64,000 nucleotides of DNA, from contig NZ_JACVPI010000001.1 of the NCBI RefSeq assembly GCF_018881965.1, positions 1,680,018 through 1,744,017 on the forward strand, in the 5' to 3' direction. Shown in pieces: positions 1 to 64,000 of the stretch. The stretch is from Polynucleobacter sp. JS-Polo-80-F4. Lineage in GTDB: Bacteria > Pseudomonadota > Gammaproteobacteria > Burkholderiales > Burkholderiaceae. Made by a program: the position numbers and the translations under genes. The notes under the pieces are model-generated. The model was not told the origin of the DNA and did not search any database. It worked only from the letters and a program-made list of their open reading frames with translations. Position 1 is the first letter of the stretch; every line of letters begins with the position of its first letter.

Positions 1-614
1 CGCTCAGCATTTTGGTTGTATTGCAAAGAAAAAGTTGGATCGCTGTAAAGATCTATGGCGCCAAAGCAATGCAAGGTTTCATGTGCAATGGTTGAGGCAG
101 TCTCGTAAGACCCTTCAAAAGTTTTGTAAACCAAAAATCCCTCAATATCTTTCGAGGAGGGTTCCGCATAGGATCGGCCAGATTTATTGGCATAGACGGC
201 GACCAGTATCGAATCAAAGGCCACGTGATCTTGAGCCCATTTCTTAAACTGCCTATTGGATTTAAATCCGGATAGCTTGACGGCATCATTAACAATATTG
301 CTGCTGTAGTTACCGTACCCTGGAATTTTTGCGACGATGACATCTCGACTGTTGATATTGCTTTCTTCAATGAAGGTAAGGGGCTTCCCAAGCTTTGCAG
401 CGCGCTGAATAAGCCATTTATGGGCAAGCTCAGACTTTTTGAGCATGGACTTCTTCTCATTCATCTTCCAGGGGTTGCCAGGCTCCGCAATGAAAATGTT
501 ATAGACGAAAACGGTGCCAGTGAGGGTTCGGGCTGTCCCATAATCCCTCAATTGGGCATAGCAGCTACCTGCCCAAAGGCAAAGAAGCGCCGTCAAAAGA
601 GAATACTTTTTCAT
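1..614 (-). CDS. putative secreted zinc metalloprotease, 3' end outside window
   Basis: Open from an ATG at 614 to the window edge, giving 204 complete codons with no stop. Residues 1-20 form a signal peptide (Lys-Lys start, Leu-rich core, CYA|Q cleavage), so the product is probably exported. Residues 178-188 read HETLHCFGAID, an HExxHxxGxxD motif: three zinc ligands (H178, H182, D188) plus the catalytic Glu179, as in snapalysin-type metzincins and related families. The start follows the stop of the DUF350 gene by one base, so the two are probably co-transcribed. The family cannot be named further and the C-terminus is missing. The motif is directly visible; protease activity is inferred. Confidence 0.7.
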   Translation of the reverse strand, partial: MKKYSLLTALLCLWAGSCYAQLRDYGTARTLTGTVFVYNIFIAEPGNPWKMNEKKSMLKKSELAHKWLIQRAAKLGKPLTFIEESNINSRDVIVAKIPGYGNYSSNIVNDAVKLSGFKSNRQFKKWAQDHVAFDSILVAVYANKSGRSYAEPSSKDIEGFLVYKTFEGSYETASTIAHETLHCFGAIDLYSDPTFSLQYNQNAE

Positions 615-615
615 G

Positions 616-1137
616 CTAATGAATTGTTAGGGGAACTATTGTGCTGGTAACCATTTCAATGCCGGGTGCAAGAAAGGTTGCGGTAGAGATAATGACTGCA
701 GTAAATACCAGCGCTACTGCAATATTGCCATTCTCAATTTCGGCAATCTCATCTAGCTCTGCTGTAATTCTGGAATAAATTTCCAGTGAAATGATTAGAC
801 TCAAAATAGAGAGTACAAAAGAAACCAAAAACTGCAACCCAATTAAACCCATGGAAATGAGCACGTCAGCAAACTGTGGATCATCCGCATGAATAAAGGC
901 TTGTAAATAAGTGATGCCCGATGACATGGAATTTTTCATCATGATCGTCATCGCCAAGATATATCCAACAAAGCAAATGGCGTTTGAAATGCTCCTGTTC
1001 TTAAGGCCATTGTTTAGATGAAATCTTTTGGAGCTAATGTTAGACATTACCCAACAGGTCATCATCAGTGCGGCTATGGAGACAATGAGGGATACGATGA
1101 GATAGACAGCTCCAGATGCTAATGCAAGGTAATCCAT
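616..1137 (-). CDS. DUF350 (YjfL-like) inner-membrane protein
   Basis: A 173-residue protein with four hydrophobic segments and the ENGNIAVA signature near the C-terminus typical of DUF350/YjfL membrane proteins, whose biochemical role is unknown. An in-frame ATG six codons upstream (1155) exists, but GGAG sits seven bases before the ATG at 1137, so that start is preferred. It is the first gene of a two-gene unit with the secreted metalloprotease and diverges from the STAND NTPase gene across about 150 bp. In other genomes I recall DUF350 genes beside PspA-like and polyamine-synthase-like genes, which suggests an envelope-stress role; that is inference. Confidence 0.75.
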   Translation of the reverse strand: MDYLALASGAVYLIVSLIVSIAALMMTCWVMSNISSKRFHLNNGLKNRSISNAICFVGYILAMTIMMKNSMSSGITYLQAFIHADDPQFADVLISMGLIGLQFLVSFVLSILSLIISLEIYSRITAELDEIAEIENGNIAVALVFTAVIISTATFLAPGIEMVTSTIVPLTIH

Positions 1138-1288
1138 TGTTAAATCTCCATTCATAATTTGCGTGCCATCCAGTTTGGATGGGCTTAATAGTGAGCAGTG
1201 TATCCAAATCGTAAAGTTCCTGGAAGTAGAAAATCTTTATAAATTACCTATAGAATTCAGAAACAGTATTAAATACTAGGGTTTCCCC

Positions 1289-4200
1289 ATGCAAAACCGC
1301 TCTATCCGCATCTTCTTATCTTCGACCTTTAGGGATTACGGGGAAGAGCGTGATTTATTGGTACGTAAAGTCTTTCCTAATTTGCGGGCTAAGCTTAAAG
1401 ATCGCTTTGTCGAGTTGGTTGACGTTGATCTTCGCTGGGGCATTACAGTGCAGCAGGCAGAACGGGGTGAAGTGTTACCCATTTGTCTGGCGGAGATCGA
1501 CAGGGCCAGACCTTTCTTTGTAGGGATGTTAGGTGATCGCTATGGCTGGATCCCTCCCAAAGATGCGTATGCTCCTGACTTGGTCGAGCGCCAACCTTGG
1601 TTAGATAGTCACCGTGGTGGCAAAAGTGTTACCGAACTCGAGATGCTCCATGGAGTTCTTAATAATCCCAAGATGGCTGGCAGGGCGCTGTTTTACTTCA
1701 GATCATCAAGCTATGCCAAGCAAAAGGGTGGGGTTTATTTACCTGAGTCGCCAGCAGATCACGAGCGCCAACAAAAGCTCAAAGCACGCATTAGTAAACA
1801 CCGCTTCCCGGTAGTGCGCTATCAGAACCCAGAGGCCTTTGCCAAGCGCCTTGAAAAAGACCTCTGGAAACTATTGGATAAAGAGTTCCCTGCCAGCAGT
1901 GTTCCTGATGCCTATACCAGGGAAGGACTCAAGCATGAGTCATATGCTGCCCCCAGAAGAAGACTCTATCTTGGTGGCGAAAAATACCTCGCTGCACTTG
2001 GTAAAGCAGTTCAAAACAAAGAGAGCAAGATCCTCATTGTTGGCTCTTCAGGTGGCGGTAAGAGCGCGTTAATAGCCAACTGGCTGCAAAGCTACCGAGC
2101 TAAACACCCCAAACACCTGGTCTTTGAGTACTACTTAGGGGCTAGCACTGACTCAGCCGACCCAGCGGTATTAGTAAGACGCCTTATTGAGACCATTAAG
2201 CGCATTACTGGCAGTAATGAAGAAGTTGCAGGTGATCCCCAAAAACTGTATGACAGCTTGCCTGCTTGGCTGGCAGCAGCGAGCGCCTATGCTGGCAAGC
2301 GCAAGACGAGTTGGGTGATCGCACTGGACTCTTTAAATAGTCTGACGCAATTGCAGGATCTACGTTGGCTACCGCAACATCTACCGCCTCACATTACCTT
2401 GATGATCTCTACTCTTCCCGGGGAGGTGAATGCGGCATTGCTGACCAAGGTGGATAAAAAACAGCGTTGGCACACCATCCAAGTAAAGCCTCTAACAAGC
2501 GCCGAGCGTAAGAACCTTTTAGTTACTTACCTTGCTAAGTACAACAAAACCTTAGCCCCAGACTTGCTCAAACAAGCCTTAGCGCACCCCTTATCCAATA
2601 ACCCACTGTTCATCCGAACCTTGGCTGAAGAGCTACGCTTGTTTGGAGTCCATGAAGAGTTGCAAAAGCGCTTAAAGCACTACCTCACCAGTAAAACCAT
2701 TGATGATCTGTTCGAGCGGGTGCTCAAACGCGTTGAAGGTGATAGCGGCAAACAAGCAGTGCAACTTGCCATGCAATCGATCTGGGCTGCGCGAGCAGGT
2801 CTGACTGAAAAAGAAATCTTAGCCATCGTAGGACTCAAACCAGCAACCTGGGCTCCGATCCGCAATGCCCTAGATGAATGTCTTTTAGAGTCCAATGGCA
2901 AGATCACCTTTGCACATGACTACATGCGTATAGCAGTCAAAGACAGATTCCTCAAAACCAAGCAGCTCCAAAAACAAGCCCACATTGATTTAGCGAAGTA
3001 CTTCCAAAAACAAATAGCAGACGCAAGAAGAGCAGAAGAAGAGCCCTACCAATGGCAGCGTGCAGAGGAGTGGGATAGTTTGAGGAAGTGTTTAGTTGAT
3101 AAGGGCGTGTTCGATTACTTACTAAGGCGTAAAGATCGAAGTGAAATCTTGGCTTACTGGTTAGATGTCCAAAAGCAACTTGATTGCCGTATAGATGGTG
3201 AGATCAAAAAATTATTACGCAAATGGAAGCTGATCAAAGGTAGCGTAGATGATGCGAGGTTAATATATGGAGTGGCCGACTTTTTAAGGTATTCAAGTTT
3301 GCATGGAGTGGCCCTTCAATTTGGTGAGTTGGCACTCCAATTAATTCAGGAAACCCTGGGTGCCAAGCATCCGGAATACTTTAAGGCAGGTATATTAATT
3401 GGCGATCTCTTAATTGCAGAATCTCAGTACGACAAAGCACGGAAGTTCATTGAAAAACTTTTAAAGCAGGCTGAGAAAATATTTGGCAAAACAAGTCTGC
3501 AAGTAGCTGAGTTAACCAATTGCCTTAGCACTATGTATTACGGTGCAAGTGATTACATTAAAGCAAGTGCATTGACTAAGGCAACCATTGAAATGCGCAG
3601 CAAGCTATTGGGAAATTCTCATCCCGATACTGTAACGGCTAGAAATAATCTGGCCAACATACAAGAGGCTATGAGTGAGTTTGAGAGTGCCATAGCATTA
3701 CATCAAGACTGTTTGGCGCGCTACCGTCAGATTTATGGTGCTCAGAGTTCTTGGTATGCATTAAGTTTGAATAATCTTGCTAGCGCTCTCGAGAAAGCAG
3801 GAAAACTTGATGAAGCGGTTCAGTATTTTAGGCAGTCCATTCAAATTTATGAGGATTTGCTAGGTCCATATTCTTCAGACATCTTGTTGCCTATTTCAAA
3901 TCTTGGCTTATTACTGCCAAAGCTTGGCATGGAGAAGGAGGGTGTCGAGCTATGTCGCAGGGCATTGCAGATTTGCGAACGAGTTTTTGGTGAGAATAAC
4001 GCAGAGACCGCGCGGCTACTCATCAATATTGCCTCACTTCTATATGATCCAGTTGAGAGAAAGCCGCTGATTTTACGCGCCTACCGTATATGTCAAGATA
4101 TGCTGGGTGAGCATCGTATTACAGCAGTTTGCCTCTCCTTTTTAGCGTCAATCTATGATCAAGAGGATGATCTTGACCTAGCGGAAAAATATTACTTAGA

Positions 4201-4927
4201 GTCTCTTGAGATGGCGCAGCGGATCTACGGAGACGAGGGATATATTACCGCTGACTGTATGTTTAACGTCGGAAACTTCTACTCCAATAACTTTACGGAT
4301 GTCACTGATACTGCCCTGAAATACTACAGGCGCGCTCTGGAAATTAAGCAAATTAGGGTGGGGGTCGATAGCCCTCATTTATGCCCCGTTATGTTTGCTA
4401 TTGCCGATGCAGAAGAAAATTTAGAGCAATTCGAGCAAGCCAAAAAAATCTATCAGGAAATTTATAGAATCATTGAAAAGAACTTTGGTTTGGAGAGTAT
4501 TCAGATCATTAATTGTCTAGCGCGTTTGGCTGACATTGATGAGAGAGATAAACAATATCAATCTGCCGAGGAGCTTTATTTAAGGGCTTATCGCTTATCT
4601 TCTTCGCACTATGGTGAGTCTGCTGATCTTACGGGAATTTTGAGTGAGCGACTTGGCAGGCTTTATCTAACTACACGCAGATTTGATCAATCTGAGAAAT
4701 ATCTCAACGAAGCCCTGAAAATTACCCAGAAATGCCATGGTAAGCATTCGGCTGAAAATATCAGCCCCCTGAAAAACCTGGCCAATCTCTTGATCATTCA
4801 AGGGAATGGCGTGGCGGCCCGACCGCTCCTGGATCAAGCCTTATTGCTAGCAAAAGCCAATGATTCGGACGATTTGCCTAAGCTTGAGAAGCTTGTTGAA
4901 AAATTAAACGCCTTAAACGGAAAATAG
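1289..4927 (+). CDS. DUF4062-NACHT-like STAND NTPase with TPR array
   Basis: A 1212-residue protein of three parts. Residues 6-90 are a DUF4062 domain, a TIR-like fold family: FLSSTFRDYGEERDLL, DLRWGIT at 47-53 and FVGMLGDRYGWIPP at 77-90. A STAND/NACHT-like ATPase follows, with Walker A GSSGGGKS at 252-259 and Walker B WVIALDS ending near D347-S348. From about residue 670 to 1190 there are about ten repeats of roughly 42 residues of the kinesin-light-chain/TPR_12 type. The same order is found in eukaryotic nephrocystin-3. STAND proteins with a sensor repeat array and an N-terminal effector act in antiviral immunity in bacteria (Avs, bNACHT); such a role here is inference. A weak AGGG precedes the ATG. 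It stands alone between a divergent operon and tRNA-Val. Confidence 0.85.
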   Translation: MQNRSIRIFLSSTFRDYGEERDLLVRKVFPNLRAKLKDRFVELVDVDLRWGITVQQAERGEVLPICLAEIDRARPFFVGMLGDRYGWIPPKDAYAPDLVERQPWLDSHRGGKSVTELEMLHGVLNNPKMAGRALFYFRSSSYAKQKGGVYLPESPADHERQQKLKARISKHRFPVVRYQNPEAFAKRLEKDLWKLLDKEFPASSVPDAYTREGLKHESYAAPRRRLYLGGEKYLAALGKAVQNKESKILIVGSSGGGKSALIANWLQSYRAKHPKHLVFEYYLGASTDSADPAVLVRRLIETIKRITGSNEEVAGDPQKLYDSLPAWLAAASAYAGKRKTSWVIALDSLNSLTQLQDLRWLPQHLPPHITLMISTLPGEVNAALLTKVDKKQRWHTIQVKPLTSAERKNLLVTYLAKYNKTLAPDLLKQALAHPLSNNPLFIRTLAEELRLFGVHEELQKRLKHYLTSKTIDDLFERVLKRVEGDSGKQAVQLAMQSIWAARAGLTEKEILAIVGLKPATWAPIRNALDECLLESNGKITFAHDYMRIAVKDRFLKTKQLQKQAHIDLAKYFQKQIADARRAEEEPYQWQRAEEWDSLRKCLVDKGVFDYLLRRKDRSEILAYWLDVQKQLDCRIDGEIKKLLRKWKLIKGSVDDARLIYGVADFLRYSSLHGVALQFGELALQLIQETLGAKHPEYFKAGILIGDLLIAESQYDKARKFIEKLLKQAEKIFGKTSLQVAELTNCLSTMYYGASDYIKASALTKATIEMRSKLLGNSHPDTVTARNNLANIQEAMSEFESAIALHQDCLARYRQIYGAQSSWYALSLNNLASALEKAGKLDEAVQYFRQSIQIYEDLLGPYSSDILLPISNLGLLLPKLGMEKEGVELCRRALQICERVFGENNAETARLLINIASLLYDPVERKPLILRAYRICQDMLGEHRITAVCLSFLASIYDQEDDLDLAEKYYLESLEMAQRIYGDEGYITADCMFNVGNFYSNNFTDVTDTALKYYRRALEIKQIRVGVDSPHLCPVMFAIADAEENLEQFEQAKKIYQEIYRIIEKNFGLESIQIINCLARLADIDERDKQYQSAEELYLRAYRLSSSHYGESADLTGILSERLGRLYLTTRRFDQSEKYLNEALKITQKCHGKHSAENISPLKNLANLLIIQGNGVAARPLLDQALLLAKANDSDDLPKLEKLVEKLNALNGK

Positions 4928-4999
4928 ACGGTCTGAGTCTACGCTGCTAGTGATTATGAAAATCGCCAAATTTCATCAATAGGGTAAAATTCCGGCATT

Positions 5000-5076
5000 A
5001 GGCTCGTAGCTCAGCTGGTTAGAGCACCACCTTGACATGGTGGGGGTCGTTGGTTCGAGTCCAATCGAGCCTACCA
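5000..5076 (+). tRNA. tRNA-Val(GAC)
   Basis: A 77-nt cloverleaf ending in encoded CCA. The acceptor stem AGGCTCG pairs fully with CGAGCCT, the D arm is GCTC/GAGC, the anticodon stem CCACC/GGTGG encloses loop TTGACAT with anticodon GAC, and the T loop is GTTCGAGTC. It lies 72 bp after the STAND gene and 131 bp before thrS. Confidence 0.95.
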
Positions 5077-5127
5077 ACGAATAAGACCCAAAAGAAGCGC
5101 CGAGGTATTTATTCGGCTTTCAAAGAG

Positions 5128-5162
5128 GCGCGGATGCCCAAAAGCTACCGCGCTTTCTTTTT
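5128..5162 (+). terminator. rho-independent terminator or attenuator between tRNA-Val and thrS
   Basis: Stem GCGCGG (5128-5133) pairs with CCGCGC (5148-5153), followed by TTTCTTTTT. It lies 52 bp past the tRNA and 46 bp before thrS, so it probably ends tRNA-Val transcription. It could also act as an attenuator in a thrS leader. Confidence 0.6.
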
Positions 5163-5207
5163 GGGGCGATGTATTAAGTGAAATGTAGTTAATAAGATGG
5201 AGTCGTC

Positions 5208-7130
5208 ATGCTTGTAGTTACTCTGCCCGATGGATCAAAACGTGAGTTTGAGGCACCAGTTCGCGTAGCGGATGTTGCGCAAAGCATCGGTAGCGGTCTT
5301 GCGAAAGCCGCTTTAGGCGGCATAGTCGATGGCAAGATGGTCGATACCAGCTTTGTAATCGATAAAGATAGTCAACTCGCAATCATTACTGACAAGAGTC
5401 CAGAGGCGCTGGAGATTGTGCGTCACTCCACTGCTCACTTATTGGCTTACGCTGTAAAAGAATTATTTCCAGAAGCGCAAGTAACGATTGGCCCAGTGAT
5501 CGAGAATGGTTTTTACTATGACTTCTCATATCACCGTCCATTTACTCCAGATGACTTAGTTGCTTTAGAAAAGAAAATGACTGAGCTCGCTAAAAAAGAT
5601 GAGCCGGTAACCCGCACTGTGATGCCACGCGATGACGCGGTAGAGTTTTTCAAGAAGCAGGGCGAAAACTACAAAGCAGAATTGATTGCCAGTATTCCTC
5701 AGGATGAAGATGTGTCCTTATATGCAGAGGGCAAGTTCACTGATTTATGCCGTGGCCCACACGTGCCATCCACCGGCAAGCTCAAGGTATTCAAGCTGAT
5801 GAAGCTTGCTGGGGCTTACTGGCGTGGCGATAGCAAGAATGAGATGTTACAGCGTATCTACGGTACTGCCTGGCTACGCAAAGAAGATCAAGACGCTTAC
5901 TTGCATATGCTTGAAGAGTCTGAGAAGCGCGACCACCGTCGCCTTGGTAAGCAACTTGATTTATTCCATTTCCAGGAAGAGGCGCCAGGTTTAATTTTCT
6001 GGCATCCAAAGGGCTGGTCAATCTGGCAAGAGGTTGAACAATACATGCGTCGCGTGTATCAGCAAGAAGGCTATCAAGAAGTCAAGGCACCACAGATTTT
6101 GGATCGTGCGCTTTGGGAGAAGTCTGGCCACTGGGAAAACTACAAAGAGAATATGTTTACGACTGAGTCGGAGAATCGTGCTTATGCATTAAAGCCGATG
6201 AACTGCCCAGGACACGTACAAATTTATAACTCTGGTTTGCACAGTTATCGTGAGTTGCCATTACGTTTTGGTGAGTTTGGACAATGCCACCGCAATGAAC
6301 CATCCGGTGCATTGCATGGTTTGATGCGTGTGCGCGGATTCACACAAGACGATGGTCATATTTTCTGTACAGAAGATCAAATTCAGTCTGAAGTCGCTAA
6401 CTTTGATAAAGCAGTGCGTGCCGTTTATCAAGATTTTGGCTTTACCGAAGTGGCCGTCAAGCTGGCTTTGCGACCAGCCAAGCGCGTGGGCGATGATGCC
6501 ATTTGGGATAAAGCAGAAGAAGCCCTTCGTGGCGCTTTAAAGGCATCCGGTCAGGAATGGGAAGAGTTACCAGGCGAAGGTGCTTTTTACGGTCCGAAGA
6601 TCGAATACCACCTCAAGGACTCCATTGGGCGTACCTGGCAGTGCGGCACGATTCAGGTGGATTTCTCAATGCCTGCCCGTTTGGGTGCCGAATATGTGGC
6701 TGAAGACAATAGCCGTAAGACCCCGGTCATGCTCCATAGGGCAATTGTGGGCTCTTTAGAGCGTTTTATCGGTATTTTGATCGAAAATCATGCTGGAAAC
6801 ATGCCAGTTTGGCTGGCTCCAACCCAGGCTGTAGTGCTCAATATCTCCGGAAATTCTGCTGCATATGCACAACAAGTGCAGCAATTGCTGAAAAAACAAG
6901 GGTTTAGAGTCGAATCCGATTTGCGGAACGAGAAAATTACGTATAAAATACGCGAGCACGCATTACAGAAGATCCCATTTTTGCTAGTTGTAGGTGATAA
7001 AGAGTCTGAAAGTAATACGGTGGCCGTTCGTGCCCGTGGCGGAGTGGATTTAGGTGTAATGCCTCTTGATGCCTTCGTTGCCCGACTCCAGCAGGATATA
7101 TCCCAAAAAGTCGGACCCGAGCCTAGCTAG
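5208..7130 (+). CDS. thrS: threonine--tRNA ligase
   Basis: A 640-residue cytoplasmic class II synthetase that charges tRNA-Thr. The domain order is complete: an N-terminal TGS domain (about 1-60), an editing domain with HSTAHLL and CRGPHV, and the catalytic core with motif 2 [19 protein letters not shown]. Zinc ligands lie in MNCPGH, DDGH and MLHRA. The C-terminal anticodon-binding domain ends near [12 protein letters not shown] seven bases before the ATG supports the start. It heads the classic thrS-infC-rpmI-rplT-pheST-ihfA cluster. In E. coli thrS is autoregulated at its leader, but no obvious tRNA-mimic leader was recognised here. Confidence 0.97.
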
Positions 7131-7172
7131 GGTTAGAACGGTTTTTATTGTTTTTTTATAGGAATTAAGAAG

Positions 7173-7697
7173 ATCGCTACTGAAAAATTGCAGCGCATTA
7201 ACCGGGAAATTACTGCTCCTGAAGTGCGTTTGATTGGAATTGATGGAGAGCCCATCGGTGTAGTTAAGTTGAGTGAAGCCTTGGCTTTGGCAGAAGAGAA
7301 AGAAACCGACCTGGTTGAAATTGCTCCGACGGCTGTGCCACCTGTAGTCCGGATCATGGACTTCGGCAAATTCAAATACCAAGAAGCTAAGCGGATGCAT
7401 GAAGCGAAGCTGAAGCAAAAAGTAATTCAGGTGAAGGAAGTAAAGTTCCGCCCTGGTACTGATGATGGTGACTACGGTGTGAAGTTACGCAATCTAATCC
7501 GCTTTTTAGAAGATGGCGATAAGACAAAGATTACGCTGCGGTTTCGGGGTCGTGAAATGGCTCACCAAGAAATCGGAGTCAGAATGTTGGAGCGTTTGAA
7601 GTTGGACCTCGTTGAGTTTGGTCAAGTCGAACAGTTTCCAAAGATGGAAGGCCGCCAGATGGTGATGGTATTGGCCCCCATCCGTAAGGCTAAGTAA
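7173..7697 (+). CDS. infC: translation initiation factor IF-3, AUC start
   Basis: IF-3 binds the 30S subunit, blocks subunit joining and checks the start codon. The reading frame gives [12 protein letters not shown] followed by the N domain, the lysine-rich linker helix and the C domain ([18 protein letters not shown]). No ATG or GTG fits the N-terminus. An ATC at 7173, nine bases after AGGA, gives the family-typical start and 174 residues; a TTG at 7188 would cut into the conserved region. Rare AUU/AUC/AUA starts are known for infC and let IF-3 repress its own synthesis. It lies 42 bp after thrS. Confidence 0.93.
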
Positions 7698-7726
7698 CTA
7701 GGTTCTACCTGGTTCTTATGTAGGGA

Positions 7727-7789
7727 GGCACTGAAAGGTGCCGGTAGTTTGAAGTGCTTCTAGGTACAGGAAGCGTAACCGTCGGTTAC
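7727..7789 (+). promoter_or_regulatory. hairpin-rich leader of rpmI-rplT
   Basis: The 127-bp gap between infC and rpmI is long for this tightly packed operon. It holds two clean hairpins: GGCAC/GTGCC (7727-7731 with 7738-7742) and GTAACC/GGTTAC (7775-7780 with 7784-7789, three-base loop). Ribosomal protein L20 is known to repress its own operon by binding leader RNA in other bacteria, so this may be an L20 control element. No sequence match to a known leader family was tested. Confidence 0.4.
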
Positions 7790-7824
7790 CACCTATGTTG
7801 CACAAGTAATTGAAGGGGTGCTTT

Positions 7825-8022
7825 ATGCCCAAGATGAAGAGCAAGAGTAGCGCTAAAAAGCGCTTCACGGTTCGCGCAGGCGGAACGATTAAACGAGGAC
7901 AGGCTTTCAAACGCCACATCCTCACTAAGAAGACCACAAAGAATAAGCGTCACCTCCGTGGTTCCACAGAAGTTGCGAAAGCTGACGTTAAGTCAATTCG
8001 CTCCATGCTTCCATACGCTTAA
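7825..8022 (+). CDS. rpmI: 50S ribosomal protein L35 (bL35)
   Basis: A 65-residue basic protein beginning [14 protein letters not shown], the normal bL35 start and length. An in-frame TTG five codons upstream would add MKGCF, which the family lacks. GGGG lies about eight bases before the ATG. It is part of the large subunit near the tRNA exit region. It is followed 25 bp later by rplT, as in almost all bacteria. Confidence 0.97.
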
Positions 8023-8047
8023 CCTCAGACTAGATTAGGAGAATTAA

Positions 8048-8413
8048 ATGCCAAGAGTCAAACGTGGGGTTACAGCAAGAGCCCGTCATAAGAAAATCAC
8101 CGATGCCGCTACAGGTTACCGTGGCCGTCGTAAGAACGTATTCCGTATTGCTAAGCAAGCGGTTATGCGTGCTGGTCAATATGCATATCGTGACCGTCGC
8201 AATAAGAAACGTGTATTCCGCGCTTTGTGGATTGCTCGTATCAACGCGGCAGTACGTCAGCATGACATGACCTATAGCGTATTCATGAATGGTATGAAGA
8301 AAGCTGCGATCGAACTCGACCGCAAAGTGCTTTCTGATATGGCCATTGCTGACAAAGCGGCTTTTGCTGCTTTGGTTACTCGGATCAAATCCGTAGTAAA
8401 CGCTGCAGCTTAA
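8048..8413 (+). CDS. rplT: 50S ribosomal protein L20 (bL20)
   Basis: A 121-residue, very basic protein ([17 protein letters not shown] start) needed early in 50S assembly and binding 23S rRNA through its long N-terminal helix. AGGAG sits six bases before the ATG. The C-terminal globular domain ([13 protein letters not shown] region) is the part that binds operator RNA in autoregulated operons, which fits the structured leader before rpmI. The length is close to the usual 117-120 residues. Confidence 0.97.
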
Positions 8414-8436
8414 TTAGTTTTCTAAACTAAGCTGCA

Positions 8437-9483
8437 ATGGTTTCTCTCGACCACATTGTCGAGGATGCTAAACGTGATTTCCTCGGAGCTGCCGATGCGG
8501 CAGCTCTAGAGGACGCGAAAGCCAAGTATCTCGGTAAGTCAGGTGTTCTCACTGAGCGTTTAAAAGCGCTTGGTGGAATGTCGCCTGAGGAGCGCAAGAG
8601 TGCTGGCGCCCAAATTAATCAAATCAAAACTCAAGTAGAAGCTGCATTACAAGAGCGTCGCCAAGCTTTGGCTGATGCTGTGTTGATGCAACGTCTTGCG
8701 GCGGAGTCTATCGACGTTTCCTTGCCTGGCCGTGGCCAGATAGTAGGTAGTCTGCATCCTGTGATGCGCACCTGGGAGCGCGTAGAAGAGATCTTCCGCT
8801 CAATCGGTTTTGATGTAGCAGATGGCCCTGAAATTGAAACCGATTGGTTTAATTTCACCGCCTTAAACAGTCCTGAGAATCATCCCGCACGCTCAATGCA
8901 GGATACGTTTTATATCGATGGCAAAGATTCCAATGAGAAGCCTTTGCTATTACGTACGCATACCAGCCCGATTCAGGTTCGCTATGCGAGCGAGCATGTA
9001 AAGAAATATGCTGATGCCGATGTCATGCCGCCAATCAAAGTGATTGCGCCTGGCAGAACCTATCGTGTAGACAGCGATGCAACGCATTCGCCAATGTTCC
9101 ATCAGGTTGAAGGTCTTTGGATTGCAGAAACAGTTTCTTTTGCTGATCTCAAAGGGGTCTACACCGATTTCTTGAGAACCTTCTTTGAAACGAATGAATT
9201 GCAAGTGCGTTTCCGTCCTTCCTATTTCCCATTCACTGAGCCATCAGCTGAGATTGATATGGCCTTTGGTAGCGGAAAGCTTGCTGGTCGTTGGTTAGAG
9301 ATCTCTGGAGCAGGGCAGGTTCATCCAAATGTATTGCGTAACATGGGTATTGATCCAGAGCGCTACACCGGCTTTGCCTTTGGTTCTGGTTTAGAGCGTT
9401 TAACAATGTTGCGTTACGGTGTTGATGACTTACGCCTCTTCTTTGAAAACGATCTTCGTTTCTTAGCGCAGTTCCCTGCATAA
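8437..9483 (+). CDS. pheS: phenylalanine--tRNA ligase alpha subunit
   Basis: A 348-residue alpha subunit of the heterotetrameric (alpha2beta2) synthetase that charges tRNA-Phe. The N-terminal coiled coil (about 1-90) grips the tRNA. The class II catalytic core follows, with motif 2 around [22 protein letters not shown] and motif 3 [19 protein letters not shown]. The start lies 23 bp after rplT with little ribosome-binding site visible. pheT follows 30 bp later. Confidence 0.97.
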
Positions 9484-9513
9484 CATTATCAATACTTAAT
9501 CTTAGATCGCGCT

Positions 9514-11970
9514 ATGCAATTTTCTGAATCTTGGCTTCGTCAGTATGTAAACCCATCGCTTGATAGTGATGCGCTAGGTCATGCAATGACAATGGCCGGT
9601 TTAGAAGTTGAAGAGCAACATTCAGTGGCTCCAGCATTTACTAAGATAGTGATTGCGCAGATTCTTTCTGCTGAGCAACATCCCGACGCAGACCGTTTGC
9701 GTGTTTGCAAAGTAGATGCTGGTACAGGTCAAGAATTACAAATCGTTTGTGGTGCGCCTAATGCGCGTGCCGGCATTAAGATTCCTTGCGCCATGGTTGG
9801 GGCTGAGTTACCTCCTGCTGAAGCGGGCGGCAAGCCATTCATGATCAAGGTGGGCAAGCTGCGTGGCGTTGAAAGCCAAGGCATGTTGTGCTCAGGTCGC
9901 GAGCTAGGTCTCGGTGATGATCATGAAGGCATTCTCGAGCTACCTGCGGATGCCCCAGTTGGAAAAGATATTCGTGAATATCTAGATTTGGATGATCAAA
10001 TCTTTGTTATTAAGTTAACGCCGAATAAAGCAGATTGCCTTTCATTAATGGGGATGGCAAGAGAAGTCTCTGCGATCACTGGGGCTGTACTCTGTGCTCC
10101 AAAGTGGACTCCACCAGCGGTAAGCATTCAAGATCAGCGCAAAGTGACTGTTGAAAGCAAAGAGCTTTGCGGTCGTTTCGCTGGTCGTGTGATTCGTGGC
10201 GTAAATCCACAAGCCAAAACGCCCGAATGGATCGTGCAACGTTTAAGTCGCGCAGGACAAAGAAGCATTTCCGCCTTGGTGGATCTTTCTAACTATGTGA
10301 TGTTAGAGATGGGTCAACCTACCCACGTATTTGATATCGATAAGTTAAATGGCGATATCACCGTTCGCTGGGCTATATCAGGCGAAACGCTCGAATTATT
10401 AAATGGTCAGACTGTGACTTTGCAGGGTCCAGACTCTGCAGGCAAGATGCAAGATGCTGGTGTGGTTGCTGATCAAAATGGTCCAGTAGCACTTGCCGGC
10501 ATCATGGGCGGAAATCACTGTGCTGTATCTGATGACACCAAGAATATCTATGTAGAGGCTGCTTATTGGTTGCCCTCCGCAATTCAGGGCCGTGCCCGTC
10601 GCTTTAACTTCAGCACAGATGCAGCGCATCGCTTTGAACGCGGCGTAGATCCACAAAATACGGTTAACTGCTTAGAGTATCTCAGCGCCTTAATTATTGA
10701 GATTTGCGGTGGTCAAGCAGGCCCAGTAGATGATCAGGTATTGAATGTTCCTGAGCGTAAGCCAGTCAAGATGCGCTTGGCTAGAGCGGAAAAAGTGATT
10801 GGTATTCCGCTCACAACCGAGATTGTTGGCGATGTTTTCAAGCGCCTTGGTTTTGAATTTAAGCAAGAGGGTGATACGTTTGTTGTTACGCCTCCAAGTT
10901 ATCGCTTTGATATTGAAATTGAAGAAGATTTAATTGAAGAAGTCGCACGCATGTATGGCTTCGAGAATATTCCCGATCAACCGCCAGTAGCCTCACTCAA
11001 GATGAGCGCTAAAGCGGAAGCGAAGCGTGGCATTCATTTGCTACGTCAGCGCTTTGCTTTACAGGGTTATCAAGAAGCAGTGAACTTTGGCTTCACTGAC
11101 CTCGAAAGTGAGCAGCGTCTCGCGGGCGCGCAAGAGCAGGACCTGATTAAGGTTCTGAACCCAATCGCAAATCAGTATGGCGTTATGCGCAGTACCTTAT
11201 GGGGTGGCTTGCTAACTAACCTCAAGGCCAATTTGAACCGAGGTGCAGGGCGTGTGCGCCTGTTTGAGGCTGGTCGTGTATTCAAACGCGATACCCATGT
11301 CTTGGAAGAGGCTGGCAAAGTTGCTGGCTTTCATCAGCCCCAAAAAATTGGTGGTCTTGCTTATGGATCATTTGTGCCTGAGCAATGGGCTAATGCAACC
11401 CGTGCGGTAGATTTCTTTGATATCAAGGGTGATCTTGAGCGGGTGTTAGATCCACTACATTTTGTAACTGAAGCTGCACAGCATCCCGCGTTACATCCAG
11501 GCCGCTCAGCTCAAGTTTTATTAAAAGCTGGTAAGTCCAATATTGCAATTGGTTGGATTGGTGAATTGCATCCTGGTTTGCAACAAGCGTATGAGTTGCC
11601 ACAAGCGCCAGTCCTATTTGAGTTGGATTTGGATCCGATTCGTGAGCTTGGCTTGCCTGTGCCTGAGGAATTGAGCAAATTCCCTGCGGTACAACGTGAC
11701 TTAGCTTTAGTGGTGAAGCAAACCGTTTCTGCACAATCTTTATTGGATGCAATGGCTGCTAGCAAGCAAAATTTCGTGCGTAATATTGAACTCTTTGATG
11801 AGTTCAGGCCTAAAGCAGGTTCAAACAGTATGGCTGACGATGAGAAGAGTTTAGCTTTCCGAGTCACCCTCCTAAACCCTAATGAAACATTGCAGGATCC
11901 CCAAATTGACGCAGTAATGGCTGCTTTATTGGGCGCAGTTGAGAAAAAGTGCGCAGCCCGTTTGCGCTAG
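9514..11970 (+). CDS. pheT: phenylalanine--tRNA ligase beta subunit
   Basis: An 818-residue beta subunit. It has an N-terminal tRNA-binding OB fold (about 40-150, VCKVDAGTGQELQIVCGAPNAR), a B3/B4 editing domain that removes mischarged Tyr, B5, a catalytic-like module and a C-terminal ferredoxin-fold anticodon-binding domain (FPAVQRDLALVVKQTVSAQ to the end). The length is usual for proteobacteria. It pairs with PheS and is followed by ihfA, an order conserved in proteobacteria. Confidence 0.97.
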   Translation: MQFSESWLRQYVNPSLDSDALGHAMTMAGLEVEEQHSVAPAFTKIVIAQILSAEQHPDADRLRVCKVDAGTGQELQIVCGAPNARAGIKIPCAMVGAELPPAEAGGKPFMIKVGKLRGVESQGMLCSGRELGLGDDHEGILELPADAPVGKDIREYLDLDDQIFVIKLTPNKADCLSLMGMAREVSAITGAVLCAPKWTPPAVSIQDQRKVTVESKELCGRFAGRVIRGVNPQAKTPEWIVQRLSRAGQRSISALVDLSNYVMLEMGQPTHVFDIDKLNGDITVRWAISGETLELLNGQTVTLQGPDSAGKMQDAGVVADQNGPVALAGIMGGNHCAVSDDTKNIYVEAAYWLPSAIQGRARRFNFSTDAAHRFERGVDPQNTVNCLEYLSALIIEICGGQAGPVDDQVLNVPERKPVKMRLARAEKVIGIPLTTEIVGDVFKRLGFEFKQEGDTFVVTPPSYRFDIEIEEDLIEEVARMYGFENIPDQPPVASLKMSAKAEAKRGIHLLRQRFALQGYQEAVNFGFTDLESEQRLAGAQEQDLIKVLNPIANQYGVMRSTLWGGLLTNLKANLNRGAGRVRLFEAGRVFKRDTHVLEEAGKVAGFHQPQKIGGLAYGSFVPEQWANATRAVDFFDIKGDLERVLDPLHFVTEAAQHPALHPGRSAQVLLKAGKSNIAIGWIGELHPGLQQAYELPQAPVLFELDLDPIRELGLPVPEELSKFPAVQRDLALVVKQTVSAQSLLDAMAASKQNFVRNIELFDEFRPKAGSNSMADDEKSLAFRVTLLNPNETLQDPQIDAVMAALLGAVEKKCAARLR

Positions 11971-12023
11971 GTTTAATATTAGGCACAAATCAAATAATTA
12001 ATTAGTTACCAAAGAGACAAGCA

Positions 12024-12347
12024 ATGACTGAATTGATTTCTAACGACACCGTTACCAAGAATGAGCTATCCGAAGCTCTTTTTGATCAAGTCGGGCTTAA
12101 TAAGCGCGAAGCAAAAGATATGATCGATGCATTCTTTGATCGTATTGGCCAATCTCTTGAGGCTGGTGTAGAAGTGAAGATCTCTGGTTTTGGTAATTTT
12201 CAATTGCGTAATAAATCGGCTCGTCCTGGCCGAAATCCAAAGACAGGTCAAATGATTCCGATTGCTGCTAGACGCGTAGTTACTTTTCACGCAAGTCAAA
12301 AGCTTAAAGATGTAGTGGAGTCACATGCTCGAGAAAACCGAGTTTGA
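12024..12347 (+). CDS. ihfA: integration host factor subunit alpha
   Basis: A 107-residue HU/IHF-family DNA-bending protein. The beta-arm tip holds the conserved [10 protein letters not shown](M)IPI stretch whose proline intercalates into DNA, preceded by [11 protein letters not shown]. It forms a heterodimer with IHF beta and helps in transcription, replication and site-specific recombination, including that of tyrosine-integrase elements such as the one in this window. AGAGA lies about nine bases before the ATG. Its 3' end overlaps the next gene by 23 bases. Confidence 0.96.
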
Positions 12348-12675
12348 TGCCAGCTCGGCACTGCTGAGCTCTCAACTTCCCCCGATACCCGCTAAGCGTT
12401 ATTTCACTATTGGTGAAGTTGCTGATCTTTGCGGCGTGCGTTCACACGTACTGCGTTATTGGGAGCAAGAGTTTTCACAACTCAGCCCACAAAAGCGTCG
12501 TGGTAACCGTCGTTATTACCAGCACCACGAAGTAGTCTTGATTAGAAAAATTCGCTCACTTCTTTATGAAGAGGGCTTTACGATCAGTGGTGCCCGCAAT
12601 CGCCTTGAAGAGGCCCGTGGCGACCTACGTCTGCGTGAAGAATTGCAAGCCGTCCTGCAGATTCTCTCCAAATAG
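12325..12675 (+). CDS. MerR-family transcriptional regulator
   Basis: A 116-residue protein with a MerR winged-helix domain at about 25-95: [25 protein letters not shown] then [23 protein letters not shown]. The C-terminal part is only a short helix, with no cysteine effector site. Small MerR-like genes sit directly after ihfA in many proteobacteria; their target is not known to me. The 23-base overlap with ihfA implies translational coupling. The gene ends 25 bp before tRNA-Pro. Confidence 0.9.
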
Positions 12676-12700
12676 TTACTGATACAATTTTGTCTTTCGT

Positions 12701-12777
<77 letters not shown>

Positions 12778-12814
12778 TTCACTTTCATCCCATCCTCTCT
12801 AAAGCAATATCTCC

Positions 12815-13228
12815 ATGACAAGCACTGATAAATCTATTGAATATTTTGGCCTCAAGATTCCTTTTCTGGCGCATTTGGGCGTCATTCCAGAGTACGCAAA
12901 AGATGGGAAGTCGCGCATTAGCCTAGAAATAAGGCCGGAGTATGAGAATAGCTTTGGCATCGCTCATGGCGGCGTCATCATGACATTATTGGACTTTGCG
13001 ATGGGGGCAGCCGCCAGAAGTACCACAGACGTTCCTTTGGGTGCTATGACTATAGATATGACGGTGAGCTTCCTGCGACCTAGTATTGGCAAAATTGCTG
13101 TAGAAGGCAGCATCCTGAAGTCGGGAAAGACGATTAACTACTGCGAAGCAATTGTTTTGAATGAAGCGGGGGAGGTAACTGCTAAATCTAGTGGCACCTT
13201 TATGCTCAGAAAATCAAGCGCACCTTAA
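12815..13228 (+). CDS. PaaI-type hotdog thioesterase
   Basis: A 137-residue single hotdog domain of the PaaI/4HBT thioesterase group. It shows YENSFGIAHGGVIMTLLDFAMGAAARS, with the HGG turn and Asp expected at the active site, followed by GAMTIDMTVSFLRPS. Members hydrolyse acyl-CoA thioesters such as hydroxyphenylacetyl-CoA or medium-chain acyl-CoA; the substrate cannot be read from sequence. It stands alone between tRNA-Pro and the H-NS gene, and no strong ribosome-binding site was seen. Confidence 0.85.
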   Translation: MTSTDKSIEYFGLKIPFLAHLGVIPEYAKDGKSRISLEIRPEYENSFGIAHGGVIMTLLDFAMGAAARSTTDVPLGAMTIDMTVSFLRPSIGKIAVEGSILKSGKTINYCEAIVLNEAGEVTAKSSGTFMLRKSSAP

Positions 13229-13318
13229 TTAAGCATAATATTTATAAAGATTATCTCTTTTATTAACCTTAATGGATTTAGTACTAATAAATATAGGTTA
13301 ATATCCTGACAATATATA

Positions 13319-13346
13319 TTGCGAGTTTGATTAGTTTATATATAAT
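13319..13346 (+). promoter_or_regulatory. sigma70-type promoter of the H-NS gene
   Basis: -35 TTGCGA (13319-13324), 16-base spacer, -10 TATAAT (13341-13346), placed 65 bp before the H-NS start within a very A/T-rich 180-bp gap. Such A/T-rich DNA is also what H-NS proteins bind, so autoregulation is plausible. Confidence 0.55.
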
Positions 13347-13410
13347 CGAAACCTAATACAGTCAATATAGGCTGTATAAACTAACTTACTATTCGGAGAT
13401 AGAAAACAAT

Positions 13411-13695
13411 ATGCCTTCTTATAAAGAGCTTCTAGCCCAACGTGAACAGTTGGATAAACAGATTAAAGAAGCAATTGCCCACGAAAAGGCAGATGGTATT
13501 GCCAAGGCAAAGGCCATTATTGAGCAATATGGATTAAGTGCATCAGACCTTTTCAGCCGTAAAGCGGGCGGTAAGAGTGCTGGTGGCAAGGTGGCTCCTA
13601 AATATCGCAATCCATCTACAGGTGAAACTTGGACTGGTCGCGGCAAGGCGCCAAAGTGGATCGAAGGCAGAGATCGTAGCAGCTATTTGATCTAA
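13411..13695 (+). CDS. H-NS family nucleoid-associated protein
   Basis: A 94-residue H-NS family DNA-binding protein. An N-terminal coiled-coil oligomerisation region (about 1-50, KELLAQREQLDKQIKEAI) and a Gly/Lys linker precede the C-terminal DNA-binding motif TWTGRGKAPKWIEG (about 74-87), the short betaproteobacterial/BpH3-like form. It coats A/T-rich, often foreign, DNA and silences it, which is relevant to the accessory blocks in this window. It is a single gene between its own promoter and a strong terminator. Confidence 0.93.
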   Translation: MPSYKELLAQREQLDKQIKEAIAHEKADGIAKAKAIIEQYGLSASDLFSRKAGGKSAGGKVAPKYRNPSTGETWTGRGKAPKWIEGRDRSSYLI

Positions 13696-13721
13696 GTTAC
13701 TGTTTTTATTGAATTCATTGC

Positions 13722-13746
13722 AAAGGCCGCTCTAAAGCGGCCTTTT
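13722..13746 (+). terminator. rho-independent terminator of the H-NS gene
   Basis: A ten-base stem AAAGGCCGCT / AGCGGCCTTT with loop CTAA and a short T run. It sits 27 bp after the H-NS stop and just before the convergent regulator gene, which it may serve too. Confidence 0.85.
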
Positions 13747-13766
13747 GTTTAACCCCTTACCTTTTA

Positions 13767-14465
13767 CTATGAGCACTTTCTAGCAAGCGCCTCTACAAAA
13801 AGAGGTTCTAATAGCCCGTGTCTGGATCCTTGAGTCCAGTTCCCCTCTGTCTCTGGGTTGGTGGCAGGATATCCAATTATGAGTGGGTTTAAATCAATTA
13901 GGCCATTTTCTAGTTCCTGCTTGATGCTTTCGCTAAAGGGATGTTTACCTCCAGAGTTTTCATCTGCTAGTGCAACTACGCCGGGGTGGAGCTTTATAAA
14001 ACCCTCATCTACTAGGATAGGTATGCGCTGTGTGTCCTTGTTTTTACTAAGATAATGAATTAAATGAACCTGTTCAACCGGCGGTATAAGGGCATCTAAG
14101 AAGATAAGGTCTGGGGCAATCGAAACAGCCTTCATTAACCCCTCCAGGCTATCTACCGCCATTTCCATCTCTACCTTAAGTTGCCAATCTGCAATGGACT
14201 CCATTAATTCTTGACCATTTTCAGATCTTCTAAATATCCCCATGGCCACGCAATTTTGAGTGGTTTTTTGCCGCATAGCCCTTTTCCTGCGTTGCAATTG
14301 CTGATCTAAAGAACTTGCCAATATGCGTCTGTGTCCTCCACGGGTTTTCCAGGCGATGAGTTCGCCCAATTCCACCATTTTCTGAACAGTGCCCAGGGAA
14401 ACCTGCAAAATCTTGGCGCTCTGGCGTGTGCTGAGGTATTCCGTTTCCGGGGTAATTGATTTCAT
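13767..14465 (-). CDS. excisionase-type HTH regulator with receiver-like domain
   Basis: A 232-residue protein. Residues about 8-55 are a MerR/excisionase-type winged helix: YLSTRQSAKILQVSLGTVQK followed by WKTRGGHRRI. Residues about 75-200 resemble a response-regulator receiver: APDLIFLDALIPP, matching the phospho-accepting Asp strand, and later GGKHPF, resembling the Lys-Pro after strand five. No kinase is nearby. AAGGGA precedes the ATG. It diverges from sucA across about 300 bp and may control it, which is inference. The HTH call is firm; the receiver assignment is moderate. Confidence 0.7.
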   Translation of the reverse strand: MKSITPETEYLSTRQSAKILQVSLGTVQKMVELGELIAWKTRGGHRRILASSLDQQLQRRKRAMRQKTTQNCVAMGIFRRSENGQELMESIADWQLKVEMEMAVDSLEGLMKAVSIAPDLIFLDALIPPVEQVHLIHYLSKNKDTQRIPILVDEGFIKLHPGVVALADENSGGKHPFSESIKQELENGLIDLNPLIIGYPATNPETEGNWTQGSRHGLLEPLFVEALARKCS

Positions 14466-14764
14466 ATTTCCCTTGATTTCATTTAATTGTTTGAAGATTT
14501 AGAGAATAAAAATCAAAATCATTTGAATCTGTCGGCAAACCCTTAAAGCAAAGTAGGAAAGTTCTTATTAATTTCCATTAATAGGGAAATACCCCCAAAT
14601 CCCTTGAAATCAGGGAAAGCCCTTTATGTATCTATGGCTATTCGTGTTAAATTACTGATGTAGCAACAGTATTCGCACAGATCAATTCGCCAAACGGTAG
14701 AGCCGTGTAACGAATGGTTTTAACCACAGTTTTTATTCGGGAAACCCGATGAAAGGTGAGCATC
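14466..14764. other. divergent control region between the HTH-receiver gene and sucA
   Basis: About 300 bp without a gene. It is A/T-rich at the regulator side and carries several CCCTT/AAGGG words (around 14470, 14598 and 14616) plus an ATTTCC/GGAAAT pair near 14571. No clear consensus promoter could be assigned. The last bases hold AAAGGTGAG, the sucA ribosome-binding site. Confidence 0.35.
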
Positions 14765-17620
14765 ATGATGCAGGATCAAAGAGATAACTCCTATCTCTTC
14801 GGCGGAAACGCACCCTACGTAGAGGAACTCTACGAATCCTACTTGCACGATCCAGCTTCCGTAGCTGATCATTGGCGAGATTATTTCGATAACGTGAAAC
14901 AAGTGCCCGCGGTTGATGGTTCATCTCGAACTGACATTGCCCATGCACCAATTGTTGCTTCATTTGCTGAGCGCGCTAAGCAGGGTCCTATCAGAACGAT
15001 TTCTGATTCGGCTGACTCAGAGATGGGCCGCAAACGCGTTGCCGTCCAGCAACTAATCGCCGCGTATCGTAACGTTGGCAACCGCTGGGCAAATTTAGAC
15101 CCATTGAAACGGACAGAGCGCCAGGATATTCCTGAGTTAGATCCCGCTTTCTATGGTTTCACTGACGGCGATATGGATATCGTCTTCAACACTAGCAATA
15201 CATTCTTCGGTAGAAATGAAATGTCCTTGCGCGATTTGCTCCAAGCATTGCGCGAGACCTACTGCGGCACGATTGGTGTCGAGTTCATGTTTATTGCCGA
15301 CCAGAAGATTAAGAAGTGGTGGCAAGAAAAGTTAGAGTCCATTCGCTCAACTCCACAATTTAATGTGGACGAGAAGCGTCATATCTTGGATCGTATTACT
15401 GCTTCTGAAGGATTGGAACGCTACCTTCAAGCTAAGTATGTTGGTCAAAAGCGCTTCTCTCTCGAGGGCGGTGAAAGCTTTATCGCCTGCATGGATGAGT
15501 TGATTCGTGACTCTGGTAACAAAGGTATTCAAGAGATTGTTATTGGTATGGCCCACCGTGGTCGTCTCAACGTATTGGTCAATACCTTGGGTAAGATGCC
15601 TAAAGACTTGTTTGCTGAGTTTGAGCATAAGGGCCCAGAAACACTACCTGCGGGTGACGTTAAATACCACCAAGGTTTCTCAAGTGATATTTCTACCCCT
15701 GGTGGTCCAGTCCACTTGTCATTGGCATTTAACCCATCCCATTTAGAAATCGTTAACCCAGTAGTTGAGGGCTCTGCACGTGCTCGTATGGAGCGTCGCG
15801 GCGATATGCTGGGTGAGCAGGTCATGCCCGTGCTGGTTCACGGTGATGCTGCGATCGCAGGTCAGGGCGTGATGCAAGAAACATTGGCGATGTCAGAGGT
15901 TCGTGGCTACTCCACTGGTGGCACGGTACACATTGTTATTAATAACCAAATCGGTTTCACAACGTCAGATCCACGCGATTTGCGCTCAAGCTTGTATTGC
16001 ACGGACATCATGAAGATTGTGGATGCCCCTGTATTGCACGTAAACGGTGATGATCCTGAAGCGGTAGTGTTAGCAACTAAGCTGGCAGTTGAGTTCCGTA
16101 TGAAGTTTCATAAAGATGTTGCGATCGACATCATTTGCTTCCGTAAGCTTGGCCATAACGAGCAAGATACGCCAGCAATGACTCAGCCATTGATGTACAA
16201 AATCATTGCTGCGCACCCAGGTACTCGTAAGTTATATGCTGATAAATTAGAAGCTCAAGGTGTATTACCTGCTGGCACAGGCGATCTGATGGTCAAAGAG
16301 TATCGCGCTGCCATGGATGAAGGTAAGCAAACTTCCGATCCGGTCTTGAGTAACTTCAAAGGTAAATTTGCGGTCGATTGGTCTCCATTCCTAAATAAGA
16401 AGTGGACGGATGAATCTGATACAGCGATTCCTTTAACTGAGTGGAAGCGCTTAGCTGAAAAGATTTCTACTATTCCAGAAGGTTTCAAGGCGCATCCATT
16501 AGTAGCTAAGGTATTTAATGACCGTGCTGCTATGGGTCGTGGTGAAATTAATGTCGACTGGGGTATGGGCGAGCACATGGCTTTCGCATCCTTGGTTGCC
16601 AGTGGTTACCCAGTACGTTTATCTGGTGAAGATAGCGGGCGAGGCACCTTTACTCACCGTCACGCGGTATTGCATGAGCAAAACCGTGAGAAATGGGATA
16701 CCGGTACTTACATCGCGCTTCAGCATGTGACTAAAGATCAAGCGCCATTTGTGGTGATTGACTCCATTCTTTCTGAAGAGGCTGTACTTGGTTTTGAGTA
16801 CGGTTATGCCGCAGCTGAACCAAACACCTTAACTATTTGGGAGGCTCAGTTTGGCGACTTTGCTAACGGTGCTCAAGTGGTTATTGATCAGTTCATCGCC
16901 TCCGGTGAAGTGAAGTGGGGTCGCGCTAACGGTTTGGTCATGATGTTGCCGCACGGTTACGAAGGTCAGGGCCCGGAGCATTCCTCTGCACGTCTTGAGC
17001 GTTTTATGCAGTTGTGCGCTGATACCAATATGCAGGTCATTCAGCCAACAACTGCAGCGCAAATCTTCCACGTGTTGCGTCGCCAGATGATTCGTCAGTT
17101 CCGTAAACCGCTGATCCTGATGACTCCAAAATCATTGTTGCGCAATAAAGAAGCAGCTTCCCCTTTGTCTGAGTTCACTAAAGGTGGTTTCCAAACCATT
17201 ATTGGTGAGCGTGATGATTCAATCGACGCTAAACAAGTAACTCGTTTAGTAATGTGCTCTGGTAAGGTCTATTACGACCTAGTTAAACAACGTGCTGAGA
17301 AGAAGATTGGCGATGTTGCCATCATTCGCTTGGAGCAGTTGTATCCATTCCCGCACAAAGCATTGACTGCTGAGTTGAAGAAATATCCGAAATTGGAAGA
17401 CATAGTCTGGTGTCAAGATGAGCCACAAAACCAAGGTGCCTGGTTCTTTGTACAGCACAACATCTTGGAAAACATGTCTGATGGCATGAAGTTGGGCTAT
17501 GCAGGCCGCCCTGCATCAGCATCACCAGCTTGTGGTTATGCCCATCTCCACCAAGAACAGCAGAAGTCTTTATTGAATGCGGCGTTTGCCAAACTCAAAG
17601 GTTACGTGATCACGAAATAA
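14765..17620 (+). CDS. sucA: 2-oxoglutarate dehydrogenase E1 component
   Basis: A thiamine-diphosphate-dependent E1 that decarboxylates 2-oxoglutarate in the TCA cycle and passes the succinyl group to E2 (called odhA in some annotations). About 951 residues, full length. The N-terminus YLFGGNAPYVEELYESYLHDPASV is the E2-binding segment. The core has GMAHRGRLNVL, the ThDP/Mg region GDAAIAGQGVMQETLAMS to VINNQIGFTTS, and HGYEGQGPEHSSARLERF. A GTG three codons upstream is in frame, but AAAGGTGAG is well spaced from the ATG at 14765. First gene of sucA-sucB-lpdA. Confidence 0.96.
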   Translation: MMQDQRDNSYLFGGNAPYVEELYESYLHDPASVADHWRDYFDNVKQVPAVDGSSRTDIAHAPIVASFAERAKQGPIRTISDSADSEMGRKRVAVQQLIAAYRNVGNRWANLDPLKRTERQDIPELDPAFYGFTDGDMDIVFNTSNTFFGRNEMSLRDLLQALRETYCGTIGVEFMFIADQKIKKWWQEKLESIRSTPQFNVDEKRHILDRITASEGLERYLQAKYVGQKRFSLEGGESFIACMDELIRDSGNKGIQEIVIGMAHRGRLNVLVNTLGKMPKDLFAEFEHKGPETLPAGDVKYHQGFSSDISTPGGPVHLSLAFNPSHLEIVNPVVEGSARARMERRGDMLGEQVMPVLVHGDAAIAGQGVMQETLAMSEVRGYSTGGTVHIVINNQIGFTTSDPRDLRSSLYCTDIMKIVDAPVLHVNGDDPEAVVLATKLAVEFRMKFHKDVAIDIICFRKLGHNEQDTPAMTQPLMYKIIAAHPGTRKLYADKLEAQGVLPAGTGDLMVKEYRAAMDEGKQTSDPVLSNFKGKFAVDWSPFLNKKWTDESDTAIPLTEWKRLAEKISTIPEGFKAHPLVAKVFNDRAAMGRGEINVDWGMGEHMAFASLVASGYPVRLSGEDSGRGTFTHRHAVLHEQNREKWDTGTYIALQHVTKDQAPFVVIDSILSEEAVLGFEYGYAAAEPNTLTIWEAQFGDFANGAQVVIDQFIASGEVKWGRANGLVMMLPHGYEGQGPEHSSARLERFMQLCADTNMQVIQPTTAAQIFHVLRRQMIRQFRKPLILMTPKSLLRNKEAASPLSEFTKGGFQTIIGERDDSIDAKQVTRLVMCSGKVYYDLVKQRAEKKIGDVAIIRLEQLYPFPHKALTAELKKYPKLEDIVWCQDEPQNQGAWFFVQHNILENMSDGMKLGYAGRPASASPACGYAHLHQEQQKSLLNAAFAKLKGYVITK

Positions 17621-17668
17621 TCGTCTTCATAACTAAACATACACACATACATATAAACAGGATTAATC

Positions 17669-18883
17669 ATGGCTATTTTCGAAGTTAAAGTTCCACAACT
17701 CTCAGAGTCAGTTGCCGAAGCAACTTTGTTGCAATGGAAAAAGAAGGTTGGCGATGCAGTAGGTCAAGACGAGATCTTGATTGAAATCGAAACCGATAAA
17801 GTGGTTCTCGAAGTTCCAGCGCCTTCAGCTGGCGTTTTGACAGAAATCATCGTTGCCGATGGTGGCACTGTCATTGCTGAACAGTTGATTGCAAAGATTG
17901 ATAGCACTGCTGTTGCCGCTGCTGCTCCCGCTGCCGCCGCGCCTGCACCAGCTGCTGCGCCTGCAGCAGCTCCAGCCCCGGCTAAGGCAGCCGCTCCTGC
18001 TGCTAAAGCTGGCGCAGCCGCAGCACCTTCAGCTGCAAAAATTCTTGCTGAGAAAAATATCGATGCTGGTCAAGTTGCCGGCTCTGGTCGTGATGGCCGC
18101 ATCACTAAAGGTGACGCATTGAATGCCTCTGCTGGTAGCGCTAAGTCAGCTGCATTGCCAAGTGCGCCTGTTCCAATGGGCGATCGCCCAGAAGAGCGCG
18201 TACCAATGAGTCGCTTACGTGCTCGTATTGCTGAGCGTTTACTTGAGTCTCAAGCTAATAACGCTATCTTGACTACATTTAACGAAGTCAACATGGCGCC
18301 AGTAATCGCTATGCGTAATAAGTACAAAGATCAGTTTGAAAAAGTACATGGTGTGAAGTTAGGCTTTATGTCTTTCTTCGTAAAAGCGGCTACTCATGCT
18401 TTGAAGAAGTTCCCACTCTTGAATGCTTCTGTTGATGGTAATGACATTGTTTACCACGGTTACTTTGATATCGGTATTGCCGTAAGTTCACCACGTGGTT
18501 TGGTAGTTCCAATTTTGCGTGATGTTGACCAAATGAATTTAGCGGACATCGAGAAGAAGATTGCTGAGTTTGGCGCTAAGGCTCGCGATGGCAAATTGTC
18601 TATTGAAGAATTGACTGGCGGCACATTCTCCATCTCTAACGGTGGTGTATTCGGCTCCATGCTCTCCACACCAATCATTAACCCACCACAATCTGCTATT
18701 TTGGGTATCCATGCAACTAAAGACCGCGCTGTAGTTGAAAATGGTCAAGTGGTTGTGCGCCCAATTAACTACTTAGCTTTGTCATACGATCACCGCATCA
18801 TCGACGGTCGCGAGGCTGTGCTTGGTTTGGTTGCCATGAAGGATGCCTTAGAAGATCCTTCACGTCTTCTCCTTGATTTGTAA
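17669..18883 (+). CDS. sucB: dihydrolipoyllysine-residue succinyltransferase (E2)
   Basis: A 404-residue E2 core enzyme that transfers succinyl groups to CoA. An N-terminal lipoyl domain (1-75) carries [15 protein letters not shown], with the lipoylated Lys. A long Ala/Pro swinging-arm linker (about 79-120) and the peripheral-subunit-binding domain ([19 protein letters not shown] region) follow. The C-terminal catalytic domain ends with [12 protein letters not shown], containing the His and Asp of the active site. It lies 48 bp after sucA and 12 bp before lpdA, forming one operon. Confidence 0.96.
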
Positions 18884-18895
18884 GAAGGGAAGATC

Positions 18896-20332
18896 ATGAG
18901 CCAAGCTTTTGATGTAGTCGTAATTGGTGGTGGCCCTGGTGGCTATATTGCCGCAATTCGTGCAGCGCAACTTGGTTTTAAAGTTGCCTGTGCTGAATCT
19001 CAATCCTATGATGACCCAAAAGGTGAGCCCCGTTTGGGCGGTACTTGCTTAAACGTTGGTTGCATTCCTTCTAAGGCCTTGTTAGCTTCTTCTGAAGAGT
19101 TCGAGAAGATCAACCATCATGCCGCCGATCATGGCATTAAGGTGGGCGCTGTCAGCATCGACACCAACAAGATGATTGCTCGCAAAGATGACATCGTGAC
19201 CAAGATGACTGGTGGTATTCAGTACTTGTTCCGCAAGAACAAAATCACTTTGCTAAAAGGTCATGCATCTTTTGAAGGCAAGGGTGCCGATGGTTATCAA
19301 GTCAAGATTGATGGCAAAGATAAAGAAACAGTTACTGCAAAGAATGTGATTATTGCTACTGGTTCTAAAGCCCGTCACCTCCCAGGTATTGCTGTAGACA
19401 ATGTCTTAATCTGCGATAACGAAGGTGCGCTCAAGTTTGATTCCGCCCCTAAGAAATTAGGCGTAATCGGTGCTGGTGTCATCGGCTTAGAGTTGGGCTC
19501 TGTATGGCGCCGTCTCGGTGCCCAAGTGACTGTGCTTGAAGCAATGCCTTCATTCTTAGGCGCTTGCGACACCGGTATTGCTAAAGAAGCCCAAAAGCTT
19601 TTTGCTAAGCAAGGCCTAGATATTCATACTGGCGTGAAGATTGGTGATGTTAAGGCGGATAAAAAGGGTGTAGTGGTGAATTACACCGATAGCGCTGGTA
19701 AGGCGACTAAGCTGGAATGCGATCGCTTAATTGTTTCTGTTGGTCGCGTACCCAATACTGATAAATTAGGTTTAGACAAGATTGGCCTCAAAGTCGATGA
19801 GCGTGGCTTCATTCCAATCGATGATCACACTTGCGCAACTAGCGCGCCTGGCGTTTATGCCGTTGGTGACGTAGTACGTGGCCCAATGTTGGCACACAAA
19901 GCAGAGGACGAAGGTGTCTTAGTTGCTGAAGTGATTGCTGGCCAAAAACCACATATTGATTACAACTGCATTCCTTGGGTTATTTACACTGATCCTGAAA
20001 TTGCATGGGTTGGCAAGACTGAACAAGCACTCAAAGAGGCTGGCATTGCTTATAAAGCGGGTCAGTTCCCATTTGCTGCTAATGGCCGTGCCTTAGGTAT
20101 GGGTCGCGCTGATGGTTTTATCAAAGTGTTAGCGGATGCAAAGACTGATGAGGTTCTTGGCGTACATATTATCGGCGCCAATGCATCTGACTTAATTGCG
20201 GAAGCAGCGGTTGCAATGGAATTTAAAGCAGCAGCAGAAGATATTGCTCGTATCTGTCATGCACATCCAAGTTTGTCTGAAGTGATGCGCGAAGCAGCGT
20301 TGGCGACAGACTCACGTGCATTAAATATGTAA
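18896..20332 (+). CDS. lpdA: dihydrolipoyl dehydrogenase (E3)
   Basis: A 478-residue FAD/NAD(H) disulfide reductase that reoxidises dihydrolipoamide of E2. The FAD-binding [17 protein letters not shown] is at the N-terminus. The redox pair lies in [16 protein letters not shown], the NAD-binding site in [20 protein letters not shown], and the C-terminal active-site [15 protein letters not shown] supplies the catalytic His and Glu. AGAAGGGAAG precedes the ATG. It is encoded with E1 and E2 of 2-oxoglutarate dehydrogenase and probably serves other complexes as well. Confidence 0.97.
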
Positions 20333-21436
20333 TTGAAAACCATTGAGTTTTACCAGCAAGAGTTAAAGGCGCGCGGGTATCATAGCGATCCCGCGCAGCT
20401 TCGTGCTGTAGAGCGTCTTCAGGAATGCGAAGACGAATGGATTGCCTATAAAGAAATCCGTAGCAATTCCCTAAAGAAAAAGATATTTAAACCAACGTTG
20501 CCCCGTGGCATTTATCTGTGGGGCGGGGTGGGACGCGGTAAATCGTTCTTAATGGATTGCTTTTACGCTGCATCCCCATTAGAAAAGAAAATCCGCATTC
20601 ATTTTCATGAGTTCATGCGGGAAGTGCACCGTGAATTGCATGAACTCTCAGGAATGTCAGATCCACTAGATGAGCTAGCAAAGCGGATTTCTAATCGCTA
20701 TCGCCTCATATGCTTTGATGAGTTTCACATTAACGATATTGCTGATGCGATGATTTTGTATCGCCTGCTTGATGCGCTCTTTGTAGACCGTGTGCAATTT
20801 GTGATGACATCAAACTATCGCCCTGATCAACTCTATCCAAATGGCTTGCATCGCGATAGATTGGTTCCGGCTATCAAGTTATTGGAAGAGAAGCTCGATG
20901 TATTGAACGTAGACGCGGGCAATGATTATCGTCGTGTGCAGATGGCGCAAGTGGAAGCCTACCTCACTCCAGTGAATGCAGAAACACAAGCAACGCTTGG
21001 TCAAATGTTCCAAACGCTGATCGGCAATCAAAAAGAGACTCGCAATCCCGTCTTAAATATTGAGTCCCGCGAATTGCGTCCCTTGCATATGGCTGATGGT
21101 GTGGTGTGGTTTGACTTTAAGACCCTCTGTTGTGGTCCACGCTCTCAAAACGACTACCTGGAAATAGCCAACCAATTTCATACGGTGATTCTGTCGGGAG
21201 TGCCTTATATGCCCCCTAGAATGACCAATGAAGCCCGTCGCTTTATCTGGTTAATTGATGTCTTATACGACCATAAGATCAAGTTAATCATCTCTGCAGA
21301 GGTTCCGGCCCCGGATTTGTATACCGAGGGCCAAATTACAGCGGAATTCTCCAGAACCGTATCCCGTTTGATCGAGATGCAGTCTCGTGACTACCTAGAT
21401 GCGCCGCGCCGGGTAATTGATACCAGCTTGACCTAA
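20333..21436 (+). CDS. zapE: cell division protein ZapE (AFG1-like ATPase)
   Basis: A 367-residue AFG1/ZapE ATPase with Walker A GGVGRGKSF, Walker B RLICFDEFHINDIADAM and sensor region FVMTSNYRPDQLYPNGLHRDR. ZapE interacts with the FtsZ ring in Gram-negative bacteria; mitochondrial relatives help respiratory-protein turnover. The best start is a TTG directly after the lpdA stop codon; no ATG fits upstream of the conserved region, so coupling to lpdA is likely. Start confidence is moderate, identity high. It lies at the end of the sucA-sucB-lpdA operon, as in other Burkholderiales. Confidence 0.9.
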   Translation: MKTIEFYQQELKARGYHSDPAQLRAVERLQECEDEWIAYKEIRSNSLKKKIFKPTLPRGIYLWGGVGRGKSFLMDCFYAASPLEKKIRIHFHEFMREVHRELHELSGMSDPLDELAKRISNRYRLICFDEFHINDIADAMILYRLLDALFVDRVQFVMTSNYRPDQLYPNGLHRDRLVPAIKLLEEKLDVLNVDAGNDYRRVQMAQVEAYLTPVNAETQATLGQMFQTLIGNQKETRNPVLNIESRELRPLHMADGVVWFDFKTLCCGPRSQNDYLEIANQFHTVILSGVPYMPPRMTNEARRFIWLIDVLYDHKIKLIISAEVPAPDLYTEGQITAEFSRTVSRLIEMQSRDYLDAPRRVIDTSLT

Positions 21437-21445
21437 AATAGGGTC

Positions 21446-22297
21446 ATGAGCAGCTTTTCACCCCTTAATGCCGATTTACATTGCCATTCAGTTATTTCTG
21501 ATGGGACTTTGACGCCTGAGGAATTAGCTGAGCGCGCTAAAGCAAATGGTGTGCATTTGTGGGCGCTGACCGATCATGATGAGTTGGGCGGGCAAAAGCG
21601 TGCGCGAGAAGCAGCTAGCGCTTTAAATATAGATTATCTTGCTGGTGTAGAAATCTCTGTTACTTGGATGGGTGAGACGATTCATATCGTTGGTCTTGGT
21701 ATTGATGCAGACCATATTGGGATTATTGAGGGTTTACGTCAAACGCGTGATGGTCGTGCAAATCGTGCGCAACTGATGGCAGAGCAATTGCTCAAAGTAG
21801 GTATTCCTGGAGCTTATGAGGGCGCATTGCATTTTGCCGGCAATCACGAGTTGATCTCCAGAACACATTTCGCTCGCTTCTTAGTGGAGCAGGGCGTGTG
21901 TCGCAATACAGAACATGTTTTTAAAAACTATTTGATTGAGGGAAAGCCAGGATATGTTCCTCATCAATGGGCCAGTCTGGATCACGCCGTTAGCTGGATT
22001 AAATCTGCAGGTGGCGTAGCGGTAATAGCTCACCCTGGTCGTTACAGCAGACTCAGTGCTATGCAAATGGATGAACTCTATAAGCACTTTAAGGATATTG
22101 GAGGCCTGGCAATTGAAGTGATTACTGGGAGTCATAGTCCAGACCAATACAAAACTTTTGCAAAGATTGCACAGCAGTATGGCTTTTTGGCTTCTCGTGG
22201 TTCGGACTTTCATGATCCGAACGAAAGCCATATTGATTTAGGGCATTTGCCTCACTTACCAGATCACCTCACTCCGGTGTGGTCTGCTTTTCATTAA
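21446..22297 (+). CDS. rnm: PHP-domain phosphoesterase (RNase AM/YciV type)
   Basis: A 283-residue PHP-family metal phosphoesterase. It starts with the metal motif DLHCHSVISDGTLTPEELAERA, then TDHDELGG, VEISVTW, HPGRYS and SDFHDPNES near the C-terminus, the usual ligands of a trinuclear PHP site. The closest characterised relative is E. coli YciV (RNase AM), a 5'-to-3' exonuclease acting on short RNA/DNA and 3',5'-bisphosphonucleotides. Substrate here is inferred from family. It starts nine bases after zapE and ends 45 bp before trpS. Confidence 0.85.
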   Translation: MSSFSPLNADLHCHSVISDGTLTPEELAERAKANGVHLWALTDHDELGGQKRAREAASALNIDYLAGVEISVTWMGETIHIVGLGIDADHIGIIEGLRQTRDGRANRAQLMAEQLLKVGIPGAYEGALHFAGNHELISRTHFARFLVEQGVCRNTEHVFKNYLIEGKPGYVPHQWASLDHAVSWIKSAGGVAVIAHPGRYSRLSAMQMDELYKHFKDIGGLAIEVITGSHSPDQYKTFAKIAQQYGFLASRGSDFHDPNESHIDLGHLPHLPDHLTPVWSAFH

Positions 22298-22341
22298 GAG
22301 CCCAAGCTCACTACTAATTAACCACTAAGAAAAGAAAAAAG

Positions 22342-23544
22342 ATGTTTGCTGAACGCGTTCTCTCTGGCATGCGACCAACCGGTAGTTTGCACCTCGGTCA
22401 TTACCACGGTGTTTTAAAGAACTGGGTGCGCTTGCAGTCCGAATACCCTTGCTTCTTTTTTGTAGCAGATTGGCATGCTTTAACAACCCATTACGAGACT
22501 CCTGATGTGATCGAGCAATCCGTGTGGGATATGGTGATTGATTGGTTGGCAACTGGCGTAGATCCAAATCAGGCAACTTTGTTTATTCAAAGCAAAGTGC
22601 CTGAACATGCCGAACTCTTTTTATTGCTCTCTATGGGAACCCCGCTAGGCTGGCTGGAGAGGGTGCCTACTTATAAAGATCAAATCGAGAAGCTTAAGGA
22701 AAAGGACCTTCAAACCTATGGCTTCCTAGGCTATCCATTGCTACAAGCTGCAGATATTTTGATTTACCGTGCGCAATTTGTGCCGGTAGGTGAAGATCAG
22801 GTGCCGCACGTAGAGATGACTCGAGAGGTAGCACGTCGCTTTAATTATCTTTATGGCCGCGAGCCAGGCTTCGAAGAAAAAGCTTTAGAGGCAGTTAAGA
22901 AATTAGGTAGCAAGCGCGCCAAGATGTATGCCGAATTACGCGTAGCATTTCAGGAACGCGGAGACGATGAAGCGCTTGAGCAGGCTAAAGCCCTATTACA
23001 AGAGGCGCAAAGCCTATCGATGGCTGATCGTGAACGACTTTTTGGTTTCTTGGAAGGCTCTCGCAAAATTATTCTTCCCGAACCTCAAGCCTTACTAACA
23101 ACTGCATCACGCATGCCTGGCATTGATGGGCAGAAGATGTCTAAGTCCTACGGCAACACGATTAGTATTCGTGAAAATCCGGAAGATGTGATTAAAAAGA
23201 TTCGCACTATGCCAACTGATCCAGCCCGAGTTCGCAGAACGGATGCTGGAGATCCTGCGCGTTGTCCTGTATGGCAGTTGCATACCGTTTACTCAAATGA
23301 AGATACAAAACAATGGGTGGATAAGGGATGCAAATCAGCAGGCATTGGCTGTTTAGAGTGTAAGCAACCAGTGATTGATGCCATTTTGGCTGAGCAACAA
23401 CCAATGTTTGAACGTGCTCAAAAGTATCTCGATGATCCGAGCCTTTTGCGCTCCATCATTGCTGATGGTTGCGATAAGGCACGCAAGGTCGCACAAGAAA
23501 CGATGCGCGAGGTTCGTGAAGCGATGGGCCTGGCTTACGATTGA
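22342..23544 (+). CDS. trpS: tryptophan--tRNA ligase
   Basis: A 400-residue class I synthetase charging tRNA-Trp. The HIGH-type motif is RPTGSLHLGHYHG (about 12-24) and the KMSKS motif lies in GQKMSKSYGN. It is longer than the 334-residue E. coli enzyme because of an insert of about 65 residues before KMSKS (EEKALEAVKKLGSKRAKMYA region), common in Burkholderiales. The C-terminal cysteine pair CKSAGIGCLEC may bind metal. A purine-rich AAGAAAAGAAAAAAG precedes the ATG. Confidence 0.95.
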   Translation: MFAERVLSGMRPTGSLHLGHYHGVLKNWVRLQSEYPCFFFVADWHALTTHYETPDVIEQSVWDMVIDWLATGVDPNQATLFIQSKVPEHAELFLLLSMGTPLGWLERVPTYKDQIEKLKEKDLQTYGFLGYPLLQAADILIYRAQFVPVGEDQVPHVEMTREVARRFNYLYGREPGFEEKALEAVKKLGSKRAKMYAELRVAFQERGDDEALEQAKALLQEAQSLSMADRERLFGFLEGSRKIILPEPQALLTTASRMPGIDGQKMSKSYGNTISIRENPEDVIKKIRTMPTDPARVRRTDAGDPARCPVWQLHTVYSNEDTKQWVDKGCKSAGIGCLECKQPVIDAILAEQQPMFERAQKYLDDPSLLRSIIADGCDKARKVAQETMREVREAMGLAYD

Positions 23545-23547
23545 GGA

Positions 23548-24117
23548 TTGATCTTGCCTAGTGCGCACGATGCGATTCTGAATGCTTCACCTTGGGTGAG
23601 GCGATTTGCACCACTGATTCCTCGGGGTGGGGTGGTTCTAGATCTAGCCTGTGGAGCAGGTCGACACTCTGAGTTGCTAGCCAACATGGGTTATCAGGTG
23701 ATGGCAGTGGACCAGGATATTCAGGCCATTGAGATGTTAAACAACCCATCTATTACCCCTAAACGTCTTCACCTTGAAGAGGCCGAGTGGCCTTTAATAG
23801 GGGCTGAGTTCAGCGCTATTGTGGTGACAAACTACCTTTACCGTCCCCACCTCGATGAACTCCCCAAAATGCTCAGAAAAGAGGGCGTTTTGATCTATGA
23901 AACCTTCGCCCTGGGTAATGGCGATTTTGGCAAACCATCCAACCCCAATTTCCTTTTAAATCCAGGGGAATTGCTCGCTTTTGCCTCCCGCCATGACCTC
24001 AAAGTACTGGCTTATGAGGATATTTATGTGGATCAGCCCAAACCAGCCATGGTTCAGCGCCTATGTGCTGTAAAAGGTGAGCTAAAACAGCGCATTCCGT
24101 TACAATTTCAGGGTTAA
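23548..24117 (+). CDS. class I SAM-dependent methyltransferase-like protein
   Basis: A 189-residue Rossmann-fold methyltransferase. Motif I is [16 protein letters not shown] with the acidic VDQD at the end of strand 2; motif IV is [12 protein letters not shown]. The substrate is unknown; it resembles TehB/UbiE-like small-molecule methyltransferases. Two TTG starts are possible: 23548, four bases after the trpS stop, or 23554, which has GAGGA six bases upstream and is perhaps better. It sits between trpS and dapA without an own promoter that I can see. Confidence 0.8.
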
Positions 24118-24143
24118 GACAGCTAAAAATCGGTGCATATTCG

Positions 24144-25067
24144 GTGACAAATACAGCTCATTCCAAAGGCAGCAAAAAACCCATAGCCGGTAGCATGCCG
24201 GCTATTGTTACTCCGATGTTCGAGGACGGGAGTTTGGATTACGCTAGCTTGCGTTCTTTGCTGGATTGGCACGTGTCCGAAGGGACTGATGGCATTGTGA
24301 TTGTTGGCACGAGTGGCGAATCTCCCACGGTTTCGGTTGAAGAGCATTGTGAGCTGATTCGCGTGACGGTAGAGCAGATTGCTGGTCGCATTCCAGTCAT
24401 CGCAGGCACTGGTGGCAACTCCACAATTGAAGCGATTGAATTAACCAAATTTGCTAAGCAAGTTGGCGCTGATGCCAGCCTGCAAGTGGTTCCGTATTAC
24501 AACAAGCCAACACAAGATGGCATGTTTGCCCACTTTAAAAAGATTGCAGAGTCCGTTGATCTGCCGGTCATTTTGTATAACGTTCCCGGTAGAACAGTAG
24601 CCGACTTGGCAGGTGATACTGTGGTTCGTTTAGCTGGTGTGCCAGGCATTATCGGTATAAAAGAAGCGACGGGTAGTTTAGAGCGCGGAACCTTATTGAT
24701 TAATGACCTCAAGCGTGCTGGCCATCAAGACTTCTCAGTGTTTTCTGGTGATGATCTCACGGCAGCCATGTTGATGTTGATGGGTGGCAAGGGCAATATC
24801 TCTGTAACTGCGAATATTGCACCACGTTTAATGCATGAACTTTGTGTTGCAGCAATGTCAGATGATGTGAAGAGAACTCGTGAAATTCAATATCAATTGA
24901 TTGCAGTTCATAAGGCGATGTTCACAGAGGCCAACCCAATCCCAGTGAAGTGGGCATTACACGAGATGGGCAAGATTACTGCTGGCATTCGTTTGCCATT
25001 AACACCTTTAAGCAATTCCTTGCGCGAGCCTTTGAAGGCAGCATTAAAACAGGCCAACTTATTATGA
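24144..25067 (+). CDS. dapA: 4-hydroxy-tetrahydrodipicolinate synthase
   Basis: A 307-residue aldolase-fold enzyme that condenses pyruvate with aspartate semialdehyde in lysine and diaminopimelate synthesis. It shows [28 protein letters not shown] and [13 protein letters not shown] with the catalytic Tyr, and GIKEATGS with the Schiff-base Lys. The GTG start at 24144 gives about 12 residues more than E. coli; no better start was found with a clear ribosome-binding site. The stop overlaps the bamC start (ATGA), the same gene pair as in E. coli. Confidence 0.94.
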
Positions 25068-26212
25068 TGAATTTGCTCCAATTATTGCGTCGATACTTAT
25101 CGATATTTGCTCTGCTGTTAATGGCATCCGTTGCGCTAACAGCCTGTAAGTCAGTTACTAGTAACGATACCGTTGACTATAAGAGCTCTGGCGCTGTGCG
25201 CGGACCTAATTTGTCTTACCCTCCCGACCTTATTACTGCTCAAGCTGATCGCCGTTACATCGTTCAGGATGGAACAGCCACAATGTCTGAGTACAATGCC
25301 GCCGTTAAGAAATCAGTGCAAATGCGCAGTAATGTGATGACGGGCATTCCGGGTATGCGCATTGCGCGTGATGGCGAGCGTCGTTGGTTGGTGGTTGAAA
25401 AGCCAGCGCCTGAACTTTATCCACAAGTAAAAGATTTCTGGCAAGAGAATGGTTTTCTTTTGGTAGTGGATTCTCCATCTACTGGAATCATGGAAACAGA
25501 CTGGGCAGAAAATCGTGCCAAGATTTCTCAAGATTGGATTCGATCAACTCTTGGTGGCGCTTTAGATACGCTGTATGACACAGGCGAGCGCGATAAATAC
25601 AAGACGCGTTTAGAAGTTTCTAAGCCTGGTGAGACTGAGGTCTACATCACTCAACGTGGTGCCATTGAAAAGTGCACATCTGATTCCACTGGCAACTGTA
25701 TCTCTACAGTCTGGACACCTCGTCCGAATGACCCCGAGTTAGAGGCGGTTTTCTTGGCGCGTTTGATGGAGCGCTTGGGTATGACTCAAGAGCAAGCCAA
25801 GGCGATGGTAGCGGTCCCGCTTGGCCCTAAAACCCCTAAGGCGAAGTTTGTTCAAGAGGGTACTAATCAAGCCTATATTCAGTTGAGCGCTGGTTTTGAC
25901 CGCTCTTGGCGTGATGTTGGTCTAGCGCTTGATCGTTCAAACTTTACTGTTGAAGATCGCAATCGCTCTAATGGCGTTTACTACGTGCGTTACGTCAATC
26001 CAAAAGATTTGGGTGATACCAAAGGATTCTTCTCAAATCTCTTTAGTAGCAAAGATGATTCAAGCTTGAAGGCTAAGAAGTATCAAGTGGTTGTGAAGAG
26101 TACTGGTGAGAATTCTGCAAATGTGTATGTGCAGAATGCTGAGGGCAAGCCAGAAAATACGCCTGCTGGATTCCAGTTGTTGACCTTGTTAACGGATCAA
26201 CTGTCTAAGTAA
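25064..26212 (+). CDS. bamC: outer membrane assembly lipoprotein BamC
   Basis: A 382-residue lipoprotein of the BAM complex, which inserts beta-barrel proteins into the outer membrane. A signal peptide ends in lipobox LTAC (about residue 29), followed by an unstructured arm with SYPPDL, the stretch that contacts BamD in E. coli, and two helix-grip domains. The frame is open further upstream, but the signal peptide, the double ATG at 25064/25067 and the ATGA overlap with dapA fix the start. It ends before a strong terminator. Confidence 0.9.
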
Positions 26213-26228
26213 GTTTTTTACAGCCAAT

Positions 26229-26258
26229 AAAAAAGCCGCTTTTCAGCGGCTTTTTTTC
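26229..26258 (+). terminator. rho-independent terminator after dapA-bamC
   Basis: Stem AAAAGCCGCT / AGCGGCTTTT with loop TTTC, then a T run. It lies 18 bp past the bamC stop and just downstream of the convergent small lipoprotein gene, for which it can also act because of the A run on the other side. Confidence 0.9.
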
Positions 26259-26271
26259 TTCATGAAGAAGA

Positions 26272-26442
26272 TTACTTCTTAGCGTCAGCAGCTGGAGCAG
26301 CTGGAGCAGCAGCAGGAGCTTCAGCAGCTGGAGCAGCTGGAGCAGCAGCAGGAGCAGCTTCTACAGGTTTTGCTTCTTCTTTCTTACCGCAAGCGGCCAA
26401 GGCGATTGCTAACATAGCAGCGAATACGAGTGACTTCTTCAT
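26272..26442 (-). CDS. small Ala/Pro-repeat lipoprotein
   Basis: A 56-residue protein with a complete lipoprotein signal peptide (MKKSLVFAAMLAIALAAC, lipobox LAAC, Cys18) followed by GKKEE and then almost only Ala, Pro and a few Glu. The tail is a 12-residue unit [12 protein letters not shown] repeated twice (36-bp DNA repeat), ending ADAKK. AAGGAA lies nine bases before the ATG. It is likely a periplasm-facing lipoprotein acting as a flexible spacer or wall-associated peptide; no function is known to me. It converges with bamC and has palindromes upstream. Repeat number may vary between strains. Confidence 0.8.
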   Translation of the reverse strand: MKKSLVFAAMLAIALAACGKKEEAKPVEAAPAAAPAAPAAEAPAAAPAAPAADAKK

Positions 26443-26467
26443 TTATAAATTCCTTTAAAAAATTAAC

Positions 26468-26487
26468 AACAATTACCGGTAATTGTT
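26468..26487. promoter_or_regulatory. 20-bp perfect palindrome upstream of small lipoprotein
   Basis: AACAATTACCGGTAATTGTT is a perfect palindrome 26 bp before the lipoprotein start codon. A possible -10 box TATAAT on the minus strand lies further upstream at 26538-26533, so the palindrome would fall in the 5' untranslated region. It could be a repressor operator or an RNA hairpin. Confidence 0.55.
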
Positions 26488-26501
26488 TTCTGGATTTACC
26501 G

Positions 26502-26514
26502 AGGGATAATCCCT
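26502..26514. promoter_or_regulatory. second palindrome, AGGGAT-A-ATCCCT
   Basis: Arms of six bases around a single central base, 14 bp from the 20-bp palindrome and in the same leader. Too short to judge alone. Confidence 0.3.
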
Positions 26515-26551
26515 AAGTAGTTTCCAGTAATTATTATATCCATCTGGGAAT

Positions 26552-27784
26552 TCAGGTCTGAAAAACCAGCCATCCAGCCAAATACGCCTCATAAAGACTG
26601 GATTTATCGAGATGCTTCGGCTTTTTACCCTTCAGGGCCTTCTGGGCGGAGAGGGTCTGCCAGGCGGAAATAATGTCTTGAGCTTGCCCCTTAGTCATAG
26701 TCTCCCCATTGCAATAAACCTGCTTTCCAAGGCTCAAAATACGGGTTTGGGGGTGGGGAACAAGGGGGGTCGCGCCCAATTGCTTTAAAAATTGCCCTGG
26801 GCTAAGAGGCTCTTCTGGACCGTCAAAAAAGGCTTGTTGTTTAGGCTCTGAAAGATAGGCAGTAATCCCTGGGAGAAAGCCATCAATTTGATCTAATTTC
26901 AACTCCTTCAATTTCGATCCAAGCTGTTTGATGAGTTCATCTGGTAACTGTTCGGCAAACTGAGTAGCGCTTTGTTTGGGGTCTGCAAACTTATCCTCTA
27001 GCCCAGGAATATCCTCCAAGGATTCGGCTAAGCGCCACAAACCTTCTTGTAGCAATTCTTTAAAGCTAGGCGAACGAAATCCTACAGACCATGTTTGACA
27101 GCCTGCATCAAGTGCGATTCCATCATGGGCTACATGTGGCGGTAAATACAGCATGTCACCTGGCTCCAATGTCCACTCTTGCTCAGACTTAAAGTTCTGC
27201 AGAATTTTTAGCGGGAGATTGGGGTTGAGGCTTAAATCATCTTGCTCAGAAATTCGCCACTGTCTTCGTCCGGACATTTGAATTAGGAAGACATCGTAAG
27301 AATCAAAGTGTGGGCCAACGCCGCCACCAATGCCAGCAATGCTGACCATCAAGTCATCAAGGCGAGCATCGGGGATAAAGCGAAACCAAGTCAGTATTTT
27401 GGCAGCTGCAGGATGATGCGCTTCCATTCCTTGGAGCAACAAAGTCCAATTGGGTTTATCAACTGAGGGAATTGCTTTTTTGGCAAATGGACCACTGCTA
27501 AAACTCCAGGGGTTAGATTTCACCAGGCGCGATTCAACCCCATCTTGCAGGGCAAATTTGAGTAATTCTTGCGTGGGAATAGGGCTATCAAGCTGCTCTC
27601 CAGAAAGTGCTGAGAGGGCAAATGCCGGTATTGCTCCACGGATAAGGAGAGGCTTTTTATGCCAGTAGCGTGCCATGAACTGATCTGGGCTAATACCCCC
27701 AAATAGGGCCCAGGGCTCGCCTAAGGGAAGTTTTGCTGGGGCCTGGGGAGGCTCATAGGGTTTGCTCAAGTAAAATGAGGTCAT
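26552..27784 (-). CDS. JmjC-type ribosomal oxygenase (L16 arginine hydroxylase-like)
   Basis: A 410-residue cupin/JmjC 2-oxoglutarate-Fe(II) oxygenase of the RoxA/YcfD group, which hydroxylates an arginine of ribosomal protein L16. The N-terminus has FMARYWHKKPLLIRGAIP. The iron site is PHFDSYDVFLIQ (HxD) with the distal His in LPPHVAHDGIAL. The C-terminal winged-helix part is longer and less conserved. It diverges from the SlyD gene with about 40 bp between start codons, so their promoters must overlap. Confidence 0.85.
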   Translation of the reverse strand: MTSFYLSKPYEPPQAPAKLPLGEPWALFGGISPDQFMARYWHKKPLLIRGAIPAFALSALSGEQLDSPIPTQELLKFALQDGVESRLVKSNPWSFSSGPFAKKAIPSVDKPNWTLLLQGMEAHHPAAAKILTWFRFIPDARLDDLMVSIAGIGGGVGPHFDSYDVFLIQMSGRRQWRISEQDDLSLNPNLPLKILQNFKSEQEWTLEPGDMLYLPPHVAHDGIALDAGCQTWSVGFRSPSFKELLQEGLWRLAESLEDIPGLEDKFADPKQSATQFAEQLPDELIKQLGSKLKELKLDQIDGFLPGITAYLSEPKQQAFFDGPEEPLSPGQFLKQLGATPLVPHPQTRILSLGKQVYCNGETMTKGQAQDIISAWQTLSAQKALKGKKPKHLDKSSLYEAYLAGWLVFQT

Positions 27785-27827
27785 AAAGTAAAAGGTAAAA
27801 GCTTTTTTAGAAACTGATTAAAAACGA

Positions 27828-28454
27828 ATGTTCGACAAATTCCGCATGAAGATTGAAAAAAATACCATCGTATCCCTTCGCTATAAGTTAACCGATGCGC
27901 AAAATAATGTCATCGAAGAACCAGATTCTCCGATGGTATACCTGCACGGTGGCTATGAAGGTACTTTTCCCAAAATTGAGACCCTGCTAGATGGCCAAGA
28001 TATTGGTTATGAGGCCACGATTCAGCTTGAGCCAAATGAAGCCTTTGGTGAGTACGATCCTGAGCTATTGAAGATTGAGCCACGCACGCGTTTTCCTGAG
28101 CCCCTGGAAGTGGGTATGCAGTTTGAAGGCATCCCCGATACCGAAGAAGGCGCCAATACTGAGGATGTAGATGCTGATGATGAGCCTTTAATTTATACCG
28201 TTACCGATGTTGCCGACAATCAAGTGGTACTGGATGGCAATCATCCTTTGGCTGGCATGGCACTGCGTTTTTGGGTGCAAGTCGAAGATGTGCGAGTTGC
28301 TACTGATGATGAGATTGAAAATCGTCATCCAGAAGGTGGCGAGAGTTTTTCATTCGGCATGCCAAATGAAGAGAGTGATGATGACGGCGATGACGATGAA
28401 TTTCCAGGCGGTGCTTTAGGTGGTGACAATGCTGGTCCACGCACACTGCATTAA
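27828..28454 (+). CDS. SlyD-like FKBP-type peptidyl-prolyl isomerase
   Basis: A 208-residue FKBP-fold isomerase with an IF (insert-in-flap) chaperone domain, SlyD/FkpA type. It shows NTIVSLRYKLTDAQNNVIEE, YLHGGYEG and GNHPLAGMALRFWVQV. The last 35 residues are acidic (EESDDDGDDDEF) rather than the His-rich nickel-binding tail of E. coli SlyD. Two starts are possible, 27828 or the ATG at 27846 (MKIEKNTIVS, the more family-like N-terminus); neither has a strong ribosome-binding site. Cytoplasmic folding helper. Confidence 0.88.
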   Translation: MFDKFRMKIEKNTIVSLRYKLTDAQNNVIEEPDSPMVYLHGGYEGTFPKIETLLDGQDIGYEATIQLEPNEAFGEYDPELLKIEPRTRFPEPLEVGMQFEGIPDTEEGANTEDVDADDEPLIYTVTDVADNQVVLDGNHPLAGMALRFWVQVEDVRVATDDEIENRHPEGGESFSFGMPNEESDDDGDDDEFPGGALGGDNAGPRTLH

Positions 28455-28473
28455 TTCAGAACTCCACTAAAGC

Positions 28474-28503
28474 AAAAAAGGAATAGCGCGCTATTCCTTT
28501 TTT
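28474..28503. terminator. bidirectional terminator between SlyD gene and cysE
   Basis: A perfect 30-base inverted repeat with stem core GGAATAGC / GCTATTCC flanked by A6 and T6, between two convergent genes, so it can stop transcription from both sides. Confidence 0.9.
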
Positions 28504-28531
28504 ACATCTATTGTGAGATCGTCCGAAGATC

Positions 28532-29296
28532 CTACTCTTTCAACCATTCCTTAATAGCATCTAGATCGCGCTTGGTATCGCTTGAGCCTTCTGCATTATG
28601 ACCTGCAGGGGCGTTGCTTAATATAGCAAGTGCTTTCTCTAGCGCGGCAATTTTGGCTTCTTGCTCGATCGTCGCATCGATTAAACCCTTAAGAGCCATG
28701 GATACTGGATCATCTACATTCGGTGTAACGCCGTAAGCCGAAAAGTATTCTTTCGTTTTGCTATCTGGACTTTGCGGCAAGTCGGGATGCAAGATTCGCG
28801 CAGGTATACCAACAGCAGTAGCTCCCGCAGGAATCTCTTTAAGAACAACCGCATTAGAGCCAACACGTGCACCATCGCCTACGGTAAATCCGCCAAGTAC
28901 TTTTGCACCAGCGCTAACCACTACGCCTTTACCAAGAGTAGGGTGACGTTTTACACCTTTATAAAGAGAAGTGCCGCCTAAAGTAACGCCTTGATAAATG
29001 GTGCAGTCATCGCCAATTTCAGTAGTCTCGCCAATCACAATACCAAGTCCATGATCTAGAAATACTCTGCGACCAATCTTTGCGCCAGGATGTATTTCAA
29101 TACCCGTCAGAATGCGTGAAAACATGGAAAGCACTCGTGCAATCCATTTCAGCCCCAGATTCCATAAAAAATGGGAGACACGATGCAGCCAAACTGCATG
29201 TAAACCTTGGTAGCAAGTAATGACCTCGAGACGATTCCGGGCAGCTGGGTCTCTGGCAATGATGGAGTCGACTTGGTCGAAAAAAGGATTAGGCAT
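28532..29296 (-). CDS. cysE: serine O-acetyltransferase
   Basis: A 254-residue left-handed beta-helix acyltransferase that makes O-acetylserine for cysteine synthesis. The N-terminal helical part ([36 protein letters not shown]) is followed by hexapeptide repeats ([20 protein letters not shown] with the catalytic His, GVTLGG) and an extended C-terminus ending KEWLKE. The form resembles the shorter EpsC/NifP-like enzymes. It ends at the shared terminator with the SlyD gene; trmJ lies 23 bp upstream in the same direction. Confidence 0.93.
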
Positions 29297-29319
29297 GGGT
29301 TGATTTTAACGGGATGCGC

Positions 29320-30072
29320 TTATTTTCTCAGGAGCATCTGTTTTGCGATCCCCCGCAACAGGTCAATCTCTTCTTTATGTAGACGGCTGCGTGCAAATAG
29401 AGCCTGCAATCGGGGTATGAGCTTCTTGGGGTTGGCGGGATCTAAATAGCCAATTGCCTCAAGCCCTTCGCGCCAATGATCCAACATGGCAGCAACTGCA
29501 GCGGGATCGGCAAAATCAGCCATTTCTTCTCGATTTGCCAAAGAGTGAGGTTCTGCAGTATTCCGAATCAATGTTTCCCTAAGGGTATAGGCACACACCA
29601 TTAACGCTTGGGCTAGGTTCAGCGAGGGATAAGCAGGATTGGCATCTAGCCAGACCCTGTGCGTACACAAGGCTAAATGATCATTATCCAATCCCGTTCT
29701 CTCTGGGCCAAAGAGGAGGGCAACCTTGCCACCGCTCAGAGTGGCATCTGCTATCAAGGAGCGGGCGCTTTCCCAGTCGAGGGCGGGAGGTCCAAACTCT
29801 CGATCTCGGCTAGTGAGACCCAAAACAAGCGAGCAACCTTCTACTGCAGACGCCAAGGAATCACTCTCCAAGGAGGTCTCCAGGATGTCTGCGGCACCGC
29901 TAGCTAGGGCGATAGCTTCAGTATTTGCCGCCACACCTTTGATCTTGGGATTAATGAGGCGCAAATCGCCAAATCCCATGGTTTTGAGGGCGCGAGCGGC
30001 TGAACCTACGTTTCCAGGGTGGCTAGTTTCAACTAAAACCCAGCGAAGGAGTTTGGATAAATCGATATTCAT
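29320..30072 (-). CDS. trmJ: tRNA (cytidine/uridine-32-2'-O)-methyltransferase TrmJ
   Basis: A 250-residue SPOUT-class RNA methyltransferase acting on position 32 of the tRNA anticodon loop. It shows VLVETSHPGNVGSAARALKTMGF (motif 1), LLFGPERTGLDN (motif 2) and SLNLAQALMVCAYTLRE (motif 3), the knot region that binds SAM. A TTG precedes the ATG in frame; the ATG at 30072 is taken as start. It is probably co-transcribed with cysE and diverges from suhB. Confidence 0.92.
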   Translation of the reverse strand: MNIDLSKLLRWVLVETSHPGNVGSAARALKTMGFGDLRLINPKIKGVAANTEAIALASGAADILETSLESDSLASAVEGCSLVLGLTSRDREFGPPALDWESARSLIADATLSGGKVALLFGPERTGLDNDHLALCTHRVWLDANPAYPSLNLAQALMVCAYTLRETLIRNTAEPHSLANREEMADFADPAAVAAMLDHWREGLEAIGYLDPANPKKLIPRLQALFARSRLHKEEIDLLRGIAKQMLLRK

Positions 30073-30225
30073 CAATGCGCTTTAGGGTAGTTTGAGAGGG
30101 GTTATTGGGGTGTTCTGGACGCTAATCGTTTAGAATCAATCTGTTAGCTTCGTATTGTCATGCAATTTACCCTAGTTGTAGACCTTACAAGGAGCTTGTT
30201 CTTATTTAATTTGTCCATCAATACT

Positions 30226-31014
30226 ATGCATCCCATGTTAAATGTGGCCGTAAAGGCCGCCCGTCGCGCTGGAACAGTCATCAATCGTGCCTCCTTGAAT
30301 TTGGAGCGACTACAAGTTGACCGTAAACAACATAACGATTTTGTAACCGAGGTGGACAAAGCCGCAGAAGCGGCCATCATTGAAACGCTGAGCGAAGCCT
30401 ATCCAACCCACGGATTTTTGGCGGAAGAAACAGGCGAGCGCAATGCCGATGCAGAAAATGTGTGGATCATCGATCCTCTTGATGGCACAACCAATTTTAT
30501 TCATGGCTTTCCGCAATATGCAGTGTCTATTGCACTTGCAGTGAATGGCGTAACTCAACAAGCCGTAGTCTATGACCCCACTCGTGATGAATTATTCACC
30601 GCGACACGAGGTGCTGGTGCCTACTTGGATCGTCGGCGTTTGCGCGTAGCTGCGCAAGATCGTCTGGCAAATTCTTTACTTGGTACGGGCTTTCCATATC
30701 GTGAAGACCAAGACTTAGAAAAATATTTAAAGATCTTCGCTGAGATGTCACGTCAATGCGCAGGATTGCGTCGTCCCGGCGCAGCATCATTAGATTTAGC
30801 TTATGTTGCAGCTGGTCGCTACGATGGTTTCTTTGAGAGCGATCTCAAGCCATGGGATATGGCAGCAGGCGCATTGCTCATTACTGAAGCGGGTGGATTG
30901 ATAGGTAACTATCGTGGTGAAGAGGGCTTCCTGAAAAGTGGTGAATTGATGGCAGCAAACCCACGCATCTTCGCGCAGATGGTGCAATCGCTTTCTAAAT
31001 ATTCCGTTTCTTAA
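30226..31014 (+). CDS. suhB: inositol-1-monophosphatase family protein SuhB
   Basis: A 262-residue Mg-dependent phosphatase. It shows [24 protein letters not shown] and [15 protein letters not shown], the three metal-binding stretches of the family. In E. coli SuhB also joins the rRNA antitermination complex. The frame is open 22 codons further upstream, but [16 protein letters not shown] is the family N-terminus, so the ATG at 30226 is chosen. It converges with lpxH across a long perfect hairpin. Confidence 0.93.
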
Positions 31015-31023
31015 TAGACATCA

Positions 31024-31064
31024 CTCGACCTAATCAAGAGTACTTAACTCTTGATTAGGTCGAG
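31024..31064. terminator. perfect 18-bp inverted repeat between suhB and lpxH
   Basis: CTCGACCTAATCAAGAGT (31024-31041) pairs without mismatch with 31047-31064, loop ACTTA. It lies between convergent genes, and its right arm encodes the last lpxH codons. There is no T run on either side, so it is an unusual terminator, if it is one; it could also protect both mRNA 3' ends. Confidence 0.6.
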
Positions 31065-31826
31065 ATAGCGTGCTCCAGCATTATCGATAAACAAGGCGCT
31101 TGCCCTAGGAGGCAGGCTCTCCGGGTGATCAAGATCCCAATCCGATAACACCCATCGCTGCCAACTTTGAGTGCCCATAGATTCTTCATGATGGGCAGGC
31201 AAGTGGGTATGGCCATGAATTAATCTGTTTCCAGAATGATCCTTCATCACATCAGCGCAAGCTTGTTGTGTCACATCCATTTTGACTTGATGTGATGTTG
31301 AGCGTTGTTGAGTTTGATATTGATTATGGCTATTGCTGCGCAGATGTTGAGCTATACCCTTGCGCCAATTGAGCGGCAGTCCCAAGAATATTTTTTGAAT
31401 CCAAGGCTTTCTGACCCAGCTGCGAAATGCTTGGTAAGCAATATCGGCAGTGCATAAAGCATCGCCATGGGCGAGCACCCATTTTTCTGAAGCAATCTGA
31501 ACAGTGCAGGGGTCTGACAAAAGCGTCATCCCTGTTTTTTTAATAAAACTTTTACCGATTAGAAAATCTCGATTGCCATGCAAGTAATACGTTTTTACTT
31601 TGGTAGATAGATTGGCGATTGCGCGCTGAACTTCTTGTTGGAAGGGAGAGGATGCTGCTGCATCATCACCCACCCAGTATTCAAATAAGTCACCCAGAAT
31701 AAAAACAGCTTCGACTTTTGGAGCTTCTTTTTCGCAGAAATCAAAAAAACGTTGCGCCGTCAAGGGCATTGACGGCGTCAGGTGTAGATCCGATATGAGC
31801 AGCGCGCTCGCGTATTGCGGAATCAT
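31044..31826 (-). CDS. lpxH: UDP-2,3-diacylglucosamine diphosphatase LpxH
   Basis: A 260-residue calcineurin-like metallophosphoesterase of lipid A synthesis that forms lipid X at the inner membrane. Metal motifs are [35 protein letters not shown] and IHGHTHLP, all present in order. The start overlaps the stop of ppiB by four bases (ATGA), so the two are translationally coupled. The last codons form one arm of the 18-bp inverted repeat. Confidence 0.93.
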
Positions 31827-32326
31827 TCCTCGAGAACGGTAGCCTTATCGATGACGACATCTTCTGATGGAACGTCTTGATGAAAACCAGAGCTTCCAGT
31901 CTTTACCTTGCGAATGGTGTCAACAACATCCATGCCGTCTGTGACTTTGCCAAATACGGCATAGCCCCAACCTTGAGCGTTAGGCGCTGTGTGATTCAGG
32001 AAGTCATTGTCGTTAACGTTGATAAAGAATTGAGCGGTAGCAGAATGTGGATCGCTAGTACGAGCCATAGCTACGGTGTAACGATCGTTCTTAAGGCCGT
32101 TATTCGCTTCGTTTTCAATTTCTGCGCCAGTTGACTTTTGCTTCATGCCAGCAGTCATACCGCCGCCTTGAACCATGAAGTTATCTATCACACGATGGAA
32201 AATCGTGCCATCGTAATGACCGCTTTTTACATACTGTAAAAAATTAGCAACGCTTTTAGGTGCCTTAACTGCATCAAGAGTCAGGGTGATATCACCCTGA
32301 TTGGTTTTTAGGAGAACTTTCGCCAT
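31823..32326 (-). CDS. ppiB: peptidyl-prolyl cis-trans isomerase B (cyclophilin)
   Basis: A 167-residue cytoplasmic cyclophilin without a signal peptide. It shows [28 protein letters not shown] and [17 protein letters not shown], covering the active-site Arg, Gln and Phe. It is single domain and of usual length for PpiB. Transcribed with lpxH, which it overlaps. The order ppiB-lpxH beside a divergent cysS is common in betaproteobacteria. Confidence 0.95.
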
Positions 32327-32349
32327 TATTAGATCTACTTTCTGGAAGG

Positions 32350-33240
32350 TTAGTTGGGTGGGTTGTTACTTGGCAGTGAATCCAAAGTGGGATTCACTGT
32401 AGGGTTGACTGTGGGATTGGGGGCACGACTTACGGGACGTTTCGCCGGAGGCTTCAAGATATCTAGGAGTGCTTTGGCACGATTAGAGTATTGGCGCTGA
32501 TTCAATGTCGCATTCTTGCCAGCATCTTCATAAGCTTGGGCGCCAAGACGAATATAGATCTCACCTAAATTAGCAGAGGCAATGGCATAACTAGGGCGCA
32601 GTTTTAACGCAAGCTCTAAATAATCTCGCGCTTCAATCCATTGACCTTGGTTTGCTGCAATTGCGGCAAGATTGTTATACGGCTCGGGCAGCTCTGGGAA
32701 CTGCTGAGTAATTTCAATCAAAGTCTTTTTAGCTTGATCAAATTGACGCATCTCGATTTGTAAGCGCGCCTTCACAAAACGCAACTGCACATTACGCGGA
32801 GTCTTTTTGAGATCCACATTAATCTGAGTGACCGCATCTTGATATTTACGCGCTTTAATGAGTTTCTCTACATCTGAAGGAACAGCATTCTTGGTGATAG
32901 GGTCTGGCTCAATAATCAAGAAGGACAAAAATGGAACACCAACGGTCTCAGAGAGTTCTGGGTTGAGAGGGTCATAGCCCATGTCTGCTGATAGTCTTGG
33001 CGGGTCAATGGGGCTATAGCCGCCTAAATAGGGTTGCGCTGGTGTTTGGGAGCCGCTTGCTCCTTGGGCATTCATTGCTGCTATTTCCGCATCAGCGCGC
33101 TGCTGGGCAGGGGTGCTGCAGCCTGATAAGAGTGCCAGGATTGCCAAAGCGGCAAAAGCTGGGGTAAAGACCTTATTGAGGACAGGACGTGGCGCTGGGG
33201 CGTTGTGGGGCATAGGGGAAGGGGTATGAAACGGGCTCAT
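32350..33240 (-). CDS. TPR-repeat outer-membrane lipoprotein
   Basis: A 296-residue protein with a lipoprotein signal peptide ending in LLSGC (Cys41 from the first ATG, Cys32 if the ATG at 33213 is used). Low-complexity Gln/Pro/Ala sequence follows, then three TPR-like helix pairs at about 125-245 ([66 protein letters not shown]). The tail repeats Pro-Thr-Val-Asn-Pro-Thr. It probably scaffolds proteins at the outer membrane. It runs head to head with cysS; the start region overlaps the region upstream of cysS. Confidence 0.8.
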
Positions 33241-33300
33241 TCGATATACTCAGCGCTCAGTCTAACAAATTGGCGCTACTTGCCCCACCTTTATAGCCCT

Positions 33301-34722
33301 ATGCTGCAAATCTATAACACCCTTAGCCGTTCAAAACAGGTCTTTAAGCCCATAGTCCCGGGTAAGGTGAAGATGTACGTCTGCGGGATGACGGTCTATG
33401 ATTTTTGCCATATTGGTCATGCCAGAGTCATGATCGTCTTTGATATGGTGGTTCGTTGGCTCAGGGCTAGCGGCTATGAAGTGCTGTATGTCCGCAATAT
33501 CACGGATATTGATGACAAGATTATCAAAAGGGCCATTGAAAATGGCGAGCCAATTTCTGCTTTAACGAATCGCTTTATTGATGCGATGCATGCCGACTCT
33601 GATGAGTTGGGTTTAATGCATCCTGATCAAGAACCGCGCGCTACGGATTACATCGCACAGATGCAAGGCATGATTGGCAAGCTGATTGAAAACGAATTGG
33701 CATACCAGGCCAATGATGGCGATGTCAATTTTGCTGTGCGCTTATTGCCGCGCTATGGTCAGCTATCGGGCAAGACATTAGATGAGTTAAATGCTGGTGA
33801 GCGTGTTGCAGTAGGTGACGGCAAGCGTGACCCTCTCGATTTTGTTTTATGGAAAAGCGCCAAAGCGGAAGAACCAGCAGATACCCGCTGGAAATCTCCT
33901 TGGGGTGAAGGCCGTCCAGGCTGGCACATTGAATGCTCAGCAATGTCATGTGATTTATTGGGCGAGCACTTTGACATTCATGGTGGTGGCGCAGACTTGC
34001 AGTTTCCGCACCACGAAAATGAAATCGCCCAAAGCGAAGGTGCCTTATACGGCAAAGATCGCAAAGAAGATGACACGCCATTTGTGAATTATTGGATGCA
34101 TAACGGGCACATCCGTGTAAATGAAGAAAAGATGTCTAAGTCCTTGGGTAATTTCTTCTTAATCCGAGATGTCTTAAAAAGCTTTGATCCTGAGGTGCTG
34201 CGCTTCTTTATGTTGAAGGCCCATTACCGTAGTCCGATTAATTACAGTGATGCACAGCTTGAAGAGGCTCGTTCAGGGCTGGCGCGTTTATATACAGCCT
34301 TGGCGCATGGTCCTCAAGCCCAAGCAGTTGTGCTCGATGCACATAATCCATGGGCAAAGCGCTTTGCTGATGCCATGAATGATGACTTCAATACGCCTGA
34401 AGCAATTGCCGTGTTGTTTGATTTGGCAAGTGAAGTAAATCGCGCTCAAGGCCAAGAAAAGCAATTGCTCGCAAATACATTGAAAGCCCTTGGTGCTTCT
34501 TTGAATTTCCTGCAACGTGATCCAACTGCATTTTTGCAGGCAGGCTCTAAGGGTCAGGAAGGTTTAAGCGCTGATCAAATAGAAGAACAGATTACGGCAC
34601 GGGTTGCAGCAAAACAAGCAAAAGACTTTGCTAAAGCAGACTTGATTCGTAAAACATTGCTAGAGCAAGGGATTGTTTTGGAAGACAAGCCTGGTGGCTT
34701 AACAGAATGGCGTAGGGCTTAA
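33301..34722 (+). CDS. cysS: cysteine--tRNA ligase
   Basis: A 473-residue class I synthetase. The N-terminus [18 protein letters not shown] is family-typical, so the ATG at 33301 is used although the frame is open 32 codons upstream. It has [15 protein letters not shown] (zinc Cys and HIGH motif), CSAMS and [10 protein letters not shown] (remaining zinc ligands) and KMSKSLGN. The TAA overlaps the ATG of the following glycosylase gene (TAATG). Confidence 0.96.
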
Positions 34723-35402
34723 TGACTGCAGTAAAAGCAAAAACAGATAAAGCAGAAAAAGTCGAATCAATCCTGGAAGAGGTGGCGCCTGATTATTGGG
34801 AGCAAGCTTGTAAAGAATTGATGAAGCAAGATCGTATTCTGAAAAAACTGATTCCTAAAATCGGGTCCGGATTTTTAGTGACACGTGGTGATTCATTTAA
34901 TACTTTGGCAAGATCAATTGTTGGCCAGCAGATTTCAGTAGCTGCAGCACAATCCGTCTGGAACAAAGTAGTTGCTGCCAGTAAAAAGAAAGTTACCCCC
35001 AAAAATATCCTAGCCCTCTCCGTAGAAGAGTTGCGCGCTGCTGGTTTATCTGGACGCAAGGTCGAGTACATCCGAGATTTGGCAGATCACTTTGATTCTG
35101 GTCGGCTACATGCCAATCAGTGGAAAGACATGGATGATGAGAGCGTCATTAAGGAATTAAGCTCAATCCGGGGGATTGGTCGCTGGACAGCGGAAATGTT
35201 CTTGATTTTCAACATGATCCGCCCCGATATTCTGCCTTTGGACGATGTTGGCCTGATTAAGGCCATATCCCTCAATTACTTCAGCGGAGAGCCTGTCAGC
35301 CGTCATGAGGCCCGTGAGGTGGCGGCCAATTGGGCGCCGTGGCGTACGGTTGCGACCTGGTATATGTGGAGAAGTATCGACCCAATCCCAGTTGAATATT
35401 AA
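34722..35402 (+). CDS. DNA-3-methyladenine glycosylase (AlkA type)
   Basis: A 226-residue HhH-GPD base-excision glycosylase. It has the helix-hairpin-helix ELSSIRGIGRWTAEMFLIF, and the catalytic Asp is expected in ILPLDDVGLIKAI. It lacks the N-terminal domain of E. coli AlkA, like the compact AlkA/MAG1 forms. It removes alkylated bases such as 3-methyladenine. Translationally coupled to cysS by TAATG and ten bases before accA, so one operon is likely. Confidence 0.88.
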   Translation: MTAVKAKTDKAEKVESILEEVAPDYWEQACKELMKQDRILKKLIPKIGSGFLVTRGDSFNTLARSIVGQQISVAAAQSVWNKVVAASKKKVTPKNILALSVEELRAAGLSGRKVEYIRDLADHFDSGRLHANQWKDMDDESVIKELSSIRGIGRWTAEMFLIFNMIRPDILPLDDVGLIKAISLNYFSGEPVSRHEAREVAANWAPWRTVATWYMWRSIDPIPVEY

Positions 35403-35411
35403 AATCAGGCT

Positions 35412-36383
35412 ATGAAAACGACTTTCCTGGATTTTGAGCAGCAAATCGCCGAATTAGAGTCAAAGATTGAAGAGCTGCGTTTTGTGCAAGATGAGTCATC
35501 GGTAGATATCTCCGATGAGATCAAAACGCTTGCTGAAAAAAGTCAGCAGCTTACCAAAGACGTTTACGCTAATCTGACGCCTTGGCAGGTATCTCAAGTA
35601 GCGCGTCATCCGCAGCGTCCTTACACCTTAGATTATGTTGGCGCCTTATTTACCGACTTTCATGAGCTGCATGGTGATCGTACTTTTGCAGATGACCAAT
35701 CGATCATCGGTGGTTTAGCCCGTTTTGAAAATCAACCTTGCGTGGTGATTGGCCATCAAAAGGGTCGTGATACCAAAGAGCGCGCACTAAGAAACTTTGG
35801 CATGAGTCGTCCCGAGGGTTATCGCAAAGCAATGCGCCTGATGCGCCTTGCAGAAAAGTTTGGTATTCCGGTATTTACCTTTGTTGATACGCCAGGTGCA
35901 TTTCCTGGAATTGATGCAGAAGAGCGCAATCAGTCTGAGGCGATTGGTCGCAATTTATATGTTCAAGCAGAACTCGAAGTTCCAATCATCGCAACGATTA
36001 TTGGCGAGGGTGGTTCCGGTGGTGCGCTAGCAATTGCTATGGGTGACGTAGTTCTGATGCTACAAAACTCCACTTACTCCGTAATCTCACCTGAAGGTTG
36101 CGCTTCCATTCTGTGGAAGACAGCTGATAAGGCTCCAGAAGCAGCTGAGCAGTTGGGCCTTACAGCACAGCGCTTAAAAGCATTGGGCCTCATTGACAAG
36201 ATTGTGGCTGAGCCTATTGGTGGTGCCCATCGTGATTACGACAATATGATGAGCAATATGCGTAAAGCACTTGCTGAATCTTTAAAAACTTTTGATGGCA
36301 TGAAGGTGGATGCATTACTTGAGCGTCGTCATGAGCGTTTGATGAGTTATGGCAAGTTCAAGGAAATCACAGCAAAGTCCTAA
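35412..36383 (+). CDS. accA: acetyl-CoA carboxylase carboxyltransferase subunit alpha
   Basis: A 323-residue AccA that with AccD transfers carboxyl groups from biotin to acetyl-CoA in the first step of fatty-acid synthesis. It starts with the typical [21 protein letters not shown] helix and contains [52 protein letters not shown] and [11 protein letters not shown]. Its 3' end overlaps the tilS start by 35 bases. Confidence 0.97.
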
Positions 36384-37659
36384 TCCAGGAAAACGAATTG
36401 CGGTTGCCTTAAGTGGCGGCCTCGATTCGGTTGTGTTGCTCGACACTGTTTGCAAAGCTCAAGCTAAAGCAACAACACAAAACAAAAATCAAATCTATGC
36501 TTTTCATATTCATCATGGCTTACAAAAGCCTGCCGATGAATGGTTGATCTTTTGTGAGAAGCTGGCTAAAAAATACCAAATCCATTTTGATTTCAGGCTT
36601 CTTCATCTCAACACCGAAGAAGCTCAAGGCAACATCGAGGCTAGAGCAAGAGCGGGGCGTTATGAAGCACTTGTTGATCTATGCGAAGAATATGGCATTG
36701 AGGATTTGCTCCTAGCCCACCACCAAAATGATCAGGCGGAAACAGTTCTTCTTCAGCTCCTTCGAGGCTCGGGCGTGGCGGGCTTATCAGGCATGCCGGC
36801 AAGCAGGGGTGTCTCCTCCAAATCAAGCATCACGCTTTGGCGGCCACTCTTAAATCAAAGTAAACAAGAGCTTGAGGCTTATGCAAAAGAACATAAGCTC
36901 AAATGGATCGAAGATCCCAGCAATCAAGATACTAAATACCGTCGTAATGCGGTTCGCAAAAGAATCATTCCAGCGCTCGAAAAGATTCAGCCAGAGGCAT
37001 TGGCCAATATGGCACGCAGTGCGCAGTTACTTGGAGAAGCGCAAACCTTACTGAATCGCTTGGCGCAACAGGATGGGAAAAGTATTCTGAGTAACGACCA
37101 GCTAAAAGTCATTCCCTTGCTAGCATTAGCTAAAGATGATCTACCAGCAGCCAATAATGTATTGCGTTTCTGGTTGCAAGCGCAACAATTAGCGATGCCA
37201 TCTCAAGAGCGTTTACAAGCTTGGTGGCGCGACCTTGCCAAAGTCAAAGCAGATGCAAAACTGGAGTGGTTGCATGACGAGAGGAAAATCTACCTTTGGC
37301 GTGGAGCTCTCCAGGTTGCAAGCCCTGAAGAAGGGCAGTGGACTCTCAAAGTATTGCCAGCGAGCTCTAAACAGTTGGGATTTCCGGCTGACTGGGTAAA
37401 AACAGCCCAGGAGAATAATCAAATTACCCTTAGAGAGCGCCTAGGCTCCGAGAAGATTCAGATTAAGTCTAAGACACCCCGTAAAACCCTTAAAAACCTC
37501 TATCAGGAGGCCGATGTACCGCCCTGGGAGCGCCAGGCACCCTTGCTCTATATCAACGATGAATTGATCGCTGTAGCCGGAATTGGGTTGAGTTATCCGC
37601 ATCTGACATCGACTGGCAGGCGAGTGATCCCGGAATGGGTGCAAAACCCTGTAAAATAA
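36349..37659 (+). CDS. tilS: tRNA(Ile)-lysidine synthase
   Basis: A 436-residue PP-loop ATPase that changes C34 of tRNA-Ile(CAU) to lysidine, so that it reads AUA. The PP-loop SGGLDSV lies near residue 23, with [13 protein letters not shown] and [20 protein letters not shown] after it and [11 protein letters not shown] closing the N-terminal half. The C-terminal TilS domains ([22 protein letters not shown]) are present. The ATG at 36349 lies inside accA, giving a 35-base overlap; a slightly later start cannot be excluded. Confidence 0.92.
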
Positions 37660-37720
37660 GCCCTTTTTAGACCTCCAAGGATTCATTTCCTTGTTACAGA
37701 TAGTTAAATAGACGGTTTTT

Positions 37721-38971
37721 ATGGCTCTTATCGTTCATAAGTATGGCGGCACCTCAATGGGCTCAACTGAGCGCATTGCCAACGTTGCTAAGCGCGTTGC
37801 CAAATGGATGCGTGCTGGTCACCAAGTGGTGGTTGTGCCTTCAGCTATGTCTGGCGAAACCAATCGTTTGCTCGGCCTTGCAAAAGAAATCAACCCCGAA
37901 GCAAGTCCACGCGAGTTAGATCAAATCGCATCTACTGGTGAACAGGTGAGTTCAGGTCTGTTGGCACTGGCACTCATGCGTGAAGGAATTGATGCGGTTA
38001 GCTATGCTGGTTGGCAAGTAACTGTACATACAGACTCCGCATTTACCAAAGCCCGTATTAAGAGCATTGAGAGCGACAAGATCCTCAATGATCTCAATGC
38101 TGGTCGTGCAGTTGTTGTTACTGGTTTTCAGGGCGTTGATCCTAACGGTAACATCACGACTCTAGGACGCGGCGGTTCTGATACTTCAGCAGTCGCGATG
38201 GCTGCAGCTTTAAAAGCCGACGAGTGCTTAATCTATACAGACGTTGATGGTGTTTATACAACCGACCCACGCGTTTGCGAAGATGCACGTCGCTTGGATA
38301 AGATTACTTTTGAAGAGATGCTAGAAATGGCAAGCTTAGGTTCAAAGGTATTACAGATTCGTTCAGTCGAGTTTGCAGGTAAGTACAAAGTTAAAACCCG
38401 GGTTCTGTCTTCTTTGACAGACCCATTGATGCCTTTAGACCAAGAGATGAAGTCGGGCACCTTGATTACATTTGAAGAGGACAGCACTATGGAAGCCGCA
38501 GTTATTTCCGGCATCGCCTTTGCGCGTGATGAAGCGAAGATTACCGTTCTTGGAGTTCCCGATCGTCCAGGCATCGCATATCAAATTCTTGGGCCGATTG
38601 CGGATGCCAATATTGATGTGGACATCATTATTCAGAATCAATCTGTGGAAGGTAAGACTGACTTCACATTTACAGTGCCACGCGCCGATTATCAAAAGGC
38701 CTTGGATATTCTGAAGAACACTGTGCAAGCGCACATCGAAGCAAAAGAAATTTCTGGCGATCCCAAAGTTTCTAAAGTTTCAGTTGTAGGCGTAGGCATG
38801 CGTTCACATGTTGGTATTGCCAGCAAGATGTTCCGCACTTTGTCAGAAGAGGGTATCAATATCTTGATGATCTCCACCAGTGAAATCAAGATCTCAGTGG
38901 TGATTGATGAGAAATACATGGAATTAGCTGTACGTGCCCTACACAAGGCATTTGAGCTAGACCAGAAGTAA
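37721..38971 (+). CDS. lysC: aspartate kinase
   Basis: A 416-residue aspartokinase, first step of Lys, Thr, Met and diaminopimelate synthesis. The kinase domain has KYGGTSMGS, TLGRGGSDTSAVAMAAALKADECLIYTDVDGVYTTDPR; two ACT domains follow (about 265-410) and mediate feedback inhibition by Lys or Thr. The internal start used for a separate beta subunit in some bacteria was not examined. The gene starts 61 bp after tilS and precedes tRNA-Ser. Confidence 0.96.
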   Translation: MALIVHKYGGTSMGSTERIANVAKRVAKWMRAGHQVVVVPSAMSGETNRLLGLAKEINPEASPRELDQIASTGEQVSSGLLALALMREGIDAVSYAGWQVTVHTDSAFTKARIKSIESDKILNDLNAGRAVVVTGFQGVDPNGNITTLGRGGSDTSAVAMAAALKADECLIYTDVDGVYTTDPRVCEDARRLDKITFEEMLEMASLGSKVLQIRSVEFAGKYKVKTRVLSSLTDPLMPLDQEMKSGTLITFEEDSTMEAAVISGIAFARDEAKITVLGVPDRPGIAYQILGPIADANIDVDIIIQNQSVEGKTDFTFTVPRADYQKALDILKNTVQAHIEAKEISGDPKVSKVSVVGVGMRSHVGIASKMFRTLSEEGINILMISTSEIKISVVIDEKYMELAVRALHKAFELDQK

Positions 38972-39043
38972 GTCAAAAGCGTAATAAACCCCTCAGAAGC
39001 GGTTATCCGTTAAACTGTGGGGCGTTGTAATAGTAAGAAGTAC

Positions 39044-39138
39044 GGAGACGTGGCCGAGCTGGTCGAAGGCACTCCCCTGCTAAGGGAGCATCGGGGCTAA
39101 AACTCTGATCGGAGGTTCGAATCCTCTCGTCTCCGCCA
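39044..39138 (+). tRNA. tRNA-Ser(GCT), integration target
   Basis: A 95-nt class II tRNA with a long variable arm and encoded CCA. Acceptor GGAGACG pairs with CGTCTCC, and anticodon stem CTCCC/GGGAG holds loop CTGCTAA with anticodon GCT. The last 14 bases are repeated at 46859-46872, so the gene is the left attachment site of the integrated element and stays intact after integration. Confidence 0.95.
39125..39138 (+). repeat. attL core (3' end of tRNA-Ser)
   Basis: TCTCGTCTCCGCCA, identical to 46859-46872. It is part of the functional tRNA. Confidence 0.85.
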
Positions 39139-39185
39139 ATAACTTTGGCAACCTACCTGCTTTTTACCTTATACAACAAAGACTT

Positions 39186-39208
39186 AGCCCCATAACTGGG
39201 GCTTTTTC
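39186..39208 (+). terminator. terminator after tRNA-Ser, inside the element
   Basis: AGCCCC (39186-39191) pairs with GGGGCT (39198-39203), followed by TTTTC. It is brought by the element and now ends tRNA-Ser transcription, replacing the original terminator displaced to 46934. Confidence 0.75.
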
Positions 39209-39225
39209 TTTTTGAGGTAAATCAG

Positions 39226-39236
39226 TCTTGTACCAT
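39226..39236 (+). repeat. left putative integrase arm site TCTTGTACCAT
   Basis: An 11-bp word found about 90 bp inside the left end and again at 46727-46737 near the right end; a partial copy (ATGTACC) follows at once. Its position at both ends suggests arm-type binding sites for the integrase or excisionase. Confidence 0.45.
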
Positions 39237-39416
39237 CCCATGTACCTTAAAGCAAAGCCCTAGATTCGGTCAAAAATTTTAGCCAGACCCTGGAGGGGCA
39301 TTCAATCGGCAGGTGGGGTGCCTAATTTCTAAATAAGCTCCTTCATGAACAATTTATCTACTTAATTCAATAAATTAGAATTAGTATGAAAGTTAAATAA
39401 ATGGAGTTGGTTAACG

Positions 39417-39734
39417 ATGGTTAAAAAAGTACTTGCTGTCTATTTGGTGGCTTTATCTGCTGGCTGTGCGCAAAACATTACCTGGGATAAGCCTGGGGCA
39501 ACGCAGCAACAATTTAATCAAGACAGTTACGCCTGTACTCAGGCATCACAACAATATCAAGCCCCAGTTTCAACGCCACAGCCCCAGGGTCAAATGGTTG
39601 GGAATCAATATGTTGCACCCGCTTGGTCACAACAACTTAATGCGGCTTTGGCTAACTCTCCAGGCGGTTATTCAACTAATAGAAATTTATATAACAGCTG
39701 CATGCAATCAAAGGGCTATGTGCCTAGAAGGTAA
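39417..39734 (+). CDS. hypothetical small lipoprotein
   Basis: A 105-residue protein with a lipoprotein signal peptide ending in LSAGC (Cys17). The mature part is Gln/Asn/Pro/Tyr-rich and begins AQNITWDKPGATQQQFNQDSYACTQ, with two later cysteines (ACTQ and SCMQSKGY), so one disulfide is possible. Similar short lipoproteins with a QDxYxC start occur in many proteobacteria, without known function. First gene of a three-gene plus-strand row in the element, 20 bp before the next. Confidence 0.65.
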   Translation: MVKKVLAVYLVALSAGCAQNITWDKPGATQQQFNQDSYACTQASQQYQAPVSTPQPQGQMVGNQYVAPAWSQQLNAALANSPGGYSTNRNLYNSCMQSKGYVPRR

Positions 39735-39754
39735 TTATTTACCAGGAGATTGAT

Positions 39755-40033
39755 ATGAAAAAATTATTACTAACCTTATTGTTCTCTTTGGCAAGTTTTG
39801 CTGCTTCTGCTGCATGCACCTGCCAATGTGTAAATGGGCAGATGCAGCCAATTTGTAATAACTCCATGGATATGCCGCCAATGTGCCCACCTACGATGTG
39901 TCCCATGACACCTCCATCCGTCGCTCCAATATCTCCACCCACAATGCCTCCGCTAGGAACTTCGCAATGCTCAAATGAGCAAGTGCTTAATCAATACACT
40001 CGCCAATATGAGTGGAAGAGGATTTGTAGATAA
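39755..40033 (+). CDS. hypothetical secreted Cys/Met/Pro-rich protein
   Basis: A 92-residue protein. A Sec signal peptide (KKLLLTLLFSLASFAASAA) ends before CTCQCVNGQ. The middle is MPPMCPPTMCPMTPPSVAPISPP, split here by function: many Met, Cys and Pro in a pattern that could bind copper or other soft metals. The C-terminus is QCSNEQVLNQYTRQYEWKRIC. AGGAG precedes the ATG. No family was recognised. It is followed three bases later by another secreted protein gene. Confidence 0.6.
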   Translation: MKKLLLTLLFSLASFAASAACTCQCVNGQMQPICNNSMDMPPMCPPTMCPMTPPSVAPISPPTMPPLGTSQCSNEQVLNQYTRQYEWKRICR

Positions 40034-40036
40034 AAA

Positions 40037-40471
40037 ATGAAAAAATATTCCCTACTCTCAATCGCATTACTTTTTGTAAGTATTAATGGTTTTGCTCAAT
40101 CAGGCACTGCACTAAATCTTATGTGCGTTGTTAATGGAGAAATTTCTTCTATGAGCGGAGGCGGAGTTACTAATGTGCCTATAAAAGACCTGCCCATGTC
40201 AGTTTTGGTTGAAAAAGGAGTAATTTCAATTAGCGACGGAAGTAATTATTTTTCAAATAAGATGGCTGCTTTAGTTGAAGAAAATAGAATTTTTGGTAGC
40301 GATACCTGGAAGCAGGGTGATAACGATGATAGAAAGCAGTACATAGAAATTAATAGAAATACTGGCATGGTTAAAGTTGTGAAAGATATTTCTTTTTCTA
40401 ATCCAACCGTTATTTTGAAGGCCAGCGCCTCAGGGAACTGCGAAAAGCTAGCCAATAAGAAGAAGTTTTAG
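40037..40471 (+). CDS. hypothetical secreted protein
   Basis: A 144-residue protein with a clear signal peptide (KKYSLLSIALLFVSINGFAQ). The mature part appears beta-rich, with two cysteines (LMCVVNG and GNCEKL) at its ends. No family was recognised. Last gene of the plus-strand row, converging with the macro-domain gene. Confidence 0.6.
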   Translation: MKKYSLLSIALLFVSINGFAQSGTALNLMCVVNGEISSMSGGGVTNVPIKDLPMSVLVEKGVISISDGSNYFSNKMAALVEENRIFGSDTWKQGDNDDRKQYIEINRNTGMVKVVKDISFSNPTVILKASASGNCEKLANKKKF

Positions 40472-40518
40472 CCTGCGATTGGCACCCGCCAAATCTATCG
40501 TAAGCAAACATTTAACCT

Positions 40519-41019
40519 TTACGGACTGTCGTTAAGCCCCTTAAATACAGTCATAGCCTTTTCATCAATAAGAACCAATCTAACCAGCATTGGGCAAGGC
40601 TTTTCCCACGCCTTTAATCTGCTAATAATGATGCTAGCAGCCTCTTCAATTGGAAATCCATAAGAACCTGTTGAAATTGCTGGCAAAGCAATATCTTTGA
40701 ACTGATGCTTATTTGCTAGCTCAAGAACTGAATCAATGGCTTTAGCCAAATTACCTCCAGGGTCAACATCATGGAAATATTTTGGTCCCAATACATGAAT
40801 GACAGCAAAGTTAGGTAAGTTAAATCCTGGAGTGACAACTGCCTGACTTACCTCAATAGGGGCAAACTCTTCACAGGCTTTTTCAAGTTGGGGTCCAGCA
40901 GCCTTATGAATAGCTCCAGCAACACCTGCGCCTGGTAAAAGCATAGGATTAGCCGCATTCACAATTGCCCAGCAATCAACTTGCTTAGTTATATCGCCAA
41001 TTACACATTCAATTTGCAT
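40519..41019 (-). CDS. macro-domain (ADP-ribose-binding) protein
   Basis: A 166-residue stand-alone macro domain. It has IVNAANPML (NAAN at 21-24), PGAGVAGAIHKAAGP (29-43), VIHVLGPKYF and LPAISTGSYGFPIEEAA. Such proteins bind ADP-ribose and often remove it from proteins or nucleic acids. MacroD-type enzymes carry Asp in GVDGAIH; here it is Ala, as in viral macrodomains that are still active. The ATG follows at once after the stop of the upstream unknown gene (TAAATG), so the two form a unit. Confidence 0.88.
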   Translation of the reverse strand: MQIECVIGDITKQVDCWAIVNAANPMLLPGAGVAGAIHKAAGPQLEKACEEFAPIEVSQAVVTPGFNLPNFAVIHVLGPKYFHDVDPGGNLAKAIDSVLELANKHQFKDIALPAISTGSYGFPIEEAASIIISRLKAWEKPCPMLVRLVLIDEKAMTVFKGLNDSP

Positions 41020-41370
41020 TTAATATTCCGATGGCTTATTGATGTTTACTAATTGGCAAAATTCAAGCCATTCAGAGCCTTCCCTTTTGTCCTTGAATCT
41101 TGTACTTTGCCTAGCTGTTTCATTAATAAATTCAGAAATATCATCTTCAGTTGGAGTGTTATTAGTCAACTTCATTTTTATGGTCGCTTGAAGCTCTTGA
41201 GTATTTCGCCAAACGACATCAGGGAGTAGTTCTGAGCCAATCTTATTTTGGGTAACCAGAAGAACAAAAGCAGGGATGTGCCAATTCATAAAGCCAGAAT
41301 ACTGATTAGCCCCACCAAGTCTTCGGAACCAATCCTGCACATCATCTGCGCATCTGTATAGGCTGTTCAT
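41020..41370 (-). CDS. unknown protein coupled to the macro-domain gene
   Basis: A 116-residue cytoplasmic-looking protein with no signal peptide, Trp-rich in the first half (VQDWFRRLGG, FMNWHIPAFVLLVTQ, DVVWRNTQELQATIKMKL), then a charged helical second half (EDDISEFINETARQSTRFKDKREG). I do not recognise it. Immediate coupling to a macro-domain protein suggests shared ADP-ribose or NAD-linked function, for example a toxin with its antidote, but no ADP-ribosyltransferase motif is visible. Confidence 0.6.
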   Translation of the reverse strand: MNSLYRCADDVQDWFRRLGGANQYSGFMNWHIPAFVLLVTQNKIGSELLPDVVWRNTQELQATIKMKLTNNTPTEDDISEFINETARQSTRFKDKREGSEWLEFCQLVNINKPSEY

Positions 41371-41401
41371 AGAGTTGAAATAAAGGTTGCCGATTGCATT
41401 A

Positions 41402-41794
41402 CTACTTCCTTTTGCAGGCGTTTTTCATAATGAAGTGGTTGATAGTGGAGGGTGTAACAAAACTCCATTTTTCATTTGTTAAATCAATCTCTGAGAATTC
41501 ACCTGAGCCTTTATTTCCTGAGTACAGTACCTGCTTTAATGTTTTTAACCTTTCATCCTTGCAGTCAAATTCCATGTACTCAATGTATGAATTGGCAGTG
41601 AAATAGCCATTTACTAATGGCTGCTTATAGTCAAACATTGTCCAAACCCTAGTATTGCCGCCTATTTTTTTAATTGAGTTCGTATCTATATAAGCAGTAG
41701 ATTTATCCGTCTGTCCTATCAGTTGCCAGCTACTCTGAGCAAAGCAGCTAAGTGAGCTTAAAGCTATTGCGGAGAATATGATGAATTTTTTCAT
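41402..41794 (-). CDS. surface-adhesin E-like secreted protein
   Basis: A 130-residue protein with a signal peptide (KKFIIFSAIALSSLSCFAQ). The mature part has the pattern WQLIGQTDKSTAYIDTNSI, then RVWTMFDYKQP, EFDCKDERLKTL and the final TPSTINHFIMKNAC, as in the widespread surface-adhesin protein E-like family, small periplasmic or surface proteins of uncertain role. The ATG overlaps the stop of the upstream gene (TAATG); an in-frame TTG six bases earlier is less likely. Confidence 0.7.
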   Translation of the reverse strand: MKKFIIFSAIALSSLSCFAQSSWQLIGQTDKSTAYIDTNSIKKIGGNTRVWTMFDYKQPLVNGYFTANSYIEYMEFDCKDERLKTLKQVLYSGNKGSGEFSEIDLTNEKWSFVTPSTINHFIMKNACKRK

Positions 41795-42096
41795 TACCAA
41801 CCCTTCATTACAGGTGCTTGTGGAGCTTGTCTTGGGGTATTAATTGTTGTGTTCGGCTGCATCGGTGCTGGGGTGGCTGTATTGGTACCCTGGTACGCAC
41901 CATTAGGGGAGTAGTAATTCGTCTGCCCATTATCAATTTGAGATGACCCAACACTTTGACCTTGAGAGTTGTAAGTTGTAGTTACACCGCTAGGTGATGT
42001 TTGGCTATAGCCCTTGTATTGACCATTAGCGTCATAGATGGCTTGAGCATAAATACCGACTGGTAAAAATATCAAAACTAAAAATAGTGTTTTCAT
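41794..42096 (-). CDS. hypothetical secreted Gln/Asn/Ser-rich protein
   Basis: A 100-residue protein. A signal peptide (KTLFLVLIFLPVGIYAQ) is followed by repeats of the type YDANGQYKGYSQTSPSG, YNSQGQSVGSSQ and YSPNGAYQG: a Y-x-x-x-G-x-x-x-G period, then a Thr/Pro tail ending PVMKGW. It is similar in style to the 15-residue-repeat protein in the same gene row. Function unknown. Overlaps both neighbours by TAATG, so the row is one operon. Confidence 0.6.
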   Translation of the reverse strand: MKTLFLVLIFLPVGIYAQAIYDANGQYKGYSQTSPSGVTTTYNSQGQSVGSSQIDNGQTNYYSPNGAYQGTNTATPAPMQPNTTINTPRQAPQAPVMKGW

Positions 42097-42560
42097 TATT
42101 TACTCTTAAAACCTCGCCAAATCCATCGGCCTATAAAGAAAAGCAATAAGATTGCAACCAAAATAGCCCAGTAGCCGAAGATTATTGAAATGGCGTTATA
42201 AAGTCCACGAGTAGCCGTGTAATTACCCCACACCTCTTCATAGCTATTGCGGATATCCAGAATATCAACAAGCCCCGTTCGATTATTATTGACATGGTAG
42301 GCTCTCGCCTCGTTCCAAACTACAGCAAGGTCGGTGCATTTCTCAACACCCTTGCCTGACAGGCTTGTTATGTCAGGAGGATTTTTTGCAACAATAGCTT
42401 GGCATTCAGGAATATCCATTTGGCGAACGGCATTACTCATGACGCTGTAAAAATGAGTTTGGGTTGCATTACCATCACTAGCACCGTTGTAGTAGCCTAC
42501 CAACCCCACAAAAATGGTTGAAACAATAAACAGACGAATTAGCCCTTTTTTAATGTTCAT
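42096..42560 (-). CDS. hypothetical membrane protein
   Basis: A 154-residue protein with an N-terminal hydrophobic segment (residues about 8-27, IRLFIVSTIFVGLVGYYNG) and a second near the C-terminus (about 125-147, IIFGYWAILVAILLLFFIG). The roughly 95 residues between them are probably periplasmic and hold two cysteines (PECQAIV, EKCTDLA). No family recognised. It overlaps the next gene by TAATG. Confidence 0.55.
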   Translation of the reverse strand: MNIKKGLIRLFIVSTIFVGLVGYYNGASDGNATQTHFYSVMSNAVRQMDIPECQAIVAKNPPDITSLSGKGVEKCTDLAVVWNEARAYHVNNNRTGLVDILDIRNSYEEVWGNYTATRGLYNAISIIFGYWAILVAILLLFFIGRWIWRGFKSK

Positions 42561-42798
42561 TTTTTTTCCACATCATTCTCTTCAAAGATACATACAACGC
42601 TAGAAGAATAAATAGCAAGACGCTAGCAGAGAAGCCAAATAACCCTGTCAGCCAACGCCAAACACCATTAATTACAGCGTCTTGGTCATATATGACTTCT
42701 AATGGTGGTGGGTAGTTCAGCAATTTAGATACCCATAAAGACAGCAAAATAAGCAAAAAAAGGCTTAAAGAGATTACAAAAGCTTTTTTAATATTCAT
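42550..42798 (-). CDS. hypothetical small membrane protein
   Basis: An 82-residue protein with two hydrophobic segments (KAFVISLSLFLLILLSLWVS and LFGFSASVLLFILLALYVS) joined by a short loop, and a basic end KRMMWKKNEH. The frame opens eight codons earlier, but the ATG at 42798 (MNIKKAF) gives the usual basic start. It overlaps the next gene by 11 bases; that gene also starts MNIKK, hinting at a duplicated leader. Confidence 0.55.
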   Translation of the reverse strand: MNIKKAFVISLSLFLLILLSLWVSKLLNYPPPLEVIYDQDAVINGVWRWLTGLFGFSASVLLFILLALYVSLKRMMWKKNEH

Positions 42799-42812
42799 GC
42801 TTATATGGCAAT

Positions 42813-43145
42813 TTAGTTGCAAATCATCTGATTGCCAATTTGCTGGCAGCTTTTACCATTTGAGTAAATAGTCTGATTACCAATCTGTTGAGCAGAAACA
42901 CCGTTGGAGTAGATGGTTTGATTCCCAATTTGCTGGGCAGAAGTGCCGTTTGAATAAATGGTTTGGTTACCTATTTGTTGAGCAGATGTGCCGTTTGAAT
43001 AATAGGTCTGATTGCCAATCTGTTGTGAGGATGTGCCATTTTGGTAATACCTTTGATTACCAATCTGTTGATAGCTTTGTTGCCCATAAGCGAAGGTAGA
43101 AACTAGCAAAGCTATTGCAATAGATGAATTTTTAAGCAGTTTCAT
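42813..43145 (-). CDS. secreted protein of 15-residue tandem repeats
   Basis: A 110-residue protein. The signal peptide KLLKNSSIAIALLVSTFAYG is followed by six copies of a 15-residue unit, best form QQIGNQTIYSNGTSA; the first is diverged and the last is cut to QQIGNQMICN. At DNA level the period is 45 bp between about 42816 and 43085. The Ile-Gly-Asn...Tyr-x-Asn-Gly spacing suggests short beta hairpins or a solenoid. First gene of the minus-strand secreted row, divergent from the next plus-strand gene with only about 50 bp between starts. Function unknown. Confidence 0.75.
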   Translation of the reverse strand: MKLLKNSSIAIALLVSTFAYGQQSYQQIGNQRYYQNGTSSQQIGNQTYYSNGTSAQQIGNQTIYSNGTSAQQIGNQTIYSNGVSAQQIGNQTIYSNGKSCQQIGNQMICN

Positions 43146-43198
43146 GGGTACACCCCTTTTATATTGAACTTCCTTTCTCTTATGATAGTCTGATATTT

Positions 43199-43399
43199 AT
43201 GAAAATTATGAAGATATTGGCGATTGCTGGAATACTTATTTCTACGAGTGTTTTTGGACAGGCTGGGCCAGTCAAAATGAGCAAAACAGGTATCTGCCAC
43301 GCTCCAAATACAACCTATTACAACCAAACAAAGCACTTCACCCAATACCCAACTTTAAAAGACTGCCTAAATGCTGGTGGAAGGATGCCTAAAAAATGA
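43199..43399 (+). CDS. hypothetical small secreted protein
   Basis: A 66-residue protein with a signal peptide (MKILAIAGILISTSVFGQ). The mature part is KMSKTGICHAPNTTYYNQTKHFTQYPTL, split here, then DCLNAGGRMPKK. The pattern GxCHxPxTxYYxxTKxFxxYxTLxxCLxxGGRxPK is one I recall from the ends of HNH-endonuclease-like and other island proteins; its role is unclear. The stop overlaps the next start (ATGA). Confidence 0.65.
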   Translation: MKIMKILAIAGILISTSVFGQAGPVKMSKTGICHAPNTTYYNQTKHFTQYPTLKDCLNAGGRMPKK

Positions 43400-43719
43400 A
43401 GAAACTTATATTAATTTCAAGCCTTATATTTACCTCAACTGCCTTTGGTCAAGTTAATACCAAACTACTTAACTGTGTTGGCAAAACCTTCCCATTTACC
43501 GTCCAGTTTTCCGGCTCTTATGCAACCGCAACCTTCAAAGGTTACTCATATAAGATGCCTTATGATAGAACATGGGTAGGAAAGAATGGAGACACTTGGT
43601 TTGCATATACAAGTTCAGTACTTGAGGTAAGCATTACGCCTTACGATAACTATGTGGTCATGTGGAATTCACCAAGCAAACCCACTGGTGAAATGATTGC
43701 CAGCACCTTTTGCCAATAA
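43396..43719 (+). CDS. hypothetical secreted protein
   Basis: A 107-residue protein with a signal peptide (KKLILISSLIFTSTAFGQ) and a beta-rich mature part containing two cysteines (LLNCVGK and the final STFCQ), probably one disulfide. Aromatic-rich (GYSYKMPYDRTWVGKNGDTWFAY), lipocalin-like in feel but no family recognised. Coupled to the preceding 66-residue gene by ATGA. Confidence 0.6.
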   Translation: MKKLILISSLIFTSTAFGQVNTKLLNCVGKTFPFTVQFSGSYATATFKGYSYKMPYDRTWVGKNGDTWFAYTSSVLEVSITPYDNYVVMWNSPSKPTGEMIASTFCQ

Positions 43720-43720
43720 T

Positions 43721-43915
43721 TTACTCAAACCACAGATACTGTTTCTTGGTAGTTTGGTAGACCCTGTTACAGAAGGCTGCTTTAGATTCACCTTCCTGCC
43801 TAAAAAGACCTTCAGATTCACTCCATGTGCAATCCTTCCACCCCATATAGTAGATTTTGGTTGTTTCAGGCTTAAGCTTATTCGTTAGCTTTTGTAGGCG
43901 GCTTTTAAGGGTCAT
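43721..43915 (-). CDS. hypothetical small basic protein
   Basis: A 64-residue protein, MTLKSRLQKLTNKL at the start, then IYYMGWKDCTWSESEGLFRQEGESKAAF. Basic and without signal peptide. No family recognised. It overlaps the upstream 79-residue gene by four bases (ATGA), which supports translation. Confidence 0.5.
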   Translation of the reverse strand: MTLKSRLQKLTNKLKPETTKIYYMGWKDCTWSESEGLFRQEGESKAAFCNRVYQTTKKQYLWFE

Positions 43916-44151
43916 TTAGTACCCTCTAAATGGGCTAATTCGAGGTCTGTGAGCCGTCTTTCTATTTCGGTGACCTCGTATGCTTTAAGAATGTGAATGA
44001 GCATGTAGACGAGTTTTGTGCCGTTGCTGGGCAATATTTTGTTGCACCTCGTTTCTCGATAGACTTTAGCCATTTCCCTTCTTATATCTTCTGATGTTGC
44101 TAGATTGATACGAGGGGTAGGGTCATCAATAACTTCAGTATCTGTATGCAT
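43912..44151 (-). CDS. small phage/island-type protein
   Basis: A 79-residue protein: INLATSEDIRREMAKVYRETR, then TKLVYMLIHILKAYEVTEIERRLTDLE. I recall the pattern (I)NLxTxxDvRrEMxrVYRxxr...iExRi from short proteins near terminase or integrase genes of phages and islands; their function is unknown. Coupled to the following gene by ATGA. A gap of 120 bp with no visible gene separates it from the HUH gene upstream. Confidence 0.6.
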   Translation of the reverse strand: MHTDTEVIDDPTPRINLATSEDIRREMAKVYRETRCNKILPSNGTKLVYMLIHILKAYEVTEIERRLTDLELAHLEGTK

Positions 44152-44274
44152 AGCTGGTCAATTTATTGTGCAGAGTGTTGTGCTAGATATGGTTGTGGGA
44201 AGGGATTAAAGCCTGCTACAGCCTTTTGCTAAAAACCATGACACGACCAAATCAAGCCAATGCCATTAACTCCT

Positions 44275-44709
44275 CTAATGCAATACAACGCTGTCGAATC
44301 CTGTCTTTAGAAGATAGTTGAGCCAACCTGCGTCTTGATAGGGTGCAATATGTATGTCGCCCTTAACCCAGTCCATCTTTCTATAGGCTTTGTTCAGCTC
44401 TCTTAATAGGTCATCCTTATTTAACTGGTCTTTACTACCGATAGCAAAGTGCAGGTGAGGGCGTTTTTCTGTTCCACCTATTTCCATGCAAAAAATGCCA
44501 TTTAGCTTTGCACGGCCATATCGATATTGACGCTTAAATAAACCTTTGTTTACTAACGAAAGGTAGTGGCGTCCAGTCTGCTCAAATATTTGAGGAGTTA
44601 TGTAGGTTTGGTAGTGAGGGTGGCGTTTTTTTAAGTTCATTGTTACTGCCCATTGAAATGGCCCTTGCCGCTGAAGAAAATTAACCCAATCCATAGCCGT
44701 TGAATTCAT
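44275..44709 (-). CDS. small HUH endonuclease (replication-initiator-like)
   Basis: A 144-residue protein with the three rolling-circle Rep motifs in order: motif 1 FQWAVTMNLK (18-27), the HUH motif RPHLHFAIG (83-91, H85 and H87) and a candidate nicking Tyr132 in WLNYLLK. This makes it a probable single-strand nickase starting rolling-circle replication or transfer of the element. It is shorter than plasmid and inovirus Reps (usually over 250 residues), lacking a helicase or extra domain. Coupled to the AlpA gene by TAATG. Confidence 0.75.
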   Translation of the reverse strand: MNSTAMDWVNFLQRQGPFQWAVTMNLKKRHPHYQTYITPQIFEQTGRHYLSLVNKGLFKRQYRYGRAKLNGIFCMEIGGTEKRPHLHFAIGSKDQLNKDDLLRELNKAYRKMDWVKGDIHIAPYQDAGWLNYLLKTGFDSVVLH

Positions 44710-44927
44710 TAGTTAAGTCCATTCATCCATTGGTGAACTTCTTCAACTCTCCACGCTGTCATATTCGCACCGAGCTTTATTGGCTTGGGAAATGTACCTG
44801 CTTTTACCTTTCGCCAGAGCGTAGGTGCTGAAAATCCAAGAATACCCAAAAGCCGTTTTTGGCGAATAAATCCTTGATTTGAATCCACCTGAAATCTCCT
44901 GTTATTAAATGAGATTTCATTTGACAT
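44709..44927 (-). CDS. AlpA-family regulator/excisionase
   Basis: A 72-residue winged-helix protein: GFIRQKRLLGILGFSAPTLWR, KAGTFPKPIKLGANMTAWRVEEVHQWM. This is the classic AlpA pattern (phage-type activator of excision and of integrase). It probably controls excision or the HUH gene it is coupled to. AGGAGA-like purines lie before the ATG. Confidence 0.88.
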   Translation of the reverse strand: MSNEISFNNRRFQVDSNQGFIRQKRLLGILGFSAPTLWRKVKAGTFPKPIKLGANMTAWRVEEVHQWMNGLN

Positions 44928-44959
44928 GGGACTAATTAAATTGTGAATTTAGTCCCAAG

Positions 44960-45451
44960 TTATTTTTGAATCTGTAGAAAATTTCTATGCTCTGCTTTGA
45001 CTAATTCATTCCACTCATCATCTGATTTGCGGATATTTTTTACATATTTATAGGCGAATTCATCAGGTTTTTTCTTATAGATTTTCCTAAACTGGTCCTC
45101 GCTCTTTAAGATAAAGGTATTCCATAATGGCTCTTTCCCTAGCTCATGGATAGCTGCCTTGAGGGTTAATCCTCTAGCTCTTCTTGCATCTACTTCAACT
45201 TTAATCATCGCACCAAGTAAGCTGTTCCATTGCTGTTTCACACCTCTTTGGTGCTTACTTTTTAAAGTTTTGTGATATTTCTCAACTACACAAAATAGTA
45301 GCTCCCCAAGAGATGCTGTGCCAAACTCTATTACTAATTTTGAAAGAACATATTCTTCATATTCCTTTTGTTCCTGTATTTTTCTTCTGATTACATCCTT
45401 ATTTCCACGGACATAGTCAGCTTGGGTGGGGGCTTCAGGTTTCTTAATCAT
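44960..45451 (-). CDS. unknown protein coupled to the integrase
   Basis: A 163-residue basic helical protein, MIKKPEAPTQADYVRGNKDVIRRKIQEQKEY start, Lys-rich C-terminal half (FRKIYKKKPDEFAYKYVKNIRK). Its ATG overlaps the integrase stop (ATGA). No family recognised; charge and place suggest a DNA-binding accessory factor. Confidence 0.6.
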   Translation of the reverse strand: MIKKPEAPTQADYVRGNKDVIRRKIQEQKEYEEYVLSKLVIEFGTASLGELLFCVVEKYHKTLKSKHQRGVKQQWNSLLGAMIKVEVDARRARGLTLKAAIHELGKEPLWNTFILKSEDQFRKIYKKKPDEFAYKYVKNIRKSDDEWNELVKAEHRNFLQIQK

Positions 45452-46716
45452 GCTAATTTAGCCTTATTGATTAGCACTACATTCATGTCATTTGTCGTGA
45501 CAGATACAAAAGGCCTATTCATGAAATTTGCCCAATCTTGCATAATGGCTCTGCGTCTCTCTAATCCGTCACTTCGTTGATAAGCCTTGTAAACGGAATC
45601 GCCAACCTCATGCATTAGACTTAATTCACCTAATTCTTGGCTGTAGTTTGTTTTTTCTAGTCGCCAAGTGCTAAAAGTTGACCTGAATCCATGCGGTACA
45701 GCTTTATCTGCAAATTCTTTATTTTTGTACATTTCACGCATCAATTTGCTGATAGTGCTATCGCTTAACTTTTTAAGGCCTGCTGATGGAAATACTAAAT
45801 CAGTACCGTTGAAAGTTGGCATGCTTTTAAGTAGGGCAATAGCTTGTGTTAAAAGTGGAACTGTATGGTCACGCTTCTTGGTTTTAGTAAATATTTTAGG
45901 AACGGTCCAAACTTGTGCCTCAAAGTCTATTTGTTTCCATGTCGCTGACCGCACAGAATCAGAGCGTACTGAAGTCAAAATCAAAAACTCTAATGCTTTT
46001 GCACTGATTGAATTGTGTTTTCTTAATGCATTTAAAAACTCATAGAGTTTTGCATAGGGCAACGAATCCATATGCTCAACATCTTTTAACTTTTTAGGTG
46101 ACTGGTATATCGAATCTAGAAAGCCATCCCAAATTGCTGGGTTTGCCTTTTCTCTATAGCCGCTAACAATGGCGTAATCAATAATTGATTTAATTCGACC
46201 TTGCACTCGTGATGCAGTTACTGTTTTAGATTTCCAAATTGGGTCTAGCACTGATTTAATATGAGCAATGCCAATATCTCCAACTAGCATTGAACCAATA
46301 TGAGGATATGCATAAGTTTTTAATGTCGCTTCCCATTGTTTTCCGTGCTTTACATTACTAAAGGTGCGTGTTGCTAAAAACATTTTTGAGCAATCCTCAA
46401 AAGTCTTTGCCTTTGCTCGGTCTGCGATTAGGTTGCTTTTGATGGTTTTTTTGGCTTGAATGGGGTCAATTCCATTGCCGATTTCTGAATTTATCTGCCT
46501 TGCCTTTTCTATTGCTTGGGCTAGAGATACTGTTGGGTAGCCCCCCAAACCTATTTTTCTTCTCCCACCACCATAGGACACCCTAAATACCCAGCTTTTT
46601 GTTTCTGCCTTTGTAATGCTTAAGCATAGGCCTTTAACAGTACCCACAGCGTGAGAGCCAACCTTATTCAATCTTTTCACCTCTAGGGCTGAAAGTGGTT
46701 TTGCTATTTTTGGCAT
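45448..46716 (-). CDS. tyrosine-type integrase (P4/DUF4102 family)
   Basis: A 422-residue site-specific recombinase. The N-terminal DUF4102 arm-binding domain is MPKIAKPLSALEVKRLNKVG, then GLCLSITKAETKSWVFRVSYGGGRRKIGLGGY. The catalytic domain has Arg in LILTSVRSDSVRSATW, HGFRST and Tyr in SVYKAYQRSDGLERRR. The frame is open to an ATG at 46737, but MPKIAKPL is the family start, so 46716 is chosen. The tandem TGGTACAA repeats then lie in its upstream region. Probably integrates at the tRNA-Ser 3' end. Confidence 0.95.
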   Translation of the reverse strand: MPKIAKPLSALEVKRLNKVGSHAVGTVKGLCLSITKAETKSWVFRVSYGGGRRKIGLGGYPTVSLAQAIEKARQINSEIGNGIDPIQAKKTIKSNLIADRAKAKTFEDCSKMFLATRTFSNVKHGKQWEATLKTYAYPHIGSMLVGDIGIAHIKSVLDPIWKSKTVTASRVQGRIKSIIDYAIVSGYREKANPAIWDGFLDSIYQSPKKLKDVEHMDSLPYAKLYEFLNALRKHNSISAKALEFLILTSVRSDSVRSATWKQIDFEAQVWTVPKIFTKTKKRDHTVPLLTQAIALLKSMPTFNGTDLVFPSAGLKKLSDSTISKLMREMYKNKEFADKAVPHGFRSTFSTWRLEKTNYSQELGELSLMHEVGDSVYKAYQRSDGLERRRAIMQDWANFMNRPFVSVTTNDMNVVLINKAKLA

Positions 46717-46738
46717 TTTGTACCAATCTTGTACCATA
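46717..46738 (+). repeat. right putative arm sites, tandem TTGTACCA
   Basis: Two head-to-tail copies of an 11-bp unit (ATTTTGTACCA, ATCTTGTACCA). The second contains the same TCTTGTACCAT as 39226-39236. They sit directly in front of the integrase start. Confidence 0.5.
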
Positions 46739-46858
46739 AAATTATGTAATTAGATGATACGGAATGATACGAAGTTAGTCAAAGACCTTAATAAATATAT
46801 AGTTAAGATGGCAATTCATGAGTTTGGATGACATGGCTTGAAATATATATATGGCGGT

Positions 46859-46872
46859 TCTCGTCTCCGCCA
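46859..46872 (+). repeat. attR core
   Basis: TCTCGTCTCCGCCA, identical to the last 14 bases of tRNA-Ser. It also lies in an inverted repeat: ATATGGCGG (46849-46857) against CCGCCATAT (46867-46875). Confidence 0.85.
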
Positions 46873-46933
46873 TATTATTAGGCAAAACAAGTGTTTGTAG
46901 AGATGCAATCTACTTGTTACCAAAAGTGTTACC

Positions 46934-46959
46934 AAAGCCATCCCTCGGGGTGGCTTTTT
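46934..46959 (+). terminator. ancestral tRNA-Ser terminator
   Basis: AAAGCCATCCC pairs with GGGGTGGCTTT (one wobble), loop TC, followed by a T run. It probably ended tRNA-Ser before the element inserted. Confidence 0.75.
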
Positions 46960-47069
46960 CGTTATTGGGTCAGGTGAGATCAAAAAGGGATATTGGCTTA
47001 TTTTTGCTGCTTCGACTCTTCTATACTCTATAAAGAGTATCTCTTTCATTTGTTAAAAAGAAGCCCATT

Positions 47070-48758
47070 ATGAAAATGTTTAAAAGCTATTTCACCGCAT
47101 TTCTCTTTTTAACTTCAGCTCAAGTATTTGCCGATACTGCTACGGTGTATTTCAATGGCGATATCCTCACTATGGAGAGCGATAAACCTCAGTATGTTGA
47201 GGCAATTGTTATTAAGGACAAAAAAATTGCTTTTACTGGCAGCATGCGAGATGCTTTAACTCAGGCCGGCACCAATCCAGCGCTTCAGGATTTAAAAGGC
47301 AAAACTTTATTGCCCGGGTTTATAGATGGCTGGGGCCACTTTACTTTGATTGCCCAAAATACCCTGAGTGTCAATCTTGGTTATTTCTCAGATAAACCTC
47401 CTCATACAACTCAAGAGCTAATAGGCCGCTTGAAAACAGAGGCTCGACCATTTAATGGTTGGGTCATTGGCTCAGAGTATGCGGACGCTTTTCTGACTGA
47501 TGGTCCTTTGACGATTGCGCAGTTAGACGAAGCATTTCCTAATCAGCCAGTATTTATCAATAATATTTCTACGCTAACTGGAATTGTTAACACGGCGGGC
47601 TTAAATAAGCTGGGTATTACTAAAGCTACTAAAGTTACGCAAGGAATGATTCCTGTTGATCCGAAAACCGGAAAACTCACCGGTGAATTGATTGGCAACC
47701 CAAATTTAGATGCAACAGCAAAAGTATTTGGTAAATATTCTCGCGACTTAATGATGGAAACTTATCGCAAGGCTGAAAAGATTTATGTATCCAATGGGTT
47801 TACTACAGCCCAAAGCTATGAAAGCACTATTCAAGATATCAGTAATATGCGCCAGGCAATAGATCGCAATGTGGTTAGCTTAGATCTGATAGCTTTGCCT
47901 ACCTATGATGTAGTTGACCAGCTACTGATTACTAATCCAAAGTATCCATTTGGGATCTATACCAAGGGTGATGGAGGCTTTAAGGTTGCCGGAATATTGG
48001 TTTCAACGGATGGCGCACCGCAATTACGTTTGGCTTATTTCACTAAGCCTTATATTGACACCACAGGGTTCCCAAAGGATTGGCGCGGAATGGCTGTTGC
48101 CTCCCAGGATCTAGTGGATCGTTATGCAAAGTTAGCCTACGCAAAAAATATCCAATATTTCGGTTACTCAAATGGCGATGCTGGTATTGATATGACGCTT
48201 TCTGGGGTTGCAAAGGCAGTTCAAGAAACAGGGATTACGGAAGACCGTAGGACAGTTATTTCTCATTCATTTTTTATTCGTGATGATCAGATAGACCAAT
48301 ATAAGACTAATAAAATACTTGCCCAATTTATGCCTAACCACATCTGGATGTATGGCGATGTGTATAAGCAAATTCTAGGGGATGGAAGGGCTAGCAATAT
48401 GGTGCCTCTAAATTTGGCCCAATCAAAAGGTCTTCAGTTCGGAATTCATAATGACACTCCATCCTCTGGCCCAAGCGCGCTATTTACGGTTTGGACTGCT
48501 GTAAATCGCAAGACGTACGGAGGGGATATCTTGGGCTCTGATCAACGAATCGATCCATACACAGCTCTGCGTAGCTTCACTTCAGTACCTGCTTATATGT
48601 ATAAGGAAGAGGCAAATAAAGGCAGCATCACTCCTGGTAAGTTTGCCGATCTAGTGGTGCTCGATCGTAATCCATTGAAGGTAGACCCAATGGAAATTAA
48701 AGATATTCAAATCATGAAAACCATTAAGGACGGCAAGGTACTTTATGTTCGGCCATAG
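47070..48758 (+). CDS. periplasmic YtcJ-like amidohydrolase
   Basis: A 562-residue amidohydrolase-superfamily protein with a Sec signal peptide (MFKSYFTAFLFLTSAQVFA). The family start is present (TVYFNGDILTMESDKPQYVEAIVI; LPGFIDGWGHF at 81-91), then SHSFFIRDDQI and FGIHNDTPSSGPSALF, and the closing GSITPGKFADLVVLDRNPL. The usual HxH metal pair is W88-G89-H90 here, so one ligand is missing. Family members hydrolyse amides or carbamates; the substrate is unknown. It stands alone with an inverted repeat upstream and its own terminator. Confidence 0.82.
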   Translation: MKMFKSYFTAFLFLTSAQVFADTATVYFNGDILTMESDKPQYVEAIVIKDKKIAFTGSMRDALTQAGTNPALQDLKGKTLLPGFIDGWGHFTLIAQNTLSVNLGYFSDKPPHTTQELIGRLKTEARPFNGWVIGSEYADAFLTDGPLTIAQLDEAFPNQPVFINNISTLTGIVNTAGLNKLGITKATKVTQGMIPVDPKTGKLTGELIGNPNLDATAKVFGKYSRDLMMETYRKAEKIYVSNGFTTAQSYESTIQDISNMRQAIDRNVVSLDLIALPTYDVVDQLLITNPKYPFGIYTKGDGGFKVAGILVSTDGAPQLRLAYFTKPYIDTTGFPKDWRGMAVASQDLVDRYAKLAYAKNIQYFGYSNGDAGIDMTLSGVAKAVQETGITEDRRTVISHSFFIRDDQIDQYKTNKILAQFMPNHIWMYGDVYKQILGDGRASNMVPLNLAQSKGLQFGIHNDTPSSGPSALFTVWTAVNRKTYGGDILGSDQRIDPYTALRSFTSVPAYMYKEEANKGSITPGKFADLVVLDRNPLKVDPMEIKDIQIMKTIKDGKVLYVRP

Positions 48759-48787
48759 GTGACCCATGAGGTTCTTCCAGCTGTAAA

Positions 48788-48810
48788 AAAGGGGCTTACA
48801 GCCCCTTTGT
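48788..48810 (+). terminator. terminator of the amidohydrolase gene
   Basis: AAAGGGGCT / AGCCCCTTT with loop TAC, 30 bp past the stop, between convergent genes. Confidence 0.85.
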
Positions 48811-48832
48811 TGATTTTAGATTCATCGATCGA

Positions 48833-49378
48833 TCAATTAAATCCATTTACCGCCTGCATGTAACCTTGGATATATTGTGGCGGCACATAGAGTTCAGTCT
48901 TCATGCCATTCCTGGCGGATAGGGTGATGATGAAACCCTTCTTCATTTTGTCTTTGAGGAATGCTTCAGTCAATTGAATGGAAACGACTTCTCTAAAGAT
49001 GCAGCCTCGATCGCCACAAGCACCAGCTTCTCTGCCAACTACTTTAAATGTTGTCGCAGGAGTGCCTTCCTGAGTTGCTGAATCGTAGTAGCGCCATTGA
49101 GCAAAATAGGTCAGTTGTGCGTTGAGCTCATAAGTCTTTGCACCTTGCTTAGTTTGCTCGGCTCTGAGGCTAAACATCTCATAAGTATTGGCTTCATCCA
49201 TCGTATTGATAGGAGGGCCTTGATAGGTTTTTCCACCAGTTGCTGCATTAGGCGTAATGATGGTCGAGTGATAGACATCATTGATTTCCCAGCCACTAAT
49301 TTTTTTATCATTCTGGTTGCAAGCAACTAGGCCGCTGATGGCTACTAATAGAAGAACTCGATAGATGATGCGGTGCAT
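48833..49378 (-). CDS. hypothetical lipoprotein
   Basis: A 181-residue protein with a lipoprotein signal peptide ending LVAC (HRIIYRVLLLVAISGLVAC). The mature part is mostly beta with MFSLRAEQTKQGAKTYELNAQLTYFAQ and a CGDRGC pair. The frame opens eight codons earlier, but GGGAG before the ATG at 49378 fixes the start. No family recognised; an outer-membrane location is likely. It converges with the amidohydrolase gene. Confidence 0.7.
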   Translation of the reverse strand: MHRIIYRVLLLVAISGLVACNQNDKKISGWEINDVYHSTIITPNAATGGKTYQGPPINTMDEANTYEMFSLRAEQTKQGAKTYELNAQLTYFAQWRYYDSATQEGTPATTFKVVGREAGACGDRGCIFREVVSIQLTEAFLKDKMKKGFIITLSARNGMKTELYVPPQYIQGYMQAVNGFN

Positions 49379-49441
49379 ATAAAACTCCCTAAGAATCATC
49401 AAATCATACTATCCCTTGGGTTAGGGCTCTAAATCTCAGGT

Positions 49442-50266
49442 TTAGACGTATTTCCCGGTAAGCCCACCATCAACTACTAGTTCTGTGCCCGTAATGTAGG
49501 CAGCGGCATCGGAGACTAAAAAGGCGCAAGCATGGGCGATATCCCAGGCTGAACCTGAGTGACCCATCGGGACTTGGCGATCACGGGCAGCACGAGCTTC
49601 ATCCAAGCCATTTTCAGAGAACATCTTTGCAACCGTATTGGCAATGCGAGGTGTATCGATTAATCCTGGTACTACAGTATTGGCACGTATGCCTTTATCC
49701 GCATATTGCTGGGCAATCATCCGAATAAATTGCGTATTGGCAGCCTTCGTCACGCTATAGGCTAGGTGAGGGTAGCCTAAGTAACGCATGCCCGCTACTG
49801 AAGAGATAGCAATAATATTGCCGGTACCGCGCGCCACCATTTCGGGTAAGACTTCTTGTGCTGCCAATAATAGGCTGCGCACATTTACCTTGTGAATGCG
49901 ATCAAAGTCTTCAGCGCTAGTTTCCATTGGCCCACCAACTTTGCCAATCCCCACGTTGTGATGCAAAACATCAATGGGGCCAAACTGTATGCGAGCTTCA
50001 CTAAAGAGTCTTTTAACTTCGTCTTCTTCAGAAACATCCCCAACAAAAGTGGCTGCAACACCACCTTCTTCCAAAATGAGCCTGGTGGTTTCTTCTGCGG
50101 AGACTTGGTCGCGATCGATCACACAGACTTTAGCGCCTAATCGGGCATAGGTCACACAAGAAGCTCGACCAATACTCCAACCGGGACCGGCCGATCCTCC
50201 GCCAGAAACAAAAATCACGCGATTAGTGAGATCAGTCGGTAAACCAGGAGGATACTTCCGTTCCAT
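49442..50266 (-). CDS. short-chain dehydrogenase/reductase
   Basis: A 274-residue classical SDR: FVSGGGSAGPGWSIGRAS (a lengthened nucleotide-binding loop), NVGIGKVGGP, ISSVAGMRYLGYPHLAYSVTKAA (catalytic Ser, Tyr, Lys) and ELVVDGGLTGKYV at the end. It probably oxidises or reduces a hydroxyacyl or alcohol intermediate. Last gene of the five-gene operon; its ATG follows the stop of the upstream SDR with no gap. Confidence 0.9.
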   Translation of the reverse strand: MERKYPPGLPTDLTNRVIFVSGGGSAGPGWSIGRASCVTYARLGAKVCVIDRDQVSAEETTRLILEEGGVAATFVGDVSEEDEVKRLFSEARIQFGPIDVLHHNVGIGKVGGPMETSAEDFDRIHKVNVRSLLLAAQEVLPEMVARGTGNIIAISSVAGMRYLGYPHLAYSVTKAANTQFIRMIAQQYADKGIRANTVVPGLIDTPRIANTVAKMFSENGLDEARAARDRQVPMGHSGSAWDIAHACAFLVSDAAAYITGTELVVDGGLTGKYV

Positions 50267-51007
50267 TTATTGACTCAGCCCAACCGTCATGCCGCCGCAC
50301 ACATAAATTGTCTGACCTGTAGTGAAGCCTGCGCGCTGATCTAGCAGCGAAGCAACGATATGTGCCACTTCCTCTGGTTGACCAATGCGACCTAGTGGAA
50401 CACTATCTAAGATACGTTGTGTAGCTGGTGCACCAGGAGGATTGGCACTCTGAAAGAGTTCTGTAGCAATGGGGCCAGGCCCAATAGCATTAACCGTGAT
50501 GCCATCGCTAGCGAGCTCTAAGGCCAAGGTGCGAGTTAAGCCTAGTAAGCCAGCTTTAGTAGTGGCATATACGATACGCTCTTCTTTGCCCAAGGCAGCG
50601 CGACTAGCAATATTGACGATACGTCCAAAATGAGCCGCTTTCATGCCGGGAAGGACAGCTTGCACGCAAATAATGGCCGCTGCAACATTCACGTTCATTA
50701 CAGCCTGAAGATCGGCAATAGTAGTCTTTTCAATCGTTGCAGGGCGAACAATGCCTGCATTATTCACTAGGCGAGTAATTGAAAATGTCGAAGTCGCCTC
50801 CGCTAATGCGGCACGCAAAGTTTTTTCATTAGAGACATCTACTTCAAAAAAACTTTCATGTTCAGTTGCTTTGGCAGGAGACTCTTTATCAAAGTTGATG
50901 ACATGCATACCATCAGCGATCAGTCTTTCTAAGATAGCCCGCCCAATGCCACGGCTAGCGCCAGTAACTAATACGGTTTCTCTAGTAGTTTTGATTTCAG
51001 AGCTCAT
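50267..51007 (-). CDS. short-chain dehydrogenase/reductase (FabG-like)
   Basis: A 246-residue classical SDR with VLVTGASRGIGRAI, NNAGIV, NIASRAALGKEERIVYATTKAG and a C-terminus ending YVCGGMTVGLSQ. FabG-like, so 3-oxoacyl or related reduction is plausible. Fourth gene in the operon, nine bases after the citrate-synthase-like gene. Confidence 0.9.
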   Translation of the reverse strand: MSSEIKTTRETVLVTGASRGIGRAILERLIADGMHVINFDKESPAKATEHESFFEVDVSNEKTLRAALAEATSTFSITRLVNNAGIVRPATIEKTTIADLQAVMNVNVAAAIICVQAVLPGMKAAHFGRIVNIASRAALGKEERIVYATTKAGLLGLTRTLALELASDGITVNAIGPGPIATELFQSANPPGAPATQRILDSVPLGRIGQPEEVAHIVASLLDQRAGFTTGQTIYVCGGMTVGLSQ

Positions 51008-51016
51008 GATTCACTT

Positions 51017-51796
51017 TTAGCCAATCTTATTGGCGCCATCCACAAACGGAATGGCATGTTCAATGGTGTCCCAAATAAAGCGACCGGATGGACTCTGTTG
51101 CTCTTCAACAATATGGGCTACTAAGCCAGCTGAGCGCGAGATCACGGCAAAGCCACGCATCACTGCAGTAGGAATACCGATTTCTCCAAGAAGGGCGGCA
51201 ACAGCACCAGTAGCATTAATAGTAATGGGGCGGCCAGCAACTTCATCCACCGCCTTAGATAAAGTCTCAAGCGCGCGAATATGATCGCCTTTCAGTTCTT
51301 TCTCTGCGCGGCCCATTTCTAAGAGTTTGTAGGCTCTTGGATCTACCGGCTTATGCAAGTGGTGCCCAAAGCCAGGAACAGCGCCTTTAATGCTCTTGTA
51401 ATGCTGCGCAATCGTAAGTGCTTCTGCATATTGATCTTTGGCAGCAATAATTCGGTCTAGCAAAGCTGAGCAGTTCTCCATCGTGCCAATAAAGGAGCTA
51501 CCGACAGCGAGTAAGCCAGCTGATACGGCTCCTTGGAGGTTTTCTGGAGCGCTCATATAGATTAAGCGTGTAGCGATCGCGCTCGGCGTTAATCCATGCT
51601 CCATTAAAACAATGAGCACAACATCCGTAATGCGAATATCAACACCGCGAGGCTCTCTACCAAGAATTTGCATCAACATGACCTCAGTAAATGTCTTCTT
51701 GCCCATTAAGTCCTCCACTAAATCCGCATCACGGTAATGCAGGCTAGTGAGGGTGTGTGTACACAGGCTGGTAACGGGGGTCTTTTTGGTAGTCAT
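51017..51796 (-). CDS. citrate-synthase-like citryl-CoA lyase family protein
   Basis: A 259-residue protein matching the catalytic part of citrate synthases but much shorter (normal enzymes exceed 370). It has DVVLIVLMEHGLTPSAIATRL with an active-site-type His, AVPGFGHHLHKPVDPRAYKLLEM with a second, and RSAGLVAHIVEEQQSP at the end. Such short forms are annotated as citryl-CoA lyases and may cleave or form citramalyl-like CoA esters. Third gene in the operon after the acyl-CoA ligase, so a CoA-ester substrate made there is likely. Confidence 0.82.
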   Translation of the reverse strand: MTTKKTPVTSLCTHTLTSLHYRDADLVEDLMGKKTFTEVMLMQILGREPRGVDIRITDVVLIVLMEHGLTPSAIATRLIYMSAPENLQGAVSAGLLAVGSSFIGTMENCSALLDRIIAAKDQYAEALTIAQHYKSIKGAVPGFGHHLHKPVDPRAYKLLEMGRAEKELKGDHIRALETLSKAVDEVAGRPITINATGAVAALLGEIGIPTAVMRGFAVISRSAGLVAHIVEEQQSPSGRFIWDTIEHAIPFVDGANKIG

Positions 51797-51819
51797 AGTC
51801 TATGAATATTAAATATTGT

Positions 51820-53328
51820 CTAAGTAGGCGCTTGAAGTTTTTGAATGACGGCACTCTTGAGTAACTTGCCGACGTTAGAGCGAGGCAAGCTTTCATAAAA
51901 GTGAACGTGTTTTGGAGTTTGTACTGGACCTAGGAGGTTTCGTACAAAGGCAATAAGTTCCGCTTCATCAGCTTGCTTGCCTGGGTGTAATTGCACTGCA
52001 GCTTGAACAGTTTCACCCCATTTTTCATCGGGTAGACCGAATACAAGACATTCATGAACAGCGGGGTGCTGACTTAAGGCATTTTCAACATCAACTGGAT
52101 AGACATTAAAGCCACCAGTAATCACGATGTCCTTGAGGCGATCCTTGAGATAGAGAAAGCCACGCTCATCAATCAACCCGCGGTCACCAGTGTGAAGCCA
52201 GCCATCAATAATCGTTTCAGCTGTTTTTTCAGGCATACGCCAATAGCCATTCATGAGCAGATCGCCGCGGGCAACCACTTCACCGATTTCACCAGTGGGC
52301 AATAGCTCTCCTTCGGGAGACATGATGGCCACGTCACTAAACCAAGTAGGTCTGCCAACCGCTGCCCAGTTATTATGATCTTCAAAATCCTCCGGGCGCA
52401 TGACCGTTAGAATTTGTGGCGCTTCGGTTTGACCATATGTAGTGCCCAATACTGGACCAAAGAAGTCCCGTACCTTGCGTACTTGTTCTGGCGGCATTGG
52501 AGCACCGCCATAAATGAGTCTACGCAGTTTTGGATAATCATCTCTAGATGCATTAGGCAATGCCATCAACATGTATACAAGGGTTGGCGGCATGAAGCAA
52601 ACAGTGCCGCGACGCTCACGAAAAGCAGTTCTCACCACTTCAGCGCCAGCGCCATCCAAAATGACATGACATCCACCTTGTGCCAAGATTGGAACGATAT
52701 AAGTGGATGTGCCATGCGTAATTGGGGCTGCTACAACATAGCGCTCGTGCTCATCAAATCCCCAGACCTGAATTTGATTGCTGATATTAGCCATCCAAGC
52801 GCGATAAGGCTGCATTACACCCTTAGGGGCTCCAGTGGTGCCGCCAGTAAATTTAATCGCCTGAATTGCATCAAGGGGTAACTCAAAAGAAGGTTGTGGC
52901 GCATCCTCATGTAGATGAATTAATTCAGCCATGCTGCGGGCAGATACATCCGAATCAGTACCGGTATAAATCCAAGCGCCTGGCGCACCTTTGAGAAGCT
53001 CTTGATTAGCGGCATCTAAGATCACAATAGAAGGCTCGGTGACTTTGATAATGCGTTGAATCTCAGGATGTGTACTCTTGGGATTGAGTGGAATCCATAC
53101 CTTGCCACAAGCCAAAATAGCTAGCAGGGCAGTGATGTGATCCGCGCTATTGCCTGCACAAATAGCAACGCGACTCTGCAGTGTTGGATCTAATGCAGTC
53201 AGACCAGCTGCCAGCGCTTTTACACGATGCGCTAAGGCTGCATAGTGAATAGGCCCTTGCGGTGTATCAATAGCAATACGATCAGGCCAGCGCTGTGCAG
53301 CCCGCCAAAAAAAATCAATTGGAAACAT
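51820..53328 (-). CDS. acyl-CoA synthetase (AMP-forming)
   Basis: A 502-residue ANL-superfamily ligase: KFTGGTTGAPKGVMQP (phosphate loop), TTYGQTEAPQ, GWLHTGDRGLIDERGFLYLKDRLKDIVITGG (hinge) and the C-terminal Lys in RSNVGKLLKSAV. It activates a carboxylic acid to its CoA thioester; the chain type cannot be read. Second gene in the operon, six bases after the binding protein gene. Confidence 0.9.
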   Translation of the reverse strand: MFPIDFFWRAAQRWPDRIAIDTPQGPIHYAALAHRVKALAAGLTALDPTLQSRVAICAGNSADHITALLAILACGKVWIPLNPKSTHPEIQRIIKVTEPSIVILDAANQELLKGAPGAWIYTGTDSDVSARSMAELIHLHEDAPQPSFELPLDAIQAIKFTGGTTGAPKGVMQPYRAWMANISNQIQVWGFDEHERYVVAAPITHGTSTYIVPILAQGGCHVILDGAGAEVVRTAFRERRGTVCFMPPTLVYMLMALPNASRDDYPKLRRLIYGGAPMPPEQVRKVRDFFGPVLGTTYGQTEAPQILTVMRPEDFEDHNNWAAVGRPTWFSDVAIMSPEGELLPTGEIGEVVARGDLLMNGYWRMPEKTAETIIDGWLHTGDRGLIDERGFLYLKDRLKDIVITGGFNVYPVDVENALSQHPAVHECLVFGLPDEKWGETVQAAVQLHPGKQADEAELIAFVRNLLGPVQTPKHVHFYESLPRSNVGKLLKSAVIQKLQAPT

Positions 53329-53334
53329 AAATAA

Positions 53335-54327
53335 TTATTCAGCCTTTGCGCCAGAAGCTTTAACTACATCACGCCAGCGTTTGACTTCCGCAGCCTCAAA
53401 TGCAACCATCTTTTCTGGGGTGCCAGGTTCAGGCGTTGCTGCTAACTCTTGCATACGCTGACGCACTTCAGGTGAGTTGAGTGCTTTATTCAGAGCGGCA
53501 TTTAATTGCGAGATGATCGGTTTTGGAGTTCCGGCTGGCGCAACCAAAGCAAACCATGACTGGACGTCAAAACCTGGATAGCCTGATTCAGCAATAGTAG
53601 GTACGTCAGGTAAGAAAGGTGAGCGCTGAGCACTGGTCACTGCAATCGGGCGTAGTTTTCCAGCCTTAATATGCGGTAAGGCCGAAGGGGCGTTATCAAA
53701 CATTGACTCTACTTGTCCGCCTAGCAAATCTGTTACGGCAGGTGCACTACCTTTGTAGGGGATATGCAGCATTTGGATTTTGGCCTGCATCTTAAACATT
53801 TCACCGGAGAGATGAATAGAAGAGCCGCTGCCTGAAGAGGCAAATGTAACGCCATCTTTTGAATCCTTAGCGTAGCGCACATAGTCGGCCACGGTCTTTA
53901 CAGGAAGACTTGGATTAACAACCAAAATATTTGGAATCTTGGCAATCATGCCTATCGGTTCAAAATCTTTAATGGGGTCATAGCTCAGATTTGGATAGAG
54001 CGTAGCGTTGATCGTATTTGCAATTGAGAATGCATAGAGAGTGTAGCCATCAGCGGGAGAGCGAGCCACAATTTCAGCGCCGACGTTGCTATTGGCGCCA
54101 GGACGGTTTTCAACCACGATAGATTGGCCAAGCGTGTTACCCATGCTGACGGATACCAAGCGCGTCAGTACATCAGTAGCGCCACCAGCTGAATAGCCAA
54201 CAACAATCTTAATTGGCTTAGTCGGCCATGCTGGTGATGATTGCGCTAAAGCGCTCAATGAAGTGCTCGCGAGCAAGGTTGCAACAACAGCCAACCAGCC
54301 TTTTTTAGACGTGAAATGTAAAGACAT
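53335..54327 (-). CDS. Bug/TctC periplasmic substrate-binding protein
   Basis: A 330-residue tripartite-tricarboxylate-transporter-type solute receptor with a signal peptide (KKGWLAVVATLLASTSLSALAQ). It shows WPTKPIKIVVGYSAGGATDVLTR, VENRPGANSNVGAEIVARSPADGYTL and HIPYKGSAPAVTDLLGGQVE, all Bug hallmarks. The ATG at 54327 has GGAGA seven bases before it; the frame opens 17 codons earlier. No TctA/TctB membrane genes are here, as is common for Bug proteins. First gene of a five-gene operon, so it probably binds that operon's carboxylate. Confidence 0.92.
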   Translation of the reverse strand: MSLHFTSKKGWLAVVATLLASTSLSALAQSSPAWPTKPIKIVVGYSAGGATDVLTRLVSVSMGNTLGQSIVVENRPGANSNVGAEIVARSPADGYTLYAFSIANTINATLYPNLSYDPIKDFEPIGMIAKIPNILVVNPSLPVKTVADYVRYAKDSKDGVTFASSGSGSSIHLSGEMFKMQAKIQMLHIPYKGSAPAVTDLLGGQVESMFDNAPSALPHIKAGKLRPIAVTSAQRSPFLPDVPTIAESGYPGFDVQSWFALVAPAGTPKPIISQLNAALNKALNSPEVRQRMQELAATPEPGTPEKMVAFEAAEVKRWRDVVKASGAKAE

Positions 54328-54503
54328 AGATCTTCTCCAATGTATAGGGTGCCTTAAGACAATCTTTAGAGGCCCCAATTTTTATTTATTCAGTATTTAT
54401 AACACCAAAGTTCCCCAAACGCGTTCTTAGCTTCCGAGCCAGCCACTTCATTGCCAGGCTCTTTATTAGGGTATCTCACTAGTTAATTATTAAACTTCAC
54501 AAC

Positions 54504-54531
54504 TTCACAACTTCAGAAGTTGTGATATAGT
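54504..54531 (+). promoter_or_regulatory. promoter with built-in palindromic operator
   Basis: -35 TTCACA (54504-54509), 16-base spacer, -10 TATAGT (54526-54531). The spacer is filled by a 21-base palindrome, arms TCACAACTTC (54505-54514) and GAAGTTGTGA (54516-54525) around one base. A further TTCACAAC copy sits at 54496-54503. This is what a repressor-controlled promoter looks like; it drives the 59-residue HTH gene. Confidence 0.7.
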
Positions 54532-54550
54532 ACTGGAACTGGGAGATGAA

Positions 54551-54730
54551 ATGAAGAGACAGATACCAAAAACACATCAAGCCTTGGAGTGGGTAGGGAA
54601 GGGCATGACTGCTGCTCAAGCAGCCAGAAAGATGCAGATTTCAGAATCCAGTGTGTATGCCGCCCTTAGAAAGACAAAGGCGAAAGAAGTGGGTTGTTGT
54701 CCAACATGTGGTCACAAAATAAGGAACTAA
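54551..54730 (+). CDS. 59-residue HTH protein with zinc-ribbon tail
   Basis: Starts MKRQIPKTHQALEWVG. An HTH lies at about 18-40 (GMTAAQAARKMQISESSVYAAL, split here as turn around KMQIS), and the C-terminus has CCPTCGHK, a CxxC knuckle that may bind zinc. GGGAG lies five bases before the ATG. Small, complete and well initiated; probably a DNA-binding regulator acting on the palindrome in its own promoter. The stop lies one base before the next ATG, so the pair is co-transcribed. Confidence 0.75.
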   Translation: MKRQIPKTHQALEWVGKGMTAAQAARKMQISESSVYAALRKTKAKEVGCCPTCGHKIRN

Positions 54731-54731
54731 G

Positions 54732-55031
54732 ATGAAAAAGACTCTATTAGCAGCTGTATCAATCTCCGTTGCTGCATTTGCGTATGCGAATACATCGCCG
54801 TCAGATTCTTCTGAGTTGATTAATCAGCAGTGCAAAATATCTGCTGAAGCGGTATCCACTTTGAAGGGCTTACGTTACGGCAACACTTCAATTCGCAAAG
54901 ATGTAGCTACTCTAATCAACGCAAGCCTGAAGACCCCAGAGAATCGTGATCTGGCACAAAAGACGCTGAATCTGATGGTGGACGACAAAACCACTGATGT
55001 AAGAGGCTTAGAAGGAAAGTACTGCTCTTAA
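54732..55031 (+). CDS. hypothetical secreted protein
   Basis: A 99-residue protein with a signal peptide (KKTLLAAVSISVAAFAYA). The mature part is helical with two cysteines (NQQCKIS and the final KYCS). No family recognised. It follows the HTH gene without a gap and may be under the same operator. Confidence 0.65.
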   Translation: MKKTLLAAVSISVAAFAYANTSPSDSSELINQQCKISAEAVSTLKGLRYGNTSIRKDVATLINASLKTPENRDLAQKTLNLMVDDKTTDVRGLEGKYCS

Positions 55032-55054
55032 GGAGTTCAGTTTGAATTCATAAG

Positions 55055-55516
55055 TTGGCACATAACGCTGAATGTCCTGATTGTGGAAATGTGCGGGCAT
55101 TGTTTAATCAATGTCCGCATTGTGGATCTGAACATTTGCCTATATTGAGCTCGGATACGATTGAGCTCAATATTAAGCAAGACGGTCCATATGTTGAAGA
55201 AGCCTTAGATCGGCTTACAGACTACCTTCGTAAATCGTTAGAGGTAGGCATTAAAGCCATCGTATTGATACATGGTTATGGCTCTAGCGGTGAGGGTGGT
55301 CGAATCAAATGGGCTATTCACGACGCACTAGAAAATAACCGCTACTCTGACCGTGTAGATGAATATCATTTTGGGGAAGATGTCGCCTACGGGAGCGTGG
55401 CCTATCATGCCTTGCTGAAGCGTCGGCCAGGACTAAAGCACTATCTCAAGCGTTTCAAGGAAGGCAATGCCGGCATGACGATTTTATTATTGGGATCTCA
55501 GGCTAGAAGTGCTTAG
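55055..55516 (+). CDS. zinc-ribbon plus Smr-domain protein
   Basis: A 153-residue protein. The N-terminal zinc ribbon CPDCGNVRALFNQCPHCG (about 7-24) precedes an Smr domain at about 60-150 with IVLIHGYGSSGEGGRIKWAIHDAL. Smr domains are nucleases or nucleic-acid binders, here likely on RNA or branched DNA. The best start is a TTG at 55055; no ATG is available and the ribosome-binding site AAGGAG lies too far upstream, so the start is uncertain. Confidence 0.75.
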   Translation: MAHNAECPDCGNVRALFNQCPHCGSEHLPILSSDTIELNIKQDGPYVEEALDRLTDYLRKSLEVGIKAIVLIHGYGSSGEGGRIKWAIHDALENNRYSDRVDEYHFGEDVAYGSVAYHALLKRRPGLKHYLKRFKEGNAGMTILLLGSQARSA

Positions 55517-55564
55517 AATAGGGCTATTAGTTGTTTATGCCTTATCCAATAGGGGTACATTGAT

Positions 55565-55906
55565 ATGACCGCAAAGAAACTCGACCATTCAGCTTCACAT
55601 GATGACAAGCAGACCGGAGCTGAAAGCCTCATAGGTGAATTCAAAGCCCTGATGGCTGATGCTGAGGCTTTGATTAAGGCAACGGAAGATCATCCAGGCG
55701 CTGCTGTTACATCCATTCGCAATAAAGCATTAGAAACACTTGCTGGTGCCAAAGAGAGCCTTTCAGGTGTTGAGGGCAAGCTGCTTGATAAAGCAAAGGT
55801 GGCAGCTGAAGGTGCGGATGATTTTGTTCATCGCAATCCTTGGGAGGCTGTAGGTGTTGCTGCTGGCTTAGGTTTGCTAATTGGTTTATTCATTGGACGT
55901 CGTTAA
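55565..55906 (+). CDS. DUF883 (ElaB/YqjD) membrane-anchored protein
   Basis: A 113-residue protein. The long amphipathic helical part is followed by VHRNPWEAVGVAAGLGLLIGLFIGRR, split by role: the HRNPW motif, then a C-terminal membrane anchor with GRR end. In E. coli, YqjD tethers ribosomes to the inner membrane in stationary phase. First of the three-gene yqjDEK-like operon, six bases before the next gene. Confidence 0.9.
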   Translation: MTAKKLDHSASHDDKQTGAESLIGEFKALMADAEALIKATEDHPGAAVTSIRNKALETLAGAKESLSGVEGKLLDKAKVAAEGADDFVHRNPWEAVGVAAGLGLLIGLFIGRR

Positions 55907-55912
55907 ATCTAT

Positions 55913-56281
55913 ATGTCTCAAGAAAACCTACTTTCCTCTATCAAAGGCCTTGCTTCCACTGGAGCATCGATTGCTCAAACACGTTTAGAGCTTTTATCGC
56001 TGGATGTACAAATCGCTAGAGGAAAATTTATCAGCTTACTGGTGATGATCATTAGCGCTTTATTCTTTTTATTTTTCGGCTTAGTCATGTTGGCATTACT
56101 CATTGTGATCTATAGCTGGGAGACCGATCGAATCTTGGCCTTGGGTTTATTGACCGGAACCTTTTTGTCTATAGGCTTCATTCTGGCTTTTCTCATTACC
56201 CAGTCATTGCGCAAGATGCCTAGATTGTTTGAGGCGTCCATCACTGAGTTAGCAAAAGATCGTGAAGCTCTTTCAAAATGA
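55913..56281 (+). CDS. YqjE/phage-holin-family membrane protein
   Basis: A 122-residue protein with an N-terminal amphipathic part and two membrane spans (ISLLVMIISALFFLFFGLVM region and LALGLLTGTFLSIGFILAFL). Matches the YqjE (DUF1469) family that follows DUF883 genes. Its stop overlaps the next start by ATGA. Confidence 0.85.
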   Translation: MSQENLLSSIKGLASTGASIAQTRLELLSLDVQIARGKFISLLVMIISALFFLFFGLVMLALLIVIYSWETDRILALGLLTGTFLSIGFILAFLITQSLRKMPRLFEASITELAKDREALSK

Positions 56282-56559
56282 CTGAGCATTTAAAGGCTTT
56301 AGAGCGCCGTCAGCGCGAACTCATGATTCAGGCAAGTCTGGAGCGTGAGGAGTTTGCTGAACATTTTGAGGCTTGGGAGAAGCCGCTCTCCTGGGCTGAT
56401 AAGGGGCTTGATGCTGTAAATTTCTTGAAGAGCAACCCGTTCTTATGGACAAGCGCATTTGCAGCGCTGGCGCATTACAAGCCTAAGCTCGCAAGCAAGG
56501 CCCTAGCTCTAGGTTGGGGCGCTATGAAAATAATGAAGAGCGCTAAAAAACTCGTCTAA
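56278..56559 (+). CDS. YqjK-like protein
   Basis: A 93-residue protein: TEHLKALERRQRELMIQASLEREEF, then a hydrophobic stretch FLWTSAFAALAHYKPKLAS and a basic end MKIMKSAKKLV. It fits the third member of yqjDEK-like operons. It overlaps the convergent apt gene by four bases at the stop codons. Confidence 0.75.
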   Translation: MTEHLKALERRQRELMIQASLEREEFAEHFEAWEKPLSWADKGLDAVNFLKSNPFLWTSAFAALAHYKPKLASKALALGWGAMKIMKSAKKLV

Positions 56560-57074
56560 CTTTTCAATACCGACTGATGGCGAATGCCTGATTGATGTAA
56601 GAGCGCACCGCCATTTAAGAAAGTAATTTCTAGCAAGGTAATTGCACCACATACTTCAAATCCAGCGTCACGTATTAATGTATCGGCAGCAACCAAAGTG
56701 CCCCCGGTAGCTAGGACGTCATCTAAGAGCAGTACTCTGGCATCTTTGGGTAAAGTCGATTGCTGTATCTCTAATGAATCATTTCCATATTCCAGGCCAT
56801 AAGCTTGGCGATGGCTAGCTAAGGGAAGTTTGTTGGGCTTTCTGGCTAGCGCCAGGCCCTTGTGTGCATGGTGGGCTAGGGCGGAGCCAAAGATAAAGCC
56901 GCGAGATTCAATGCCTAAAATGTGGGTGTAATCAAACTGCCGAGCAATTTCATCAAGTTGGCGGATAGCCTCTCTAAAAGCAGCTGGGTTGGCTAATAGT
57001 GGGGAGATGTCCCGAAAGAAAACACCGGGTTTTGGAAAGTCTGAAACTCCGGGTAGATAATCTAATAAATTCAT
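56556..57074 (-). CDS. apt: adenine phosphoribosyltransferase
   Basis: A 172-residue type I phosphoribosyltransferase that salvages adenine to AMP. The PRPP loop is VLLLDDVLATGGTLVAA; GIESRGFIFGSALAH and ARKPNKLP are also typical. It runs divergent from the nucleosidase gene with only 11 bp between starts, so both salvage genes share one control region. Confidence 0.94.
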   Translation of the reverse strand: MNLLDYLPGVSDFPKPGVFFRDISPLLANPAAFREAIRQLDEIARQFDYTHILGIESRGFIFGSALAHHAHKGLALARKPNKLPLASHRQAYGLEYGNDSLEIQQSTLPKDARVLLLDDVLATGGTLVAADTLIRDAGFEVCGAITLLEITFLNGGALLHQSGIRHQSVLKS

Positions 57075-57085
57075 CGCAAGCCAAT

Positions 57086-57652
57086 ATGAAAACAGAACTT
57101 CTTATTATTACCGCATTAGAGTCCGAGCTCAAGCGCGCATCTTTGCCAAGTGGTGTGGAGATTGTGTATTCAGGGATTGGCAAAATTAATGCCGCCATGA
57201 CTAGCATCAAAGCGATTCACCAATACTCTCCCAAGAGAATATTGAACTTTGGTACCGCAGGAAAAATTAAGTCTGATCTGGAGGGTTTGCTCGAGATTGG
57301 CAAAGTTATTCAACGAGACATGGATGCCGAGCCATTGGCACCTCGCGGCAACACGCCTTTTTGCACAAGACCCCAAGAGTATCTATCTACCGGGCAATTT
57401 ATCTGCGGCTCAGGCGATAGCTTTGTGACTGCAATTGACCCTTGGTTGAATAGTCAAAATGTCGATGTTGTCGATATGGAGTTATTTGCAATTGCTGCAA
57501 TTGCACATGAACACCGCATTCCTTGGCAGTCTTTTAAATACATCACTGATGATGCTAATGAGAGCTCTGGTGAGGACTGGCAGGCAAAAGTCCATCATGG
57601 TCAAGACCTTTTCCTGGATCGCATCAAGGACTTATTACGTAATCCCATTTAA
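57086..57652 (+). CDS. nucleosidase (MTA/SAH nucleosidase superfamily)
   Basis: A 188-residue nucleoside phosphorylase-fold protein: LLIITALESEL, GIGKINAAMTSIKAI, ILNFGTAGKI, and VDVVDMELFAIAAIAHEHRIP with the ME substrate motif, then TDDANESSGEDW with the catalytic Asp. It probably frees a base (adenine from methylthioadenosine or similar) that Apt can reuse. The ATG at 57086 is chosen over a frame opening 29 codons earlier inside apt. Confidence 0.85.
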   Translation: MKTELLIITALESELKRASLPSGVEIVYSGIGKINAAMTSIKAIHQYSPKRILNFGTAGKIKSDLEGLLEIGKVIQRDMDAEPLAPRGNTPFCTRPQEYLSTGQFICGSGDSFVTAIDPWLNSQNVDVVDMELFAIAAIAHEHRIPWQSFKYITDDANESSGEDWQAKVHHGQDLFLDRIKDLLRNPI

Positions 57653-57724
57653 TGGCATCATGATCCTTATGAATTCTTCAATCTAGCCAATATTTCTTGG
57701 TTAAAGTATTAGAAGGGGTAATAA

Positions 57725-58879
57725 ATGAGCGTGGTATCGGCATCTGCTAATGAAGTATGGAGTGATAAGCGCTGGCTTTGGTTATTGAGCCCCTCAATAC
57801 CATTTGCTTTTACGGCTTCAATCTTCGTTTTCTCTTTAACGGGGGAATGGCTCTATTTGCTTTTTGCTCCAGCCATTATTCATATCGCTATCCCAGTTTT
57901 AGATTTCACTTTTGGTGAAGACTTTAGTAATCCCCCAGAATCTGCTGTCGAAAGTCTAAACAAAGATTTTTTCTATCGCCTCATGGTTTGGCTTTATGTG
58001 CCGTTTCAGTTAATAGGTACAGTCTTTGGAACTTGGCTAGCGGTGACCCAATCATTGGACTGGTACGCCTATATCGCATTAGTATTTACCGTCGGATCTA
58101 CCAATGGTATTGGTATTGGAACTGCCCATGAGCTTGGACATAAGCAAGAACCTCTAGACCGTTGGCTTTCTAAATTGGCTTTAGCTCCCAGCATGTATGG
58201 GCACTTCTTTGTAGAGCATAACCGTGGTCATCACAAGCGGGTAGCAACACCAGAAGATCCTGCTAGTGCTCGTATAGGAGAGGGATTCTGGTCTTTTCTG
58301 CTTCGTACAGTGTCAGGAAGTTTGATTTCTGCTTGGGACCTTGAGCGTGAGCGCTTAAGAAGAAAAGGTAAGGGCGTTTGGAGTGTTCATAATGAAAATC
58401 TCCAGGCATGGTCACTTAGCATTCTTTTGTACGGTGCATTGATCATCTGGTTGGGCTGGTCTGCTTTAATCTTCCTAGTACTGCAAGGCATCTATGCTGC
58501 CTCGATGTTAGAGGTTGTGAACTATGTTGAGCACTATGGGCTATTGCGTCAAAAAGAGAATGGCGAATACGTTCGCTGTGCTCCAGAGCATTCCTGGAAT
58601 AGTAACCATATAGTAGGTAACATTCTGTTGTATCACCTACAACGCCATTCCGATCACCACGCTCATCCAACAAGGCGCTATCAAGCATTACGTCATTTTA
58701 GTGAGGCACCTCAATTGCCAGGTGGCTATGCATCCATGATTACCTTAGCGTATTGCCCGCCACTTTGGTTTGCCTTAATGGATCAGAAAGTAGTGCGTCA
58801 TTACGCAGGAGATATGGGCAAAATGAATATACAACCCTCAGCAAGACAAAAGCTGATGAAGCGTTGGGAAAATTCATAA
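57725..58879 (+). CDS. alkB: alkane 1-monooxygenase (AlkB family)
   Basis: A 384-residue integral-membrane non-heme di-iron hydroxylase with about six membrane spans. All His boxes are present: GTAHELGHKQ, EHNRGHHKRV, NYVEHYGL and LQRHSDHHAHPTRRYQALR. It hydroxylates terminal carbons of alkanes or fatty chains and needs rubredoxin and its reductase, not encoded here. Its stop overlaps the next start (TAATG), pairing it with an alcohol dehydrogenase. Confidence 0.92.
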   Translation: MSVVSASANEVWSDKRWLWLLSPSIPFAFTASIFVFSLTGEWLYLLFAPAIIHIAIPVLDFTFGEDFSNPPESAVESLNKDFFYRLMVWLYVPFQLIGTVFGTWLAVTQSLDWYAYIALVFTVGSTNGIGIGTAHELGHKQEPLDRWLSKLALAPSMYGHFFVEHNRGHHKRVATPEDPASARIGEGFWSFLLRTVSGSLISAWDLERERLRRKGKGVWSVHNENLQAWSLSILLYGALIIWLGWSALIFLVLQGIYAASMLEVVNYVEHYGLLRQKENGEYVRCAPEHSWNSNHIVGNILLYHLQRHSDHHAHPTRRYQALRHFSEAPQLPGGYASMITLAYCPPLWFALMDQKVVRHYAGDMGKMNIQPSARQKLMKRWENS

Positions 58880-60477
58880 TGCAGCCTCAGTACTTTGATT
58901 ACATTGTTGTTGGTGGTGGGTCTGCTGGCAGTGTGATGGCCGGTCGACTCAGTGAGGATGCTGGCACAAGCGTTGCATTGCTTGAAGCAGGCGGTAAGGG
59001 TGACAGTTGGGTGGTTAACACCCCTGCAGCCGCAGTTGCTATGCTACCTACATCAATCAACAACTATGCATTCCAGACGGTACCTCAGAAGGGTTTACAT
59101 GGTCGGCGAGGGTATCAGCCCAGAGGTAAGTGCTTGGGCGGCTCTTCGGCGATTAATGCCATGATTTACACCAGGGGCCATCGCTCTGATTACGATCACT
59201 GGGCTTCACTCGGTAATGCAGGCTGGTCATACGATGACCTGTTGCCGTACTTTAAAAAAAGTGAGAGCAACGCTACTTTCAAGAACCCATTCCACGGTAA
59301 TGACGGCCCCTTATCTGTATCTAATCTACAGTCACATAATCCTTTTCAGCAAATCTATTTAAATGCTGCCAAAGAAACCGGCTTTCCAATTACCGATGAC
59401 TTCAATGGAGCTGAACAAGAAGGCCTTGGAATTTACCAGGTCACACATAAAAACGGTGAGCGTTGGAGCGCTGCCCGCGGCTACTTAAATCCACACATGG
59501 GCAAGCGATCCAATCTGAATGTACAAACTGGTGTCCAGGTTGAGCGTATCTTGTTCGAGGGTAAGCGCGCCATTGGTGTGAGCTATATCCAAGGCGGGAA
59601 ACAGCGCATTATTCGCGCCAATAAAGAAGTGATTTTATGTGCTGGCGCCTTCCACTCGCCACAATTGCTTATGGTTTCAGGGATTGGCCCTAAGGATCAA
59701 TTAAGCCAGTTTGGAATACCGCAAATTCATGAGCTGCCAGGGGTTGGTCAAAACTTACAAGACCATCCAGACTTTATCTTTGGATACTCAGCAGATAGTC
59801 TTGATCTGATTGGGATATCTTTAGGCGGCACGGTTAAATTGACCAGTGAAATTATTAAGTACATCCGTTCACGCAAAGGGATGATCGCTACTAACTTTGC
59901 TGAAGCTGGCGGCTTTCTTAAAACAGATCCCAATCTTGAAGCTCCGGATGTGCAATTGCATTTTGTGGTGAGCCTAGTAGAGGATCATGCCCGTAAGTTG
60001 CATATGGCTCATGGCTATTCATGTCACGTTTGCGTACTGAGACCTAAGAGTCGAGGGCAAGTGACATTAGCCAGTGCCAGCATGAAGGATGCGCCATTAA
60101 TCGATCCTGGCTTTTTAGAGGAAGATGAAGATCTAGAAACACTAGTTAAAGGGTATAAATTAACTAAAAAATTAATGGATGCCCCCACGTTTACGAAGAT
60201 ACGCAAGAAGGATGTATTTACACTCAACGTCAAGACAGATGACGACATACGGAACATCATTCGGGAGAGAGCCGATACCGTCTATCACCCCGTTGGCACC
60301 TGCAAAATGGGTAATGATCCAATGTCAGTAGTTGATGCAAACCTAAAAGTTCATGGTATTGAAGGGCTTAGAGTGGTTGATGGATCCATCATGCCGACTC
60401 TCATAGGCGGCAATACTAATGCCCCGATTATTGCCATTGCTGAAAAAGCGGTAGACCTTATCAAGGCCGGGCGTTAA
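58879..60477 (+). CDS. GMC-family alcohol dehydrogenase (AlkJ-like)
   Basis: A 532-residue FAD enzyme of the glucose-methanol-choline family: YIVVGGGSAGSVMAGRLSE, GRRGYQPRGKCLGGSSAINAMIYTRGH (GMC signature 1), CAGAFHSPQLLMVSGIGP (signature 2), and HPVGTCKMG then PTLIGGNTNAPIIAIAEKA with the catalytic His pair. The TAATG overlap with alkB picks the start at 58879, although the frame opens 42 codons earlier. AlkJ-type enzymes oxidise the alkanol made by AlkB. Confidence 0.92.
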   Translation: MQPQYFDYIVVGGGSAGSVMAGRLSEDAGTSVALLEAGGKGDSWVVNTPAAAVAMLPTSINNYAFQTVPQKGLHGRRGYQPRGKCLGGSSAINAMIYTRGHRSDYDHWASLGNAGWSYDDLLPYFKKSESNATFKNPFHGNDGPLSVSNLQSHNPFQQIYLNAAKETGFPITDDFNGAEQEGLGIYQVTHKNGERWSAARGYLNPHMGKRSNLNVQTGVQVERILFEGKRAIGVSYIQGGKQRIIRANKEVILCAGAFHSPQLLMVSGIGPKDQLSQFGIPQIHELPGVGQNLQDHPDFIFGYSADSLDLIGISLGGTVKLTSEIIKYIRSRKGMIATNFAEAGGFLKTDPNLEAPDVQLHFVVSLVEDHARKLHMAHGYSCHVCVLRPKSRGQVTLASASMKDAPLIDPGFLEEDEDLETLVKGYKLTKKLMDAPTFTKIRKKDVFTLNVKTDDDIRNIIRERADTVYHPVGTCKMGNDPMSVVDANLKVHGIEGLRVVDGSIMPTLIGGNTNAPIIAIAEKAVDLIKAGR

Positions 60478-61238
60478 TCTAACCCCTCAAAATTGGGCGC
60501 ACGCTTTTCTAAAAAGGAGGTCAAGGCCTCTTTGGCGGCTGGGCCATGGAGTCTATCGATGAAGAGCTTGCCTTCAATCTCAATTTGATTGAGTACAGCA
60601 TTCTTCAGAGCGCCGTCTTTTAATAGGAATTTAGTTCTAATGACAGAGCCCGAGGATAGGGTGGTGAGTTTCTTAGCGCGTTGCTCTGCATAAGGCAATG
60701 CAGATGACTCTGAAATTACTTTATTTACGAATCCAAGTGTCTGAGCATCATCAGCGCTGATGGGTTCTCCGAACAGCAAGATCTCTGAAGCTCTTTGATG
60801 ACCAACAAGCCTTGGCAGCAACAAGGAGGCTGCGCCCTCCGGAACCAATCCAAGCGAGACAAAAGGAAAGATGAAACGTGCATCCTTTTGGGCGTAAACC
60901 AAATCACAATGAAAAAGTAAGGTTGCACCGATGCCGACGGCAACCCCATCAACTGCTGCAATTAAGGGCTTGGTCAGCTGTGCAAGTGCCTTTAATAGAT
61001 TAATGGGCGGGGCATCTTCATGAGTAATGGGGGATTTCATGAAATCTGCAATGTCATTACCTGCCGAAAAGGCATTACCAGCACCAGATATTAATATCAC
61101 TTTCACTTCAGAGTTTTGATCGCCCTTAGACAATATCTGCGTAAGCTCCCGATACATTGCATTGGTAAATGCATTCTTTTTTTCAGGGCGGTTGAGCAAT
61201 ATCTTCAGAATGCCGTCTTCAATTTGACAATGGATCAT
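60474..61238 (-). CDS. enoyl-CoA hydratase/isomerase family protein
   Basis: A 254-residue crotonase-fold protein: LNRPEKKNAFTNAMYREL, ILISGAGNAFSAGNDIADF (oxyanion hole) and AVDGVAVGIGATLLFHCDLVYA, then FPFVSLGLVPEGAAS with the Glu used by hydratases and isomerases. Probably acts on enoyl-CoA in fatty-acid breakdown. It overlaps the convergent GMC gene by four bases at the stops. Confidence 0.9.
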   Translation of the reverse strand: MIHCQIEDGILKILLNRPEKKNAFTNAMYRELTQILSKGDQNSEVKVILISGAGNAFSAGNDIADFMKSPITHEDAPPINLLKALAQLTKPLIAAVDGVAVGIGATLLFHCDLVYAQKDARFIFPFVSLGLVPEGAASLLLPRLVGHQRASEILLFGEPISADDAQTLGFVNKVISESSALPYAEQRAKKLTTLSSGSVIRTKFLLKDGALKNAVLNQIEIEGKLFIDRLHGPAAKEALTSFLEKRAPNFEGLD

Positions 61239-61260
61239 ATGGACTAAGTGGTTTCTTAAA

Positions 61261-62238
61261 TTAGACCGTCTTTAATAAGTTGGCTTTAGTTTGATCGTAT
61301 TCTGCTTTCAAACGACCCACCAATTGCGCAGTGGGAGTAACTGCCTTCACGGCCCCAATGCCTTGACCGCAGCCCCAGATATCTTTCCAGGCTTTTTGTG
61401 CTGCACCGCCAAAGTTCATTTTGCTTGGATCGCTTTCTGGAAGATTCTCGGGGTCTAATCCAGCATTGCGGATAGAAGGGGCTAAATAGTTGCCAGATAC
61501 GCCGGTAAATAGGTTGCTTAAAACAATATCATCTGAGTTGCAGTCAACTACCGCTTGCTTGTAGGCATCACTTGCACGCGCCTCTTCTGTTGCAATGAAC
61601 GCCGAGCCAATATAAGCATAATCAGCGCCCATAGCCTGAGCGGCCAATACAGCGCCACCAGTAGCAATCGAGCCACTCAGCACTAACGGACCTTTAAACC
61701 ACTCCCGAATTTCTTGGATCAATGCAAAGGGACTCTTAATGCCCGCATGTCCGCCAGCGCCGGCTGCAACTGCGATTAAGCCATCAGCACCTTTTTCAAT
61801 TGCTTTTTTGGCAAACGTATTATTGATGATGTCATGCAATACGATGCCACCATAACTATGTGCAGCGATATTGATTTCTTCTCGTGCGCCTAGAGAGGTA
61901 ATGATGATGGGTACTTTATATTTGACGCATAAAGCCATGTCATGTTCAAGTCGATCATTGCTTTTATGTACTATTTGGTTAATAGCAAATGGGGCCGCTG
62001 GCTTATCGGGATGTTCTTGGTTGTATGCCTCTAAGGCAGTGGTAATTTCAATCAACCATTCTTCAAGTTGCTCAGCTGGCCTGGCATTGAGGGCTGGCAT
62101 AGAGCCAATTACACCCGCTTTGCATTGGGCAATTACCAATTTAGGATTGCTAATAATGAAAAGAGGGGCCGCAATGACGGGTAAATTACCATCCGCCAAA
62201 TGCTTGTGAAGAACTTCTGGAAGAGGTTGATTGCTCAT
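61261..62238 (-). CDS. nitronate monooxygenase-family flavoprotein
   Basis: A 325-residue FMN TIM-barrel protein of the 2-nitropropane dioxygenase family: LPVIAAPLFIISNPKLVIAQCKAG at the start, AVAAGAGGHAG with the flavin-site His, PLVLSGSIATGGAVLAAQAMGADYAYIGSAF (phosphate site). It may oxidise nitronates or act as an enoyl-type reductase. Co-directional with the hydratase and thiolase genes. Confidence 0.88.
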   Translation of the reverse strand: MSNQPLPEVLHKHLADGNLPVIAAPLFIISNPKLVIAQCKAGVIGSMPALNARPAEQLEEWLIEITTALEAYNQEHPDKPAAPFAINQIVHKSNDRLEHDMALCVKYKVPIIITSLGAREEINIAAHSYGGIVLHDIINNTFAKKAIEKGADGLIAVAAGAGGHAGIKSPFALIQEIREWFKGPLVLSGSIATGGAVLAAQAMGADYAYIGSAFIATEEARASDAYKQAVVDCNSDDIVLSNLFTGVSGNYLAPSIRNAGLDPENLPESDPSKMNFGGAAQKAWKDIWGCGQGIGAVKAVTPTAQLVGRLKAEYDQTKANLLKTV

Positions 62239-62264
62239 ATTATTTTTTTCAGTAGTAAAGATGT

Positions 62265-62720
62265 TTACTGTTCAGTCTTGTACCAAACTTGAGTGCGACC
62301 TAGTAGTGGGACGCCAATATAGCCACGAACATCCATTTTCTTACCATCTTCAGTCGTAATTTTGACTCGATAGATTTCACCTTCTTCAGGATCCAAGATT
62401 CTGCCATCTATCCAAACGCCTGGCTTATCGCGCTTTAGATCGGTCATGATCTTCATGCCGAGAATGGGCTTATCTTTTCGATCATCTTTGCATAGCGTGC
62501 AGTAGACCAAAGGCTTTTCATTGGGCTTTGGAAAGGTTTTAATGATGGTGCCTTCCAGTTTGCCGTTCACTTCATCAATCTTGATTAAAGAAGAGGGCTC
62601 ATTGGTTTTGTCATCAATCGTCTTCCAAACTCCAATAGCTGGATCGGTAGCCTGAGCATAGGCATTGGCAGCAAGCAGACTAAGAAAGCAAGCCGATAGG
62701 ATGAATTGTTTTTTTAACAT
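62265..62720 (-). CDS. DUF2147 secreted protein
   Basis: A 151-residue protein with a signal peptide (KKQFILSACFLSLLAANAYAQ) and a lipocalin-like DUF2147 domain: AIGVWKTIDDKTNEPSSLIKI, CTLCKDDRKDKPILGMKIM, DGRILDPEEGEIYRVKI and RGYIGVPLLGRTQVWYK. Periplasmic; role unknown, possibly small-molecule binding. In line with the fatty-acid genes. Confidence 0.88.
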   Translation of the reverse strand: MLKKQFILSACFLSLLAANAYAQATDPAIGVWKTIDDKTNEPSSLIKIDEVNGKLEGTIIKTFPKPNEKPLVYCTLCKDDRKDKPILGMKIMTDLKRDKPGVWIDGRILDPEEGEIYRVKITTEDGKKMDVRGYIGVPLLGRTQVWYKTEQ

Positions 62721-62751
62721 TTTGTTGTCTCCTAATATTGTTTAAGGCGAA

Positions 62752-63948
62752 TCAGCAACGCTCAAAAATTCCAGCAGCACCCATACCGGTGCCAACACAC
62801 ATTGTTACCATGGCGTGCTTGAGATTGCGTCTCTGTAATGCATGAATAGCTGTCGCAGCACGGATGGCGCCTGTTGCACCCAAGGGATGTCCTAGAGCAA
62901 TAGCACTACCCAGAGGATTCACTTTGCTCTGATCCAATCCAAGGTCTCGAATAACTGCTAAAGACTGAGCGGCAAATGCCTCGTTCAATTCAATCCAATC
63001 TAAATCCTGCAAATGGAGTCCCGCCAATTTCAATGCAGCCGGAATGGCTTCTTTAGGACCAATACCCATAATTTCAGGCGGAACGCCTTTTACGGCAAAG
63101 CTTACAAAGCGTGCCAAAGGGGTGAGGCCGAAGGTCTTAATTGCTTTTTCGCTTGCCAAGATCAGTGCGCCAACGCCATCTGAGGTCTGGGAGCTATTGC
63201 CGGCAGTAACGCTACCTCCAGCGGCGAAAGGTGACTTGAGTCTTGCCAATCCCTCCAGTGATGTATCAATGCGCGGCCCTTCATCTTTTGAGAATTCACG
63301 CCACTGCACATCTACTTGTCCTTTTCCTAGATCCATAGAGCGTTGAGCGACTTTGACAGGGAAGATTTCAGAGTTAAATTCACCAGCTGCTTGCGCGGCC
63401 ATGGCTTTTTGGTGAGATTGAAATGCAAAGGCATCTTGATCCTCGCGACTTATCTTCCATTGCTGTGCAACCTTCTCAGCCGTTAGTCCCATTCCATAAG
63501 CAATGCCAATATTTTCATCGCCCATAAAGATTTCTGGAGACATTGATGGGGAATTACCGCCCATGGGAACCATGCTCATCGATTCAACGCCACCAGCAAT
63601 CATGACATCTGCTTCACCAACCCGAATACGGTCAGCTGCCATAGCAATAGCATTCAGTCCGGAAGAGCAAAAACGATTAACGGTAATGCCACCTACGGTA
63701 TTAGGTAGGCCACCTAGGAGCAATCCTATGCGAGCCACATTTAAACCTTGCTGAGCTTCTGGCATGGCGCAGCCAATAATGGCATCCTCAATTGCTTTGG
63801 GGTCTAGGGTAGGGACTTGCGTCAGAACATGTTGCAAGGCATTGCCAAGCAAATCATCGGGTCGAGTATTTTTTAATGCACCCCGGCCAGACCTGCCAAC
63901 AGCACTGCGTGTTGCAGCTACGATATAGGCGTCTTGAATATTTTTCAT
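62752..63948 (-). CDS. thiolase (acetyl-CoA acyltransferase)
   Basis: A 398-residue thiolase. It starts KNIQDAYIVAATRSAVGR, with the nucleophile Cys in NRFCSSGLNAIAMA, ELNEAFAAQSLAVI and GHPLGATGAIRAAT with the catalytic His, and a second Cys in MVTMCVGTGMGAAGIFE. Full length. It cleaves 3-oxoacyl-CoA in beta-oxidation. It probably begins or continues an operon whose upstream part lies beyond the right edge. Confidence 0.93.
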   Translation of the reverse strand: MKNIQDAYIVAATRSAVGRSGRGALKNTRPDDLLGNALQHVLTQVPTLDPKAIEDAIIGCAMPEAQQGLNVARIGLLLGGLPNTVGGITVNRFCSSGLNAIAMAADRIRVGEADVMIAGGVESMSMVPMGGNSPSMSPEIFMGDENIGIAYGMGLTAEKVAQQWKISREDQDAFAFQSHQKAMAAQAAGEFNSEIFPVKVAQRSMDLGKGQVDVQWREFSKDEGPRIDTSLEGLARLKSPFAAGGSVTAGNSSQTSDGVGALILASEKAIKTFGLTPLARFVSFAVKGVPPEIMGIGPKEAIPAALKLAGLHLQDLDWIELNEAFAAQSLAVIRDLGLDQSKVNPLGSAIALGHPLGATGAIRAATAIHALQRRNLKHAMVTMCVGTGMGAAGIFERC

Positions 63949-64000
63949 AGTGATATCTCGGTAAATTAGTTTCTAACAGGCTTGCCAGTTTGGAGAATCC

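What the first reader, a model, noticed from the sequence alone, without database searches (positions are those of the whole stretch)
1..1288. Secreted HExxHxxGxxD protease plus DUF350 divergent from the STAND gene
The window edge cuts a gene encoding a signal peptide and HETLHCFGAID. It is coupled to a DUF350 membrane protein and shares a short divergent promoter region with the STAND NTPase. A protease, a membrane protein and a sensor ATPase side by side could be one envelope-linked defence or stress unit.
Basis: partly seen in the sequence, partly recalled or inferred. Interest (0 to 1): 0.5.

Follow-up and report, generated by a model that had tools for sequence, protein, structure and literature searches.

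The report
Paired envelope protease and DUF350 gene
Two adjoining bacterial genes, one for an exported zinc protease and one for a small membrane protein of unknown function, recur side by side in distant bacteria and probably work together, while the immune-like gene next door looks like an unrelated neighbour.

Summary
The features are real. An exported HExxHxxGxxD protease (cut by the window edge; 250 aa in the genome) lies 1 bp downstream of a DUF350 membrane protein, divergent from a DUF4062-NACHT-TPR STAND gene. The three-gene unit is not supported: 0 of 19 STAND-homologue loci carry either partner, 0 of 17 of their genomes has DUF350, and a sister island in another Polynucleobacter lacks the eight genes, these two included, that lie here between the FtsH-like gene and the STAND gene. 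The protease belongs to a rare family without a curated Pfam or NCBIfam match. In all 11 bacterial genomes with a strong match (seven neighbourhoods) a DUF350 gene is adjacent on the same strand, gap -4 to +11 bp. In one gammaproteobacterial family 8 of 8 protease genomes have a short DUF350 against 1 of 62 others, and that one pairs its DUF350 with a transglutaminase-like peptidase. A phage homologue and two remote relatives lack DUF350 nearby. Best reading: an envelope proteolysis dyad, DUF350 being the membrane partner. Substrate, mechanism and any defence role are untested.

The parts
1..614 (-). exported metzincin-like zinc protease, cut by the window edge (204 of 250 codons in the window; the rest at L003:9880-10018)
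   Evidence: HExxHxFGAxDLY and D[IL]M in 12 of 12 aligned members; no Pfam match over its cut-off
616..1155 (-). DUF350 membrane protein, 179 aa, four hydrophobic segments; start perhaps at 1137 (173 aa)
   Evidence: PF03994 53.8 bits against 26; hydropathy; 1-bp gap to the protease start
1156..1288 (.). 133-bp spacer between the dyad and the STAND gene (1138-1288 if DUF350 starts at 1137); no conserved promoter found
1289..4927 (+). neighbour, not part of the dyad: DUF4062-NACHT-TPR (NPHP3-like) STAND protein, 1212 aa
   Evidence: homologues without dyad

Best explanation
Window 1-1155 holds a two-gene envelope proteolysis dyad. One gene encodes an exported zinc endopeptidase of an uncurated, metzincin-like family (HExxHxFGAxDLY ... 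D[IL]M). The other encodes a DUF350 inner-membrane hairpin protein that acts as its dedicated membrane partner: anchor, regulator or substrate gate. In the gammaproteobacterial relatives the peptidase mostly has its own N-terminal hydrophobic anchor and about 120 extra residues, and pairs with a single-hairpin DUF350 of 75-77 aa. In the window the peptidase has only a signal-like N-terminus and its DUF350 has two hairpins, which would fit DUF350 doing the tethering. Shown here: adjacency, co-occurrence, invariant motif residues, hydrophobic segments. Inferred: periplasmic location, zinc dependence, physical interaction, role in envelope protein turnover or processing. The STAND gene is an independent member of a conflict-type island.
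For: Strong protease matches in 11 bacterial genomes (own genome, G665, G1101, G1180, G1469, G1419, G1421, G1430, G1429, G1428, G1434) each have DUF350 adjacent on the same strand, gap -4 to +11 bp. Three of the short DUF350s and the window's pass the Pfam cut-off (37.8, 38.9, 39.9 and 53.8 bits against 26); the others match a model built from five of the set. Flanking genes sort these into seven neighbourhoods. Gene order is reversed in the window, so the pairing is not just one inherited stretch. In one family the short DUF350 occurs in 8 of 8 protease genomes and 1 of 62 others (Fisher p 1e-9, not corrected for kinship). The exception pairs DUF350, overlapping by 4 bp, with another class of peptidase, CEP76/transglutaminase-like, 41.4 bits against 27.8. 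H, E, H, G, D of the motif are invariant in 12 members. Nine of 10 gammaproteobacterial members have an N-terminal hydrophobic segment.
Against: A phage homologue (L118) has no DUF350 in its 10.6-kb locus, and the remote relatives L108 and L109 (small loci) have none, so the peptidase fold can act without it. The window's DUF350 is divergent: the short-DUF350 model scores it only 18.0 bits, no better than ordinary DUF350s. None of 58 Burkholderiales DUF350 loci has a protease of this family beside it, so most DUF350s do other things. The G1101 protease misses the hydropathy threshold. Both structure predictions failed (mean pLDDT 37), so fold and interaction are unsupported by structure. Five of the 11 genomes share one genus, so independence is limited. 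Activity is untested.
Confidence: 0.6

Rival explanations
1. One three-part envelope defence or stress unit: the STAND ATPase senses a trigger and acts through the DUF350-protease pair.
For: Adjacency and divergence in this genome; the STAND gene sits in an island of conflict-type genes; DUF4062 is a reported antiphage NADase domain (PMC13174449, part 1 of 6 and passages read).
Against: 0 of 19 STAND loci have either gene; 0 of 17 genomes have DUF350; the sister island L022 lacks the dyad beside an 86%-identical STAND; no STAND N-part homologue in 10 other dyad loci; upstream regions not conserved.
Confidence: 0.05
2. Co-transcribed but functionally independent cargo: the two genes travel together as an operon or mobile cassette without their products interacting.
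For: Patchy distribution (1 of 151 genus, 1 of 299 family, 2 of 398 phylum, 3 of 197 order genomes) and varied neighbourhoods suit a mobile pair; here it lies in an island next to tRNA-Val.
Against: Pairing is kept in both gene orders, co-occurrence is tight in one family, and a short DUF350 also pairs with a peptidase of another class.
Confidence: 0.2
3. DUF350 is the effector (for example a membrane channel or PSP-linked envelope-stress protein) and the protease controls it, or the protease processes a secreted substrate and DUF350 serves membrane stress.
For: YjfL/DUF350 proteins occur in PspA-linked operons (PMC11237479, passages read).
Against: No PspA-linked partner was recognised by eye in the listed neighbours, though this was not searched with profiles.
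Confidence: 0.13

Closest known systems
DUF350 / YjfL (PF03994) in PSP-linked and polyamine operons (PMC11237479)
   Same: Window protein and short partners match PF03994 over its cut-off.
   Different: The passages read name PspA-CesT/Tir, spermidine synthase, K+ channel and ATP-grasp partners for DUF350. The one metallopeptidase passage concerns PspAA/PspAB systems, not DUF350. Here the partner is a peptidase and the DUF350 is often a half-length single hairpin.
Snapalysin (M7) and reprolysin-like (M12B) metzincins
   Same: HExxHxxGxxD/H-type motif and a downstream Met; weak matches to PF02031 and PF13688.
   Different: No match reaches a Pfam cut-off in 12 members, and no solved structure matches with significance.
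Swarozyc and NPHP3/TEP1-type DUF4062 proteins (PMC13174449), for the neighbouring STAND gene
   Same: DUF4062 over cut-off, NACHT-like and NPHP3-type TPR; a conserved SVTELE[MI]LHG stretch in 18 of 20 loci scanned.
   Different: NADase activity and antiphage effect untested; it is not part of the dyad.
Transglutaminase-like peptidase paired with DUF350 in G1417
   Same: Short DUF350 next to an N-terminally anchored peptidase, 4-bp overlap.
   Different: Cysteine-peptidase-like fold (PF24656) instead of a zinc protease; a single case.

Membership tests
DUF350 (PF03994) | score over Pfam gathering cut-off | tested here: met
   P0002 53.8 bits against 26; short partners 37.8-39.9 bits
Peptidase M7 (PF02031, snapalysin) | score over Pfam gathering cut-off | tested here: not met
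   13.9 bits against 25 for P0001; 1 of 12 members matches at E 0.1 or better
Reprolysin-like M12B (PF13688) | score over Pfam gathering cut-off | tested here: not met
   5 of 12 members at E 0.1 or better, best E 0.0062; best 17.2 bits against 27
Metzincin-like zinc peptidases (broad) | HExxHxxGxx[HD] plus a downstream Met-turn | tested here: met
   12 of 12 members; the motif's meaning is recalled
Metzincin-like zinc peptidases (broad) | metzincin fold | tested here: inconclusive
   AlphaFold2 mean pLDDT 36.6 and 36.9
Protease-DUF350 dyad | adjacent, same strand, within a few bp | tested here: met
   11 of 11 bacterial genomes with a strong protease match
PSP-linked DUF350 operon | PspA, CesT/Tir or polyamine genes beside DUF350 | tested here: inconclusive
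   none recognised by eye in the listed neighbours; no profile search for them was run
DUF4062 NADase / Swarozyc (STAND neighbour) | DUF4062 domain | tested here: met
   PF13271 42.1 bits against 24.7
DUF4062 NADase / Swarozyc (STAND neighbour) | catalytic Glu, NADase activity and phage defence | not testable with these tools
   a conserved E is present in SVTELE[MI]LHG but was not aligned to the published catalytic residue

The most novel reading that the evidence does not exclude
DUF350 hairpins are modular membrane adaptors for periplasmic peptidases of more than one catalytic class (this metzincin-like family and, in G1417, a transglutaminase-like peptidase), giving the uncharacterised DUF350/YjfL family a first concrete function: recruiting or gating proteolysis at the inner membrane.
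Probability: 0.25. Interest if true: 0.65.

Novelty: new variant of a known kind. Interest (0 to 1): 0.45.

Why it matters
DUF350/YjfL is widespread (79 of 300 Burkholderiales genomes sampled), and the papers seen here gave it no molecular function. A tight, repeated pairing with a peptidase, and once with a second class of peptidase, turns it into a testable hypothesis: DUF350 as a membrane partner of envelope proteolysis. It also shows that the STAND gene's divergent neighbours are a passenger module, which matters when guilt by association is used to call defence systems.

Tried and rejected
STAND-DUF350-protease unit: rejected on 19 STAND loci and the sister island. Caveats: L027 is probably the G009 contig already found; L028 and L029 carry the same STAND and the same flank in two MAGs; many contigs are short. 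Protease in plasmids and phages: P0001 no match; G665 protease no match in plasmids; phage homologue no match in either. DUF350 in plasmids: no match; in viral contigs: none confirmed. Close genome contigs relatives of P0001: none.

Ordinary Burkholderiales DUF350s as protease partners: none in 58 loci (30 with about 1.5 kb and 28 with about 5 kb on either side). One (L047) has an M43-looking protease (motif recalled) about 250 bp downstream; it was not seen in the ORFs printed for L043 and L045, so it is probably incidental. Of the four further regions fetched, only L130, the L047 locus again, shows an HExxH-type motif; they were examined no further.

Structure: single-sequence and two-sequence AlphaFold2 both failed; no fold search was run. 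PDB by sequence: nothing significant. Insertion or deletion in the island: undecided; GC of the eight genes (0.40-0.456) resembles the window (0.455), and no shared boundary word of 9 bp or more was found. Weak hits: L107 dropped as unrelated (no HExxHxFGAxDLY seen); L108 and L109 kept as remote relatives outside the count of 11.

Full report
What is there. The window begins inside a gene that the genome completes as a 250-aa protease (L003:9880-10632(-)). It has a signal-like N-terminus (by eye), HETLHCFGAIDLY and, outside the window, a DIM turn. One base pair upstream ends a 179-aa DUF350 protein (window 616-1155(-); 53.8 bits against a cut-off of 26), with four hydrophobic segments. A start at 1137 is preferred because of a GGAG upstream (by eye). 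Divergently, 1289-4927(+) encodes a DUF4062-NACHT-TPR protein of NPHP3 type, followed by tRNA-Val (window 5000-5076). The genome is Polynucleobacter by inference: its genus-mate G009 has a contig of the same length and the same gene match as L027, titled Polynucleobacter.

Test of the three-gene reading. A scan of genome contigs with the STAND N-terminal part gave 19 loci. By phmmer on ORFs and six-frame profiles 0 of 19 carries the protease or the DUF350, and PF03994 rings in 0 of 17 of their genomes (completeness not told, many are MAGs). The clearest case is L022, Polynucleobacter sp. AP-Capit-er-40B-B4. Its island lies beside the same tRNA-Val and its FtsH-like gene (78.8% identical protein) is next to a STAND 86.1% identical to ours, with 543 bp between start codons. 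In the window genome 4.8 kb and eight ORFs lie there: 166, 148, 97, 129, 142 (Adhesin_E), 302 (Sel1), protease, DUF350. Blastn homology of the STAND stretch begins 4 bp before its ATG, and the upstream stretches of four Polynucleobacter copies look unrelated, so no shared promoter is conserved. Which island is ancestral is undecided.

The dyad. The protease is rare: by single-sequence search 1 of 151 genomes in the genus, 1 of 299 in the family and 2 of 398 in the phylum, the window's genome being one in each. The second phylum hit, G665, led to 3 of 197 genomes in its order and 8 of 77 in the family of G1180; the class sample gave G665 plus three weak hits (4 of 185). In all 11 bacterial genomes with a strong match DUF350 is adjacent on the same strand. 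Gaps are 1 bp in the window genome and, in the ten others, 1, 11, 0, 11, 11, -4, 2, 2, -4 and -4 bp. In the ten others the order is protease then DUF350; in the window it is reversed. Shared flanking genes reduce the 11 to seven neighbourhoods: G1180/G1469, G1421/G1430/G1428, G1429/G1434, and four single ones.

The reciprocal test. A short-DUF350 profile over 70 genomes, all of which are in the earlier list of 77, matched 9: the 8 protease genomes and G1417. Fisher's exact p is 1e-9, not corrected for kinship. In G1417 the DUF350 (36.8 bits against 26) overlaps by 4 bp a 279-aa protein with a hydrophobic N-terminus (by eye) and a CEP76/transglutaminase-like peptidase domain (41.4 bits against 27.8). 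That is one case, but it is a second peptidase class beside the same kind of hairpin.

Proteins. The 12 aligned proteases (11 bacterial, one from viral contig L118) all have HExxHxFGAxDLY and D[IL]M; H, E, H, G and D of the motif are invariant. No member reaches the cut-off of a Pfam family, and the members tested with NCBIfam show none. Nine of ten gammaproteobacterial members have an N-terminal hydrophobic segment; G1101, the window protein and the phage protein miss the threshold. TPR-like similarity of the extra N-terminal region is weak (best E 0.014). The window pair (no anchor; double hairpin) and the gammaproteobacterial pairs (anchor; single hairpin) may be two ways of keeping the peptidase at the membrane; this is inference.

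Against. L118 has no DUF350 in 10.6 kb, and L108 and L109 have none. None of 58 Burkholderiales DUF350 loci carries this protease. The window's DUF350 scores only 18.0 bits with the short-DUF350 model, like ordinary DUF350s. Structure prediction failed twice. Function is untested.

Literature. DUF350 occurs in 35 papers of the held library (20 listed), with 'protease' in 21 (15 listed); searches for YjfL (15 papers), UPF0719 (1), DUF350 with transglutaminase (1) and DUF350 with metalloprotease and Shewanella (0) showed no title describing this pairing. Most were seen as listings only. Of PMC11237479 I read passages, of PMC13174449 part 1 of 6 and passages, of PMC4602095 one passage. So 'not described' holds only for these searches.

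Verdict. Observation confirmed; the unit is two genes, not three. It is most likely a membrane-linked peptidase dyad, a new variant built from a known domain family and an uncurated protease family.

Noticed in passing
L003:2526-6512 and L004:8513-16775 (left of the window, same island): Conflict-type genes: FtsH-like AAA-M41 protein with a possible zinc ribbon, a DUF4231-like membrane protein just under its cut-off and a paralogue of it; by eye a caspase-like domain between membrane segments and a papain-like secreted protein.
   Followed up: partly
L118:4992-6657: A viral contig encodes a homologue of the protease without DUF350. It is followed by a small lipoprotein-like gene and then two adjoining genes that look like a spanin pair (70-aa membrane coiled coil, weak PHROG Rz-like spanin match E 0.013; 102-aa lipoprotein by eye).
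   Followed up: partly
   Followed up: partly
L028 and L029: Two MAGs labelled Sphingomonadales and Oxalobacteraceae carry the same STAND gene and the same left flank, suggesting misbinning or very recent transfer.
   Followed up: no
G000:C5:261966-267130: Further DUF4062/TPR-containing STAND-like genes elsewhere in the same genome.
   Followed up: no
window 1289-4927: The STAND protein has the DUF4062-NACHT-TPR layout of human NPHP3; DUF4062 was reported in a 2026 preprint as a TIR-like NADase active in antiphage defence (PMC13174449), so this gene is itself a defence candidate.
   Followed up: partly
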